Position numbers and translations under genes: made by a program
Source: Meghimatium bilineatum
Lineage: Eukaryota; Mollusca; Gastropoda; Stylommatophora; Philomycidae
Assembly (NCBI GenBank): GCA_034231615.1
Contig: CM067298.1
Location: 33,734,127-33,798,126, forward strand
DNA length: 64,000 nt
Reading direction: 5' to 3'
In this document: piece by piece, positions 1 through 64,000 of the stretch
How the letters are laid out: the number at the start of each line of letters is the position of its first letter
Position numbering within the stretch: position 1 is the stretch's first letter
The notes under the pieces: model-generated
The model's input: only the letters and a program-made list of their open reading frames with translations
Told to the model about the DNA's origin: nothing
Databases searched by the model: none

Positions 1-317
1 ATTAATTTTTTGATGAAGTAATAGAACCAGTCGTAACTGCTTAATGAGTCTTGATACCATGGACGAATGGACTCAATACTGCAATCGTTTCAATGATACG
101 TTTTATACCTAAACTCAATATTGTTTTTAAGAGATTACTCAGCAAAAGGTAATACTTCTACTAAAACTGTGTGAAAATAAAACAGGTGTACTTACGTAGA
201 AAACAGGTAATGAAGTCTTACTGAACACACTATCACTGTCGGATGCTCACGTGAAATAATACGCACAATAAAACACATGATATAATCATACACATAACAA
301 TACACATGCCATAATAG

Positions 318-356
318 ACGTTTCAACCAAATGTCCTAATGTCCTTTATTAAGATA
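318..356 (-). other. Hammerhead-ribozyme-like motif of a Penelope-like terminal module
   Basis: On the minus strand the sequence runs CTTAATAAAGGACATT, then a short segment, then TTTGGTTGAAACGTC. The parts resemble a CUGANGA core, a stem II with GGAC/GTT-like pairing, the GAAAC core, and a GTC cleavage triplet, but the CUGANGA core is mutated. Hammerhead motifs are known in terminal repeats of Penelope-like elements. Activity is unlikely in this copy. Confidence 0.45.
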
Positions 357-562
357 AACATAACATCAAAGGACGCCGAGTAGAAATGACTACACCACAC
401 AAACGTATCCAAGCGAAATATGGATGTGATATGCCTGAAGGATAGGAACATGAAATACATAAAAACGTAAATATAGGTGGAAACGAAACGAATAAAAATA
501 TGACGTAAATGACGGAACATAATGAATAAAGACAAAGACCACACCGACCGAGAAATAGACAA

Positions 563-885
563 AAGAGTGATCGGCATTGAGTCCAAATGACTCGAGGGTA
601 CCTAATTTAAAAAAAAAAAGATTTTTTAGAGCGTACATTAATCTATCATCGGTGGTGCAGAATCTGATGGCAGTGACCTTAATATCAAGAACACCACGGT
701 GGCCAACGCCGTTGAAGTGTATGAGAACAGTAGTAGGTGTTCTGTGCTTGATGGCATACAAATGGTGACAGAAGCGATCGCTCAATCTTAAGCCGGATTC
801 CCCGATATACTGCTTGCTGCGGTGTTTACATATGATCACGTAAATTATATTACGCGATTCACATGTAAATCTTCAAGGATCGGCA
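563..885 (-). pseudogene. GIY-YIG endonuclease domain fragment of a Penelope-like element
   Basis: The minus-strand translation reads RFTCESRNIIYVIICK, then SKQYIGESGLRLSDRF, HFNGVGH and finally FKLGTLESFGLNADHSF. This is the order of blocks in retroelement GIY-YIG domains: the IY and YIG strands, the helix-1 Arg, and the C-terminal LGT..GLN.D.SF signature. The open frame runs from about 876 to 390, but similarity ends near 563 and the last 57 codons are probably read-through. An in-frame TGA lies just 5' of the RFTCES block, and nothing recognisable precedes it. In intact elements the domain nicks target DNA for insertion. This copy has no start codon of its own and should be inactive. Confidence 0.75.
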
Positions 886-2112
886 GTCACAGATTATTCA
901 ATAGCACAACATCTTAAAATTACGCAAACTACTCTTGTAACCAAATTTGATGCATTATCTTTACTATGCGGGTTTCCAGTGTGTACGATGACCTAATAGA
1001 AGAAAGAACGATTTACTGTTTGTAAAGCCGTAAACAATTCACTTCATTATAGTCGTATTTTTCCATATTTTATATCTTGTCGTGATATGAATCTTAGCAC
1101 GTAACTATGAAGATGCAATACATTTCAAGAGAACTCCGAAAAAAATTCCACTTTATAAATACGATTCCACTATACAGATTTAAAACGCGACTTCTTTGTG
1201 TACAATGCGATGTTGTAACTACTAAACCATGTTGATCCCCAAGAGGGAATATAACAGGATGAAGTCACCAGCGATAGGATGTCTTAAAAATTGAATAAGG
1301 ACATTTGGTTTTGATTAAGATGGTCTACCTAATTATCATAGTTGTAATGTAGCCTGCTGAAGAATCATGCCAGGACTACTGGAAGAGGGGGGGGGGGTAA
1401 ACCATTTTATCCATATTACATTACACAATTGCAAGAATGTCACAGTGTAGAGCAGAATGATGTCCACGTATTGGCATTCTATCCTACATCAACAATGAGT
1501 AAAAACAAGTCATCTGAGACTTCTCAGAGATCTGATATATCCCAGAAAATACAAGATTATATTACTATTCTGTCAAGAATGATATTTAGCATCCCCTTGC
1601 TAGAATGGGTAATTAGACTAATAGTTCTGTAATTCTTGCACAGTTTCAGGTTGCCGTCCTTAGGAAGTGGTATCATTAACGATTGCGTACATTTTTAAGG
1701 CCATGTTTTTCTAGTCCATATTTTCTGGCAGATGGCTGTTATAGCAGCGAACAACTCCTCTCTTGCAAAAAATGAAACCAACACGCAAAAACTAAAATAA
1801 GAGTCACCAGCTAAGGGACGTTGCTTTCATCATTTGACAGAGTAAATGCCATAGAACATAAATGAATAAGGACGCATGATATACCAACTTAGGGAGGTTG
1901 CTTTCATGCTTTATGTCATAACGACACGGAACATAGATGTATGAAAGTAAATCAGGTTGTGTGCCAGATGTCTCCAACATTAAATTATAAGCAAGTGTCA
2001 CTATGTTCCCATATTAAACAGTAGATCACCATATTCCTAGCAACAGCGAATTGTAATACTCAAACCTGGACCATGGCATCAAGATATTTAAATCAAATAA
2101 TAAAAGTCATTA
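886..2112. other. No gene or assignable repeat seen
   Basis: AT-rich unique-looking sequence with only short open frames lacking recognisable motifs. It contains a run of about 11 G near 1387-1397. Confidence 0.5.
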
Positions 2113-2324
2113 TATATACACATACTATTACTGTGACGAAATGCGATATAAGAAGAAATGGTCATATATGCACATACTATTACGGGGACGAAGTGAAATA
2201 TAAGAAGGAATGGTGATATATCCACATGCTATGACTGTGACGAAGTGGAATATAAGAAGAAATGGTGATATATGCACATAATATTACTGTGATAAACTGA
2301 GAGATAAGAAGACATGGTGATATC
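2113..2324. repeat. 52-bp tandem repeat, about four copies
   Basis: Units start near 2113, 2165, 2217 and 2269 and share the pattern TATATGCACATACTATTACT followed by GTGACGAAGTG and ATATAAGAAGAAATGGTGA. Copies differ at several sites each, so the array is old. Confidence 0.85.
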
Positions 2325-3056
2325 ATGAAGTCGGTGCGCCCTGCAATCAGTTATGCATGTAAAAAGGAAGTGAAGTTTTAAACCATTTTGTCATGTCACT
2401 AGACAATCGCTATGTAGAGTATTGTAAAAAAAACAACAACCATGTCACTGAGATACAACGGGTAAAGACCAAATTTAGTAACAGAAAGCGATATCTCTGT
2501 TAATGATGGATACAATGTTCACAATATTATATTTGCAACGTATTATAGACTTGTCCGAAACACTCATCCTAATAAGAAGTTGAAATGTACACACACACAA
2601 AAATTAATGGCATAGAGTAAATTAAAGAAATACATACCTATGTAACTACACACACACAGACATACTTACAACGCAAACATATTTGAAATAATTAATATAC
2701 TCAATATAAAACTTACTCGAGGACAATAACATTGTGTTGTAATTTATAACCCAGAGATTATCGATCAGTCATAAAGCAATACACGTACACATTAATAACT
2801 TGAACCTCGTCATAAGGCTATAATAAGTATGACTGGCGATCAATGATTTTACCAGTTAGACATCGTTTTGATCATATGATAATTTTAAAGAGGTTGAGTG
2901 TTAACAATATTGTTATTACATTTAACATATTCACATGTTCTTTCTCGACAACATCTGTCTTGTTTTATTATTATTCTGCGTTTGTTCTTAAGCTCCTGCA
3001 AATTAGTAAGATGCAATTCATAGAACAAAACTGTTGTTCATGCAATTCATGTAACG
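2325..3056. other. No gene seen
   Basis: AT-rich sequence with short CA runs (around 2590 and 2650). Short open frames show no recognisable protein motif. Confidence 0.5.
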
Positions 3057-3106
3057 TCAATGTACGATGTAACCAAATTCTGTGTCTTGGTTACATCGTA
3101 CATTGA
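3057..3106. repeat. Perfect 20-bp inverted repeat with 10-nt loop
   Basis: TCAATGTACGATGTAACCAA at 3057-3076 is the exact reverse complement of 3087-3106, with loop ATTCTGTGTC between. The flanking bases do not pair. It could form a stable hairpin in DNA or RNA. I see no flanking element that explains it. Confidence 0.85.
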
Positions 3107-3395
3107 TTTTACAGTGTAACTTTGATATCTGCGCCTGTCGGTCTCATAGTTCTCATACATCTGATGTATCATAGTTTTTGAGTCACTTTGATCCTCTATC
3201 ATGGGGCATCTAACTCCACCTGAAATCTCCCCTAGTTGCCCCTTTACGGCATGCAAAGAAGGTACTGTGTCGCTATTCTTTTCTCGCCATTAAAGACCCG
3301 GTAATACACAGTGGATTGTTTACGGTGGTGAGTTTCATCGTTTGCATGGTTTCACAATAATCGTTTACTTAGTGCAGCAGGCATGTAACGTTGTA

Positions 3396-3538
3396 TCTAA
3401 TCTAATCTAATCTAATCTAATAATCTAATCTAATCTAATCTAATCTAATCTAATCTAATCTAATCTAATCTAATCTAATCTAATCTAATCTAATCCAATC
3501 CAATCCAATCCAATCTAATCTAATATAATATAATCTAA
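3396..3538. repeat. (TCTAA)n pentanucleotide satellite
   Basis: Near-perfect TCTAA repeats with one slipped unit (TAATAATC near 3420). Variant TCCAA units and then TATAA units appear towards the end. The motif is not the animal telomere repeat TTAGGG. Confidence 0.95.
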
Positions 3539-3540
3539 TC

Positions 3541-3662
3541 ATCCATCCATTTATCTGTCTATGAGTCTGCCTGTCTGTCCGTCCGTCTGTTTGTCCATCC
3601 ATCCCTCCGTCCGTCCATCCATCTGTCCATCCATCCATCCATCCGCCTGTGTGTCCATCTAT
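3541..3662. repeat. Tetranucleotide satellite (TCCA/TCCG/TCTG)n
   Basis: Interleaved CATC, TCCG and TCTG tetramers directly follow the pentamer tract. Together they make a 270-bp compound microsatellite. Confidence 0.9.
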
Positions 3663-4159
3663 ATATGTGTGAGAATTTATACCTTACAAAAGGTACAGAA
3701 AACACAAGTCACGAAAAACTCTGAAAGCAGTCGTCAGAAATCTTCATTATTGTTATTTTTTACATTAGTTTATTATTGTTTTTTTGTGTGGTTATTTTAC
3801 ATTAGTTTTACAATTGTTATTTAATTTTTACACCAGTTTTAATATTTGATAGTTTGAGTAATTAGTAATATTATAACATTTATATATTATTAGCGCTGAG
3901 AATTTTCCTATGTGGTTTGAATAAAATTTCTCAATTTTCTGTGAAACCTTCTACGCGTATCACTGTGAAATGTATGTGTTACTTTGTAGAAATACTGCTT
4001 TGTTTCCAACTTTATTGTTTGTCTTCATGTTTCAATCACCAGGAATTAGACGTTTTATATAATTTTGCACACTTGTGCATCTCAGAAATGTTATATACTT
4101 TTATAATCATTCGAGGGCAAAGAAACAAAATTGCAGGTAATCAATGAGCACTTTTAGTA
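3663..4159. other. No gene seen
   Basis: T-rich sequence. The short open frames have no recognisable motif. Confidence 0.5.
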
Positions 4160-4325
4160 GTGGTGAAACGCCGTAAACATTTGGTTTGGACATATAACGA
4201 GACACGAGTCACTATATCTAACTATTTTCCAAGGAACCGTATAGAGAGAAAGGACGGTCAAAGAAAATGTTGGATTGACAATGTCAAGGTTCAGGCAATT
4301 ATTTATCTAAACTTGCCCCAATAAC
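4160..4325 (+). pseudogene. LINE ORF2 C-terminal fragment
   Basis: Two plus-strand frames together give [27 protein letters not shown] and LNLPQ. This matches the post-reverse-transcriptase tail of LINE ORF2 proteins, where GHV.RH is followed by a basic G.GR.R..W..N block. A frameshift separates the GHITRH part from the rest. The (TA)n tract begins about 100 bp downstream. It is a dead 3' remnant. Confidence 0.65.
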
Positions 4326-4413
4326 TGAAAACAGTGTCTGGATTTCTTTATGTTCTATCTCTGGTGTGGCACCTCTACGTTCCTACCAAGTTATGCGTGT
4401 TATTATTATTGTC

Positions 4414-4554
<141 letters not shown>

Positions 4555-5195
4555 TGTGCAGAAGGGATGTTACTCCATAACGTGCCATCTCTGAGAAGAA
4601 GCCTTATAGAAATAAGAGAAACATACTTGTATAGAGGAAGTGCTGTAGGGTTTCAATAAGAAAAAAGAATATAAACGCATACACACTAATTGAGTTTGGT
4701 TCTTGCATGATGTTTTTCTGTGATCACAAATGAGATATTTTTGCATTCTACATTCTGTCAAACGTTTTGATAGAGTTGTATTTATTTTGCTTTCATGGTT
4801 TAGTTTTACAGTTATATTTATATTATAAGTGATTTATGATATTGAAGTTCATTTGATTCTTACCCTACAACGCATAAAACATTTCTTTGTTCTACGTAAG
4901 TTATGTGTTTTATTATGGTTTAAAAAGTCTTTTGTTTAATTGTTCAGTGTAATATTCAGCTACAGTATCGTAATGTTTCAAATTGATATTTTTACTTTAT
5001 TTTGTAAGTTTCTGAACTAGCGGTCTATAGACTCGGTCCCATTGACTGAAACTGTATTTTGTAGATTGAAATATTCCTACACTTTTCTTCTTTCCTTGTC
5101 CATGTCGTGTGACCTGGTTATCACATCTGTTTGCAATCTTTTGTAACTGTTGGATGTATACCCGAAAATATCTAAAAATCTATCTTTATATCTTT
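4555..5195. other. No gene seen
   Basis: AT-rich sequence without recognisable coding or repeat features. Confidence 0.5.
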
Positions 5196-6030
5196 ATAGC
5201 TCTACCAAAGAAACCTGGTGGCATAGATTTTGGAGACCATCGCAAAATTAGGTTAAATGAACGATGTGCCAACAATTATAATGTGAATTTTAATGAGAAA
5301 AAAAAAGAAGTAAAATCAAACCAGAAATTGGAGATGGGTAAAGTAGATCTTTAGGATTCAGAGCAATAAACAACGCCATAAACATATTCAGAACATTAAT
5401 AGAAGGAATGACGGGAGTAAACAGATATCTGTATTTGTAATGTATTGACTATACTAAGGCATTTGGTAAGGTGAAACAAGAAGAAATAATTAGAATTTAG
5501 TAAATTTAAACATTGATGGTAAATATGTGAGAATAATAAGGAATATATTGGCAAAAAAAAGAGTAGCGATAAGTATCGATAACTAAATTCGAGCATTTCA
5601 ACATATCAAACAGGGGGTTAGACAAGGTTGCGTGTTGTCACTCGATCAATGTTCAATGTTTACAGTGAAATAATAATGAGATCCATATAAGATATACCAG
5701 TCATACTAGTTGTAGTGCATGTTATAAACAACCTGGTGATGAAACATTTTTGACGGAAAATGAAACAATTATAATAAATAATGAATATCTTACAAAAGAA
5801 AGTAAAAAATAGGGCTTAGTCTGAACAGCAGATACACTGAAGTAATGGTCAAATCAAAGAATAAATATACCCAAGAATGAAACAACAAAGTAGATGGGAT
5901 CAGTCTGAATAACGCTAACATAATTAAATATTTAAGTATATTAATAACATCAGATGGAAGATGTATTAAAGAACTCAAATGCAGATGTCCCTGGCAAAAG
6001 CAACATTTCACAAGATGAAGTCTATCCAAT
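5196..6030 (+). pseudogene. LINE ORF2 reverse-transcriptase fragment
   Basis: Successive plus-strand frames give ALPKKPGGIDFGDHRKI (the LPKKPG..D..FR.I entry to the RT palm), GFRAINNAINIFRTLIEG, CIDYTKAFGKV (the YTKAFD catalytic block, where the usual FDKV aspartate is now Gly), HIKQGVRQGCVLS, and then GLSLNSRYTEVMVKSK and IIKYLSILITSDGRCIKEL. These are RT blocks in the correct order over about 830 bp. Many stops and frameshifts separate them, and the YADD block is not recognisable. The order matches LINE endonuclease-reverse transcriptases. It is a dead copy truncated at both ends. Confidence 0.85.
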
Positions 6031-6107
6031 GCTATATATCTTTGTCAATGAAGGTGAGAAAGAGTATTCTTATAATTATATAGAACCAATTCGTATGCTT
6101 GAATTGA

Positions 6108-6320
6108 AACAACGTGTACTGTCAAAATATGTTTTACTGATGCAATAATTTATGTTAATTATATAATGTTTACTGTGAAATATAATTTACGGTTTAAATA
6201 ATATTTACTATTGCAATAATGTTTATTGCTGAAACAATATTTAGCATGGACATAATGTTTACTGCTGAAATAATATATATTATGTGAAAAAATCTGTACT
6301 GTTTAAATAATTTTGGCTAC
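6108..6320. repeat. Degenerate short repeats (AATGTTTACTGCTGAAATAA)
   Basis: The phrase TAATGTTTACTGCTGAAATA recurs about six times with 25-35 bp spacing and considerable divergence, interleaved with AT-rich sequence. Confidence 0.55.
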
Positions 6321-6419
6321 ATAAATGCTACTGATTAATACGTTGTGACATCATGCAGTATTAGCTTGCGTTTCGTAGCTTCGATTAATTGAGTTACGGG
6401 ACATTCTAAACGTCGATGT

Positions 6420-6550
6420 TGCAGACAAACATTACAGCCGTTCTTCTGTATGCAGACATTATTGTTCTGTATGCAGACATTATTGTTCTGTGTGCAGACA
6501 ATATTGTCCTACGTGCAGATATCATTGATCAATGTGCAGACATCATCGTT
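6420..6550. repeat. 21-23-bp tandem repeat
   Basis: Units of TGCAGACATTATTGTTCTGT occur about five times with increasing divergence (TGCAGACAATATTGTCCTAC, TGCAGATATCATTGATCAAT). Confidence 0.8.
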
Positions 6551-7288
6551 CTGGTCATTCAACTGATGATATAATCGTTACATATATATCTATATATATC
6601 TCTTATATGTTTGATGCTAAGCAGGATTTATATCACTGTATCGCTGACGTACGTGCTGATATTCGTCCGAATAATTATATAATTGCCTATGTCATGGTAA
6701 CAAAATTGTAGCATTTTGATAAAAAAATGTCTGCCACGATTTGCTGATATCTTATCTCGGTATTTAAGATCGTAAGCTAAGTATCATCCTCACTGACATA
6801 AATGATCCCAATATATTCCAACAATTTAAATTGCGTTATAATAACATCTCTAAATCTGTTAACTCCTGTTACATCAATATCCATGAATTTGTATACGAGG
6901 GAGACAATAAAATAAGATAAATATATGATGAAAAAACAGTGATGGGAACACTCCAATGACTAACGAACACGGTTAAGAAGTGCATTTTGAAAACATACGT
7001 AAATTAATGAGAGACGACATGAAGTACATCAAACTAATTGGACATATATCGCCGACGTCTAATGTGTCGGGCTATTGGCACCAATAAAATGGTGACCAAA
7101 AGCGTATACTATATCAGTACTACATTATACTGTAAATCCAATGCGACTATTTTGCTACATCAGTGAGAGTTTCAGCAGGTGTTTGAGAACCATCGATTGA
7201 TCGAACTATCAGACCTATGAACATAGCGATACAAGAGGCCAAAGTAAAAGAAGTCACTAGATTCAAATCTGTATGAAGAATTTTCATA
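6551..7288. other. No gene seen
   Basis: AT-rich sequence with a short TATATC microsatellite near 6582-6601. Nothing else recognisable. Confidence 0.45.
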
Positions 7289-7289
7289 T

Positions 7290-7665
7290 AAATCGACACA
7301 GAGAAATTGGAAGAATATACATATACAACAAAGTTAGAGTAATTCCAAGAATATTCATATACAGCGACAAATTAGTACAATGTTTGTATACAATATATTA
7401 GAGAAATGGGAACGATGTTCCTATACAACGACAAATTGGAGAAGTCGAAATAATGTTTATATACAGCAAATTAGAGAAATTTAGAAGAATGTTTAAATAC
7501 AATATATTAGAGAAATTGGACGAATATTCATATAAAACAACATGTTAGAGAAATTGGAAGAATGTATATATACAATACATTAGAGTAATTTGAAGAATAT
7601 TCATATACAACAACAAATTAAAGAAACTGGAAGACTATTTATATACAACAAATTAGAATTTTTAA
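7290..7665. repeat. Degenerate tandem repeat of about 45-50 bp, roughly eight copies
   Basis: The phrase AGAGAAATTGGAAGAATATT, then CATATACAACAAATT, recurs through the region with small indels and substitutions. It is an old, decaying minisatellite. Confidence 0.75.
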
Positions 7666-7704
7666 GAATTAAGAATTTTTAATTTATCCTCTGACTTCCT
7701 ACTT

Positions 7705-7866
7705 GAACCTGCTTGAATTATTCAGAATAGTGGAACAGTGATGCCCTGAACATGCTATGCTTGAATTATTCGCAATAGTTGATCAATGATGTCAAGTACA
7801 TGATATGCTTGAATAATTCGCAATAGTTGATCAATGATGTCAAGTATATGATATGCTTGAATTATT
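7705..7866. repeat. 48-bp tandem repeat, about 3.3 copies
   Basis: TATGCTTGAATTATTCGCAA, then TAGTTGATCAATGATGTCAA, then GTATATGA repeats with period 48. The first unit is the most diverged. Confidence 0.85.
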
Positions 7867-9657
7867 ATTACACACCTAAGACATCCAGCGGCAACAAATA
7901 CAATAGTCCTACATGTAAAAATATACATTTACCCATGTCGATGCAACATTGTTTATCTTTATTTGTTATATATGCTCACATGTAGTCCTAGTGGTCGAAG
8001 ACGGAAAACGTGTTGACTAAAGTTGCGAGGTGAGTATGTGCTTTCTGAGTGGATCTTGATCAAATCTCGTTTGCTGCATTACGATATTTATTTAATAATA
8101 TATCCTCAATGATTCTAAATTATATAAATAACCTAAATATCGGAGGATATCCGACAAAATGGAAGTGCCGCAATAACCTTTTTTTTATATAGTAACCTTC
8201 CTACCCAATTTGTATTTACTTCTATATTACGAGCAAAGAGATGCTAAATAATATTAGAAATATAGTTAATACAAGAAATAAGTGTAGCGCTTCACAAATT
8301 GTGAAGATATGCAATTATTATGTCTAATAGTGATGTCTTTTCATAAAGATATTAATGGTTGTCCTTTAAGAAGCAACGCTGTGACACCCAATAGCTGCTC
8401 AATTGGCGATCAATGTTCTGTAGCAATTATGACATAATATGCATATTACTATGTGTTATCTCTCGCGTGTTGTACAAACTATTCACTGTGGCTATTCGGT
8501 GCCCAGTTACATTATCTGTACGTTTTATGTCACATTCACAGACGACATGTAATTTCTCATAACAATAATCGAGAAATCGTGTTTTATCACTCGGACACAG
8601 CTGGACACCGACTTATATTAATATGGACATCCAATATTCTCAGAAACCGATTTACAGCATGTAAGAGCCTTCATTACAGGAACGTACGTGTATAATATTT
8701 ACATGATCTGATGGTTTTACAATACAGTTGGGAATAATACATCATTGCATACAACTTTAAATATTTACCGCATACAAAGGACATTGTAGATGGAATTGCT
8801 ATTGGATTTAGAGCTCCAATGTAAATGACAACAATATGTAGAATCTATCGACAAAATGGGACATATATTCAGCGTTTTACGTGTCAGATTGACACTTATT
8901 TCAATTCTATCGTACATTTGCTCACTATAACTGTGCTACTGTGTCGTTGTGTTTATTAACTTTCCTGTTTTCTATATCTCTTTTTCTGCTATCGTGAATC
9001 CATCCGTCCATGCTTTATTAATGCGCATTTCTATCGCATCGTTCGTCACTCTATTTCGTCTCCATCGGTATATCTCCTTATCCGCACATTATGTATATTT
9101 CCTTCTCTGGGTATTTATAATTTACCTTTCCTTTCTTGTTCATCCTTCCTCTGTCTTTGTGTATCTCTCATTTCACTCAACTTGAGTATTGTTCCGTCCC
9201 CTTCTCAGTGTGCATATTTCCTTTTTTAGACACTGTCATTGTACATATTCTATCACTGTAAATATCTCCTCTCACGTCGTGTGTATCTATTCCTTCGTGA
9301 TTCTCTCTTTTTTTATTCTACATAATGTATCGTATTTTACATTTCATTGCATATATATATATACAAGTATATATTTTTTATTTTCTCTGTGTGCATTTCT
9401 TCTGTTTCTCTTATAATAAATCTCAATATTTCTTTCCCCTATTTATCTTTCTAAACAAACAGTGTAGAATCTGTCTTATTATGTATCACTACAATCAATA
9501 ACGATGATTCAAATTCCAAGGGCCGTATGACTCACGATTGATACATTTCATTCCTGATGAACAATTCAGTATATGTGCCTATCAACAGACTTCTGTATAT
9601 TGTATATCCAAAAATGTGTGATTGATTTCAAGATAATTCCTTCATCTTTTACTATAG
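7867..9657. other. No gene seen; pyrimidine-rich zone at 8950-9430
   Basis: No recognisable coding or mobile sequence. From about 8950 to 9430 the plus strand is strongly pyrimidine-rich (TTTCT, CTTCC and CTCTT phrases). This creates hydrophobic Phe/Ser/Leu open frames that I do not regard as genes. Confidence 0.5.
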
Positions 9658-9960
9658 ACAGCTAAGAAAACTAATGCAGAGGTTCTCACTGATGCTGGCG
9701 TAAAAAGATCAATCATATCAAACATTAGGCGCAGACTGTTAATATTTCTAGGGCATGTGCTAAGAAGAACACAGCCTGAACACTTAATAACCACTGGAAA
9801 GATCAAGGGGAGAAAAGATAGGGGACGACAAAGAGAAAAGTTGCTAGATGGACTAGTATTGTGGTACGGTAGAAGTTCACCAACCGAGCTTATTGACAAC
9901 ACAAGAGACAGACAGTCGTGGAGAAGCATGATCGCCTACGCCACTCGACAAGGCACTTGA
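9658..9960 (+). pseudogene. LINE ORF2 C-terminal tail, 100 open codons to the natural stop
   Basis: An uninterrupted frame from 9658 to the TGA at 9958-9960 reads NAEVLTDAGVKRSIISNIRR, then FLGHVLRRTQPEHLITTGKI, GRQREKLLDGLVLWYGRSS, and ends in SWRSMIAYATRQGT. This is the full C-terminal region after the RT in one LINE family: GHV.RR, the GR.REK.LDGL block, and the W R.MI..A.RQGT end. A TAG at 9655-9657 closes the frame upstream, where the element is truncated. The intact frame makes this one of the least decayed LINE pieces here. A related piece lies at 25215-25370. Confidence 0.85.
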
Positions 9961-10019
9961 TTTGTTGATATTCAGCGGCAGTGCATATTTATTACGTAGG
10001 TCTTTTCGACAATTACAAC

Positions 10020-10395
10020 GCACTCCAGAATAACAATAACCATTATTCTTCTATTCGCTTTAACCCTTTGTGCCATCCAGGGCCGCCATGGGTAGAAAAG
10101 TTCTTTGGAGATGATTCGTTTTTATGCTTTAGATATGTTTGTTTTCGTGGATTCTTTTAATTCTGTATTCCATCTTTTGTATGGTCGACCTTGTGTTGTG
10201 TTTCCATTGTTTCTGTGTAGCATTGATTTTTAGGTGGCCTGATGTTTAATGTTACTTTTGCTTAATGGCGCTTAAATTATTCAATGTGTTTTCTTATGAT
10301 GTAATCAGAACTGGCATTTGCTAGTCTTCTAATGCATTCAGTCTACAGAGGTGGCCCACAAACTGGAAGCTGTGGTGTTCTATGTCTAAGTTCTC
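10020..10395 (-). pseudogene. LINE ORF2 C-terminal fragment
   Basis: Minus-strand frames give HSFQFVGHLCRLN, then GRPYKRWNTELKESTKTN, then KRIISKELFYPW. They correspond to the GH..RL motif, the GRP.KRW..E.KE block and the distal tail of LINE ORF2 proteins. There are several stops and frameshifts. It lies tail-to-tail with the 9658-9960 fragment, 60 bp away. Confidence 0.7.
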
Positions 10396-10849
10396 ACATT
10401 GTGGGACGATCTACCCTCTTTGAAATAACCCCAATGACCATATGTTGTACTTCTCACAACAGTCACAAATATATTTAAAGCAATATACATGGCATAGATA
10501 CGCCTTCTGCAACGATTACCTAAAAAGAAGGCTATCAACTCCTTTTCCTAGATATTTTGGAGTCATGGAGAATGTTAATGATTATTATTGCAAAAAATAT
10601 CTATCTAAATAATTCTGGCAATCTATCAGATCTATTCTCACGATCTACATGTAGATCGCAAACGACATGCATTTTATTTTTTGTCTACAGTATAAGACAA
10701 ACATTCTAATTCTTGTTTACATTTTGTAGTCCATAATGAATATCTTTCTAAGCTTCGGAGTTACATACTCTGAGTAGTACTCTTCTCAGGAGGAGTGCTG
10801 ATATGTTCAAAGGACAGCGTACGTATGAGATATAACACAAGTCCACATC
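10396..10849. other. No gene seen
   Basis: AT-rich sequence between two minus-strand LINE tails. No motif recognised. Confidence 0.4.
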
Positions 10850-11105
10850 CATATCGCCATAACCTGGCCGGGTCGTAGTGGTACCACATTGGATGCACCA
10901 ACATAGACACCACAGAGAGTCAGCCATCGATTTCTATCTTCAGCGATACCAATGAATAGAAAAAAATCCAAATCTATCCAGTCCTTCATGTTGCCTGTAA
11001 ATAATTTGTATTGTCATTCTCTGATTCTTCCATCTTCGATTGTTCCATATATTGTAGTCGTTGACAAGGTATCATGTCGGCATACGTGTCCAAAATACAT
11101 AATGT
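10850..11105 (-). pseudogene. LINE ORF2 C-terminal fragment
   Basis: The minus strand reads YFGHVCRHDTLSTTTIYGTI in one frame. Another frame then reads NMKDWIDLDF, IAEDRNRWLTLCGVY and VGASNVVPLRPGQ. These match the GHV.RHD block, the N.K.W.DL linker and the AEDR.RWR.L end of a LINE ORF2 protein. One frameshift and at least one stop interrupt it. Confidence 0.75.
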
Positions 11106-11603
11106 ACAACAATGATGTGGACAGAACAGTGATGGAAGTCATGTTCTCAGAAATATGTGACATTATCTGACAATGAAGATGATGAGTGCAAGATATAACA
11201 CAAGAGAAAACACAAGTATAACATAGTCATCTACTCCCTTGTAAGCAGCCCTTAGTTACCAGCTCGATTTTGAGTCACCTAACGGTTCGTCAATAACCGA
11301 GCAGTATTATGGGTATATATTTAGTATCTAATTACGCTACTAAACTAATCAATATAGTTTATAAAATATGGATCATTCACGCTACTAATCAATATAATTT
11401 ATAAAATATTGATCATGACCTGAAATAGCTATACGGTGTCCAAACCTAACTAAATGATACATGTAGCTGATTTATATATCTTTTGGAAGAAGAAGACGTG
11501 AAGCAAAAATTTAAAAAAATACATCCTTTTAGTAATAGGATATTCGTAGTTAATACTAGTTACTCACTTAAAGCACAAGGTAGTTAAGTTAACATTTAAC
11601 AGT
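11106..11603. other. No gene seen
   Basis: AT-rich sequence. A locally repeated phrase (ACGCTACTAA, AATCAATATA, TTTATAAAATAT) occurs twice near 11332-11410. No other feature. Confidence 0.45.
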
Positions 11604-11975
11604 TCGTCCTCGCTTTGTTAATCAGGCTGATAGCTAATATCAAGTTGTTCCTCGCTTTGTTAATCAGATTACTAGCTAATATCAAGTTGATCCTCGCTTT
11701 GTTAATCAGATTACTAGCAAATATCAACTTGATCCTCGCTTTGTTAATAAAATTGCTAGCTACAATCAAGTTGATCCTCGCTTTGTTAATCAGATTACTA
11801 GCTAATATCATGGTCATCCTCGCTTTGTTAATCAGATTACTAGCTAATATCAAGTTGATCCTCGCTTTGTTAATCAGATTACTAGCTAATATCAAGCTCA
11901 TTCACGCTTTGATAATCAGACTTCTAGCTGATGTCAAATTCTTCTTTACTTTGTTAATCAGTCTTCTAGCAAGGG
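11604..11975. repeat. 42-bp tandem repeat, about nine copies
   Basis: The unit CTCGCTTTGTTAATCAGATT, then ACTAGCTAATATCAAGTTGA, then TC repeats with period 42 and diverges at both edges. Because 42 is divisible by 3 and the unit has no stop in some frames, both strands stay open: 14-residue repeats LLIRLLANIKLILA on plus and NLILASNLINKARI on minus. I see no promoter, signal or homology to support translation. Confidence 0.9.
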
Positions 11976-12387
11976 TAGAACGGCGATCTGATGCAATGTT
12001 TTTGTCACTTTTAAAAAAAAATTACGAATCTTCTCTGTATTTTTAAATCAATGCTTAATTTAAAAGGAATACCTCTTATCATGGACGAAGAAGAAGAAGA
12101 CAGCAATACAACTTTGATTATGAAGAACACGCCGAGCATACATTTTACATTGTGAAACAACGGCTTAATTCAGGTTTTCAGTTGATAAACCACAAAAAAA
12201 AAATAAGTTTTAAAATTAGGAAATTAATGACAAAACGAATATCAATACAAGATCAATTCTGAGCAGGCCCAGCTGTACTTCAACTCATTAAAGATCGCTA
12301 GTTAAGAGGGTGAGCAAAGATCTCCATGTAAGCAAGCTAATATTTGAAGTTTACCTCTTTTTATTGTACAATATATATATATGTATA
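11976..12387. other. No gene seen
   Basis: Contains a short GAAGAAGAAGAAGA purine tract near 12085 and A-rich stretches. Nothing else assignable. Confidence 0.45.
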
Positions 12388-12595
12388 TATAGTTCGGCTC
12401 TGTGGTGAAGTGGTACAGAGTGCGTCTGTGACGGCCAAAGTACCGAGTTCGATCCCCGCCACAGGCATTTGTGTATCCGGACCATTCAGAAAGCAATGAC
12501 AAACTACTGAACGTATAAATACTGCTAGAAAATCATCACAGCCAAAAATGCTAGATTGATAGCTACGTCCTGAATGTGCAAACCAATATATATTT
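12388..12595 (+). mobile_element. tRNA-derived SINE
   Basis: The first 75 bases resemble a tRNA gene. An A-box-like TGGTGAAGTGG at about 12399 and a B box GAGTTCGATCC at about 12447 are correctly spaced, and the paired ends are CTGTGG and CCACAG. A body follows with GCAATGACAAACTACTG, then ACTGCTAGAAAATCATCAC. Pol III box pair plus non-tRNA body is SINE architecture. The sequence immediately 5' is a (TA)-rich microsatellite. I cannot name the family. Confidence 0.75.
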
Positions 12596-12834
12596 ATACT
12601 ATATGCACACATTTAGCATATACACGCAGGCATATATGTATAAATATATAAGCTGACTTGTATACATTTTTATATAGGCATATACATGCGCGTATTCTGG
12701 GACACGCACACACGGATGTATGAAAAATAAATTTCCCAATTTCATGTGTTGCGTAGACTCGAGATGGGAGCAAATAATAGTCACACTGTTACCTGTCACG
12801 CATGTGGCAGAAGCGGACTTTGAGAAAGAGTTAG

Positions 12835-12966
12835 CTGAACCCATCCCATAGTGAGTCAAAGTGGTCCAGAAGCAATGCCGAAGTCGGATGTGTAGAGCCG
12901 AAAAGCGCAGGTATCGCTAAGCTGTAAACAATTGCATAAAGCTTTTCGCTCACTGGACTACATAAT
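12835..12966 (-). repeat. Dispersed repeat family R1, copy 1
   Basis: The minus strand reads GTAGTCCAGTGAGCGAAAAG, later TTTACAGCTTAGCG, then CACATCCGACTTCGGCATTG, then CTTCTGGACCACTTTGACTC. The same order of phrases recurs at 20945-21065 and 59368-59530, and partly at 48128-48220 and 48990-49090. It has no coding frame of its own. Confidence 0.65.
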
Positions 12967-13305
12967 GCTAATCTGTAGGATTTTGAGAAAGTATGCAGTA
13001 GGAGAAGGAGAAATCGTACATATGTACGAACATTAACGTAGGTTTCTACGTAGATTCTGTTTGGAGACATTGTTTATGCTGTTAAATATTTAATCAGAAA
13101 TCTTACATAATATGTATACTCAGTGACGATCATTTAATTGTAACTTTTCTCTTGAACAATAATTGATGATAAACATTTTCTCTCAGCACACTACACGTCT
13201 GTATATACAGGAGCTAGCGAATAGAGAAGCTAGGATACATGCACACCAGAATGTTACTGCAAAGTAAACCAACCTACAAATGTTGGTAACGCTACTCAAT
13301 ATCCC

Positions 13306-13740
13306 TATCACTCTACACAGATAGTCAAGCAAAATGAATTAAACAGGTTACTAAAAACACTTACCTTGCCTATAAATAAAAATATATAAAAAAGTATATA
13401 TAAAAAAACATACAATAAAACTAAACAGGACAATTCTCCACGTATCTCCACGATGAAATCAAAGTCATCAATTTTGTTTATTATTGTGGTGTTTACTGTT
13501 GTTTGTCTCTTGAAAAAGGTTCCATTTGAGCCGATACGTGGAGAATTGTCCTGTTTAGTTTTATTGTATGTTTTATTTATATATACTTTTTTATATATTT
13601 TTTATTCATAGGCAAGGTAAGTGTTTTTAGTAACCTGTTTAATTCATGTGGCTTTACTATTTGTTCATTCGGTTACTGCGGCACCCTCCACTTTGTCGGA
13701 CACCCTCCGACCATTGGGTTATTTATATCACTCTACACAG
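13306..13740. mobile_element. Foldback element with 15-bp flanking direct repeats
   Basis: TATCACTCTACACAG occurs at 13306-13320 and again at 13726-13740, bracketing a 405-bp insert. Inside are long inverted arms, 13334-13446 and 13533-13647 (113 and 115 bp). They start ATGAATTAAACAGGTTACTA and end CTCCACGTATC, with an 86-bp loop. Arm identity is high apart from small indels in A-rich runs. The direct repeats look like a target-site duplication. I find no coding capacity. Confidence 0.7.
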
Positions 13741-15182
13741 CACTACTTTACAAGTTGATTTAAACCACTGGCTAAAGCCACTACACCGTGTCAATCGACT
13801 ATATATATGACATGTGATCTAATTTGGTAATCATCCTTTCAACATGACACTTTTAACTTATCCCTTGTTTTTTATTGGCCGTGGAAACGAAGCATGCGCA
13901 TCGGGAGCAATGAAAATCACTGAGGGAAATGACTTGAGTCGGAATTCATTGTGTCATGGTTTACATCTCAGTGACGATATCGACGTCTTTTGGTCCTACG
14001 GATCAGAACCTCCGTAGTCGACTCTTACGAAATGTTTGGCGAGTAATATAGTGTCATTATTCTTCGCTCCCCGTTCGGGCACATACGATACACGAGCGAT
14101 GTGTTGTCTATTTCCATTATTGAAATCTTTTAAAGGAGTTACGTGGCGGGTATTTGATAAAGCGTATTCTGTTTTTAAATATGCGTTCAGCCTCACATAC
14201 GCCATTTTATTTCATCTACGAGGCAACTTTGCTAATATCAAGATGATGTTCTGACATTTTGATCGAAGAGATTTCCGGAACATCAGGAAATTGTTCGTCT
14301 CGAAAATCCGTTTGCTCATGTGAAAAAAAATATTCAACGATACATATTGTTTGCAGATATACGTCAATTTCTGGTTAATATCATTAAGTAATGAAAGAAT
14401 GTTCTAGAACATCGTTAGAAAATATGTGGTTTTGAAGGTGCATAATGGTCTCTATTAAATTGTTTAATTAGCTCTTAATTTGCAGGCGTGTCCTTGTAAT
14501 AAAGTCATGTGGATTGAGCATTCTTAGAAAGGGATGCTATTTTACTTTTTGTAAAGCGATTTTCATTAAAAACTTTATACTTTGTGACAATAGCCAATGA
14601 AATCACAGAAGAAGTTAACAGTATCACTAGTGAAAGATGATTCTAATGAGTCCACGGTAATGTATAAATGAAGAGGGACTCTGTTACTGAGAGAAATCGC
14701 GGCCATGTGACCTGTTTCGTTTTGCGTAGGCCCGGTGCGACTAAAAAGATTTTGTCTGTATAGTTGCCTGCTCTATCCCACAGCTGAAAGAGACCCCACA
14801 AGTCATGTTGATGTGTCCACCTTATAGGCGCTGATATGGCAATCAAGATGAAAGCGGTAACATAAATCATTCCGACTTCGGATTACGTTAAAGATTGCTA
14901 AAGCTATTGGCTTTGTGCACAAGATGTTGCGTGTTCGAATGCGACCCTCTGCGTCTTGCTTAATAAGTTATTTCACTGGGATTATCACTTGTAGGTACCG
15001 AGTTACTATGACTGGTGCAATCGTTGGATTACGTGCTTCTTCGATAAGATGGACCGAGTGTATATGTGAACAAACGAGTACAATGCAACCAATCCTTTAA
15101 GTCTTGCGATCCTTTTTTGATGTCATTAGTTTCAATTATATACATATACATATACATAAATATCACAACTGCACCATATAAA
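13741..15182. other. No gene seen
   Basis: No motif recognised. A minus-strand frame of 75 codons at 14643-14870 has moderately balanced composition, but I cannot relate it to a family. A B-box-like TGTTCGAATGC near 14931 has no convincing A box. Confidence 0.4.
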
Positions 15183-15590
15183 ATGATGATCATACCATCA
15201 CTCTGCTACCAATGTCAACCGTGGATATTAACAAAAGAATCAAAAAGAAAACTTGTTACAACAGAAATGAATTGTCTACGTCGAATCCTTGAAGTAACAA
15301 TAAGAGATAAAATACGATACGAAAACATCAGAAGAATAACAAACACGATGTCAATCCTGAATGACATCAGATGACAACAGATTAAGTGGTTTAAGATTAA
15401 CCACAATACTATACTATGATGTAAAGATTGATGCGAGGGGTATATCATACAAACGATGGATTACAGAAATAAAGGAGTCAACGTAAACACACATATATGA
15501 ATAACACAAAAAAATCATATCCAGAGAACTCTTCTATCTTTGACGCTGCAAGGCACAAGGGGCTAAAAGCGAAAAGAAAAGAAGTTGTAA
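15183..15590 (+). pseudogene. LINE ORF2 C-terminal fragment
   Basis: The plus strand reads IPSLCYQCQPWILTKESKRK, then TTEMNCLRRILEVTIRDKIR, then a stop, then QQIKWFKI, and in another frame RGISYKRWITEIKEST. These are the P.L.Y..Q.W.L, CLR.I...RD..R, QQIKWFGH and R.RKRW..EI.E blocks of LINE ORF2 tails, in order. The GH after KWF and several frames are lost. Confidence 0.8.
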
Positions 15591-15690
15591 TTATACAAAG
15601 AAGATGTGAAACACCAGTAAACATATATAGTAACATTTATGCAGATGTTTAGCAGATGTATTAATAGGCTATCAGAGAGAGAGGAGTGGA

Positions 15691-15799
15691 GCTTTCACTG
15701 CGACTACAAGCAGCATGAGTATGCAGGTTATGACAGTGATCATGGTGCTTTCACTGCCACTACAAGCAGCATGAGTATGCAGGTTATGACAGTGGTCAA
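15691..15799. repeat. 56-bp tandem duplication
   Basis: GCTTTCACTGCGACTACAAG, then CAGCATGAGTATGCAGGTTA, then TGACAGTG repeats starting at 15691 and 15747 with a single internal difference (GCGACT versus GCCACT) before the second copy runs out. Confidence 0.9.
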
Positions 15800-16559
15800 A
15801 GGTTCTATTAGGTGGAAACACATAATGTAACTGATGGCTACAGTCTCAGTGACTCGATGAGGAGCAGAAAAATACAAGGAACTCTCTGTGTAAATAGTGA
15901 TACGAGGCGTGTCTTTCCGTAACACTTTATATAGTCCTGCTGGCTTAATGGGAACCATCCTTCAAAAAAGACAATATGTGCCTTTTCCCGTAATTTGTAT
16001 AAATCACGTTGTGTTTTTTTTCCGGTAGTCAGTAATAATCACGGAAAAAAACCTAATGCGCCACCATAGAAGAATAATACTCAGTTAAGCTCATATGTCT
16101 TATATCGTGGATGGTCAGGGATGAGAAAATTGGGATAGTAGTTGGAAGCAGCAGCATTTTTTTTCTTGTACGGTTATTCGAGTTTACGTGACAATGGATA
16201 TTAAAGGAAAATTAGCGTAAAGTTGGTCAGTGGACGTTATACAAATGTAATGAAACTAAATTGATATTTTCAGCTGATTACTCAGTTTAATTTGTAAGCC
16301 TTAGGTTCGCAGAAAAAACAGCATGTAATAAATAACAATTGCTGACATGGATGATAAAATACAAATTAACTGTACACGTTAGTTCAACACCGTTAGTATT
16401 TTTCTTTATACTATGTAAATGAACCATTAGGTTAAGCCCATTTCGGAGAAATATATTTTTTATATTATCAAAGTTATGGTATCAATATCGGAATTTTGTT
16501 CTTATTAAACTTTCGTTACTGCATGTTTTCCTGAGTAGGAGTGCAGGGACGCTTTCTAT
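15800..16559. other. No gene seen
   Basis: AT-rich sequence without recognisable coding or repeat features. Confidence 0.45.
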
Positions 16560-16727
16560 AGGTTGTGGAAATAAAGGCTACAATGCCATAGCAAACGCCA
16601 CGACATGTACAGGAAGGTTTTTTATTGTACCTCCGAATGAAAGAATTCTGTCTCAACCGTGGATTGAACCCGAGATCTCAGGGCTCTGAAAACGGCGTTC
16701 TAACCACACGATCATGCCACTTTGTTC
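16560..16727 (-). mobile_element. tRNA-derived SINE-like sequence
   Basis: The minus strand starts TGGCATGATCGTGTGGTTAG (A-box-like GTGTGGTTAGAACG), followed about 35 nt later by the B box GGGTTCAATCC. It continues into a body with ACAGAATTCTTTCATTCGG and ACCTTCCTGTACATGTCGTG. It differs in sequence from the 12388 and 58766 SINEs, so at least three tRNA-related families are present. Confidence 0.6.
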
Positions 16728-17811
16728 TTTTTGTAAATTTTAATACACTTTAAAAGTATAACTTTTTTAGTTATACAGCTCAGTTTTATCTGCAAAGTTC
16801 AATGTCGTTGTATCAGACCATAGGCAATTATCGAAGATTTAGTTGTCACATACAAACATAATATTTATTTTTTAACCCTATACTTCGTAAAGAAAATAAC
16901 CTAGTCCCCAATTATAAAAGTCACTGCATCCAACAACTAGTAACAGTACGAACAACAAAGGTGAGATGCAATGTAAATATTAACATTCGAATATCAAAGA
17001 CAAAACATCTGTCTAGAAAATGAGAGACATATGATGCAACACATGTTTGCCAATAAACTGAATTAACTCTTTCATCAGTTTCGAGCAGCGCCAATCATGA
17101 AAATTGGAAAGGAAACATTGAGAATAAACAATCATTAAAGAGGATCACAGTAAGCCAAGAAGATTTCTTTTTTTAACGCAAGACATTAAGAATACCAGCA
17201 GCAGCTGAAAATATAATGATGGGGTGCTAAGTGAAGTCCACGCTCACAATAAGCTAATCAATTAATTCAAGGGAAGGTTAATTCAGGATGAAGTAAACAC
17301 ATGGAGATGTTGATTCAATTAGAAAGATGTAATCATTCTCCATTGGGCACGTAATTCGAAGAGCAGGGTTAGACAGTATTGTGACAATAACTATAGTGTA
17401 ACTACAAATCTGTAAATATTACGAAACACTTAGAGCAGATGTTTCCGAATTTAAAATAAATTATAGCGTGAACCATGTGTATATTGAATGTATTTTAAAT
17501 GCAATTTTGTATTTAATATCAGAACAATGAACAAGTAACATGGAGATTTTTAAATCTAATTATTTAGACCATGTAGAACGAAATAACATACATATTAACA
17601 CAAATGTAAAACCATACACGTCAATCGCTAGTGTGTGTTATTTCTAACCATTTCAACAGTGGCTTCCTGAATGTTTGTAAAGACTTGAAAGAGAACGTTT
17701 AAAATATCTTCATCGTCTATCAATAATATAACACGAATGATATTTGACTCTCATCAATTCACAGGACGAAATGTTTTGGACCATCATATAGAAAGATGAA
17801 CATCATCATCA
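16728..17811. other. No gene seen; possible faint LINE remnant
   Basis: Mostly AT-rich sequence. Around 17337-17400 the plus strand encodes SIGHVIRRAGLDSIV, which resembles the GHV.RR block of LINE tails, but the surroundings are too decayed to delimit an element. Confidence 0.35.
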
Positions 17812-18520
17812 TCAAGTGCCGTATCTAATAGCGTTGGCGATCATATTTCTCCATGTACATCGATATCTCATATATGTCATCATCTCTGTTGGTGTCGTCA
17901 ATCGAAACCATTTAGTCAAACTGTTCAATATCTTTTCTCTTGGACTTCCCCATGACCTTTTCCCTTCTATCTTTCCTGTTGTCCCTATACTCTCAATGCC
18001 TCCTTTTCTTATTATGTGCTCAATAAATGTTGACTGTCTTTTTTATGTTATCAATAATTCATCTTTTCACATCCTTCTAAGACATTCTTCATTAGTAATC
18101 TTTACTGTCCAAGGAATGCGTAACATTCCTCGAATAAACCACATTTTTGCTGCCTCCAATGATTTTTGTGATGTCTTATTTATTGTCCATGCTTCACTTT
18201 CATCTATTAGCACTGGTTTAATGTAGCATTTGAGAACGCGTTTTCTAGTATCTATCAATATGGACTTGCTGCATAGGATATTTTTCACTTATGGAATGCT
18301 GCTTGTGCTTGTCCTATTCTGCTTATAATTTCGGTCTTACATTTACCATCTGAAGTTATAAATGATTCTAAACATTTGAAACTTTATACCTGCTTTAAGT
18401 TTTTCTCATTTAATACTATTTTACTATTTGGTTGGATATTATTTTCTAATATTATCATTGTCTCTGTCTATTTTTTTGGGTTTAAACTAAGACCGTTTAT
18501 CTTTAAGATGAGCATACAAA
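17812..18520 (-). pseudogene. LINE ORF2 3' part, from late RT domain to natural stop
   Basis: The minus strand reads NGLSLNPKK, then SFITSDGKCKTEIISRIGQA, then VLKCYIKPVLIDESEAWTIN, WFIRGMLRIPWTVKITNEEC, TGKIEGKRSWGSPREKILN, and ends WRNMIANAIRYGT. The stop TGA near 17815 lies inside a TGATGATGATGATG run. This is the whole region from the RT thumb to the C terminus in correct order. Only a few frameshifts and stops interrupt it. The TGA microsatellite directly at the stop is the likely 3' tail of the element. Confidence 0.9.
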
Positions 18521-18955
18521 CTAGCCCAATTTGAAATACAATACTTTCTCTCTGAGGATTTGTCAATCAGATGTCAAGTGTCTTTCTGTACACTCGCATT
18601 ATGTAATCTAGTATGATTGCAAGAAGAAAATCAACTGATTTGAAGTGATCGTTATGAATATACTATTAGCAAATGACGATGCTTCTTCTTGTGTATTCGG
18701 TCTCAAAATTACGCATATTAGCAGGGTATAGTCGGGTAAACAGAATGCATTGTGGGATATGTTTACAACTTTGTTGCTATACCTGAACATTTTGACCATA
18801 CAAACCCAACTTCTGCAATGATTATTGGTCACTTTAACACTTTATGGGACATGGCAAGCAAATCTACCCGATTAAGACCTCGTTAGTCACTTACGATATG
18901 TGTGGCAGTTCATATTGCAACACTTTTGGCTCCCATGTTTGGGCCCTGACAACAC
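18521..18955. other. No gene seen
   Basis: Sequence 5' of the LINE on its strand. Any further RT homology is not recognisable. Confidence 0.4.
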
Positions 18956-19798
18956 ATGATCGATCAAATTGATGTAACATTCACTATAAACACCGAAGCG
19001 AATGATGCAACATTCACTACACAGACCGAATCGAATGATGCAACATTCACTACACAGACCGAAGCGAATGATGCAACATTCACTACACAGACCGAAGCGA
19101 ATGATGCAACATTCACTACACAAACCAAAGCGAATGATGCAACATTCACTACACAATCCGAAGCGAATGATGCAACATTCACTACACAAACCAAAGCGAA
19201 TGATGCAACATTCACTACACAATCCGAAGCGAATGATGCAACATTCACTACACAGACCGAAGCGAATGATGCAACATTCACTACACAAACCAAAGCGAAT
19301 GATGCAACATTCACTACACAGACCGAAGCGAATGATGCAACATTCACTACACAGACCAAAGCGAATGATGCAACATTCACTACACAGACCGAAGCGAAAG
19401 ATGCAACATTCACTACACAGACCGAAGCGAATGATGCAACATTCACTACACAATCCGAAGCGAATGATGCAACATTTACTACACAAACCAAAGCGAATGA
19501 TGCAACATTCACTACACAGACCGAAGCGAATGATGCAACACTCACTACACAAAGCAAAGCGAATGATGCAACATTTACTACACAAACCAAAGCGAATGAT
19601 GCAACATTCACTACACAGACCGAAGAGAATGATGTAACACTCACTACACAAAGCAAAGCGAATGATGCAACATTTACTACACAATCCGAAGCGAATGATG
19701 CAATATTCACTACACAAACCGAAGCAAATGATGCAACATTTACTCCAAAAACTGGAACAAAACACCAGGCAAGATACTTGAGGCCAGATGTGCAATGA
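18956..19798 (+). repeat. 33-bp tandem repeat, about 24 copies, open in four frames
   Basis: The unit GCGAATGATGCAACATTCAC, then TACACAGACCGAA, is 33 bp, so every copy stays in frame. The plus strand has a 280-codon frame of the 11-residue repeat TEANDATFTTQ (18956-19798) and a 211-codon frame of MMQHSLHRPKR. The minus strand has 310 codons (CCIIRFGLCSE) and 248 codons (NVASFASVCVV). Variation among copies includes silent changes in the TEANDATFTTQ frame (CAG/CAA, TTC/TTT) and replacements (Thr/Ser, Glu/Lys, Phe/Leu). No signal peptide, splice context or flanking homology supports a gene. I treat it as a minisatellite with coding potential left open. Confidence 0.9.
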
Positions 19799-20534
19799 CA
19801 TTTGTATAATGCTAAACATTACATCAGTTTAATTACAAAATATTAAACTGCTCATTGATGTTCAAAAGCTTTTAGAGACAGCAAAAATGAACAATGCTCA
19901 GCTTTTTTTTGTTGGGAGTATGGCATCCACGTTTAAAACCCACAACTGAGACCACTTTCTGTACACATTCTTCATAGATTAAAATATTTGTCTCTCTGTC
20001 GCTTCATGTTTTTCATGGCTCGTATGATATTTTAGCAAAAGTGGTGGTTGTGTTCCGTATTTGAGCATTTATTTATTCTTTAAGTAAGAATGGTGATCTC
20101 AAACAGTTGAAACTCTTCGCTAATTCAAGCTGCACATTGTTCTGAATGTATATGCCGTAACAGCTTTTTCTACAAAGAACAACATGTTTCGTATTGTTGT
20201 TAGATATCTATGATAACTGACACAGAAACTGGGCGTATATATTCTTCGAAGGCGAACGCAATAGTAAAATCACTTATGTGAACATCTTTAATGCCGTGAT
20301 ACTCGTTCACAATCAAGAATAATTTTTAGATAAAGAATTCCCATGTCCTTCTCTAGTTAGTGATCCGACTTTGCAGTGTGTCCTCATTATGACCAAATGT
20401 TTCAACGATAGCTTATAAAAGCTCCATGAAGCGAATATCTGGGTATTTTAGTTTCTTCTTTACGATGTTATTGAATAAACATTCGATAAACTATCATTCT
20501 GACACATCAGTCCCCAAGATTATTATGTACAAAT
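19799..20534. other. No gene seen
   Basis: AT-rich, no recognisable motif. Confidence 0.45.
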
Positions 20535-20645
20535 CATCTGTGATATTCAGTTTACTCAAGTTAAGCTTTGGCATCGAATATTTCTGTGATACTCAGTTTA
20601 CTCAATTTTAGCTTATTAACATCGAATATTTCTGTAAAATTTAAT
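20535..20645. repeat. Short degenerate tandem repeat of about 45 bp
   Basis: CATCGAATATTTCTGTGATA, then CTCAGTTTACTCAATTTTAGC, recurs between 2 and 3 times with divergence. Confidence 0.65.
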
Positions 20646-20944
20646 TTTTTCCATATTAATAATAATAAGTTAAGCTTCGACAACGAACATATAACATTAG
20701 AAAAGAGAAGTATTTGTATATGAACACTTCATGAAGTGTATACTCGAAGTAAGATAGTTATCGATATAATACATACAATGTGTTGGAATATGTACACTCC
20801 ATGATGGGTTTCCTAGAAATAGAATATTTATCGGTTTATTGCATAAGGATTCTTTGAATTATACTAATACTTTCAACGATTCTACACATCTTAGACAAAC
20901 TCACTTTCTTCTTCCAGTGCGACGTTTCTTAAAGTTCTTCAAAT

Positions 20945-21065
20945 AAGCATGATGCTGTATGGAGAACGAAATAAACGTATTGGTCCACAGTATCATCGCC
21001 TTTAAACCTGACACATCCGAATTCAGCATGGCTTTTAGATCACATTCATGCTGTATAGGATGGAA
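20945..21065 (+). repeat. Dispersed repeat family R1, copy 2
   Basis: Contains GTATGGAGAACGAAATAAAC, then CTGACACATCCGAATTCAGC, then ATGGCTTTTAGATCACATTC, then a GGATGGA end. This matches the phrase order of the copy at 12835-12966 on the opposite strand. Confidence 0.6.
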
Positions 21066-21224
21066 CACTAAGCACCAATCCCCCCACAACAAGTCCACTC
21101 CTTAGTCGTTTATTACTTCATGCATGACAAGCAACAGCGTTACAACTATTGTCTATTCATTCGTTCTTGTTAACAAAAGCGGAGATATCCAACTAATATG
21201 ATTGGATGATAATTTATATACCAA

Positions 21225-21470
21225 ATATGTCGTGTACAGGAGGATGGATTCTGACCAAACATGTCGTGTGCGTGAAGATGGCGTCTGACCAAACAACCAA
21301 ACATGTGTGCGTGAGGATGGCGTCTGACCAAACATGTCATGTGGGGGAAGATGACGTTTGACCAAACATCTCGTGTGCGGGAAGATGGTGTCTGACAAAA
21401 CATCTCTTGTTCGGGAAGATGGCGTCTGACCAAACATCTCTTGTACGGGAAGATGACATCTGACAAAATA
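21225..21470. repeat. 34-bp tandem repeat, about seven copies
   Basis: GACCAAACATCTCGTGTGCG, then GGAAGATGGCGTCT, repeats. One copy has a partial internal repeat (CCAAACAACCAAACATG near 21290). The minus-strand reading gives MFGQTPSSRTRDV-like frames that are simple read-through. Confidence 0.9.
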
Positions 21471-22383
21471 ACTAAGGTATAAATACTTCTACTTTGTAGA
21501 GATGTCTGAAAATAATTTTTAAACACCACGGAAGTTAATAATACAAACTTTAAAGGGATTTGCAAAATGACATATACAGAAGCAAGGAGACACTGAACAG
21601 TTGCTGATGTACAAGTGAAATCAGATTATGACGGTTTGCCTTTGCAAAGTGCACCAGGAGTTGATTGATAGTCGTCAGATCATTGATACTGTACCTCGGG
21701 CAAGCGAATAGGTGCTCAATCTTATATTCAGAATGTCCGTGTCCTTCAACATGTGGTAAATGATTGTTTGGTTCTGTGTTTGTGATAATTCTTCTTCTTA
21801 GTCCTATATGCCATTATTTTCTTGCAAAAGTAAGCTTCACTCCCATGTCTTGAAATAGTAAGCTTCACTCCCATGTCTTGCAATCTAGCAATAGACACGG
21901 TATAAGAATTATACCCCATATCATGCATCAGAAAACATCGGCGGCAAGTTACACCAACATCATCCGATACGAGATGAGTAAATTGTCATCGAAGATGACA
22001 ACACGTTATTATATCGACACCTAATATGTAGTAATATAGTTTAAAGATTGTCATAATAATGTCCCCTATTCATGAAAATAAATATTCATATTAGAAATAC
22101 CTTAGAGCAGAGAGTTGTAGGTAAGACTATAACAGAAAGAAACACATTACATTGAATGTCGCCAGATAATGAATTTAGTTAACACCGTTGACAAGATCTG
22201 AATATGGAAATTCATTATGTAAATACATAATAAAAAATGTTTAGCGTTGAACTCTGCAGACTTTCAAATATTAAACTCAACGAATGCTTCTGTACGTGAC
22301 GCTATGCCGCCAACTGTCAGACCAGATAAAATACATGAATAAATTAGAAGACGGTTAACATTATAAATGAGTGTGGGGGAGGG
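21471..22383. other. No gene seen; one 26-bp direct duplication
   Basis: AAGTAAGCTTCACTCCCATG, then TCTTG, occurs at about 21829 and again at about 21856, separated by two bases. A G-rich tract GTGGGGGAGGGGGGAGGAGG lies at about 22373-22392. Confidence 0.45.
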
Positions 22384-22950
22384 GGGAGGAGGCTAACTAA
22401 CACGGCCCGCGAGCCATATCCAACACGTCAAGACAGTTTTTTTTCTGGTTTGTCAAGGAGATTTAACAAAGAATATACGCACAAACCGCTGAGTTTAGAA
22501 AACATCAGGTCTCAGGTTATTTGAACCAAGTTATAAGACACGACGTTAAACCGATAACACGGAAATTAAAACTTGGAACCACTACCATAAATGTTACTAG
22601 CTTAAAACAAAATTGATCGCCTACAGTTGGGACTTCCAAACACCACAATCCTCTATATGCGGGAAACGTTTTCGATGTTTGGTGACAACTACTTTGTCGT
22701 TCTTCAGAACCTCACATGCATATACCATCTTCAAACGCATATACCATCTTCAAACGCATATACCATCTTCAAACGCATATAGCATCTTCAAACGTCTATA
22801 ACATCTTTAAACAAATATAACAACTTCAAACGCTTATGGAATATTCAAAAACGTAATAAATCTGCAAATGACTATAAAAGGTCACTAGCCCCCAAAGTGG
22901 CATACACTACCCAATGCGGCCTGCGGATTCAAATGTTTTGAGCCCCGCAA
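22384..22950. mobile_element. Possible short non-autonomous hAT-like element
   Basis: The left end has AACACGGCCCGCGAGCC. The right end has ATGCGGCCTGCGGATTCAAA, then TGTTTTGAGCCCC. A CGGCCCGCGAGCC-type start with a GCGGCCCGCGGATT..A.TTTTG.CC end is common in hAT-type elements. I could not define exact termini or a target duplication, and no transposase is visible inside, so this is tentative. Confidence 0.35.
22712..22850. repeat. 19-bp tandem repeat, about seven copies
   Basis: CGCATATACCATCTTCAAA repeats exactly three times, then with substitutions (CGTCTATAACATCTTTAAA, CAAATATAACAACTTCAAA). Confidence 0.9.
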
Positions 22951-24354
22951 TGCTAAACAATAGTCACGAGATCGAATACAAAATTTTACTTCTTCAAGTG
23001 TTTGGTATGAAAAATAACTCTTCTGCCTTCTGATAGTATTGTATTGAAAGTATTGCTAATAACAATCTTGATATAATAACCTTTATAACAATCGATATTA
23101 AGTGAGACTGGGGTAAAACTGTATAACAATAATTTTTAAGTAGATCCTAAGATTGACTAATTTTGCAATGAACGCACATACTATCCCACTATAAGGACTT
23201 GATACGAATAAATGCAAATTACAGTCTATAAGACATTGTCAAACTTTTCAACCATAAGGTACTTTTCTATAAAACAGAAAACAAACAGTAAACATACAGT
23301 AAAATGTATGGCACTGTCGCACATGCATTAGACGGCAGACATTGAACAGCAGAGTCCAAGGTCACAATGACGTGAATCATAGCTTAAGGTAAAGGCGGTT
23401 ACCTTCGCTTTCATGCAAATTATTCTGTCTTGTTACTCTATTACAACATTTGAGAAATTACTTTATTTTGAAAGTATTTTTGCTAATGTAACATAAGATG
23501 GTTCTTAAAGTGAAATTGTACTTCTAAAGAACTTCCAAACACTGTACCATTGTCATGTATGTTTGTAGTATTGACAGTAATGGTGTGAGAGTAGCAATTC
23601 TGTTAAATCGTGCAAAAAGGTTAATCACACATTCTGAAATGATTCTAATTTGCTATAAATTGTCTTCAACATGATCAGGCACACCAAATATTTCTTCCAG
23701 AATATATTGCATCAGTTTTTTCTCATTGAAGAAAACTGACGAGTTGTCTGCATGAAACAGTAGCAATTCTAGAAGTTCAGCAACGTTTTAAATCAAAACA
23801 TGAGTCATAATGAAATATATTTCCACAAAGATTCTGCAAAACAGAGATATTTTGCAAAGCAGATGTGCCTAGAAGTGCTTTAGGTAAATTTCTTTCGTTT
23901 AGTACTTTACAAAGGCCCAGTGATCGAGAAGAAATACATTTTTCATCTGCAACGCTATTTATGTAACATATTTTCCTGTGAAGATGTATTCATCTGTTTA
24001 TTTGCTTTGCGACAATTACAAAACACAAGACGCTGTAACTTACACGAGAATGTCAATAAAGACATATGTCGGATACGAATATTTGCAACGCTCTATAATG
24101 GGGATAATTCTCTTAAAATTGTGACCAGCTATGAATCCCTGCTTTATTTTAGTCGGGAAGAACTCCAGTAGAATCAGAGGATTCCTATCACCGACGGAAA
24201 CAGCCAATTCACAAATTGTAAATCAATGCCTGTCAATTATTGATTACATGTAACTTCCGCTTTCCATTTCACGTGAAGACTAAAAAAAATATGCTCCACA
24301 TGTGTAGATGATTGGTTTTATTATAATAATAATTTTATTATAATGCCACACATG
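22951..24354. other. No gene seen
   Basis: AT-rich. An 83-codon frame at 23920-24171 has no recognisable motif. Confidence 0.45.
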
Positions 24355-24361
24355 TTCTCTG

Positions 24362-24560
24362 TCCTTCTCAACGAAGCGGTACGCCGCTTACAGAGAGTAC
24401 CACCCATATCACGTACACTGCAAATTTAAGCGATAATCCCCTGGATGTCATAACAAATATTCACTTGATAAACAAAATGCGTTAGCTAGATTTGAACTCG
24501 CGACCACGTGGGCACAAAACTCACGACTAAACAACGACGTCAAAGCGGCCCTTACATTAG
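24362..24560 (-). mobile_element. tRNA-related SINE family S2, copy 1
   Basis: On the plus strand it reads CAACGAAGCGGTACGCCGC, GAGAGTACCACCCATA, CGATAATCCCCTGGATG and ATAAACAAAATGCG, matching 58766-58945 phrase by phrase. The minus strand carries a B-box-like GAGTTCAAATC near 24490. The A box is eroded. Confidence 0.65.
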
Positions 24561-24859
24561 ACATGCCAGTACAGAGGCTCTCTTCTACTCATTTATCAGT
24601 TCTCTCCATTTTAAAGTATATGATTATCCCAATGATACGAAAATACCAATACATATCTGTTCTAAGAATATCAGCCCAGAGTATCAGTTTTGTGGTAAAC
24701 AAGAGTAATGACAGATTGTCTGATGAGCCGTTGCCCCATATTTGTTCTAAGACAGACTGTCTAATAAGCAACTGTTGCTCCATGATAAACTGTCTGATGA
24801 AGTGTTGGTGCAGATTTGCTCTATGACAGACCGTAAGCAGGTAAAGGAGTTCAATTGTT

Positions 24860-25214
24860 TGTGTCATGTGACGTATTCTCTCAAGAACGATGTCTGCCCA
24901 AAGAACTACCTGAACCCTTTTCTGTCTTGGACGATGCGGCTTGCATTTTCCAAACGCGTATTCATTTATCTTTAATGTCGCCAGTCCATCGTCTTCTTGG
25001 TCTGCCTTTCCTCATCCGCCCAGGTGCTCTGCCCTCCATTATTTGTCTTTCTAAACAGTTGTGTCTCTTATATGAACAAACAGGTGTAGTTTTACTTTTT
25101 GCTATTTTGTTTAATAACAACACTCTAGAACCTTGAATGTGTTTATATATAATATCTTAATTTCTCTTTTTTTCCTTCCATGATATTCTAAGTATCCTTC
25201 TGTAGCATTTAATC
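24860..25214 (-). pseudogene. LINE ORF2 C-terminal fragment (second family)
   Basis: The minus strand reads IKCYRRILRISWKEKKRN, then SYKRHNCLERQIMEGRAPG, RKGRPRRRWTGDIKDK, and in another frame QDRKGFR. These are the CYRR.LRI.W, KRHN.LE..IMEG, GRPR..WT.DI and DRK.FR blocks of one LINE family, in order. Stops and at least two frameshifts break it. Confidence 0.8.
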
Positions 25215-25370
25215 TCAAATCTACGCCGAACGGCGTAGCTGATCATGTTTCTCCGCGACTCTCTGTATTCTGTGTTGTCAAAAAGCTCAGTTCGTGAACT
25301 TCTACCGTGCTACAATACTAGTCCATCTAAGAAATTTTCTCTTTGTCGTTCCCTATCTTGATAGTCTTCC
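25215..25370 (-). pseudogene. LINE ORF2 C-terminal fragment (same family as 9658-9960)
   Basis: The minus strand reads RQRENFLDGLVL, a TAG, then GRSSRTELFDNTEYRESRR and NMISYAVR. It aligns block by block with the tail at 9658-9960. It stops one or two residues before the expected A.RQGT end and runs in the same frame straight into IKCYRRILRIS of the neighbouring fragment. Insertion or deletion therefore joined two LINEs head-to-tail at this point. Confidence 0.75.
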
Positions 25371-25374
25371 ATTG

Positions 25375-25800
25375 AATAACATAATGTATGTACAACGACA
25401 GCACAAGACAAACGCGAACTTATGACACCTGAAATGACATGCTTACGCAGAATCCTAGGAATATCACTAAATGACAGAGTGAGGAATGAGGACATTCAAC
25501 AAAAAATCGGCACAACCCCAATCGTGGAATATGTTAAGTGACAACATATCAAATGGTTTGCACACATCAGCAGACTGCCATCAGAAAGCATACAGCAGCA
25601 AGCTATTCTACACAGATACAGTGAAAGCAGATCTAGAGGCCGACCACGAAAACGATGGACCTCCGAAATAAAAGAGTCGACATATTCCACAACATACTGA
25701 GAACACACGAGGGCCAAATCCAGAATACTCTTCTACCCCTGATTCTGAATGGGAACAAAGTGCTTACCGAATAGATAGAAAAGGTTGATGCAAAAGACAG
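25375..25800 (+). pseudogene. LINE ORF2 C-terminal fragment (third family)
   Basis: The plus strand reads MLRRILGISLNDRVRNEDIQ, then IGTTPIVEYVK, RQHIKWFAHISRLPSESIQQ, and in a shifted frame RYSESRSRGRPRKRWTSEIK. This is the CLRRILGI..ND..RN, GT.PI, Q.IKWFGH..RLP, and RGRPRKRW..EI order of LINE tails. It faces the two minus-strand fragments just upstream. Confidence 0.85.
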
Positions 25801-28312
<2,512 letters not shown>

Positions 28313-28458
28313 GTTCCACTGAAAATATCTGTGTTATGCATATCTGTCCGTCAAATATGTTTGTAACATGATCAATATTTGTTACGTTCCACTGAGAATG
28401 TCTTCGTAAGACCCATCTGCCCAATCAATATGTTTGCAACATGATCAATGTTTGTTAC
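28313..28458. repeat. 73-bp tandem duplication
   Basis: GTTCCACTGA begins at 28313 and 28386. Both units end AACATGATCAATRTTTGTTAC. The middle parts differ at many sites, so the duplication is old. Confidence 0.75.
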
Positions 28459-28649
28459 GTTTCAGGTAAGAAGCTGACAATATTCTTCGTATTAGATTTG
28501 TAATTTCAGACAAAGTATATATCTCGCCTTATTATGTGCTTTCTAATATAAACTCTAAGGAACTAATTGTTACTGGTCTATATATATATATACATATGTA
28601 TATGATTAGATATTAAGTCAATAATCTGTAATTGCCTTAAGAAATGTGT

Positions 28650-28657
28650 ATTTTCAG
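28650..28657. repeat. 8-bp target-site duplication, left copy
   Basis: ATTTTCAG immediately before the left terminus of the hAT element. It is identical to 30024-30031. Confidence 0.92.
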
Positions 28658-28975
28658 TAGGGGTGTACCGGATTTCGGCTCCGACTCCGGTAATCCGGAA
28701 TCCGGCTATTTTTACAAATCTGGCTCCGGCTCTAGTCCAATTTTGCCGGATTTAGGTTGGATTTATGTTGCCTAGTCAGGTGAATTTTCTGTACATGTTT
28801 CATGAGGTCAAGCATAGTAGTACTTCCAGGTTACTATTTCTCGCTGATGTAAATAAGCATTTTAAGAAGAAGAAAAAATTCATTTTGAATTTTAATGGTA
28901 CATTGCTTCATGAGTTCGTAGGACTTGAATATTTCGAATTTTCGTAAATTTCTTTGGTCCTGATGATAAAATAAA

Positions 28976-29194
28976 ATGGGATCAAAATCTAAGTCATACA
29001 GCGCCGTTTGAGATTACTTCAAGGTTAAAGACGATGATTCAGCTAAAATAATATGTAAGTTTTGTGTCAAACAGTTCTTGCGTGGACGATCAGATGGCCC
29101 CAAAGTCTTCTCAACATCATCAATGCAGACCCATTTGCGATCGATGCACAGGAAAAGCTATGACGAAATGAAGAAAAAGAAAGCATCACTGTAG
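28976..29194 (+). pseudogene. hAT transposase, BED zinc-finger portion
   Basis: From the ATG at 28976 the frame reads MGSKSKSYSAV, a TGA at codon 12, then DYFKVKDDDSAKIICKFC and later STSSMQTHLRSMHRK, to a TAG at 29192-29194. This is a BED finger: the S.VW.YF start, Cys27 and Cys30, His53 and His58 (C-x2-C and H-x4-H spacing). The TGA replaces the conserved Trp codon of the VW.YF motif. BED fingers bind the element ends. The catalytic middle of the transposase is absent. Confidence 0.88.
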
Positions 29195-29203
29195 GCCATT
29201 GTA

Positions 29204-29570
29204 TTGGCGACCACATCTATGATGAATCTGGGATCGTGTTTGAACAAAGCAAGTCTATGGAGCTGTTTTGACACAACTGTCGAGGAAAATCCCACAACAG
29301 ATCGTTCTGCAAGTGCCGAAGGCAACAGCATTAACACTGAGGTGACACAGTACCTGTCAGATCCACTTCACACTCGACAGTCAGATCCAGTTTCATGGTC
29401 GCATGCCAATAAGCAAAGATTTCCAAGTATGGCTAGACTGGCGCAGGCATTTCTTGCACCACCACCTACAAGTGTGAAATCGGAACAGTACTGCAGGAGA
29501 CATTATCACTAACCACCGTAGTAGCCTTGTACCACAAAACTTCACAGCCATAATGAAGACTGACTGACTG
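29204..29570 (+). pseudogene. hAT transposase, C-terminal dimerisation portion
   Basis: The open frame 29204-29512 contains TEVTQYLSDPLHTRQSDPVS, then SWSHANKQRFPSMARLAQAF, then LAPPPTSVKSEQ. This is the hAT family C-terminal dimerisation motif (E...YL..P......P..WW..N..RFP.LA.LA...L..P.TSV.SER). After SE the reading continues in another frame as STAGDIITNHRSSLVPQNF, so an indel removed the usual RLF of SERLFSTAG. The acidic catalytic residues lie in the missing middle part. Confidence 0.88.
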
Positions 29571-30023
29571 AAATAGTGAAAGTACTGAATGAATGTATTT
29601 CAATAAAATCAATCTGTTCAATGTACTGTTGTTGTGAGTTGTAACTGAGCTGCCAAATTGCCAACTGAAAACTATGTGAAAACTAAAACTGAAAACTAAA
29701 AATTACTAAATTAGCATTATGTGCTTATGTATTATGTTTCATCTTGACCTTATGGAACTTAATATTACTTATTCTAATATAAATATAATTATTTCACATT
29801 TAAATGATTTAATATGAGTATATGTCATCTTTGCTATGTATATCGTAATAAACTGCAGTAATGAACAGTCGAGTGGCTCCACTCACCTAAGTCAAGTGAT
29901 GTAGTACATTATTCAACTTTTATTTTTTTTTTATTTGTAAATCCGGCTTTGGCTCTGGCCAGATCTCACTTCACAAATCCGGCTGTGGCCGGATTCCAAA
30001 AATTTGAATCCGGTACAGCCCTA

Positions 30024-30031
30024 ATTTTCAG
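30024..30031. repeat. 8-bp target-site duplication, right copy
   Basis: ATTTTCAG immediately after the right terminus. The perfect match suggests the insertion is not very old, although the internal gene is broken. Confidence 0.92.
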
Positions 30032-31940
30032 TATAATTATTGCTTGCAACATCTAATTCTGCTCTAGAATTAGTCTGTCTTTTTACGTCTACTATTTTAC
30101 CAGACGTACCTCGGTGATTAATAACTATTGTGAAGGCCTTATTAATGTATAAATATTCAAACAACGAAAAGACACACGACTGATTTAATTAGAGCAATCT
30201 TTATATAGCATCAAGAGATGATAATGACGTTGAAAAAGACATTGTAATGCACAGAGAGTGATATCAATGTGATGGAGGGGAGAGGAAGAGGTGCATTTGC
30301 CGTTGGATAGATCAGAAGTATTCACAATCCCTCTTGAGTGCTAATGTTGCCTGGGTTAGATGCATCAACACCAATATATCTCCCTTTTCTCATGTTATCT
30401 GCTATGTTAAATTGAAGCCCAATCAGTTCCTTCTACCCTTGTATGTTCTCTGATTTTGCTTTCTGGCATCTCATGATTGAATAACAATCGGATTTAGGGC
30501 AGTGGCGTGTATACCTGCTTGATCTGTAGTAATAGTGTGACGTCTCAGAACGTTGGTAATATCTCTGAACTTAATTCCGTGATGTTTTCAAGTCGACTCT
30601 TTCTCTACTTGCTCCCCATTACTTCTTCTGTCTTCTAGTATTCACTGCAACAATTCTTTAGACAAAAGGTGTTTTTGGGCGGCACAAGTAGTATTATTAA
30701 TGACACGCATTTGTGTAACAATGCAGAAAGATTAAATTACTAGAATGTTACAGGTAAGAACAATTTTAGTGATTAACGATTTAAAGCTAAAATGCTTCAA
30801 TTGTAAAAATGATATAAAAGCACGTAGATATATCTTATAGATCTTACATAGCAATTGGTATTACATCTAGGTGTGTGAATATTCTGCCTCACAGGCTTAC
30901 TTCCTGTACAGTGAGAGGGCTATTGTTTTCCTTTGCTGATGTACAATTTCGTACTATACGATTCTTACTATATTAGTCAGTTGTACAGTAGAGTCTAATG
31001 AACATTCACTATACCGAGTATAAAAACAATCGAATTATAAACCATTGCTCTATCAACTTACTTCAGTCTCTGCAATGAAAGAGATCGTAAATAACATCTC
31101 GTAGAAAACATATTCTAGTCTAGTCTTCAGTTTCAGTAGTGTGATCTATACGAACGGAGCTCATCTATCTGAGTTGAACTCTATATTTTGTTCCACATGG
31201 GGTTTACAAGGTACAATTGATTGTGTACATTTGTGATTTAATCACTGGTACCGTTTATATTAACTAGAGTGAGAGACGTGAATAATTTATTTATTACTGA
31301 GCTCTTTTAAACCTCTAGTCACCGTTGTATTTTGTAGACTATTCGAAAAATCGGTAAGTTGATTTTGTGACAGTTGAAGAAATATTCTCAATGACTGACA
31401 GGTACCACTGATTGAATCAGTTGAACGATACGATACTGTAAGTATTATATATAACATGCACAATATAATATTAGTAGTTCTTGCAGGATAGATTCGATCA
31501 TTCATTTGATTGCATCAGATAGAAATAATGAACAACGTATGGTCGTTCTGCAGAAATAGTATCAGTGACCTATCAAATGATGTCATAAAATGTACATGCA
31601 ATTTTGAATATACTAAAGTAATATACTGAAAAATAATCACCAGCTACTAATCGAATATTCATGTACGATGTATAGAATAAACTAGGATACATTCTGCAAC
31701 AAGATTTATTCGTTGAATGTTGTACACTCATGGTCAAAAAATGTGAGTTGCAATAGAACATCTATTGACACATAATTAACTGGCTTTAGACAGTTACGTA
31801 ATGAGGGATTCTAAACTATTGATCCCAATTGAGGCAATATACACGTGCATACAGCAGCATGCGCACACATGCATGCACACACATAAACAACAACGAGTGT
31901 GTAAGATGACAAAGTGGCAAAATATATGGTTTAAGAATTT
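30032..31940. other. No gene seen
   Basis: AT-rich sequence. Short frames are unrelated to known motifs. A short CATGCACACAC run lies near 31868. Confidence 0.45.
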
Positions 31941-31961
31941 CAAGAATGATAGATACAACGA

Positions 31962-32180
31962 TGTGGTCTAAAGAACACGGTTACATCGGGAGAGATAGAA
32001 AACAAGGCAAGAGAGATTGAGGACGACAGTATGAGAAAATATTGAAAGCCTGACATCGTAGCATGGCAAAGAGTAAACAACGATCCTGATAACATTCACT
32101 GGAAATAGATAATTGCGAAGATTTATGAATGCTTACGGAAGTTGGCAAATCACCTGATGATGATGAAGATACAACAACTT
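31962..32180 (+). pseudogene. LINE ORF2 C-terminal tail with TGATGATGAT 3' end
   Basis: Plus-strand frames give NTVTSGEIENKARERLRTTV, ENIESLTS and TILITFTGNR. At nucleotide level the region tracks the LINE tail pattern TSGKIEGKRGRGRQREKILD, SLT.WHGKE and TG.R..WR.MI. It ends in CTGATGATGATGAAGAT, the same TGA-rich tail that follows the 17812-18520 copy. Several stops and one-base indels are present. Confidence 0.65.
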
Positions 32181-33490
32181 GGTACGTTGACATTTTATTG
32201 AAGAAAAGAAAATACGTTTAGATATAGTTGAGAAACATAATACGAATATCTTAATTAATTAAAATCGAGTACTTTTCAATTAAGCACATAAACACAACGA
32301 TCTCACACTATTCAGCCATGACCATCCTCGAAATAAAGGCATGTGCACAGAAATGTACACATGATCTGAAATGCCCATTTTGATTAATTCTGTGCATTTC
32401 GTTTATCGGCCATGACTATTTTTGACATGCGACTCCAAGAATATAAATAGTGACCAACGAAAATCACGACAATAATCAAGAACGTAAGAAATGAATTGCA
32501 AATTAATTCTTAACATATGTCTTTTTACTACTGACGGTCTCGATTGAGCCATAAAGGGAATTTCGGAGGCACTATTTTATTGGGATAAATTGTACGCTAT
32601 TCGGGTTTGGCATTTCACAAATTTCATTGACCACAGAACTTTCCCTATTAAAACTTACAATAATTATTTTAGCTTTTGTAACGAAGACGAATTGCTTTAA
32701 CAGAACAGGCATTTGTAGAGACAAACGAATATTATAATACTCTAGATCTAACCGCGATTTGAAACCGAATTGCCAAATGTTTTAGGTCGGAGGTCTAATA
32801 TTCAAACACGAACTTCAGCCCACTGAAGCAATTAATTGATATAATCGTCTAGTTTCCATGTTAACAAAACAGAGTGGATACATCTTACAGATCACACAGT
32901 GATATCAAAAGATATTTGCACGTTTCACATTCCACACAATTAGTGCAGCGAGTGTAGTTAGTGTTTCTCAGTGGTATACAGGGGTTCTAGGTAATCAAGA
33001 ATAGTTAAAAAAAGAAATGTTCTGTACATCATATGATTCTAATATTATTAATAGTATATTGTTATTTCGTTATGCAAAGTACATGTGTACAAGTACCTGT
33101 ATACTCTTTATAAGAACTGATTTAGTTGTGCTTAAATGTGCCTATTTATTGACAATACTTATTCAACGATGTATTGTTCTTTCTCTTCTTGTGGATATAC
33201 CTGCCGTACCATTTGTGTTTGTGTTGCCATGTGATAACACAACTGATCCAGCAGATACGAGAGAACCACACATATGTGGTCACTTTGACAAGAGTAGGAA
33301 GAGAAATAACGACATTTAGATAAATCAATAGAAAAGTGAATTACATAGAAGATCAAAGCATCAGAAGTGATTGTGTGAAAGGTAAACAAAGATTATAGAA
33401 TAATTATTATGAGGCAACATCCAAATTAGTAAAGTTATTAAGAGTTAAGATGGTTTCTCTTCATACACATTGGAGACGTATATTTCTCAA
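32181..33490. other. No gene seen
   Basis: No assignable features. A 100-codon plus-strand frame at 33017-33319 has no recognisable motif. Confidence 0.4.
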
Positions 33491-36400
33491 CAGTGGTGTA
33501 CCGAGGGTGGTGCGGTCGCACCGGGCATAAAGCCTTGAGGGGCATCGAAATGTTCCTCAAATAATGAAACTTTGAAAGAGTGTTTAAGTGCCTTTGCCAT
33601 GCTAAAGTTGATGTCCCGTACCGTTAAAAAACCACATTTTTTTCTTGTTAAGCACAATTATTTGGCGATTAGGTAATAAATATCACATTTGTGGCACATT
33701 ATTATGAAACATATTAAGATTAAAGTTAATTATTAAGTAGAACTAGTTCCTCTCGAAAGAAGATAAGCCTAAAATTTACTTCAAAATTATATTTTTAGCT
33801 TGTAAGAAAAACGAACAATTAAGTATCAGTTTCGATCTAGTAGACTGCGCACTTATAAAAGTCTTTGAGCAGTCTTTAAGTTCGACGACACATCAACAGT
33901 TTATTTCTAGCATTCTAGCATTGAATGTAATCATTCGACAATTGTAGTATCGATATAGATAAAACATTGAAATCCAGTCTTACGTTTTCAAGGCGCAATC
34001 AGGCTCGTGTTTCAACGCATCATAGCATCCTATAAACTAACTATAATCATAGAAGAAATCAGATTGTGAAAACGTGTAAAAAGTATTATGTACAAGTGCA
34101 TTCTTGATATTAGAAAAAAACTTCTAAACGGTGAACTAGACTTTAAAGAATTATTATTTTATTAAAAAATATGTTTCCCTTTTTAAAAAAAAAAATTTCT
34201 TCAGTAAGAATCATATTAGAATTAATTTCAATACTTTAGGCACATTTTAGATTTTATTTTTCTTCAAAAAGCCATTTAAACTTATTCAAAATGTCTTTAA
34301 CACGTTCCAAAAAAAAAATATCGTAAATTTTAGGGCGATATTAAAGAATTTAAATCGTTTCATCAATTATTCGTGAAAAATTCACAACTTTCAGATGTCC
34401 AACGGTTCATTTATTTAATATCATACTTACAGAGTCATCAATTATTTACAATTAATTAATTCTTTTCTGATAACTAACGAGATTAACTAAAACCACTATT
34501 TCTAGGGATGAAACGACAACAACCAAGTGGTGCTGAGAATAGGGCAAAGAAAACATTGAAGGATGAAACAACAAAAAAGTAAGAAGGAGCACTGTTGAAA
34601 TTCCTGGGTTCGATGGCAAGCAACATCTGTTTCAGTCAAAACATTGTGGAGGTTTCAGGAACTGATGACGATACTGAAACTGTAGTAGTAGTTCAAGATT
34701 AAGATGACACCAATGTTGAAATTATCCAATGCATCAAGACAATTGCAGAAAATACAACCAGAGTTGAAACTGAAAAGCTTCATATCTCCGCAGAGGCAGA
34801 ATCTAGTTCTACTTACAAGGCTAATTTAGAAGAAGAATGAGCTTTCGATTTGACAAATATCGGGCCAGTGGTTATTTCGGACAACGTTAGGATGCACCTA
34901 AATTTTACTGGATCGGAACAATTCCAGAACATAAACCATCCGTTCGAGGAGGTTACAACTGCAGTCGGAGAAAAGAGGAAGCTGATCAATGCCTGACTCT
35001 TTAAGAAAATGTCGAATGACGAAAATGTACTCTGAATATGCGTGTGTTATTTTCCAACAAGAAAGTCCTTGTTCTGTTTCTGTTGCCGCTTGTTCCCGAA
35101 CTGGCCCAGTCTGAACCTGCATTTGTTTCAGAACAAGGTTTCAAACAAAAGCTGGAGGAAACTCTCGCTCCGAATAACAGACAACGAGCCCAGTTATCAA
35201 CGCATCAACAGTCTCTGATGAAATGGAAGGAGAGTGGATCTCGGCATCGTACTGGCTACACTCTCGACAGTACCACTCCAGTACAAATTCAGAAAGAACA
35301 AGAACAATGAAGAGAGATTCTTAAACGAATACTCGACATTATTAGTTTCTTGGGCAAACAGAACTTGGCTCTACAATGTCATCGGGAAGGTGACCATTCA
35401 AATCGACGCAGAACAAAGACAATTTCTTTGAGCTTGTAAAGATTTAATCGAAGTATGATCCCGTTCTCAAAGAATACACTCTTCGGATCCAATTTCGAGG
35501 CGCTTCACAGTCATGTTTCTTGTCCCCGAACATTCAAAACATATTCATCAATATATTGGATGAACAAGTTCAGAGTCCTATTATACAGGTGGGTAAAAGG
35601 AGCCAAATATTTTGCCATAATATTTGATAGCACACCCAATGTATCTCACATGGATCTAACATCGCAAGTGATTTGTTATGTTGTGATGGAAAGCCATCGT
35701 GTGCCTGTTGATAAGTCTTTTAACGACTTTATTGACACCGAGAAGAAAAATGCATCATACATCATAGACTGCCGAGGTCAAGGGAACGATAACGATGTTG
35801 TAATGAAAGGGGAGCATTCTGGAGTTCAGAAACGGATTTGCGATATAAATCCGAAAGACCAGTATATTGCCTATTCGAACCATAGTTTAAACCTAGCTGC
35901 GGTCCATGCGGCACAAGCAGAAGTGAATTATGTGACATTCTTCGGCACGTTTGATCGTCTGCACACCTTTTCAAATTCATCTCACCACTGGGAGATACTG
36001 ATCAAAACAATTGGAACGAGTCTCAAACGATTAGCCGAAACACGCTGGAGCCCGAGAGGTGAAGCGATCAAAATCGTTAAAAGCCGCTTTCTGAAGATTC
36101 TGGAAACACTTGAACTTTTAACTGAAAGAACCGACAATTCGGAAACAAGATTTGCGGCTGACAGCTTGCTGGTGGTGATGCAGTCATTCACGTTCTTGAT
36201 CTATCTAGGGTTCTGGGCTCCAGTTTTCTGGAAATAAACGACGTGCAGACATATATGCAGAAGAAGGGATTGAACGTTGGGGATTGTGCAGAAAAAATGA
36301 AAGCTTTGAGGTAATTCCTCACGACTTCGAGGAAAAATGTAGCCGATGTGAGTTTTAGCTATACTCAATTGATGTGTTCTGAACTTGGAATCCCTACGAA

Positions 36401-36948
36401 GCCACAGCGTCGAATACTTCGTAAAAAGAAGATGCGTGGAGAAGAACCGCCGATGCGGTTTTACTACTGAAATGAACTTTGGTTGAAAATATGCGCGTTC
36501 ATGGACACAGCGAATGAGGAGATTTCAACAAGATTTGCACGACTTCATGACGAGCGAATTGACATTGAACTTGACAACTGTACTAATGATGACACCGACA
36601 AGGATGAATTTTTACTCGAGAGAAAGCGACTAATGAATTTTGTCGCAGCTTCTTCGACCTTGAACTTAAAGGACCAAGGGCCTATGGAATTACTTGCCTT
36701 CATTCAGAAACATCAGCTTTCCGATTCAGTACCCAACATTTTCATCTTACTGCGTGTGTTCCTAACTCTAAGAGATAGTATAGCTACCTGTGAAAGGAGT
36801 TAATCAAAAACTAAGGTCAACTATGAGCAATTTGAGATTAAACAACCTCACAATTATGTCAATCGAACATGAACTGATCAATGATGTGAGCTTTGACACA
36901 GTCGTCAATGACTTCGCTAGTCATAAAGCTCGTAAAGTGATTTTGTAG
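33491..36948 (+). mobile_element. Decayed DUF4371/ZMYM1-type hAT transposon
   Basis: A left end reading CAGTGGTGTACCGAGGGTGG, then TGCGGTCGCACCGGGC, at 33491-33526 is typical of this hAT group. About 1 kb later a long transposase pseudogene fills 34508-36948. I could not find the matching right terminus downstream, so the 3' boundary given is the end of coding homology. The element is dead and probably lost its right end. Confidence 0.75.
34508..36948 (+). pseudogene. hAT transposase, DUF4371/ZMYM1-like
   Basis: It starts MKRQQPSGAENRAKKTLKDE at 34508. Further blocks in order are FDLTNIGPVVISDNVR, SLFCFCCRLFPN (the FCFCC TTF-type zinc-finger core), REILKRILDIISFLGKQNLA, and the 260-codon open frame 35455-36237. 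That frame holds KYFAIIFDSTPNVSHMDL, IDCRGQGNDNDVVMKGEHSG, YSNHSLNLAAVHAA, and AETRWSPRGEA. The FDSTPNVSH aspartate, the CRGQG.D block, and the TRWS motif belong to the DUF4371 catalytic region. The C terminus, at 36805-36948, reads KLRSTMSNLRLNNLTIMSIE and DFASHKARKVIL, the hAT dimerisation end. Many stops and frameshifts occur in the N- and C-terminal thirds. The 260-codon middle stays open. Confidence 0.9.
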
Positions 36949-37119
36949 TTTTAAGTTTAAATTTTATAATTTATTTCTATGTTTGCTAAATGTGGATAAA
37001 ATCGATAATAATAATAATAAACTTGTAAAATTTTACTCGGAATGTTTAAAAAAAAAATCAATTTGGGGTGGGACTGTTTCTAAATTAAACTGAGAAACTA
37101 ACTGAGTCTAGAAAACTCG
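36949..37119. other. Possible 3' untranslated part of the hAT element
   Basis: AT-rich, with (ATA)n near 37005. I could not recognise a right terminal repeat here. Confidence 0.3.
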
Positions 37120-37228
37120 GCGATGAAACCAATGTACGAGGATGAAAACAATGTACTAACCACGAGGATGAAACCAATGTACGAGGATGAAAACAATGTA
37201 CTAACCACGAGGATGAAACCAATATACT
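37120..37228. repeat. 45-bp tandem repeat, about 2.3 copies
   Basis: GATGAAACCAATGTACGAGG, then ATGAAAACAATGTACTAACC, then ACGAG. Within the unit the two halves are themselves related (GAGGATGAAACCAATGTAC and GAGGATGAAAACAATGTAC). Confidence 0.9.
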
Positions 37229-38146
37229 ACTAACTATCAGGAAGATTGAGGACAGCACATAACATAATTGTGCACAATAATATCTTAATGAGCTGTTAAT
37301 GACTCAGTAACATCCCTCCGCAGTTTTCATTTAAACTGCTATGTCATGATTGATCGTTGCTGTCGTGACATCTAATTGATATCTTCATGTCATATAGCAG
37401 ACACTATATCTCATAGCTATCATTTTTTATATAGCTATCTATACATGTGCCATCAATGTCTATTGTATATAGCTGTCATACCATATGACATTAATGTAGT
37501 ATGATATACCTGTGAATGTGGCGATATGGAATTAGTGGTTAGTTTGACATTTGACTGGTACGCTCTGTGGCGATATAGAAGCGGTGGTCAATTTGGCACA
37601 GAATAGACACGATTGGTCTTGATGTCTAAGTGTTGGTGCAACGGTAACCAACAATTTCAAACCTCTAATAGACAGGTTTGTGATTGAAGAAAACCAAGCC
37701 TGTTCACTGGCTTACAGTCCACTCACATACTTGTTCATAAAGTGTAAGGGAATTTCAAGCTCCCATGTGCCTGTGTGGCGACATTCACCCTTCACTTACA
37801 TTTCTACACTATCATAATTTGTCCACATTAAGAATAGTAGTGTTCGTCCACTTAGACGAATGACGTTCATCAAATTATGATCTTTATGACTTACACTGTA
37901 TAGTTCCACACAGAACACATATAATACATGTGTATCTTAGATGAGTGAAGTTCATCATATGACTATCTTTATGACGTACACTGTGTATAGTTCCACACGC
38001 TTATCTGGAACAATTATTCTTTACATAATTAACTCTTCATTGTGATCTCGAGTGTCATTGATCTACCAATATTCCATGGAGGTGTTTCTATTACTTTTGA
38101 CATTATTTGATCTCACCTCTGTTTTTTTTCTCCTGATTGTTCCAGA

Positions 38147-38150
<4 letters not shown>
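37229..38150. other. No gene seen; one diverged duplication
   Basis: A segment around 37850-37912 (TTAGACGAATGACGTTCATC, then ATCTTTATGACTTACACTGT, then ATAGTTCCACAC) is repeated with divergence at about 37935-38000. No coding motif. Confidence 0.5.

Positions 38151-38233
<83 letters not shown>
38151..38233. repeat. (TA)n microsatellite
   Basis: About 41 uninterrupted AT dinucleotides. Confidence 0.98.
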
Positions 38234-38235
<2 letters not shown>

Positions 38236-38519
38236 GAAATATATTTTTGTCTCTCTAGGATATGTTGCAGTTTGGAATTTTCTTCTGTAATTTCCTGCTG
38301 CATTGATTGCTGTCTTGTTCTCTTTCAAGCGTGCAATGATTTGTTTTTCTATTTTTTTCTACTATTTGTTATTCCATTTAGTTATCTGCTAAAAAAAACA
38401 AAAGGCGATCGCATGTGTATGTTACAGATATGTTCATAGATACGTTCTTGTGTTGCCAAAGTGGAATGATATTTTAACTAACTAGAATTGTGCCAATTAC
38501 GTAGAGGAAATTATGGGAT

Positions 38520-38965
38520 CATCATCATCGAGTGACATTTTATTTCCATAACGTTGTCTTCACTATGGATCTCTTGAATTCTCCGGAGTCTTAGCAAGTT
38601 GTCCTGTCTCTTCTACTGACATATTCTTAAATGTCTTTTGTCCCTGGCGACTTGAGCTACCTTTGCCTTGGTTACCGTTTATCATTCCCTCCAGTAACAC
38701 TCTCCCCATGCCGTCTGTCTCTTAAAGTGACCGAAAATGCCTAGTTTTTTTCTTTAATATGTTGTTCAGAAGCCAGCCTTCCGGGACGTAAATTGTTCGT
38801 AACACGTCCTGGCTCGTTTTCCTTGCTGTCTATTGTATTCTCTTCTATAACACTTAAATTTAAATTATGTTATTCTTTTTGCCACTCTTTTATTTACTGT
38901 CCATGCCTCATCATATCCATACGTCACAACAGGAAACACACATGTTCGTAATAAACACAACTTGA
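38520..38965 (-). pseudogene. LINE ORF2 C-terminal fragment
   Basis: Minus-strand frames give YGYDEAWTVNKRVAKRIT, then LLNNILKKKLGIFGHFKRQ, then VLLEGMINGNQGKGSSSRQG, then VEETGQLAKTPENSRDP. These are the G.EAWTVNK, L.NNI.KRKL.FFGH.KR and LEGMI.G..G.G blocks of a LINE tail. An ATGATGATGAT run follows the end on its strand, as in two other copies here. Several frameshifts are present. Confidence 0.75.
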
Positions 38966-40094
38966 TTCTTATGTTAGTACCCTGCCTAGTTTCTTTAACT
39001 GTTTACATTTTGACATCTCCATTACTGTTCTCCTATTAACTTCAACTGTGAAGTTACCCGTATTGTTTATATTAAATTGTTCATATTGCACTCTTTATCA
39101 TTGATTTATTTATGAAAATCACAAATATGGGTCATTTCATCGATCTTTAGATTAATCAGCTAACATCGTAAAGTCCCGACCGATTTGTTGAACATAGGTT
39201 AGTTTACTCGAATCTTTTCATTCAAATGGAATTATCTGTGTTAAATTGTGAACTGCAACGTTTATGCTAGGGATATTTAAGATAACATTGATTTCTCCTC
39301 ATCACCGTAGTGAGATAGACGTACAATCAGAGCTAGTCAATAACACCACAAAAATATATGGGTAGTTGATAACGGATAAGAGTGGCATGCTGAGTGAGCG
39401 TCAGCATGATGCTGACACAGCTACTGCTGACCCATCTAGGATGAGATTTGAAGAACTTGGTAGTAGGTATAGTATTAGTAAAACTAGACGCCTGCAGGAA
39501 GGGAATGAATGAAATGTTTAACCAGCGGGCAACGGGAACTATACGCATGCATACCCGTCTTCACCTTTTGGTGGATGACTGATCACCTATGCGTTTGTCC
39601 ATAATATAATAATATTATCCCATTATAACTATAACTTACAGAAGACAACTTACAGAACCTCGCGTCGCTCTAACAAATATCACGTTATATCCATAATTCC
39701 TGATTATTCTACTCATTTATTGAGCATTGTCTACGCAACAAACATACATGAATACATAATCACTCACACACTGCATACACACGTATATATATTTACACAG
39801 TGAAAAACACTTTACACATTCACTAGCGACACCACATGGATACATGCACATTCGCCCAAGCACATCCAAATCAGCAAACACAGTTTCATGCAGTTAATAG
39901 GCTTCATTCAGGATAAACAAATAGTAATTCCGAAAACAAATATAAAACAACAAAAGACCCGAAGCACTCCTTTCCGGATGGTTTCATATAAAAAAAAATA
40001 CCGTCAAATGAACAGGATAACTTCTGCCCTAATGTATAATTCCTCGGAGACTAAAAGTAATCTGGTCAACTGGAGAACTGAGAACTCCGATACA
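38966..40094. other. No gene seen
   Basis: AT-rich, no recognisable motif on either strand. Confidence 0.45.
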
Positions 40095-41230
40095 ACGTAT
40101 CGTAGTTGAACTATGTTAGTACTGAAGCTACATTACTTCCAGTAATTGAAATATGTTAGTACTTAAGATACATTAATTCCAATAATTTAATTCTGTTAGT
40201 AGTTATTGTTATTTACTTCCCGTATTTGAACTCTTTTAGTCGTTAAGCTACATTTATTCCCGTACGTGAACTTTGCAAGTAAAGTTACAAGTCTTCATGA
40301 AGTGGTACTCTGTTAGTAATATGTCCTTCCATAGTTGAACTCTGCTCAAGTCATAAAGCTACATATTTATTCCCGTAGCTGACATCTGTAAGTTGTTAAA
40401 CTACATTTCTTCCAGTAATTTAGCTCTTGAAGTAATTAAACTCAATTGTTCTAGTATTTTTGCAAGTAGGTAAGATACATTTCTTCCGTATATGATTTCT
40501 GTTAGTTGTTAAACTACATCACTTTCCGTAGTTGAACTCTGTTAGTGGACAGGCTACATTACTTCTCGTAGTTTAACTCTGCAAGTAAAAAAAGCCACAT
40601 TTCTCACCATAGTTGAACTCTGCGAGTAATTAAGTAACATAACTTTCCGAAATTGAATTTGCATATAGTTAAGCTGTATTACTTCACTCAGTCTAACTCT
40701 CTTAGTAGTTAAGCTACATTACTACACTCAGTCTAACTCTGTTAGTAGTTAAGCTACATTACTACACTCAGTCTAACTCTGTTAGTAGTTAAGCTACATT
40801 ACTTCACTCAGTCTAACTCTGTTAGTAGTTAAGCTACATTACTACACTCAGTCTAACTCTTTTAGTAGTTAAGCTACATTACTTCACTCAGTCTAACTCT
40901 GTTAGTAGTTAAGCTGCATTACTTCACTCGGTTTAACTCTGTTAGTAGCTAAGCTGCATTACTTCACTCAGTTTAACTCTGTTAGTAGTTTCTTAAAGTA
41001 GTTTAGTTTTGTTTAGTAGTTACATTACGTCTAGTAATTGAACATGTTAGTAGTAGAGCTACATTTTTTCCTGTTGATGAACTCTTTAGTACTTAAGCAT
41101 ATTCCTTCTCGTAACTGAAATCTGCATGCACTTAAGCTTACATTTCTTCCCGTAGTTGAATTCTGCAAGTAGTTAAATTACATTTATTCCTTTAGTTGAA
41201 CTCTGTCAATATTAAAACTGTATTTCTGCT
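40095..41230. repeat. 40-bp tandem repeat with diverged flanks
   Basis: Between about 40675 and 40990 the unit ACTCAGTCTAACTCTGTTAG, then TAGTTAAGCTACATTACTTC, repeats nearly perfectly about eight times. On both sides, out to about 40095 and 41230, phrases such as CGTAGTTGAACTCTGTTAGT and TTAAGCTACATTTCTTCC continue with irregular spacing and growing divergence. The pattern fits an old array whose core was homogenised recently. Confidence 0.85.
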
Positions 41231-41559
41231 CGAATTTAAACTAGTTACCATTATTTAAACACTCACGCACACACTCACGCACTTGCACATTCACATACTC
41301 TGACTTACACACACAGAGCAGATAACCATACACTTAGATCCCCCCCCCCTCCACACAAAAAGTGGACTCGAAGACATTCATGAACTGATGTGCATAAACT
41401 ATCATTGTGAAAGAACCTCGATACGAAGGGCGATAAATCAACGGCCATTTTTGATTTATAAACTTCAACACACAACTCACAGGCCTATTTGAGTCATTAG
41501 TTTTCGCCATTTATATTTTACATTTGATTTATCTTTCACAAGTATAAACAGACACATTT
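41231..41559. other. No gene seen
   Basis: CA-rich phrases near 41260-41320 and a run of nine C near 41341-41349. Confidence 0.45.
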
Positions 41560-42290
41560 GATTAATTATTCCCTACATTTAACAATGAAATCAACGAACT
41601 ACTATTTACCGATGATCAAAGTCTAATTTACAAAAATGTGGAAACTTTGCACACGCACATCAATACTTTGCTATTAGCATGTCAGAAGTACAACATGAAA
41701 ATTAATGTACAAACACCAATGGATATAACAATAGATAACACCAAATTGAAACAAGCCACAGAATTTAAATATCTCGGCATCATTTTTTCGGAAGATGGAA
41801 GACTAGGCAGAGAAATAGAAACACGGTGTCAGAAAGCAAACACAGTGACCTACCACCTTTCACCTTTACTTCTTCACCGAAAGATCAAGATGGAAAATTA
41901 AAAAAAACAGATACTATCTACAATTTTATACCAACACGCTGCTACCAATGTCACACATGGCCTTTAACAGCTTTGCACAGAGAAAAATCGTTACATGTGA
42001 AATGAAGTGTCTGAGGAAAGCTGCAATGGTTACCAAACTAGATAAAATAAGAAATGAAGAAATTAGGAAAAGAGTTGGTATAATATCATGTATCGAACAT
42101 ATTGAGAGACAGCAAGTAAAATAGTTCGGTCACCTTATGAGAATGAAGCCAAACCAAATACCAATAAGACTATATAACAAAAGAATATCCGGGAGTAAGG
42201 CCAAAGGTAGCCAAGAAAACGGTGGATAGAAAACATCAAGATAGCCTTGAACAAACATGGACTAAATGCAATCACGGCGACACATCAATA
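41560..42290 (+). pseudogene. LINE ORF2, late RT domain to C terminus
   Basis: The plus strand reads LLFTDDQSLIYKNVETLHTH (the FADD-type catalytic block, here FTDD), INTLLLACQKYNMKINV, ITIDNTKLKQATEFKYLGII, EDGRLGREIETRCQKAN, then frameshifted LPMSHMAF-type sequence, MKCLRKA, QQVK(stop)FGHLMRMKPN, and KPRKRWIENIKIALNKHGLN. Block order and spacing match LINE RT thumb, connection and tail. An 87-codon stretch (41638-41901) remains open. The aspartates at FTDD are kept. Confidence 0.88.
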
Positions 42291-43399
42291 AATGCTATGG
42301 GTTACTTTACTTATTTTAGTTTACATCAGAAACAGTCGTGATTGTAGGCTTCTCCTACGCGGAACTGTACATTACCGCATCCCGTTCTGTTTAATGTTGT
42401 ATGAATGCCTGGACCAAGCGAGGTCTAAGATTGGAAACCAAACTGAATCTATACCACGCAATTTTTCCGCCTTGCTTCTATACGTATCTGGATCCTGCTA
42501 GGTGTGCAGGTCAGTTAGATTTTTTCACCTGTCAAGCCTGAGACAGCTTCTTGATTTGTGATGGCAGCATCATATTCCTGACGCCGAGAGCTTCGACAAA
42601 TCAAAGCGTGAAAGCTCCTACACTTCGTTGTTAGAACATTGTTGAACCAGTCATATCAGACAACGAGCCGCGACCACATAGTCTGTTGTCCCAACAGTCT
42701 ATGATGAATTGTGTATAAGTAAGCGTTCAAATGGAGGCCAGAAACACACCATTCAATGACCACCAGAAGATATTTCTTAAGCATAACATGATTTACCTAA
42801 GATCTTTGATAACTACATTTCATGACGCTCAAGTCGTTATGGTCAGATAAATGTGGGCAGTAATACCTTTTTAACATATTAGAACACCACAGACGATTCG
42901 AAAGTAACAAAGAGGAAATGATATATTAAACAGTTTTCCCTTACATCATGGCCTACTACAATCCTGCTGACACAACAAACGGTTTTTCAGATCTGGATTG
43001 AACGCATCAGTCAAATTAATACTCACAAAGTAACTAAGATAACATGACTAACATTTCATAAATGTTAAGATCATGTTCGCTTGCGAAAGAGGAATATCTT
43101 CATCATGATTCATATATGATTCCTGTTTATAATATGTTGCTATGGATAATGCCTCAATCCCCAGGAATTGCAAACGATTAACAATTTTTGTATAAGTGCT
43201 TTGGGAGTGGTGTCTCCAGATCTTCATTTCAAGAAGATCGAACTCAGAAGACCATGACTTGTGCTGTAATTTCTTAATTTCCACGAAGAGAAGTCATAAT
43301 TCAGGTGAAATGATGTAGGCTTCCACTAAAGGATATTCTCACTATATTGGCATATCATCTACTGAGAGTTTACAGTTGCATAAAATCTGATTTGATAGG
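42291..43399. other. No gene seen
   Basis: No recognisable coding or repeat features. Confidence 0.45.
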
Positions 43400-43870
43400 G
43401 CAAAATTTTCCACACCTGGGAAAGTCACGACCACAAATGCAGCAATCTTCGACTATGACATTTACGAGGGCTTTCAGGCAAAGGAGGAAACAGTGGTCGC
43501 CACGATCGACCTAGATGATGCTTACAACAGAGTCAGCTTCGGCCAACTGATACATTTGTTAAGTGAACTCAATAGAGACATCCTTAAGAAGTGAATGTAA
43601 CAGTCCGCCAATAGGGACATCGTGGAAGAATTTAATGTAAAATACATCTTGCTAAAACAAGTATTTGCTCTAGAATATCGCAATATTTTGGCCAAATAAA
43701 ATTATACGACGGCTTAGACAAGACCAACATGGAGGTTTACGAAGGCAGTTCATGAATAAGATTGACAAACACATCACTATCACCTGAACGTCTCACTTCA
43801 GAAGCAGAAAGGTTATCTCAAGATCGTTAGGAGTTTCGAAACGCTGTGACGACTGCTACACCCTGTCCAG
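43400..43870 (+). pseudogene. LINE reverse-transcriptase fragment, distinct clade
   Basis: The plus strand reads TTNAAIFDYDIYEGFQAKEE, then TVVATIDLDDAYNRVSFGQL, then IHLLSELN. The IDLDDAYNRV block is the first catalytic aspartate motif of an RT that uses YEGFQ....T.AVAIDLEDAYNRV, unlike the YTKAFD type elsewhere here. Later, SEAERLSQDR, a stop and EFRNAVTTAT resemble the end of such ORF2 proteins. The central RT is missing or unrecognisable, so this is an internally deleted remnant. Confidence 0.75.
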
Positions 43871-45069
43871 GACATATTCCTCAATTATGTATATATGCAT
43901 CTGCGTTTATATGTGGACAAGTTTCAGCTAACTATTAGACTATACCTGGTACGTCAGCAATCGTTATAAATAACACAATCACTAGAGTGTCCATACTGTC
44001 CTAGGTACAATTCCAAGCATTCCGGTCACATAATCTGACCTCATCAGTTTCCACTTGTGTCCCTGTCGGGGCTGGCAATCATTAAAATATGAAGCCGTCG
44101 TGACAGGAATGGAACGCATTCAAGTGTTTCACTATGGCAGCTTCACAATTCTACTTCTCACCAGCTGTCAACTACAGCGCATTTTAAGTGCTCATTTAAG
44201 AACTCCAATTTTGTGATGTGTGGTTTCCATTCTGGTTTCGCGTTTCTAAGTTTTCTCTATGTCAATAAAAATTTTGCGAGACATATTTTTTTAGATATTC
44301 CTAGTAAAGCTTCAGCATAAAGAGCATTGGTATAATAAGGAAGAATCGGTTACTACAAGACAGCCACATTTGTAGCATACTTTAAGTCATATGTTTTGTG
44401 CTCCAAAAGTAACTGGGTTTAATTTTGACCCGGCCTTTGATTCACATGTACATATTTTGCATGTGATCGGAGATTATCATGTAAGCAAAATTGATGCGTA
44501 GTCTTATTGATAATATTACTTCTTTTTAGTTCGCTGTAAAATTATCAGTTCCAGAATATTCGCGTGATTTGTTCTGGAGAGCGTGAAGTAATGCTCGTAG
44601 TTGTATAGCTGAGCGACTTTATTTGCTATTTTAGGTCCGGTACATCCGTTTTGCATTTGACATACTGAAATAATAACATACACTTTGCATGTTCATTCGT
44701 TGTAATATAATTGTCTTAAACACCTTGATGTATGGTGAACTCAATACTTTCAGGATGAGAGGCCTTTGATTTGAGTGGCTTCAGAACTGCCGTTCATGTA
44801 ATTTTGTTTTGACAAAGCTCTATGTCTCAGTCAATGAGGTATTTATAAGGTCATGCTATAGCGTCACACAATGAGTCAATTTTTACCAAAAATATTATGA
44901 ACACTTTATATATCTAGAGAACCGTGTCTATATACAATTGATCTTGCTAGATTCAGAGATATATTTGCTAGATGTATTGTCTCGTTTGCGTGCAAATCTT
45001 TGAGGTGAACATTTAACGATTTTTCATGTACTAGTCTCGTATTTTTATAAATGAGATCAATTCTTTTAT
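43871..45069. other. No gene seen
   Basis: No motif recognised on either strand. Confidence 0.4.
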
Positions 45070-45195
45070 TATAATCTCCATTTTGTAGTCACTTCACATT
45101 TAGAATGTAGCTAGTGTAGCTATGGTTTAAATTGTGCATTTTGTAGTCACTTCACATTTAGAATGTAGCTAGTGAATATGGTTTAAATTGTGTAT
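45070..45195. repeat. Tandem duplication of about 60 bp
   Basis: CATTTTGTAGTCACTTCACA, then TTTAGAATGTAGCTAGTG, then ATGGTTTAAATTGTG occurs twice. The first copy carries five extra bases (TAGCT). Confidence 0.9.
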
Positions 45196-46867
45196 TTTCT
45201 TCAAATTATACAAATTATTGTGCAACTCTTCAGTATTTTCTCACTTAACGTTGTAGCTGATGTGTGATGTATTTCCGTTTACCTTGATAAGATTCTTGAT
45301 TGTTGATTAGAAATATTTTCATGAATGTCACAATCTATGACGAGAAAAATTAAGTGTCAGCTATATTTATCCTAAGACATGCATGTTGTGAAAGTAATGA
45401 ACAAACAGCACGGCAAGTATGGTAGAAGTGTCAATAGGTACATCATTTGATTGTACTGACACAGTTAATGCGTTTATGGACATTGTCCGTTCCGAATATT
45501 TTCAAAATTGTGAATCATGGTCGCTATTAAGACTACTACGCAAGATTGGTGTAAACATCGGAATAGTCAGTAAAGAGAAACATAATATATATACGAAGAA
45601 ACTGATAAACCAATATCAAACTTAAACTGTTGGAAGCTATATCCGGATTGCTTTATTGAAACGGCGTACAGACTTGTCCGGGTTAATGATAACCAGCCGT
45701 CATGACTCATAACGCAATATTTTTCGAATATTAAGGAGTATTAGTGAGTTCTTTGAAACACGAACAGGTGTAAGTCAGATATATTTCTTATTGCTAATTC
45801 TCGTTTGTCTAGAGACAGATCGGTTTATATATTCAAAAACAACAGGCAGGATATGTGTAATCTAATAGATTCTGACGTAACTGAAAGAACCGGAGAAGAC
45901 GTAATTAAAATAATAATCCTATATTGCTTTTCAAAACTAAATGCAGATGAAAAAAAACTATATAAATACTAAAAAATTTACTTCAGTCTTAAAGTAAACA
46001 TAGAGAAAATACCTAAATACCCATTTCTTAAGATATAAATTAGGAAATAATTATAACCAGATTACCTTAGGTTAATGTGTCCAGTTTGATGTATAATCAT
46101 TGACGAACAGTGACAGTAACTTAGGGATCTAATAAACAGATGTATATTTTTAAATTATTATACAAATAATTAGAAGCAACGTCAATGCACTTGGAAAGTT
46201 TAGGAAAGAAAATAAAATAAAACACAACTAAAATATGTAATGTTGATCCAGTGTTGCAAACATTGTGAATATTAGCAGTGACAACTGAAAACCACCTAAG
46301 CTTCACAAAGTGCTGACATAATAATACAAAAGAAGATTTCAAATAGTGTGATAATGCCAATAGGAACTCTTGAACATTTCATAACAAACAATAATAGAGA
46401 AAGTAGAGAAAAGAAGAGCGAGAAATAAATATTCATATAAAAGTTGCTAAGATAGATAGTACATGCTTTTAAGAACTTCATAAAGCATTGCAAAACATTC
46501 ATTGTTCTGTTCTGAAACACTATTAGAAAGAAGACGAGAAACACACAGGGTAGAATCAAGATAGCTACACGAGAAATAGGAAAAATATTGAGAATATTGT
46601 TTGTACTAGCTATAAAATTGGTAGCATATACTAGTCAGGATGAAGCATATATACGCTCAGTAGTTTGCCCTTGCTTTTGAAACAATGCACGGTTGCTTGC
46701 TGGGGGTTTGAACCTAGTATCTTTACCGCCAAAGAGCCAAACTGTTACTAGTTAATGGCAGAAATATATTTCTGCAATTGGCTAGTAAAAGTATGGCTCA
46801 TTCAAATAGTCTGGCTATAACATACTAAAGTTGCATTGGTGAATTACGAGGATGCAATATAAAAAGT
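45196..46867. other. No gene seen; faint tRNA-like segment at 46690-46760
   Basis: A 68-codon plus frame at 45419-45625 has no recognisable motif. On the minus strand near 46690-46760, TTGGCTCTTTGGCGGTAAAG, then TACTAGGTTCAAACCCCC, gives a B-box-like GGTTCAAACCC with a weak A box. It may be an eroded SINE head. Confidence 0.35.
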
Positions 46868-46990
46868 GCACATCAACTAACGTCTACCAACACTGATAAA
46901 CATCAACTAACGTCTACCAACACTGATAAACATCAACTAACGTCTACCAACACTGATAAACATCAACTAACGTCTACCAACACTGATAAA
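46868..46990. repeat. 30-bp tandem repeat, about four copies
   Basis: CATCAACTAACGTCTACCAA, then CACTGATAAA, repeats exactly four times and is followed by a degraded copy. Confidence 0.97.
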
Positions 46991-47656
46991 AATCAACATG
47001 TTTACCAATGATTAACCAACCCCTTTTGGTTATTGCCCGATTTAAAACAAACGTTCACCACTGCCAAATTTAAAAATTAAATCGATTTCATGAAAACGCA
47101 TAAAAATTAACATAAACGCATACAAATTAACAGACACTTCAAATAAAATAGATACCTCACAATTACCTTCACAATTTTCAAATGTCCTTTCTGTGGGACA
47201 TTCCACTGCTGTAAACTGATCTATCTGCAGTTATGAAGCTTGTTTCTTTACATACTCGTTATTTCACATACATCTCACGGTGATAAACACTTCTTCAAAA
47301 TGCATACATACAACCTGTTTCTTTACAGAAAATGTGGTTAACGTGTAGGCATAGTATTCTATGATTAAGGAAATAACTATGAGTAGCTGTTCTCTTTAGT
47401 TAAGTTGTAAGTGAACAAGTTGGGCATATATCTGAATATCCCTTTCTTTGATCATTATTCTGCGAGTGAATGTAGTTGTGTATAGTCCAAGAAAATATTC
47501 ATCTTATGTTTATGTAGAACATCAATATCCATGTGAAACATTTTATCCATTTTCAAGGCAAGGGGCAAAAATATAGACATAATTACAATGATTAAGATGT
47601 TATAATTTTACAACCGCAATCTATGATTGTGAAACTTAGGCAATGGCATCCGTATT
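46991..47656. other. No gene seen
   Basis: AT-rich sequence immediately before the duplicated segment. Phrases CATAAAAATTAACATAAACG and ACGCATACAAATTAACAG near 47098-47130 form a short repeat. Confidence 0.45.
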
Positions 47657-48127
47657 GTGAAAGAAAATATCAATATTTGAAATAAAATGGTAAAAAAAGG
47701 TCCACAGAATATGGTCCACAGAATATAGATAGAAAGACGGTCCAACGCATACATCCGAAAAGACCTAAGCATAGAAGATGATTGACACATAAATACTGAT
47801 TTTTTAAACAATATCGTAATCTAACATATATTGTATACATAAAAAGACACAATAGGTTGAATTGATTAAGTTAAGATTCTTGTACAGAGACAAGCAGGCA
47901 GTCCAACACTACAATACGCACATGCAAAATGTATCTACTGAATGTAACAGTGGAAGACTGGGCAGCTTCGAAGAGAACCTGATGGCTTACATAGTTGTAT
48001 AGATATTTCTGCAATGGACACGACACACAGAACACAACGTTTTTTGAATAGTCTTCTATTCTTCTTCAGGGTTCACTCTCAAACTCCTGCTGGATCTCTA
48101 GCAGGGCAATGGTCCTACTAGATTTCT

Positions 48128-48220
48128 AGCAGAATGTAGTCCAGAGAATGGAAATGCATTGTGTCGCCGTTTTATGTGCTCCACTGACCCGACACATCCG
48201 TCTTCGGTGTGTTTTGAATA
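48128..48220 (+). repeat. Dispersed repeat family R1, partial copy (segment A)
   Basis: AGAATGTAGTCCAGAGAATG, then GAAATGCATTGTGTCGCCG, then CGACACATCCGTCTTCGG follows the R1 phrase order seen at 59368-59530. A second partial copy follows about 860 bp downstream. Confidence 0.55.
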
Positions 48221-48989
48221 GTCTATGTTTATGTTCTTTAAAAATGACACATACGAATATTTATGTTTCCTTAAGAATAAATTTCGTCTATTCTAGCATG
48301 CAGTTTCACATCTATACCGCTTACAGAATCATTATGTTTCTGGTAAACATCATACAAATATTTTGAATTTGAATTACAATAATGACTGGACCTAAATCAA
48401 CGATTTTCTTATGTCTACTCCAATTTGTGTATTCCTGTGGTGTATTCTGGGAAAGTACAACAACCATTTCAGACATCTAAAACCTCGGTCAGATGAATTG
48501 GCGAAACTTGTTATAATGTAACAGTCAATGTTCTCAAATAGAATTGATTATTATCTCCTATAACCGATAGCTAAACGTGACGTGCGGACAACGGCTTGTT
48601 AACGTAACAAATCACATTTAAAGCTGTTTCGATTACCGGGGACGACAAACACTGTTTTAAGAATGGTACCGCTACTGTAGCCGTGTGTGCAAAAGTTGGA
48701 GAAATCAAATTACATTCTCAGGATAACAGAGCTAAAAACAAACTCTTCCTAACGTTGTAACATTATAAGGGTCTTTGTAGACATGATAAATTGTCAGGAT
48801 TTTGTCATTATGTAGAACTATGCAGAATGTGTGCAATAGTTTATTTATGTCCGTTCTATAGTTGACATGTAGTAAATTCGCATCAAAAACCAACTGCAAC
48901 TTCCTCGGTGACTTTTTTGTTGTGCGGTGAATTATTTCTGAAACTCTCACTGGGTGTCTGATGTAGCAGCACAATAGTTAAACTAGATT

Positions 48990-49090
48990 TCCAGGAGTAT
49001 GTCGCAGTCCAGGGAACAGAAATGAGTTTTGTCGTTTTTTTAAAAATACATCAATGGTTCAATACATCCGATTTCGGCATGCAATAGTTT
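48990..49090 (+). repeat. Dispersed repeat family R1, second partial copy (segment A)
   Basis: GTATGTCGCAGTCCAGGGAA, then CAGAAATGAGTTTTGTCG, then AATACATCCGATTTCGGCAT. It matches 48128-48220 in order and spacing but is diverged. Confidence 0.55.
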
Positions 49091-49214
49091 GAAAAAATAT
49101 GCAGTCAGTTCAGGAATTGGAGAGTTTCAACTGAAATTGTAAAGTCCTTCCTCATGTGATATATTTTTTTCCAGAGAGTATTCATCTTTATAGATAGTCT
49201 GAACTTCATTCTAT

Positions 49215-50033
49215 CCCCAGTGCGTTTACCTGTCTCAGTTAGGGATATGTTTAAACATACGATCCCCAGCGAGTTTACCTGTCTCAGTTAGGGCTATGTT
49301 TAAACATACGATCCCCAGCGAGTTTACCTGTCTCAGGGCTATGTTTAAAAATACGATCCCCAGCGAGTTTACCTGTCTCAGTTAGGGCTATGTTTAAACA
49401 TACGATCCCCAGCGAGTTTACCTGTCACAGTTAGGGCTATGTTTAAACATACGATCGCCAGCGAGTTTACCTGTCTCAGTTAGGGCTATGTTTAAACATA
49501 CGATCCCCAGCGAGTTTACCTGTCTCAGTTAGGGATATGTTTAAACACACGATCCCCAGCGAGTTTACCTGTCTCAGTTAGGGCTATGTTTAAACATACG
49601 ATCCCAAGCGAATTTACCTGTCTCAGTTAGGGATATGTTTAAACATACGATCCCCAGCGAGTTTACCTGTCTCAGTTAGGGTTATGTTTAAAAATACGAT
49701 CCCCAGCGAGTTTACCTGTCTCAGTTAGGGCTATGTTTAAACATACGATCCCCAGCGAGTTTACCTGTCTCAGTTAGGGCTATGTTTAAACATACGATCC
49801 CCAGCGAGTTTACCTGTCTCAGTTAGGGCTATGTTTAAAAAGTACGATCCCCGGCGAGTTTACCAGTCTCAGTTATGGCTATGTTTAAATATACGATCCC
49901 CAGCGAGTTTACCTGTCTCAGTTAGGGCTATGTTTAAACATACGATCCCCAGCGAGTTTACCTGTCTCAGTTAGGGCTATGTTTAAACATACGATCCCCA
50001 GCGAGTTTACCTGTCTCAGGGCTATGTTTAAAC
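49215..50033. repeat. 49-bp tandem array, 17 units (segment A)
   Basis: The unit TATGTTTAAACATACGATCC, then CCAGCGAGTTTACCTGTCTC, then AGTTAGGGC. Distinctive variants occur in a fixed order: a shortened unit (CTCAGGGCT) third, CTGTCACAG fifth, GATCGCC, then ACACACGATCC, then CAAGCGAATTT, then CCGGCGAG with ACCAGTCTC. Segment B has the same variants in the same order. There are no unique spacers, so this is not a CRISPR array. Confidence 0.97.
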
Positions 50034-50044
50034 AATCTGAGATG

Positions 50045-50275
50045 TCTGAAATTCATCATCGCCATGAAGGGTCCTTGTATCTGCTCCCATAAGCCATACC
50101 TTCCATTCTAAATTTTTCCATGGTGTTATGTCTCTTTGTATGGCAAATATATCACAGCTATCTTATCGCAATCTTGTTTAAATGCCAACCTTCTTTATCG
50201 TTTAATCTTCTTATCAATTCTTGTTTTGTCTTTTTCGCTGTCCATGGTACTCTGAAAATCCATCTGTAGTTGTGT
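50045..50275 (-). pseudogene. LINE ORF2 C-terminal fragment (segment A)
   Basis: The minus strand reads RWIFRVPWTAKKTKQELIRR, then LNDKEGWHLNKIAIR. After a frameshift it reads KRHNTMEKFRMEGMAYGSRY. This is the RRI.R.PWTAKKT..E...RLN.KE..LLNKI and KRHNTMEKFIMEG order of a LINE tail. The copy at 55845-56070 is nearly identical. Confidence 0.8.
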
Positions 50276-50535
50276 ATAGTAAAGCTTACTGAAAAACTTT
50301 GCATATTGCATCGTTACAGACGCATCTGGTTACTGCGGTTAATATAAAAGGAATGGGTTGATTGTAATGCACTGGACATACGCTGTCTCATATCTGCAAC
50401 CAATAACAACTTCAAAAATCTTTCTATTTTTCTGTCTGTTGTCCTTTGAATGACGATCCATCGGCACCGAATCGCATGGCAACTCCATTAAACGTTTACT
50501 GGGAGTTGCCAAACGATCACGCTTCCACAACTTTT
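50276..50535. other. Unassigned spacer between LINE fragment and 31-bp array (segment A)
   Basis: The minus-strand 63-codon frame at 50339-50530 (MWKRDRLATPSKRLMELPCD and onward) has ordinary composition. I do not recognise it. Segment B carries the same sequence with single-base differences that break this frame. Confidence 0.4.
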
Positions 50536-51494
50536 CAGGTATCTGACATCACGAAGTCCAATGTTTCAGGTATCTGACATCACGAAGTCCAATGTTTCAG
50601 GTATCTGACATCACGAAGTCCAATGTTTCAGGTATCTGACATCACGAAGTCCAATGTTTCAGGTATCTGACATCACGAAGTCCAATGTTTCAGGTATCTG
50701 ACATCACGAAGTCCAATGTTTCAGGTATCTGACATCACGAAGTCCAATGTTTCAGGTATCTGACATCACGAGGTCCAATGTTTCAGGTATCTGACATCAC
50801 GAAGTCCAATGTTTCAGGTATCTGACATCACGAAGTCCAATGTTTCAGGTATCTGACATCACGAAGTCCAATGTTTCAGGTATCTGACATCACGAAGTCC
50901 AATGTTTCAGGTATCTGACATCACGAAGTCCAATGTTTCAGGTATCTGACATCACGAAGTCCAATGTTTCAGGTATCTGACATCACGAAGTACAATGTTT
51001 CAGGTATCTGACATCACGAAATCTAATGTTTGAGGAATCTGACATCACGAGGTCCAATGTTTCAGGTATCTGACATCACGAAGTCCAATGTTTCACGTAT
51101 CTGACATCACTAAGTCCAATGTTTCACGTATCTGACATCACTAAGTCCAATGTTTCAGGTATCTGACATCACGAAGTCTAATGTTTGAGGAATCTGACAT
51201 CACGAGGTCCAATGTTTCAGGTATCTGACATCACGAAGTCTAATGTTTGAGGAATCTGACATCACGAGGTCCAATGTTTCAGGTATCTGACATCACGAAG
51301 TCCAATGTTTCAGGTATCTGACATCACGAAGTCCAATGTTTCAGGTATCTGACATCACGAAGTCCAATGTTTCAGGTATCTGACATCACGAAGTCCAATG
51401 TTTCACGTATCTGACATCACGAAGTCCAATGTTTCACGTATCTGACATCACGAAGTCCAATGTTTCACGTATCTGACATCACGAAGTCCAATGC
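50536..51494. repeat. 31-bp tandem array, about 31 units (segment A)
   Basis: The unit is TTCAGGTATCTGACATCACG, then AAGTCCAATGT. The first dozen units are almost identical. Later units carry GAGGAATC, ACGAGGTCC, TTCACGTATC and CACTAAGTCC variants in blocks, showing higher-order amplification. Confidence 0.97.
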
Positions 51495-51540
51495 TTTTGA
51501 CGATGATACCACATAAACTGTTAAATCCATGGGCATTTTC

Positions 51541-52365
51541 TTAATAATACAATCACCAAATACTTAATAATACAATCACCAAATACTTAATAATACAATC
51601 ACCAAATACTTAATAATACAATCACCAAATACTTAATAATACAATCACCAAATACTTAATAATACAATCACCAAATACTTAATAATACAATCACCAAATA
51701 CTTAATAATACAATCACCAAATACTTAATAATACAATCACCAAATACTTAATAATACAATCACCAAATACTTAATAATACAATCACCAAATACTTAATAA
51801 TACAATCACCAAATACTTAATAATACAATCACCAAATACTTAATAATACAATCACCAAATACTTAATAATACAATCACCAAATTATTTAATACAATCACC
51901 AAATACTTAATAATACAATCACCAAATACTAATAATACAATCACCAAATACTTAATAATACAATCACCAAATACTTAATAATACAATCACCAAATACTTA
52001 ATAATACAATCACCAAATACTTAATAATACAATCACCAAATACTTAATAATACAATCACCAAATACTTAATAATACAATCACCAAATACTTAATAATACA
52101 ATCACCAAATACTTAATAATACAATCACCAAATACTTAATAATACAATCACCAAATACTTAATAATACAATCACCAAATACTTAATAATACAATCACCAA
52201 ATACTTAATAATACAATCACCAAATACTTAATAATACAATCACCAAATACTTAATAATACAATCACCAAATACTTAATAATACAATCACCAAATAATTAA
52301 TAATACAATCACCAAATACTTAATAATACAATCACCAAATACCTAATAATACAATCATCAAATAC
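51541..52365. repeat. 23-bp tandem array, about 36 units (segment A)
   Basis: The unit is CTTAATAATACAATCACCAA, then ATA. It is almost perfect, with one shortened unit (ATTATTTAATAC near 51880) and one lacking CT near 51930. Segment B has only about four units at the same place. Confidence 0.98.
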
Positions 52366-52894
52366 TGATGACCTAGGCATTTCGTTTTCTATTTCATTTT
52401 GTCGGTTTAGAAATAATTGGCGGCGACAATAAAATTCCAACAGAACAAGAATATTGACAAATATGGACAACATAAACATGTACAAATAAATGAAAAATGT
52501 ATTTTTAAAATCTCTTCATGATAAATGACAATTGTGTATTTTTGATATGCTAATCATGCCAGCATAACTAAAGTGTATGCATATTGGCAAATGAATTTCA
52601 TTTTGTTGGGTTGGATAAACATAACAAAAGAACCGAAACATGCTATCATATGTAATTTATTTGATGAATAAATTAAATAATAAAATATAACTCAACTGAG
52701 ATATGTTGTACATTATAAGTAGTTAGACTAGATAAATTTACCAAAGCTGCTAAGGTATGGCAGAAATAATTTGGTGGATGCAACAAACGTACTGTCATAA
52801 CTGAAGAATGATGTAATCATATTAGATCAGAATAAATTACAGAAATAACACTGATAAACATGTTTCAGAAGTAATTTCAGGAATAATTTAACAT
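52366..52894. other. No gene seen (segment A)
   Basis: AT-rich spacer between the 23-bp array and the LINE fragment, shared with segment B at 56900-57430. Confidence 0.5.
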
Positions 52895-53391
52895 GCCAAC
52901 ATAATTTTTTTAATATGTCAACTATAGTGAACATAATGGAAATTATGGGCTTCCCACACCATCCCATATCGCTCATTAACATGCTTTCTCGGGAGAAAAC
53001 AGGCTTCTTCCGTCTCGACTGCGAAACATTTGCTGGTCTGAGGTCCAAAAAGTAGTCACAAAAAGGGATTAATCCATTCATCACATTTGTTGAACATAAG
53101 CAGAAATTATCGTGTTAAATGTTTGCAGAGACTCACAATATGAACAGTTTCAACCCCTTAATTTAGGAGGACATGCGATTCAGAAATTGGTTGTGCAGAT
53201 GACACAACCCTAATATCAAGAAGTCCCCCCGGTTAGAATATATGATTATGTCAATTAAATATTAAATCAAGCCACTCAGTATTTTCCTCAATGCAAAACT
53301 GGAAAAAATAATGCACATCAAGAGATGAACTCTCACATACAATTGACAATGACAAAGAACAACTAGAAAATGTCAGCACCATTGAACATCT
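52895..53391 (+). pseudogene. LINE reverse-transcriptase fragment (segment A, cut by the gap)
   Basis: The plus strand reads VNIMEIMGFPHHPISLINML, then KGINPFITFVEH (decayed RQGC.LSP.LFN.Y), then, after a frameshift, IGCADDTTLIS, and VFSSMQNWKK with LSHTIDNDKEQLENVSTIEH. It continues to the gap edge. A one-base deletion relative to segment B (GATTCAGAAA against GATTCCAGAAA) adds a frameshift next to the CADD catalytic block. Confidence 0.75.
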
Positions 53392-53491
53392 NNNNNNNNN
53401 NNNNNNNNNNNNNNNNNNNNNNNNNNNNNNNNNNNNNNNNNNNNNNNNNNNNNNNNNNNNNNNNNNNNNNNNNNNNNNNNNNNNNNNNNNN
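53392..53491. other. Assembly gap, exactly 100 N
   Basis: A run of exactly 100 N. A round number is normally a placeholder of unknown size between contigs. The duplicated segment ends at its left edge and begins again at its right edge. Confidence 0.99.
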
Positions 53492-53969
53492 GTGAAAGAA
53501 AATATCAATATTTGAAATAAAATGGTAAAAAAAGGTCCACAGAATATGGTCCACAGGAATATAGATAGAAAGATGGTCCAACGCATACATCCGAAAAGAC
53601 CTAAGCATAGAAGACGATTGACACATAAATACTGATTTTTTAAAACAATATCGTAATCTAACATATATTGTATACATAAAAAGACACAATAGGTTGAATT
53701 GATTAAGTTAAGATTCTTGTACAGAGACAAGCAGGGCAGTCCAACACTACAATACGGCACATGCAAAATGTATCTACTGAATGTAACAGTGGAAGACTGG
53801 GCAGCTTCGAAGAGAACCTGATGGCCTTACATAGTTGTATAGATATTTCTGCAATGGACACGACACACAGAACACAACGTTTTTTGAATAGTCTTCTATT
53901 CTTCTTCAGGGTTCACTCTCAAACTCCTGCTGGATCTCTAGCAGGGCAATGGTCCTACTAGATTTCTAG

Positions 53970-54060
53970 CAGAATGTAGTCCAGAGAATGGAAATGCATT
54001 GTGTCGCCGTTTTATGTGCTCCACTGACCCGACACATCCGTCTTCGGTGGGTTTGAATAG
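53970..54060 (+). repeat. Dispersed repeat family R1, partial copy (segment B)
   Basis: Counterpart of 48128-48220. Confidence 0.5.
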
Positions 54061-54837
54061 TCTATGTTTATGTTCTTTAAAAATGACACATACGAATATT
54101 TATGTTTCCTTAAGAATAAATTTCGTCTATTCTAGCATGCAGTTTCACATCTATACCAGCTTACCAGAATCATTATGTTTCTGGTAAACATCATACAAAT
54201 ATTTTGAATTTGAATTACAATAATGACTGGACCTAAATCAAACGATTTTCTTATGTCTACTTCCAATTTGTGTATTCCTGTGGTGTATTCTGGGAAAGTA
54301 CAACAACCATTTCAGACATCTAAAACCTCGGTCAGATGAATTGGCGAAACTTGTTATAATGTAACAGTCAATGTTCTCAAATAGAATTGAATTATTATCT
54401 CCCTATAACCGATAGCTAAACGTGACGTGCGGACAACGGCTTGTTAACGTAACAAATCACATTTAAAGCTGTTTCGATTACCGGGGACGACAAACACTGT
54501 TTTAAGAATGGTACCGCTACTGTAGCCGTGTGTGCAAAAGTTGGAGAAATCAAATTACATTCTCAGGATAACAGAGCTAAAAACAAAACTCTTCCTAACG
54601 TTGTAACATTATAAGGGTCTTTGTAGACATGATAAATTGTCAGGATTTTGTCATTATGTAGAACTATGCAGAATGTGTGCAATAGTTTATTTATGTCCGT
54701 TCTATAGTTGACATGTAGTAAATGCGCATCAAAAACCAACTGCAACTTCCTCGGTGACTTTTTTTGTTGTGCGGTGAATTATTTCTGAAACTCTCACTGG
54801 GTGTCTGATGTAGCAGCACAATATAGTTAAACTAGAT

Positions 54838-54940
54838 TTCCAGGAGTATGTCGCAGTCCAGGGAACAGAAATGAGTTTTGTCGTTTTTTTAAAAAATACA
54901 TCAATGGTTCAATACATCCGATTTCGGCATGCAATAGTTT
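54838..54940 (+). repeat. Dispersed repeat family R1, second partial copy (segment B)
   Basis: Counterpart of 48990-49090. Confidence 0.5.
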
Positions 54941-55064
54941 GAAAAAATATGCAGTCAGTTCAGGAATTGGAGAGTTTCAACTGAAATTGTAAAGTCCTTC
55001 CTCATGTGATATATTTTTTTCCAGAGAGTATTCATCTTTATAGATAGTCTGAACTTCATTCTAT

Positions 55065-55833
55065 CCCCAGTGCGTTTACCTGTCTCAGTTAGGGATATGT
55101 TTAAACATACGATCCCCAGCGAGTTTACCTGTCTCAGTTAGGGCTATGTTTAAACATACGATCCCCAGCGAGTTTACCTGTCTCAGGGCTATGTTTAAAA
55201 ATACGATCCTCAGCGAGTTTACCTGTCTCAGTTAGGGCTATGTTTAAACATACGATCCCCAGCGAGTTTACCTGTCACAGTTAGGGCTATGTTTAAACAT
55301 ACGATCGCCAGCGAGTTTACCTGTCTCAGTTAGGGCTATGTTTAAACATACGATCCCCAACGAGTTTACCTGTCTCAGTTAGGGATATGTTTAAACACAC
55401 GATCCCCAGCGAGTTTACCTGTCTCAGTTAGGGCTATGTTTAAACATACGATCCCAAGCGAATTTACCTGTCTCAGTTAGGGATATGTTTAAACATACGA
55501 TCCCCAGCGAGTTTACCTGTCTCAGTTAGGGTTATGTTTAAAAATACGATCCCCAGCGAGTTTACCTGTCTCAGTTAGGGCTATGTTTAAACATACGATC
55601 CCCAGCGAGTTTACCTGTCTCAGTTAGGGCTATGTTTAAACATACGATCCCCAGCGAGTTTACCTGTCTCAGTTAGGGCTATGTTTAAAAATACGATCCC
55701 CGGCGAGTTTACCAGTCTCAGTTAGGGCTATGTTTAAACATACGATCCCCAGCGAGTTTACCTGTCTCAGTTAGGGCTATGTTTAAACATACGATCCCCA
55801 GCGAGTTTACCTGTCTCAGAGCTATGTTTAAAC
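55065..55833. repeat. 49-bp tandem array, 16 units (segment B)
   Basis: Same unit and same ordered variants as 49215-50033, with one unit fewer near the right end. The unit that has TTATGGCT and AAATATACG in segment A is the one missing. Confidence 0.97.
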
Positions 55834-55844
55834 AATCTGAGATG

Positions 55845-56070
55845 TCTGAAATTCATCATCGCCATGAAGGGTCCTTGTATCTGCTCCCATAAGCCATACC
55901 TTCCATTCTAAATTTTTCCATGGTGTTATGTCTCTTTGTATGGCAAATATATCACAGCTATCTTATCGCAATCTTGTTTAAATGCCAACCTTCTTCATCG
56001 TTTAATCTTCTTATCAATTCTTGTTTTGTCTTTTTCGCTGTCCATGGTACTCTGAAAATCCATCTGTAGT
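55845..56070 (-). pseudogene. LINE ORF2 C-terminal fragment (segment B)
   Basis: Counterpart of 50045-50275 with the same motifs (PWTAKKTKQELIRRLNDEEG-type block, KRHNTMEKFRMEGM). Differences are single bases. Confidence 0.8.
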
Positions 56071-56329
56071 TGTGTAGTAAAGCTTACTGAAAAACTTTGC
56101 ATATTGCATCGTTACAGACGCATCTGGTTACTGCGGTTAATATAAAAGGAATGGGTTGATTGTAATGCACTGGACATACGCTGTCTCATATCTGCAACCA
56201 ATAACAACTTCAAAAATCTTTCTATTTTTCTGTCTGTTGTCCTTTGAATGACGATCCATCGGCACCGAATCGCATGGCAACTCCATTAAACGTTTACTGG
56301 AGTTGCCAACGATCACGCTTCCACAACTT

Positions 56330-56765
56330 TTCAGGTATCTGACATCACGAAGTCCAATGTTTCAGGTATCTGACATCACGAAGTCCAATGTTTCAGGTAT
56401 CTGACATCACGAAGTCCAATGTTTCAGGTATCTGACATCACGAAGTCCAATGTTTCAGGTATCTGACATCACGAAGTCCAATGTTTCAGGTATCTGACAT
56501 CACGAAGTCCAATGTTTCAGGTATCTGACATCACGAAGTCCAATGTTTCAGGTATCTGACATCACGAAGTCCAATGTTTCAGGCATCTGACATCACGAAG
56601 TCCAATGTTTCAGGTATCTGACATCACGAAGTCTAATGTTTGAGGAATCTGACATCACGAGGTCCAATGTTTCAGGTATCTGACATCACGAAGTCCAATG
56701 TTTCACGTATCTGACATCACTAAGTCCAATGTTTCACGTATCTGACATCACGAAGTCCAATGCTT
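56330..56765. repeat. 31-bp tandem array, about 14 units (segment B)
   Basis: Same unit as 50536-51494. The same terminal variant units are present, so the shortfall lies mainly in the homogeneous part and the repeated GAGGAATC blocks. Confidence 0.97.
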
Positions 56766-56809
56766 TGACGATGATACCACATAAACTGTTAAATCCATGG
56801 GCATTTTCT

Positions 56810-56902
56810 TAATAATACAATCACCAAATACTTAATAATACAATCATCAAATACTTAATAATACAATCACCAAATACTTAATAATACAATCATCAAATAC
56901 TG
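56810..56902. repeat. 23-bp tandem array, about four units (segment B)
   Basis: Same unit as 51541-52365 with matching first and last units and ATCATCAAATACTGATG at the right border. About 32 units fewer than segment A. Confidence 0.97.
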
Positions 56903-57434
56903 ATGACCTAGGCATTTCGTTTTCTATTTCATTTTGTCGGTTTAGAAATAATTGGCGGCGACAATAAATTTCCAACAGAACAAGAATATTGACAAATATG
57001 GACAACATAAACATGTACAAATAAATAAAAAATGTATTTTTAAAATCTCTTCATGATAAATGACAATTGTGTATTTTTGATATGCTAATCATGCCAGCAT
57101 AACTAAAGTGTATGCATATTGGCAAATGAATTTCATTTTGTTGGGTTGGATAAACACAACAAAAGAACCGAAACATGCTATCATATGTAATTTATTTGAT
57201 GTAAATTAAATAATAAATATAACTCAATTGAGATATGTTGTACATTATAGGTAGTTAGACCAGATAAATTTACCAAAGCTGCTAAGGTATGGCAGAAATA
57301 ATTTGGTGGATGCAACAAACGTACTGTCATAACTGAAGAATGATGTGATCATATTAGATCAGAATAAATTACAGAAATAACACTGATAAACATGTTTCAG
57401 AAGTAATTTCAGGAATAATTTAACATGCCAACAT
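56903..57434. other. No gene seen (segment B)
   Basis: Counterpart of the AT-rich spacer at 52366-52894. Confidence 0.5.
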
Positions 57435-58020
57435 AATTTATTTAATATGCCAACTATAGTGAACATAATGGAAATTATGGGCTTCCCACACCATCCCATA
57501 TCGCTCATTAACATGCTTTCTCGGGAGAAACAGGCTTCTTCCGTCTCGACTGCCAAACATTTGCTGGTCTGAGGTCCAAAATGTAGTCAAACAGGGATTA
57601 ATCCATTCATCACATTTGTTGAACATATGCAGAAATTATCGTGTTAAATGTTTGCAGAGACTCACAATATGAACAGTTTCAACCCCTTAATTTAGGAGGA
57701 CATGCGATTCCAGAAATTGGTTGTGCAGATGACACAACCCTAATATCAAGAAGTCCCCCCGGTTAGAATATATGATTATGTCAATTAAATATTAAATCAA
57801 GGCACTCAGTATTTTCCTCAATGCAAAACTGGAAAAAATAATGCACACCAAGAGATGAACTCTCACATACAATTGACAATGACAAAGAACAACTAGAAAA
57901 TGTCAGCACCATTGAACATCTCGGGTCAATGGTCGGCCTCACAGTATAATGTTCAGCAGAGCTCACGAAGACTTTAACAATGTCTTAACAAAAAATACCC
58001 CAGTTGCAAAATCTATAGCA
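57435..58020 (+). pseudogene. LINE reverse-transcriptase fragment with CADD motif (segment B and beyond)
   Basis: The plus strand reads VNIMEIMGFPHHPISLINML, then INPFITFVEHMQKLS, GGHAIPEIGCADDTTLISRS (the F/YADD catalytic block, here CADD, both aspartates kept), then VFSSMQNWKK, LSHTIDNDKEQLENVSTIEH, LGSMVG, and finally FNNVLTKNTPVAKSIARG. This is RT palm through thumb of a LINE, with several frameshifts. It runs past the end of segment A and stops at a (TA)n tract. Confidence 0.8.
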
Positions 58021-58023
58021 AGG

Positions 58024-58026
<3 letters not shown>

Positions 58027-58079
<53 letters not shown>
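58027..58079. repeat. (TA)n microsatellite
   Basis: About 26 AT dinucleotides with a single break (ATAATATA) near 58059. It abuts the decayed LINE on its 3' side. Confidence 0.97.
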
Positions 58080-58765
58080 TGAAACCGTGTTCTCTATTCA
58101 TTTCTATAATATATTTTTTTATAAACAGACAATCAATACACACTAACATTATAGGTGCTTAGTTAGGAAACGGCATATTGATTACTGAGTTACAAGCTTA
58201 ACATAAGTAAATACATTTGAAGGACACGGTAAAACTATTTGGGAACTATTGTCTGAGAAACTATCCTATGCAGACAGAATCGATTACATGCATTGTTTTT
58301 TATGTTATCCGAATCGACTGCAATAAATAAGTACTGCATTTATTAATCACTAGATCGATCTAGCATTACTAAATATGTTTCTGGATATTCTGAGTAATAA
58401 AATACACCTATAGTGAGGTTGACCACATCACAACCGCAGCGTGTCGTTCAAAAATAGTCTAACACTGAATACCCTTTGCGCGCAGGTGCATGAGACGGTC
58501 ATAAAATTGTTTCATAGCAGTTTACACAAAAGGTTAATATTTGATAACACTTTTTGAAACTATGATATGTGTCTTGTATCATATATCGAAGCGTAAATGG
58601 ATTTTCGTCGCTCCAGTACGAACGCAAGTTGAGCAAATAACCAAGATCCTAAAGTCACCTCCTCGAGGTGTGCCCTGTGAATAGATTGCTTCTAAGTACG
58701 GACGAAAAGAAAGGGTTTAAAAGCCGTAGAAGATTGACTTCACTGTGCTCGGTTTCCCATATGTA
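58080..58765. other. No gene seen
   Basis: No assignable feature. Confidence 0.45.
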
Positions 58766-58945
58766 CTCCGTCCCCTATCAACGAAGCGGCAAGCCGCATG
58801 TCGAGAGTACCACTCATAGCACCTAACTCCGTAGCTTCGATAATCCACAGGGATCTCCAACAAAAATCCACCTTATAAACAAGACGAAACGAGCCGGATT
58901 CGAACACAAGGCGAACAGCTTAACCACTACGTCAGGGAGATCCCA
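58766..58945 (-). mobile_element. tRNA-derived SINE family S2, copy 2
   Basis: The minus strand starts GGGATCTCCCTGACGTAGTG (A-box-like TGACGTAGTGG), with B box TGTTCGAATCC about 30 nt later. The body contains GATTATCGAAGCTACGG, CTCTCGACATGCGGCTTG and CGCTTCGTTGATAGGGGAC. The body matches the copy at 24362-24560. The A and B boxes are well kept here, so this is the better reference copy. Confidence 0.78.
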
Positions 58946-59367
58946 AAGCACGGACGAATCAATCTGGATAACGCTTTATGGATCGTGTCCAGGAAGTATA
59001 AAACGCGACGAATAAGAGTGTATTCAAGACAAACACTAGCACTGATGTCCGGTGATCTCACCATCAACAATGATAATTCGTGAAACCATGAACGTAAGTC
59101 CAGAACACACCGTTACATACGTACATAGTTGCCAGACTGAACGTTTTCTCTGTGAATTCATTCACCTTTCTGTTATCTTACTGAGACAGTTATTGAGACA
59201 AATCTTGTATAACAACCTTCAATAAAAATCTTCATACCAACCACGTCCCTGCTTCCAATGAATTATATAAGCCAGTGCTGTCATACTCCACAAAGTCCGA
59301 ACAGTTTCTATTTCTTATTAATACTCATTAAACTTATTGTTTTTCACTCTGGCACTAGTGCATATTA
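58946..59367. other. No gene seen
   Basis: No assignable feature. Confidence 0.4.
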
Positions 59368-59530
59368 GTAGAATGTAGTACTGGGAACGGTTTGCATTGT
59401 ATCATGTTTTTACAGCTTAGCTCCGGTATATGTTTAATTGTGGTATCGGCACGTTCGACCCTGATCATCCGATTTCAGCATAGCTTCTGGTTCACTTTGA
59501 CCCTATATGTGATGGGACAGTCCATCTAAA
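59368..59530 (+). repeat. Dispersed repeat family R1, copy 3
   Basis: GAATGTAGTACTGGGAACGG, TTTTTACAGCTTAGCTCCGG, then CATCCGATTTCAGCATAGCT, TCTGGTTCACTTTGACCCTA and GTGATGGGA. With the minus-strand copy at 12835-12966 it shares the TTTACAGCTTAGC and CCGA.TTC.GCAT..CTTCTGG phrases at similar spacing. Confidence 0.65.
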
Positions 59531-59534
59531 AAAC

Positions 59535-59770
59535 TCAATAACCGCCTATTACGACATAAACAGATACTTATATAACCGCCTATTACGACATAAACAGATA
59601 CTTATATAATCGCCTTTTACGACATAAACAGATGCAATATATATAATCGCCTTTTACGACATAAACAGATACTTATATAACCGCCTTTTAACGGTATAAA
59701 CAGATACTTATATAACCGCCTTATACGGTATAAACAGATACTTATATAACCGCCTTTTACGACATAAACA
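59535..59770. repeat. 34-bp tandem repeat, about seven copies
   Basis: TATAACCGCCTTTTACGACA, then TAAACAGATACTTA. Minor variants are TATTACGACA, TATACGGTAT and a GATGCAATATA unit. Confidence 0.93.
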
Positions 59771-60869
59771 ATGCAAACAGTGTTGGTTTTCTGTGTTCCC
59801 TGTCCAGGCGCCGGCAACACGGGCATCTGCACCGCGGAGGATAATAAATTTGGGTGCACCTTGATATGTATTTTAAACCTTACTATGGAACACATTATTT
59901 TATTGCATATCGCAAATTATCATTTCAATTGTTGTTGAGCAATTTTCAACATAATGTTGGTATATAATAAAAACACGTGTATTGATAGTTTGATAAGTTG
60001 TCTAGACGTGGCGGTCTGATGTTGTTTTGACGAATATGCCAGCACAAATTATACCAAATCAAGCGTTTGCGCTTCACGACATAACTAATTATCTAAGGTC
60101 ATTCTCTACGTAGTTTACTACTATTGTCCTGTCACAATTTTGTGCGTTTGAGGGCACTTACTGTATTTGATATTTATATATTTGTTGAATGTGCATGAAG
60201 TTATGTAATGTGCAATATGGGGTGAATAATAAAGTGATATTGCTGGGCGTTTATTTAACTGATTGCTTGTAATGCGTACATTGAATGAAAAACTAACACA
60301 AGTAAATGAAAGCACATGTGCTCTATAACAATGCCACATATATACATGCAAAATAAATGAAATGTGTGTAATTAATGAGCTAAACATTTTGTTTCTGTTG
60401 TTTTATCAGCAAGCACGTAGACAAGAGATTGTTCATAATTTACGTTAACTTTTTTTGTGTGGGGGGGGGGGGGGCGGGGGTTTGGGGGTACAGAAAACGT
60501 TTGTCTGTTGTTGGCAAGGGGAGTGAGGTATTTAACAAAAGTTGACGTAAACAGTTTTGTTTTTTAATACACCAAATGAATTGTTTGGAATTGAAACATT
60601 TCCTTAAAATGTAAAACAAAGCATGTTTTTATTTCTTCGTAAAAATATTCTCCCTTGAAAGGGGAGGGGTTACATTTTTTTAAAAGTAGATGCTTCCTGC
60701 ATTTTCGACTCTTGTTGACAAAAGTGCAGGGCTGAAAAAATTGGTGTCAAATTTGATATAAGTTCTGTTTATATATTAGGGAAAGGGATATATGGGGGCT
60801 CAGCTCCGCCGTGAAATCAGAACATTGCACTTATCACTAGGAAACAGTCTAGAGTTCTACATTTAGCAT
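59771..60869. other. No gene seen; strong G-run at 60461-60487
   Basis: A run of about 15 G, then C, then GGGGG, TTT, GGGGG near 60461-60487 could form a G-quadruplex. Otherwise AT-rich without recognisable genes. Confidence 0.5.
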
Positions 60870-61330
60870 TTTTTTGGCGATGGTCTTTCGCCGCATTTTT
60901 TTGACGAAGATTCCATCAGTACTTCACTGTCTGGTATTTTATTCCACCGATGGATGTTGAGTATTTTTCGAAGGCAACTTTGATGGAAATGGTTGAGTCC
61001 TCTAGCATATCTGACATATACTGTCAATGTTTAACAGGCATAAAGAAGTGATGATATTACTGCTGCCTGGTAAAATTCGAGTTTCGTGGTAGTTATTACT
61101 TCCCTTCTTTCCCATACTTTTCAATTGCATAGTTGTTCAAATCTGGAACTAGATTTCGTTATTCTGTTGTTTATCTCAGTGTCGATGTTTACATCTTGTG
61201 AGAGAGTGCTGTCCAGGTTGTTGACTGTTTGAAGCTCTTCTTCTATGATCCTTATATGGGGATTTAAAATGTGGCGTGTTTGGTGTGAGTTGAAACAAGA
61301 TCTCTATTTTCTTTGCATTGATGTTGAATG
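60870..61330 (-). pseudogene. LINE ORF2 3' part (thumb and connection)
   Basis: The minus strand reads FNINAKKIEILFQ, then NNLDSTLSQDVNIDTEINNR, ITKSSSRFEQL, KVWERREVITTTKLEFYQAA, VISSLLYACYTLTVYVRYAR, and LNHFHQSCLRKILNIHRWNK with IPDSEVL. This is the YLGS.IS.D..ID.EI..RI, F..L...VW, K...Y.A.V...LLY and L..FHQ.CLR.IL.I.W blocks of one LINE clade, in order with few frameshifts. It ends just after the EVL block, short of the usual C terminus. Confidence 0.88.
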
Positions 61331-62618
61331 ACTTGTAGAATCAATCAGACATTATATAATTGTAGCTCATGAGAGATCTGCCTCTAAGATCTTAGATCAA
61401 TGTGTCTCATAAGAAATCTGTCACTAACTCTAAGTCCGTAGATCATTGTAGCTCATGAGAGATATGTCTAACCATTTTCCGTCCAGGAAATGTGCTAAGC
61501 AGCAACATCTGCTAAGGAATTCGGTTGTTGGTAATTATCTGCATATGAATCAGCCATCTTAATCGTATACTGCTGACTATTCACATTATTGATTGTAATT
61601 TTCCCAGTGCAAATCATATGTGTTTGCGGTGTTGTCCTGCCATCGATAAGAAAATATAAGTACACTTAGACACGGACACATACAAGAAACCAGTAAATAC
61701 ATTAAAAATATATTCACTTAATCATTCAGTTCATCTCAGCTGCGAAGAACAACGAAATGGAAATACAGAACATCAGAGATGTATGCGTCGGACCGTGTTC
61801 CTAACGTTCTTTCATGAGACGAAAGTTCGATTAGCTATTCCTGATCAGGTATTGTTTTTGAGCTGTTTCCTTTCAACCGCTTAATTCATGCATCTCTTTT
61901 GTAATACTTTCTCTGAAGTTTGTAAAGCAGTTCTCTCTTTAGTTACAGTTCAAGGTCCAAATAATTTTTACAATTATGCACAAACTCATCGGTAAATGGA
62001 AAATCATACATATAAGCGGGAATTTGTATACATGCACATAAGAGGAAGTATTACAGACACGTACGCGCAAACACGTGAAAATATTACATACACTTGAGTT
62101 ATAAGTTATGACTGCATGTTATCATCAACGCATTCCATATTCATGTGTGCTCCAATTCACGTTTCAAAAACACAGTCAGTGTGTAGCGTCCGACAGTTTC
62201 AGTTGGATGGGGCTGATTCCTCAGTCTTTTCGTATATTTATTATGTCTCTCTTTAATGGCTGTTTCATTCACCAGTCTCGCGCAGTCTTGAGAACGAGCA
62301 TGAGTCACATTTTTGAAAATCGTGTGAGCAGACCAGATCCCCTAACGCATTTACTGTGTCAGATCAGTCCATTGATACATCTATTGCCACTGTAGCCGTG
62401 CTCGCCAGTGTATCGACTACCTCATTATCGTCAACACCCGCCTATCGTGGCACGAATATAAAGGTAATCTTTCTGGTCAAATATTGTGACAACTCCAGCC
62501 ACTGACGGAGGACGACCCCCAACTACCAATATGCAGATCATGTCCACTAAGTCGTTAAATGTACATGCATGATAATAGTTATACAATCAATATAAGGTAA
62601 TACTGCAGTGAAACGGAA
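61331..62618. other. No gene seen; one short diverged repeat
   Basis: AGCTCATGAGAGATCTG and variants (TCTCATAAGAAATCTG, AGCTCATGAGAGATATG) recur about every 50 bp at 61362-61465. A 95-codon plus frame at 62108-62395 has no recognisable motif. Confidence 0.45.
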
Positions 62619-62739
62619 CAACAGTAGTACTTACATAGAGCCCAGGTTTTTTATGTTTAACTTAACACAACTGACGAACTATCACTAAGTGTAAGGGGTT
62701 ATGAGGTGTAAACACGAAAACATGCAAATTGCAATACGC

Positions 62740-62785
62740 AAGATATTTTCTACGTTTCGAACCATTAGGTCTTTATCAAGAATAT
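62740..62785 (-). other. Hammerhead-like motif, left arm
   Basis: The minus strand reads CTTGATAAAGACCTAATGG, then TTCGAAACGTAGAAAATATC. It resembles a degenerate CUGAUGA core, stem II ACC/GGT, the CGAAAC core, and a stem III closing on an ATC triplet. Confidence 0.4.
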
Positions 62786-62881
62786 ATAAAACATAACAGT
62801 GAAAAACAATTGAAACAGATACAACAATGTCACCACCATTGTTTTTACACAAATATAATAACACATATACACCGCAGAGAT

Positions 62882-62983
<102 letters not shown>

Positions 62984-63069
62984 ACAAATAAACAAATAGA
63001 ATGTCACACGTATACAATTGAAATCACAGAGAAGTTATTTTCATTATTTTTCACTCTTTGTTTAATATA

Positions 63070-63115
63070 TTCTTGAGAAAGACCTCACGGTTCGAAACGT
63101 CGAAAATGTCTTGTG
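63070..63115 (+). other. Hammerhead-like motif, right arm
   Basis: The plus strand reads CTTGAGAAAGACCTCACGG, then TTCGAAACGTCGAAAATGTC. Stem III ACGT/ATGT (one wobble) with loop CGAAA precedes a GTC triplet, which is the expected cleavage position. The CUGANGA core is imperfect. Confidence 0.45.
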
Positions 63116-63238
63116 CATTGCAATTTGTATGATTTCGTGTTTACACCTCATTACCCCTTAGTCTTATTGATAGTCCGTCTGTTGTGTTTAAGTGAAACAT
63201 CAAAAACATGTGTTCTACGTAAGTACTGTTGAGAATAA

Positions 63239-64000
63239 TTCTATGACATCAGCTATGTCAATGCCTCGGTCACAGTTTTTATCTCCATTATAAGACTGTT
63301 TGTGATTGCAGTAAAGACACTGATAGATTCTGTGACAGTTTTCTTACTGGACCGAGCCGAAACGGCCCAAGTACAACGTTAATGATAAACAAAACTGACC
63401 CATCAGTGTTGATTACATATTCCTGTGCAGTGTTATCATCACTACATGCTCTGATTTCTACATTCATAGCCACCTGATTTTATATCCATTCAACGTCTGC
63501 TGTGATAACTACACAGTGGGATAACCACAGTGAAGGTATCACTTAACGTAGACCACGTGGGTATCTAATTCACAGGATCAATGCACTTAGGTTGTGCAAT
63601 TGTCCGATAATATATTTTGCTTGTTCCAACTATGATCTACCTCTTTTGAGATTGTATCATTTCATTTTTATTGAGCTCTGGATGCAATGGATGAAATGTG
63701 TTGGCACTGATTATATCCACTGATTACATCCACTTACAGGAGTGTAGCTGGAGACTGAAATGTTGTGTGCCAAATACAGTTGTTCAAATGTAGGCTTTAA
63801 GCCACCACCACCTCCATTTATGGGCCACATAGATTTGAGAGTGGGTCCACAGAGAAGAAATGAAACTCGGCGTTGCAGACTCATCTATAGAGAGGAAAGC
63901 TAAGGTAGATAACTGAATGAACAAAAAAAACAAGATGTATATGGGTATGCCTTAACGAATCTGATGATATGAAAAACGTCATATGTATTTCATTTTAGGC
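63239..64000. other. No gene seen
   Basis: No assignable coding or repeat feature to the window edge. GATTACATCCACT is duplicated near 63708-63735. Confidence 0.45.

Follow-up and report, generated by a model that had tools for sequence, protein, structure and literature searches.

Two near-identical segments facing each other across a scaffold gap in the genome of Meghimatium bilineatum very probably represent a false duplication left by an unmerged heterozygous contig overlap, a known kind of assembly artefact. The window that we analyzed (the whole stretch of 64,000 nucleotides) is part of contig C1 (135,710,302 bases) of a genome of 1,612,235,226 bases in 32 contigs. It contains a single run of N, 100 bases long (53392-53491). 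When the left side of the gap was compared to the right side with BLASTN, the first copy (A) was found to extend up to the last base preceding the gap and the second copy (B) to begin with the first base that follows it. The alignment of 47657-53391 with 53492-57921, which the original prediction had proposed as a check, showed that the two copies match from end to end, with both in the same orientation (47657 and 53492 at the start, 53391 and 57921 at the finish), and a global alignment agrees. The predicted meeting of near-identical segments exactly at a 100-N gap was therefore borne out by both methods.

The match was recovered by BLASTN in several pieces: 47657-49989 with 53492-55834 (98.7%), 52273-53391 with 56808-57921 (97.8%) and, lying between these two, 49256-50969 with 55057-56766 (96.6%), which is offset by one unit of the 49-bp array relative to the first piece. 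Copy A spans 5735 bases and copy B 4430 bases, and this difference in length results mostly from three minisatellites (Table 1), with the 31-bp array differing by 17 units between the copies and the 23-bp array by 32 units. Outside the three arrays, 24 of the 3068 aligned bases are substituted (0.78%), and short indels are present besides.

Table 1. Features of the duplicated locus (positions in the window)
Feature	Position	Strand	Remarks
Second fragment of the LINE-like family	about 47556..48034	+	From the left flank across the start of copy A
Copy A	47657..53391	+	Last 5735 bases of the left contig; probably one allele of the locus
49-bp minisatellite	A 49213..50034; B 55063-55834	+	16.9 copies in A; 15.9 copies in B
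31-bp minisatellite	A 50533..51493; B 56329-56762	+	31.0 copies in A; 14.0 copies in B
23-bp minisatellite	A 51540..52366; B 56808-56901	+	36.1 copies in A; 4.1 copies in B
100-N scaffold gap	53392..53491	.	If the contigs overlap, nothing would be missing between them
Copy B	53492..57921	+	First 4430 bases of the right contig; probably the other allele of the locus of A
LINE-like repeat fragment	B 57457..58038; A 52926-53391	+	In B, continues past 57921 into the right flank

The original prediction had argued that a biological tandem duplication has no reason to coincide with both contig ends. We do not retain this argument: real tandem repeats may also break assemblies there, and a contig made of the left flank plus the unit and one made of the unit plus the right flank could likewise meet at a gap. 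As contigs may stop at the borders of a true tandem repeat as well, their meeting at the gap does not settle the question by itself, and other evidence is needed. The main alternative to consider is thus a real and recent tandem duplication of a 4.4-5.7-kb unit that the assembler was unable to cross, with contigs ending near the repeat edges and a short true gap between them. We consider this scenario very unlikely based on the published read length, on a second gap and on the scarcity of comparable duplications in the surrounding sequence.

In the parts of its publication that describe the assembly (PMC10770140), a genome of 1.61 Gb is reported in 25 chromosomes and seven unanchored scaffolds, with 330 contigs in chromosome 1 and 2521 anchored contigs in the whole assembly. 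It was built from 71.33 Gb of HiFi reads (mean length: 18,638) using hifiasm 0.16.0, Purge_Haplotigs, 3D-DNA and JuiceBox. The same source reports a heterozygosity of 1.05% and 842 duplicated BUSCOs out of 5295 (15.90%). Purge_Haplotigs is described elsewhere as missing heterozygous overlaps (PMC7203741). A real pair formed by A and B would extend over about 10.3 kb, against a mean HiFi read length of 18.6 kb (PMC10770140). With reads of this length, a divergence of 0.78% and large differences between the arrays, the reads should both separate and span a real pair.

We extended the analysis to the next 200 kb beyond the window (264 kb in all). One further 100-N gap was found in these 200 kb, at C1:33989282, about 202 kb further on. 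There, the last 2.76 kb of the left contig correspond to the first 3.38 kb of the right contig, and the match extends to the last base of the left contig; in the right contig, the overlap starts at base 11 and the 10 bases before it are unmatched. The BLAST pieces (97.6% and 94.0%) flank a minisatellite of unequal length (44-bp unit, 7.0 versus 23.0 copies). With arrays excluded, the substitutions amount to 14 of 1290 bases in the 5′ block (1.09%), and the 3′ block presents one in 145 bases. The divergence at both gaps, including the 0.78% measured between A and B, is of the order of the published heterozygosity (1.05%; PMC10770140), as would be expected of heterotype false duplications. Real tandem duplications would instead imply that two events of similar age occurred independently and that both remained unresolved in the assembly. 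The fault was found at two of the two gaps examined; since the first gap was picked for showing it, only one observation is independent (one of one).

When the 264 kb were compared to themselves with megablast (plus strand), 365 rows with a length of 300 bases or more were obtained. After setting aside 206 rows with overlapping copies, which correspond to tandem arrays, 159 non-overlapping rows were left. Only four of them presented at least 1 kb and 95% identity, and all four are located at the two gaps. Outside tandem arrays, this plus-strand scan thus detected no duplication in ungapped sequence that reached 1 kb and 95% identity in the 264 kb, which also argues against a real duplication. 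For comparison, we drew 300 random breakpoints and dropped 41 that were near gaps. Two-sided matches were observed at 3 of the 259 tested breakpoints, all three within minisatellite arrays, and three more breakpoints presented one-sided matches. Overall, the second gap, the published assembly recipe and a divergence close to heterozygosity support the unmerged contig overlap that had been rated as probable in the original prediction, and the share of duplicated BUSCOs (15.90%) also speaks in its favor.

The copy number of the segment in the genome was evaluated from several of its parts. The first 1509 bases of B presented two full-length matches, A and B themselves, among the 40 scored out of 4887 candidates, and such counts are lower bounds; the remaining matches listed represent a short dispersed repeat. 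The resemblance between A and B is therefore not fortuitous. Similarly, 55835-56328, which carries a dispersed repeat over about its first 235 bases, matched in full only at A and B among the 40 scored out of 857 candidates. For 56902-57460, the search of the 1.61-Gb genome returned two candidates, both of which are the copies, and the possibility that the whole duplicated segment is a multi-copy element was rejected based on these last two regions. The search with all of B (39 scored out of 8380 candidates) listed dispersed repeats only and missed B's own place, so it is silent on copy number. At position 48210, copy A differs from all 12 of the 12 copies of a 160-base dispersed repeat that reach this position; the site is at the edge of that repeat and was given no weight. 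The search of the window against Rfam gave no match at the gathering score.

The strongest point in favor of a real duplication comes from the repeats at its edges. Both edges carry fragments of one family, which we take to be LINE-like from a reverse-transcriptase motif recognized by eye in the match lines. The family is dense in this region, with 29 matches in the 264 kb at E-values up to 0.001 (matches in A and B included). The fragment at the end of A is cut mid-element by the contig end, and beyond 57921 the right-edge repeat continues to 58022-58035 in seven of eight family loci and to 58038 according to the profile. The contig tips are located ~100-110 bp inside the repeat-fragment boundaries (about 47557 and about 58030), and GCAAGGGGCA occurs near both boundaries. 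This proximity of the tips to two boundaries, within about 110 bp and with GCAAGGGGCA near each, is compatible with contigs that broke where a true repeat begins and ends. In family coordinates, the left-edge fragment of A starts from about 2060 and the right-edge fragment of B extends up to about 2075. The two pieces are directly consecutive in six of eight family loci, the remaining two loci carrying insertions there, and at this locus they are found in swapped order with the duplicated unit between them. If the pair were a real tandem, the family would regain its usual order across the gap. A break at the edge of a true repeat would explain better than chance the position of the tips near repeat edges with nearly meeting family coordinates, and this is an observation against the overlap.

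We nevertheless gave little weight to the restored order: with almost twice the length of the pair, the reads should have crossed it, copies of the family are frequent in this region and the second gap is alike. Given this density, it is plausible that the swapped order and the position of the contig tips near repeat edges arose by chance. A more specific form of the duplication scenario, in which a minisatellite-rich unit edged by LINE-like fragments was duplicated in tandem and the order was restored as by an integrated circle or unequal exchange, is very improbable. Duplication through exchange between long homologous ends was considered improbable: the best match between the 400-base blocks around the two ends of the unit covers 18 bases (88.9%; E = 0.015).

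The short indels between A and B bear on another alternative, namely that both contigs are error versions of a single haplotype (homotype false duplication) and not alleles. Many of these indels involve one or two bases, and their distribution is uneven: in the 5′ block (first 1.55 kb), 14 surplus pieces of 1-2 bases were found on B and 1 on A, and in the 3′ block, 4 were found on A and 1 on B (5′ versus 3′ block: P = 0.0049; Fisher test). In both blocks of this first gap, the contig with the closer tip carries the surplus, which would be compatible with errors. Pooling the middle block into the 3′ block, a choice of ours, yields P = 2.5e-4. The middle block, however, presents a surplus on A (3 versus 0) despite the tip of B being somewhat nearer (about 2.3-2.8 kb versus 2.9-3.4 kb), which indicates that errors at contig tips cannot account for all short indels. 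A surplus of indels at contig tips is thus only partly confirmed, by the two outer blocks of the first gap and not by the middle block, and this incomplete agreement counts against the overlap. At C1:33989282, the pattern of short indels showed no clear tip-related surplus.

These counts also lead us to revise the predicted excess of one-base deletions in copy A. The excess is real in the 5′ block, where B carries the surplus, and is reversed in the middle and 3′ blocks, where A does. The proposed cause, a poorly polished contig end, did not hold: 14 of the 15 short pieces missing from A are situated in its first 1.55 kb, 4-6 kb from its own tip and near the tip of B. Since most of the missing bases of A are distant from its tip, poor polishing of this end is not shown.

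To polarize the differences, the last 460 bases were compared to eight further members of the repeat family, leaving out two columns at the start of the slice. All three short indels that could be polarized were derived in A (two insertions and one deletion), near its tip, as error versions would predict. Six substitutions were polarized, three derived in A and three in B, and such an even split does not favor errors. In these alignments, the split fits two alleles and the three A-derived indels fit extra errors close to the tip of A. Substitutions near 0.8% together with large differences in array length are atypical of HiFi errors, and alleles are therefore a better explanation than error versions. 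The observed differences between A and B (24 of 3068 bases substituted, and 17 and 32 array units) exceed what is generally known of HiFi error, and we regard two error versions of a single haplotype as extremely improbable. The original prediction had left the choice between alleles and error versions open, and the former fits these data better.

The unmerged heterozygous overlap could have arisen as follows. The left contig would follow one haplotype of a minisatellite-rich locus as far as its tip, with the right contig beginning in the other haplotype. The 31-bp and 23-bp arrays differ strongly in length between the alleles, which plausibly prevented the assembler from joining the contigs. 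The redundant piece would have stayed because Purge_Haplotigs misses heterozygous overlaps between primary contigs (PMC7203741). Hi-C scaffolding would then have set the two contigs end to end, with the 100-N gap that is observed in the sequence. In reality, each haplotype would possess a single copy of the locus, with lengths of about 5.7 kb and 4.4 kb.

On the same evidence, about 4.4-5.7 kb of the 64-kb window is probably redundant, in agreement with the amount of false duplication that had been predicted. The significance of this result is limited to quality control. Because an overlap was also found at the next gap, such faults may be frequent among the 2521 anchored contigs of this assembly, in which 15.90% of BUSCOs are duplicated, although this is extrapolated from a single independent gap. 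Where gene gains or recent tandem duplications are inferred near the gaps of this assembly, they need to be checked against the reads.

The locus resembles the heterozygous contig overlaps that purge_dups was designed to target (PMC7203741), where two primary contigs likewise keep allelic sequence. According to the passages of that paper, such overlaps are left by purge_haplotigs and are not handled by scaffolders such as SALSA; these passages name SALSA and not 3D-DNA, the scaffolder of this assembly. Relative to the overlaps described in these passages, we see no essential difference, the locus studied here being characterized by three length-variable minisatellites. The criteria for heterotype false duplication in the corresponding passages of PMC9516828 include haploid depth, discordant read pairs and heterozygous k-mers, whereas our case was judged from the assembly sequence. 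A true tandem duplication would be recognized by both copies occurring in one gap-free contig or in one read; in the assembly, the pair formed by A and B is interrupted by the gap, which an uncrossed tandem repeat could also leave. In heterotype false duplications, adjacent duplicates are likewise parted by an assembly gap (PMC9516828): such a gap separates A from B, and the matching intervals are located at the facing contig ends both here and at the next gap.

Two fragments of one repeat family, labeled LINE-like from a by-eye reading of a reverse-transcriptase motif, flank the locus formed by the near-identical copies A and B. They share GCAAGGGGCA, to which each fragment extends, and their edges sit about 100 bp outside the contig tips. 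The order of the fragments around the locus is swapped. At the next gap on the same assembly contig (C1), the flanking contigs overlap end to end, as at the window's gap; a 44-bp minisatellite in this overlap counts 7.0 vs 23.0 copies.

Coordinates of the features (bare numbers, window; C1 and C2, assembly contigs)
Feature	Position	Strand	Remark
ORF, weak GIY-YIG match	390-872	minus	Pfam
33-bp minisatellite	18887-19828		
Two LINE-like fragments	edges 47557 and about 58030		either side of A/B locus
100-N gap	C1:33989282-33989381		next after window's gap
Mitochondrial-like stretch	around C2:121989805-121990428		

Several reading frames are open on both strands across the 33-bp minisatellite (longest ORFs, up to 313 codons). 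These ORFs exist because the repeat keeps several frames open, and they probably represent repeat artefacts rather than genes. The ORF resembling GIY-YIG (E = 3.1e-4; 21.4 bits, below the cut-off of 22.6) possibly derives from a mobile element.

The stretch on C2 contains COX1 (PF00115 match) and what we take, by eye in translation, to be ND4 and ND2, followed by other repeats (also judged by eye). This stretch is likely mitochondrial DNA that was copied into the nuclear genome.
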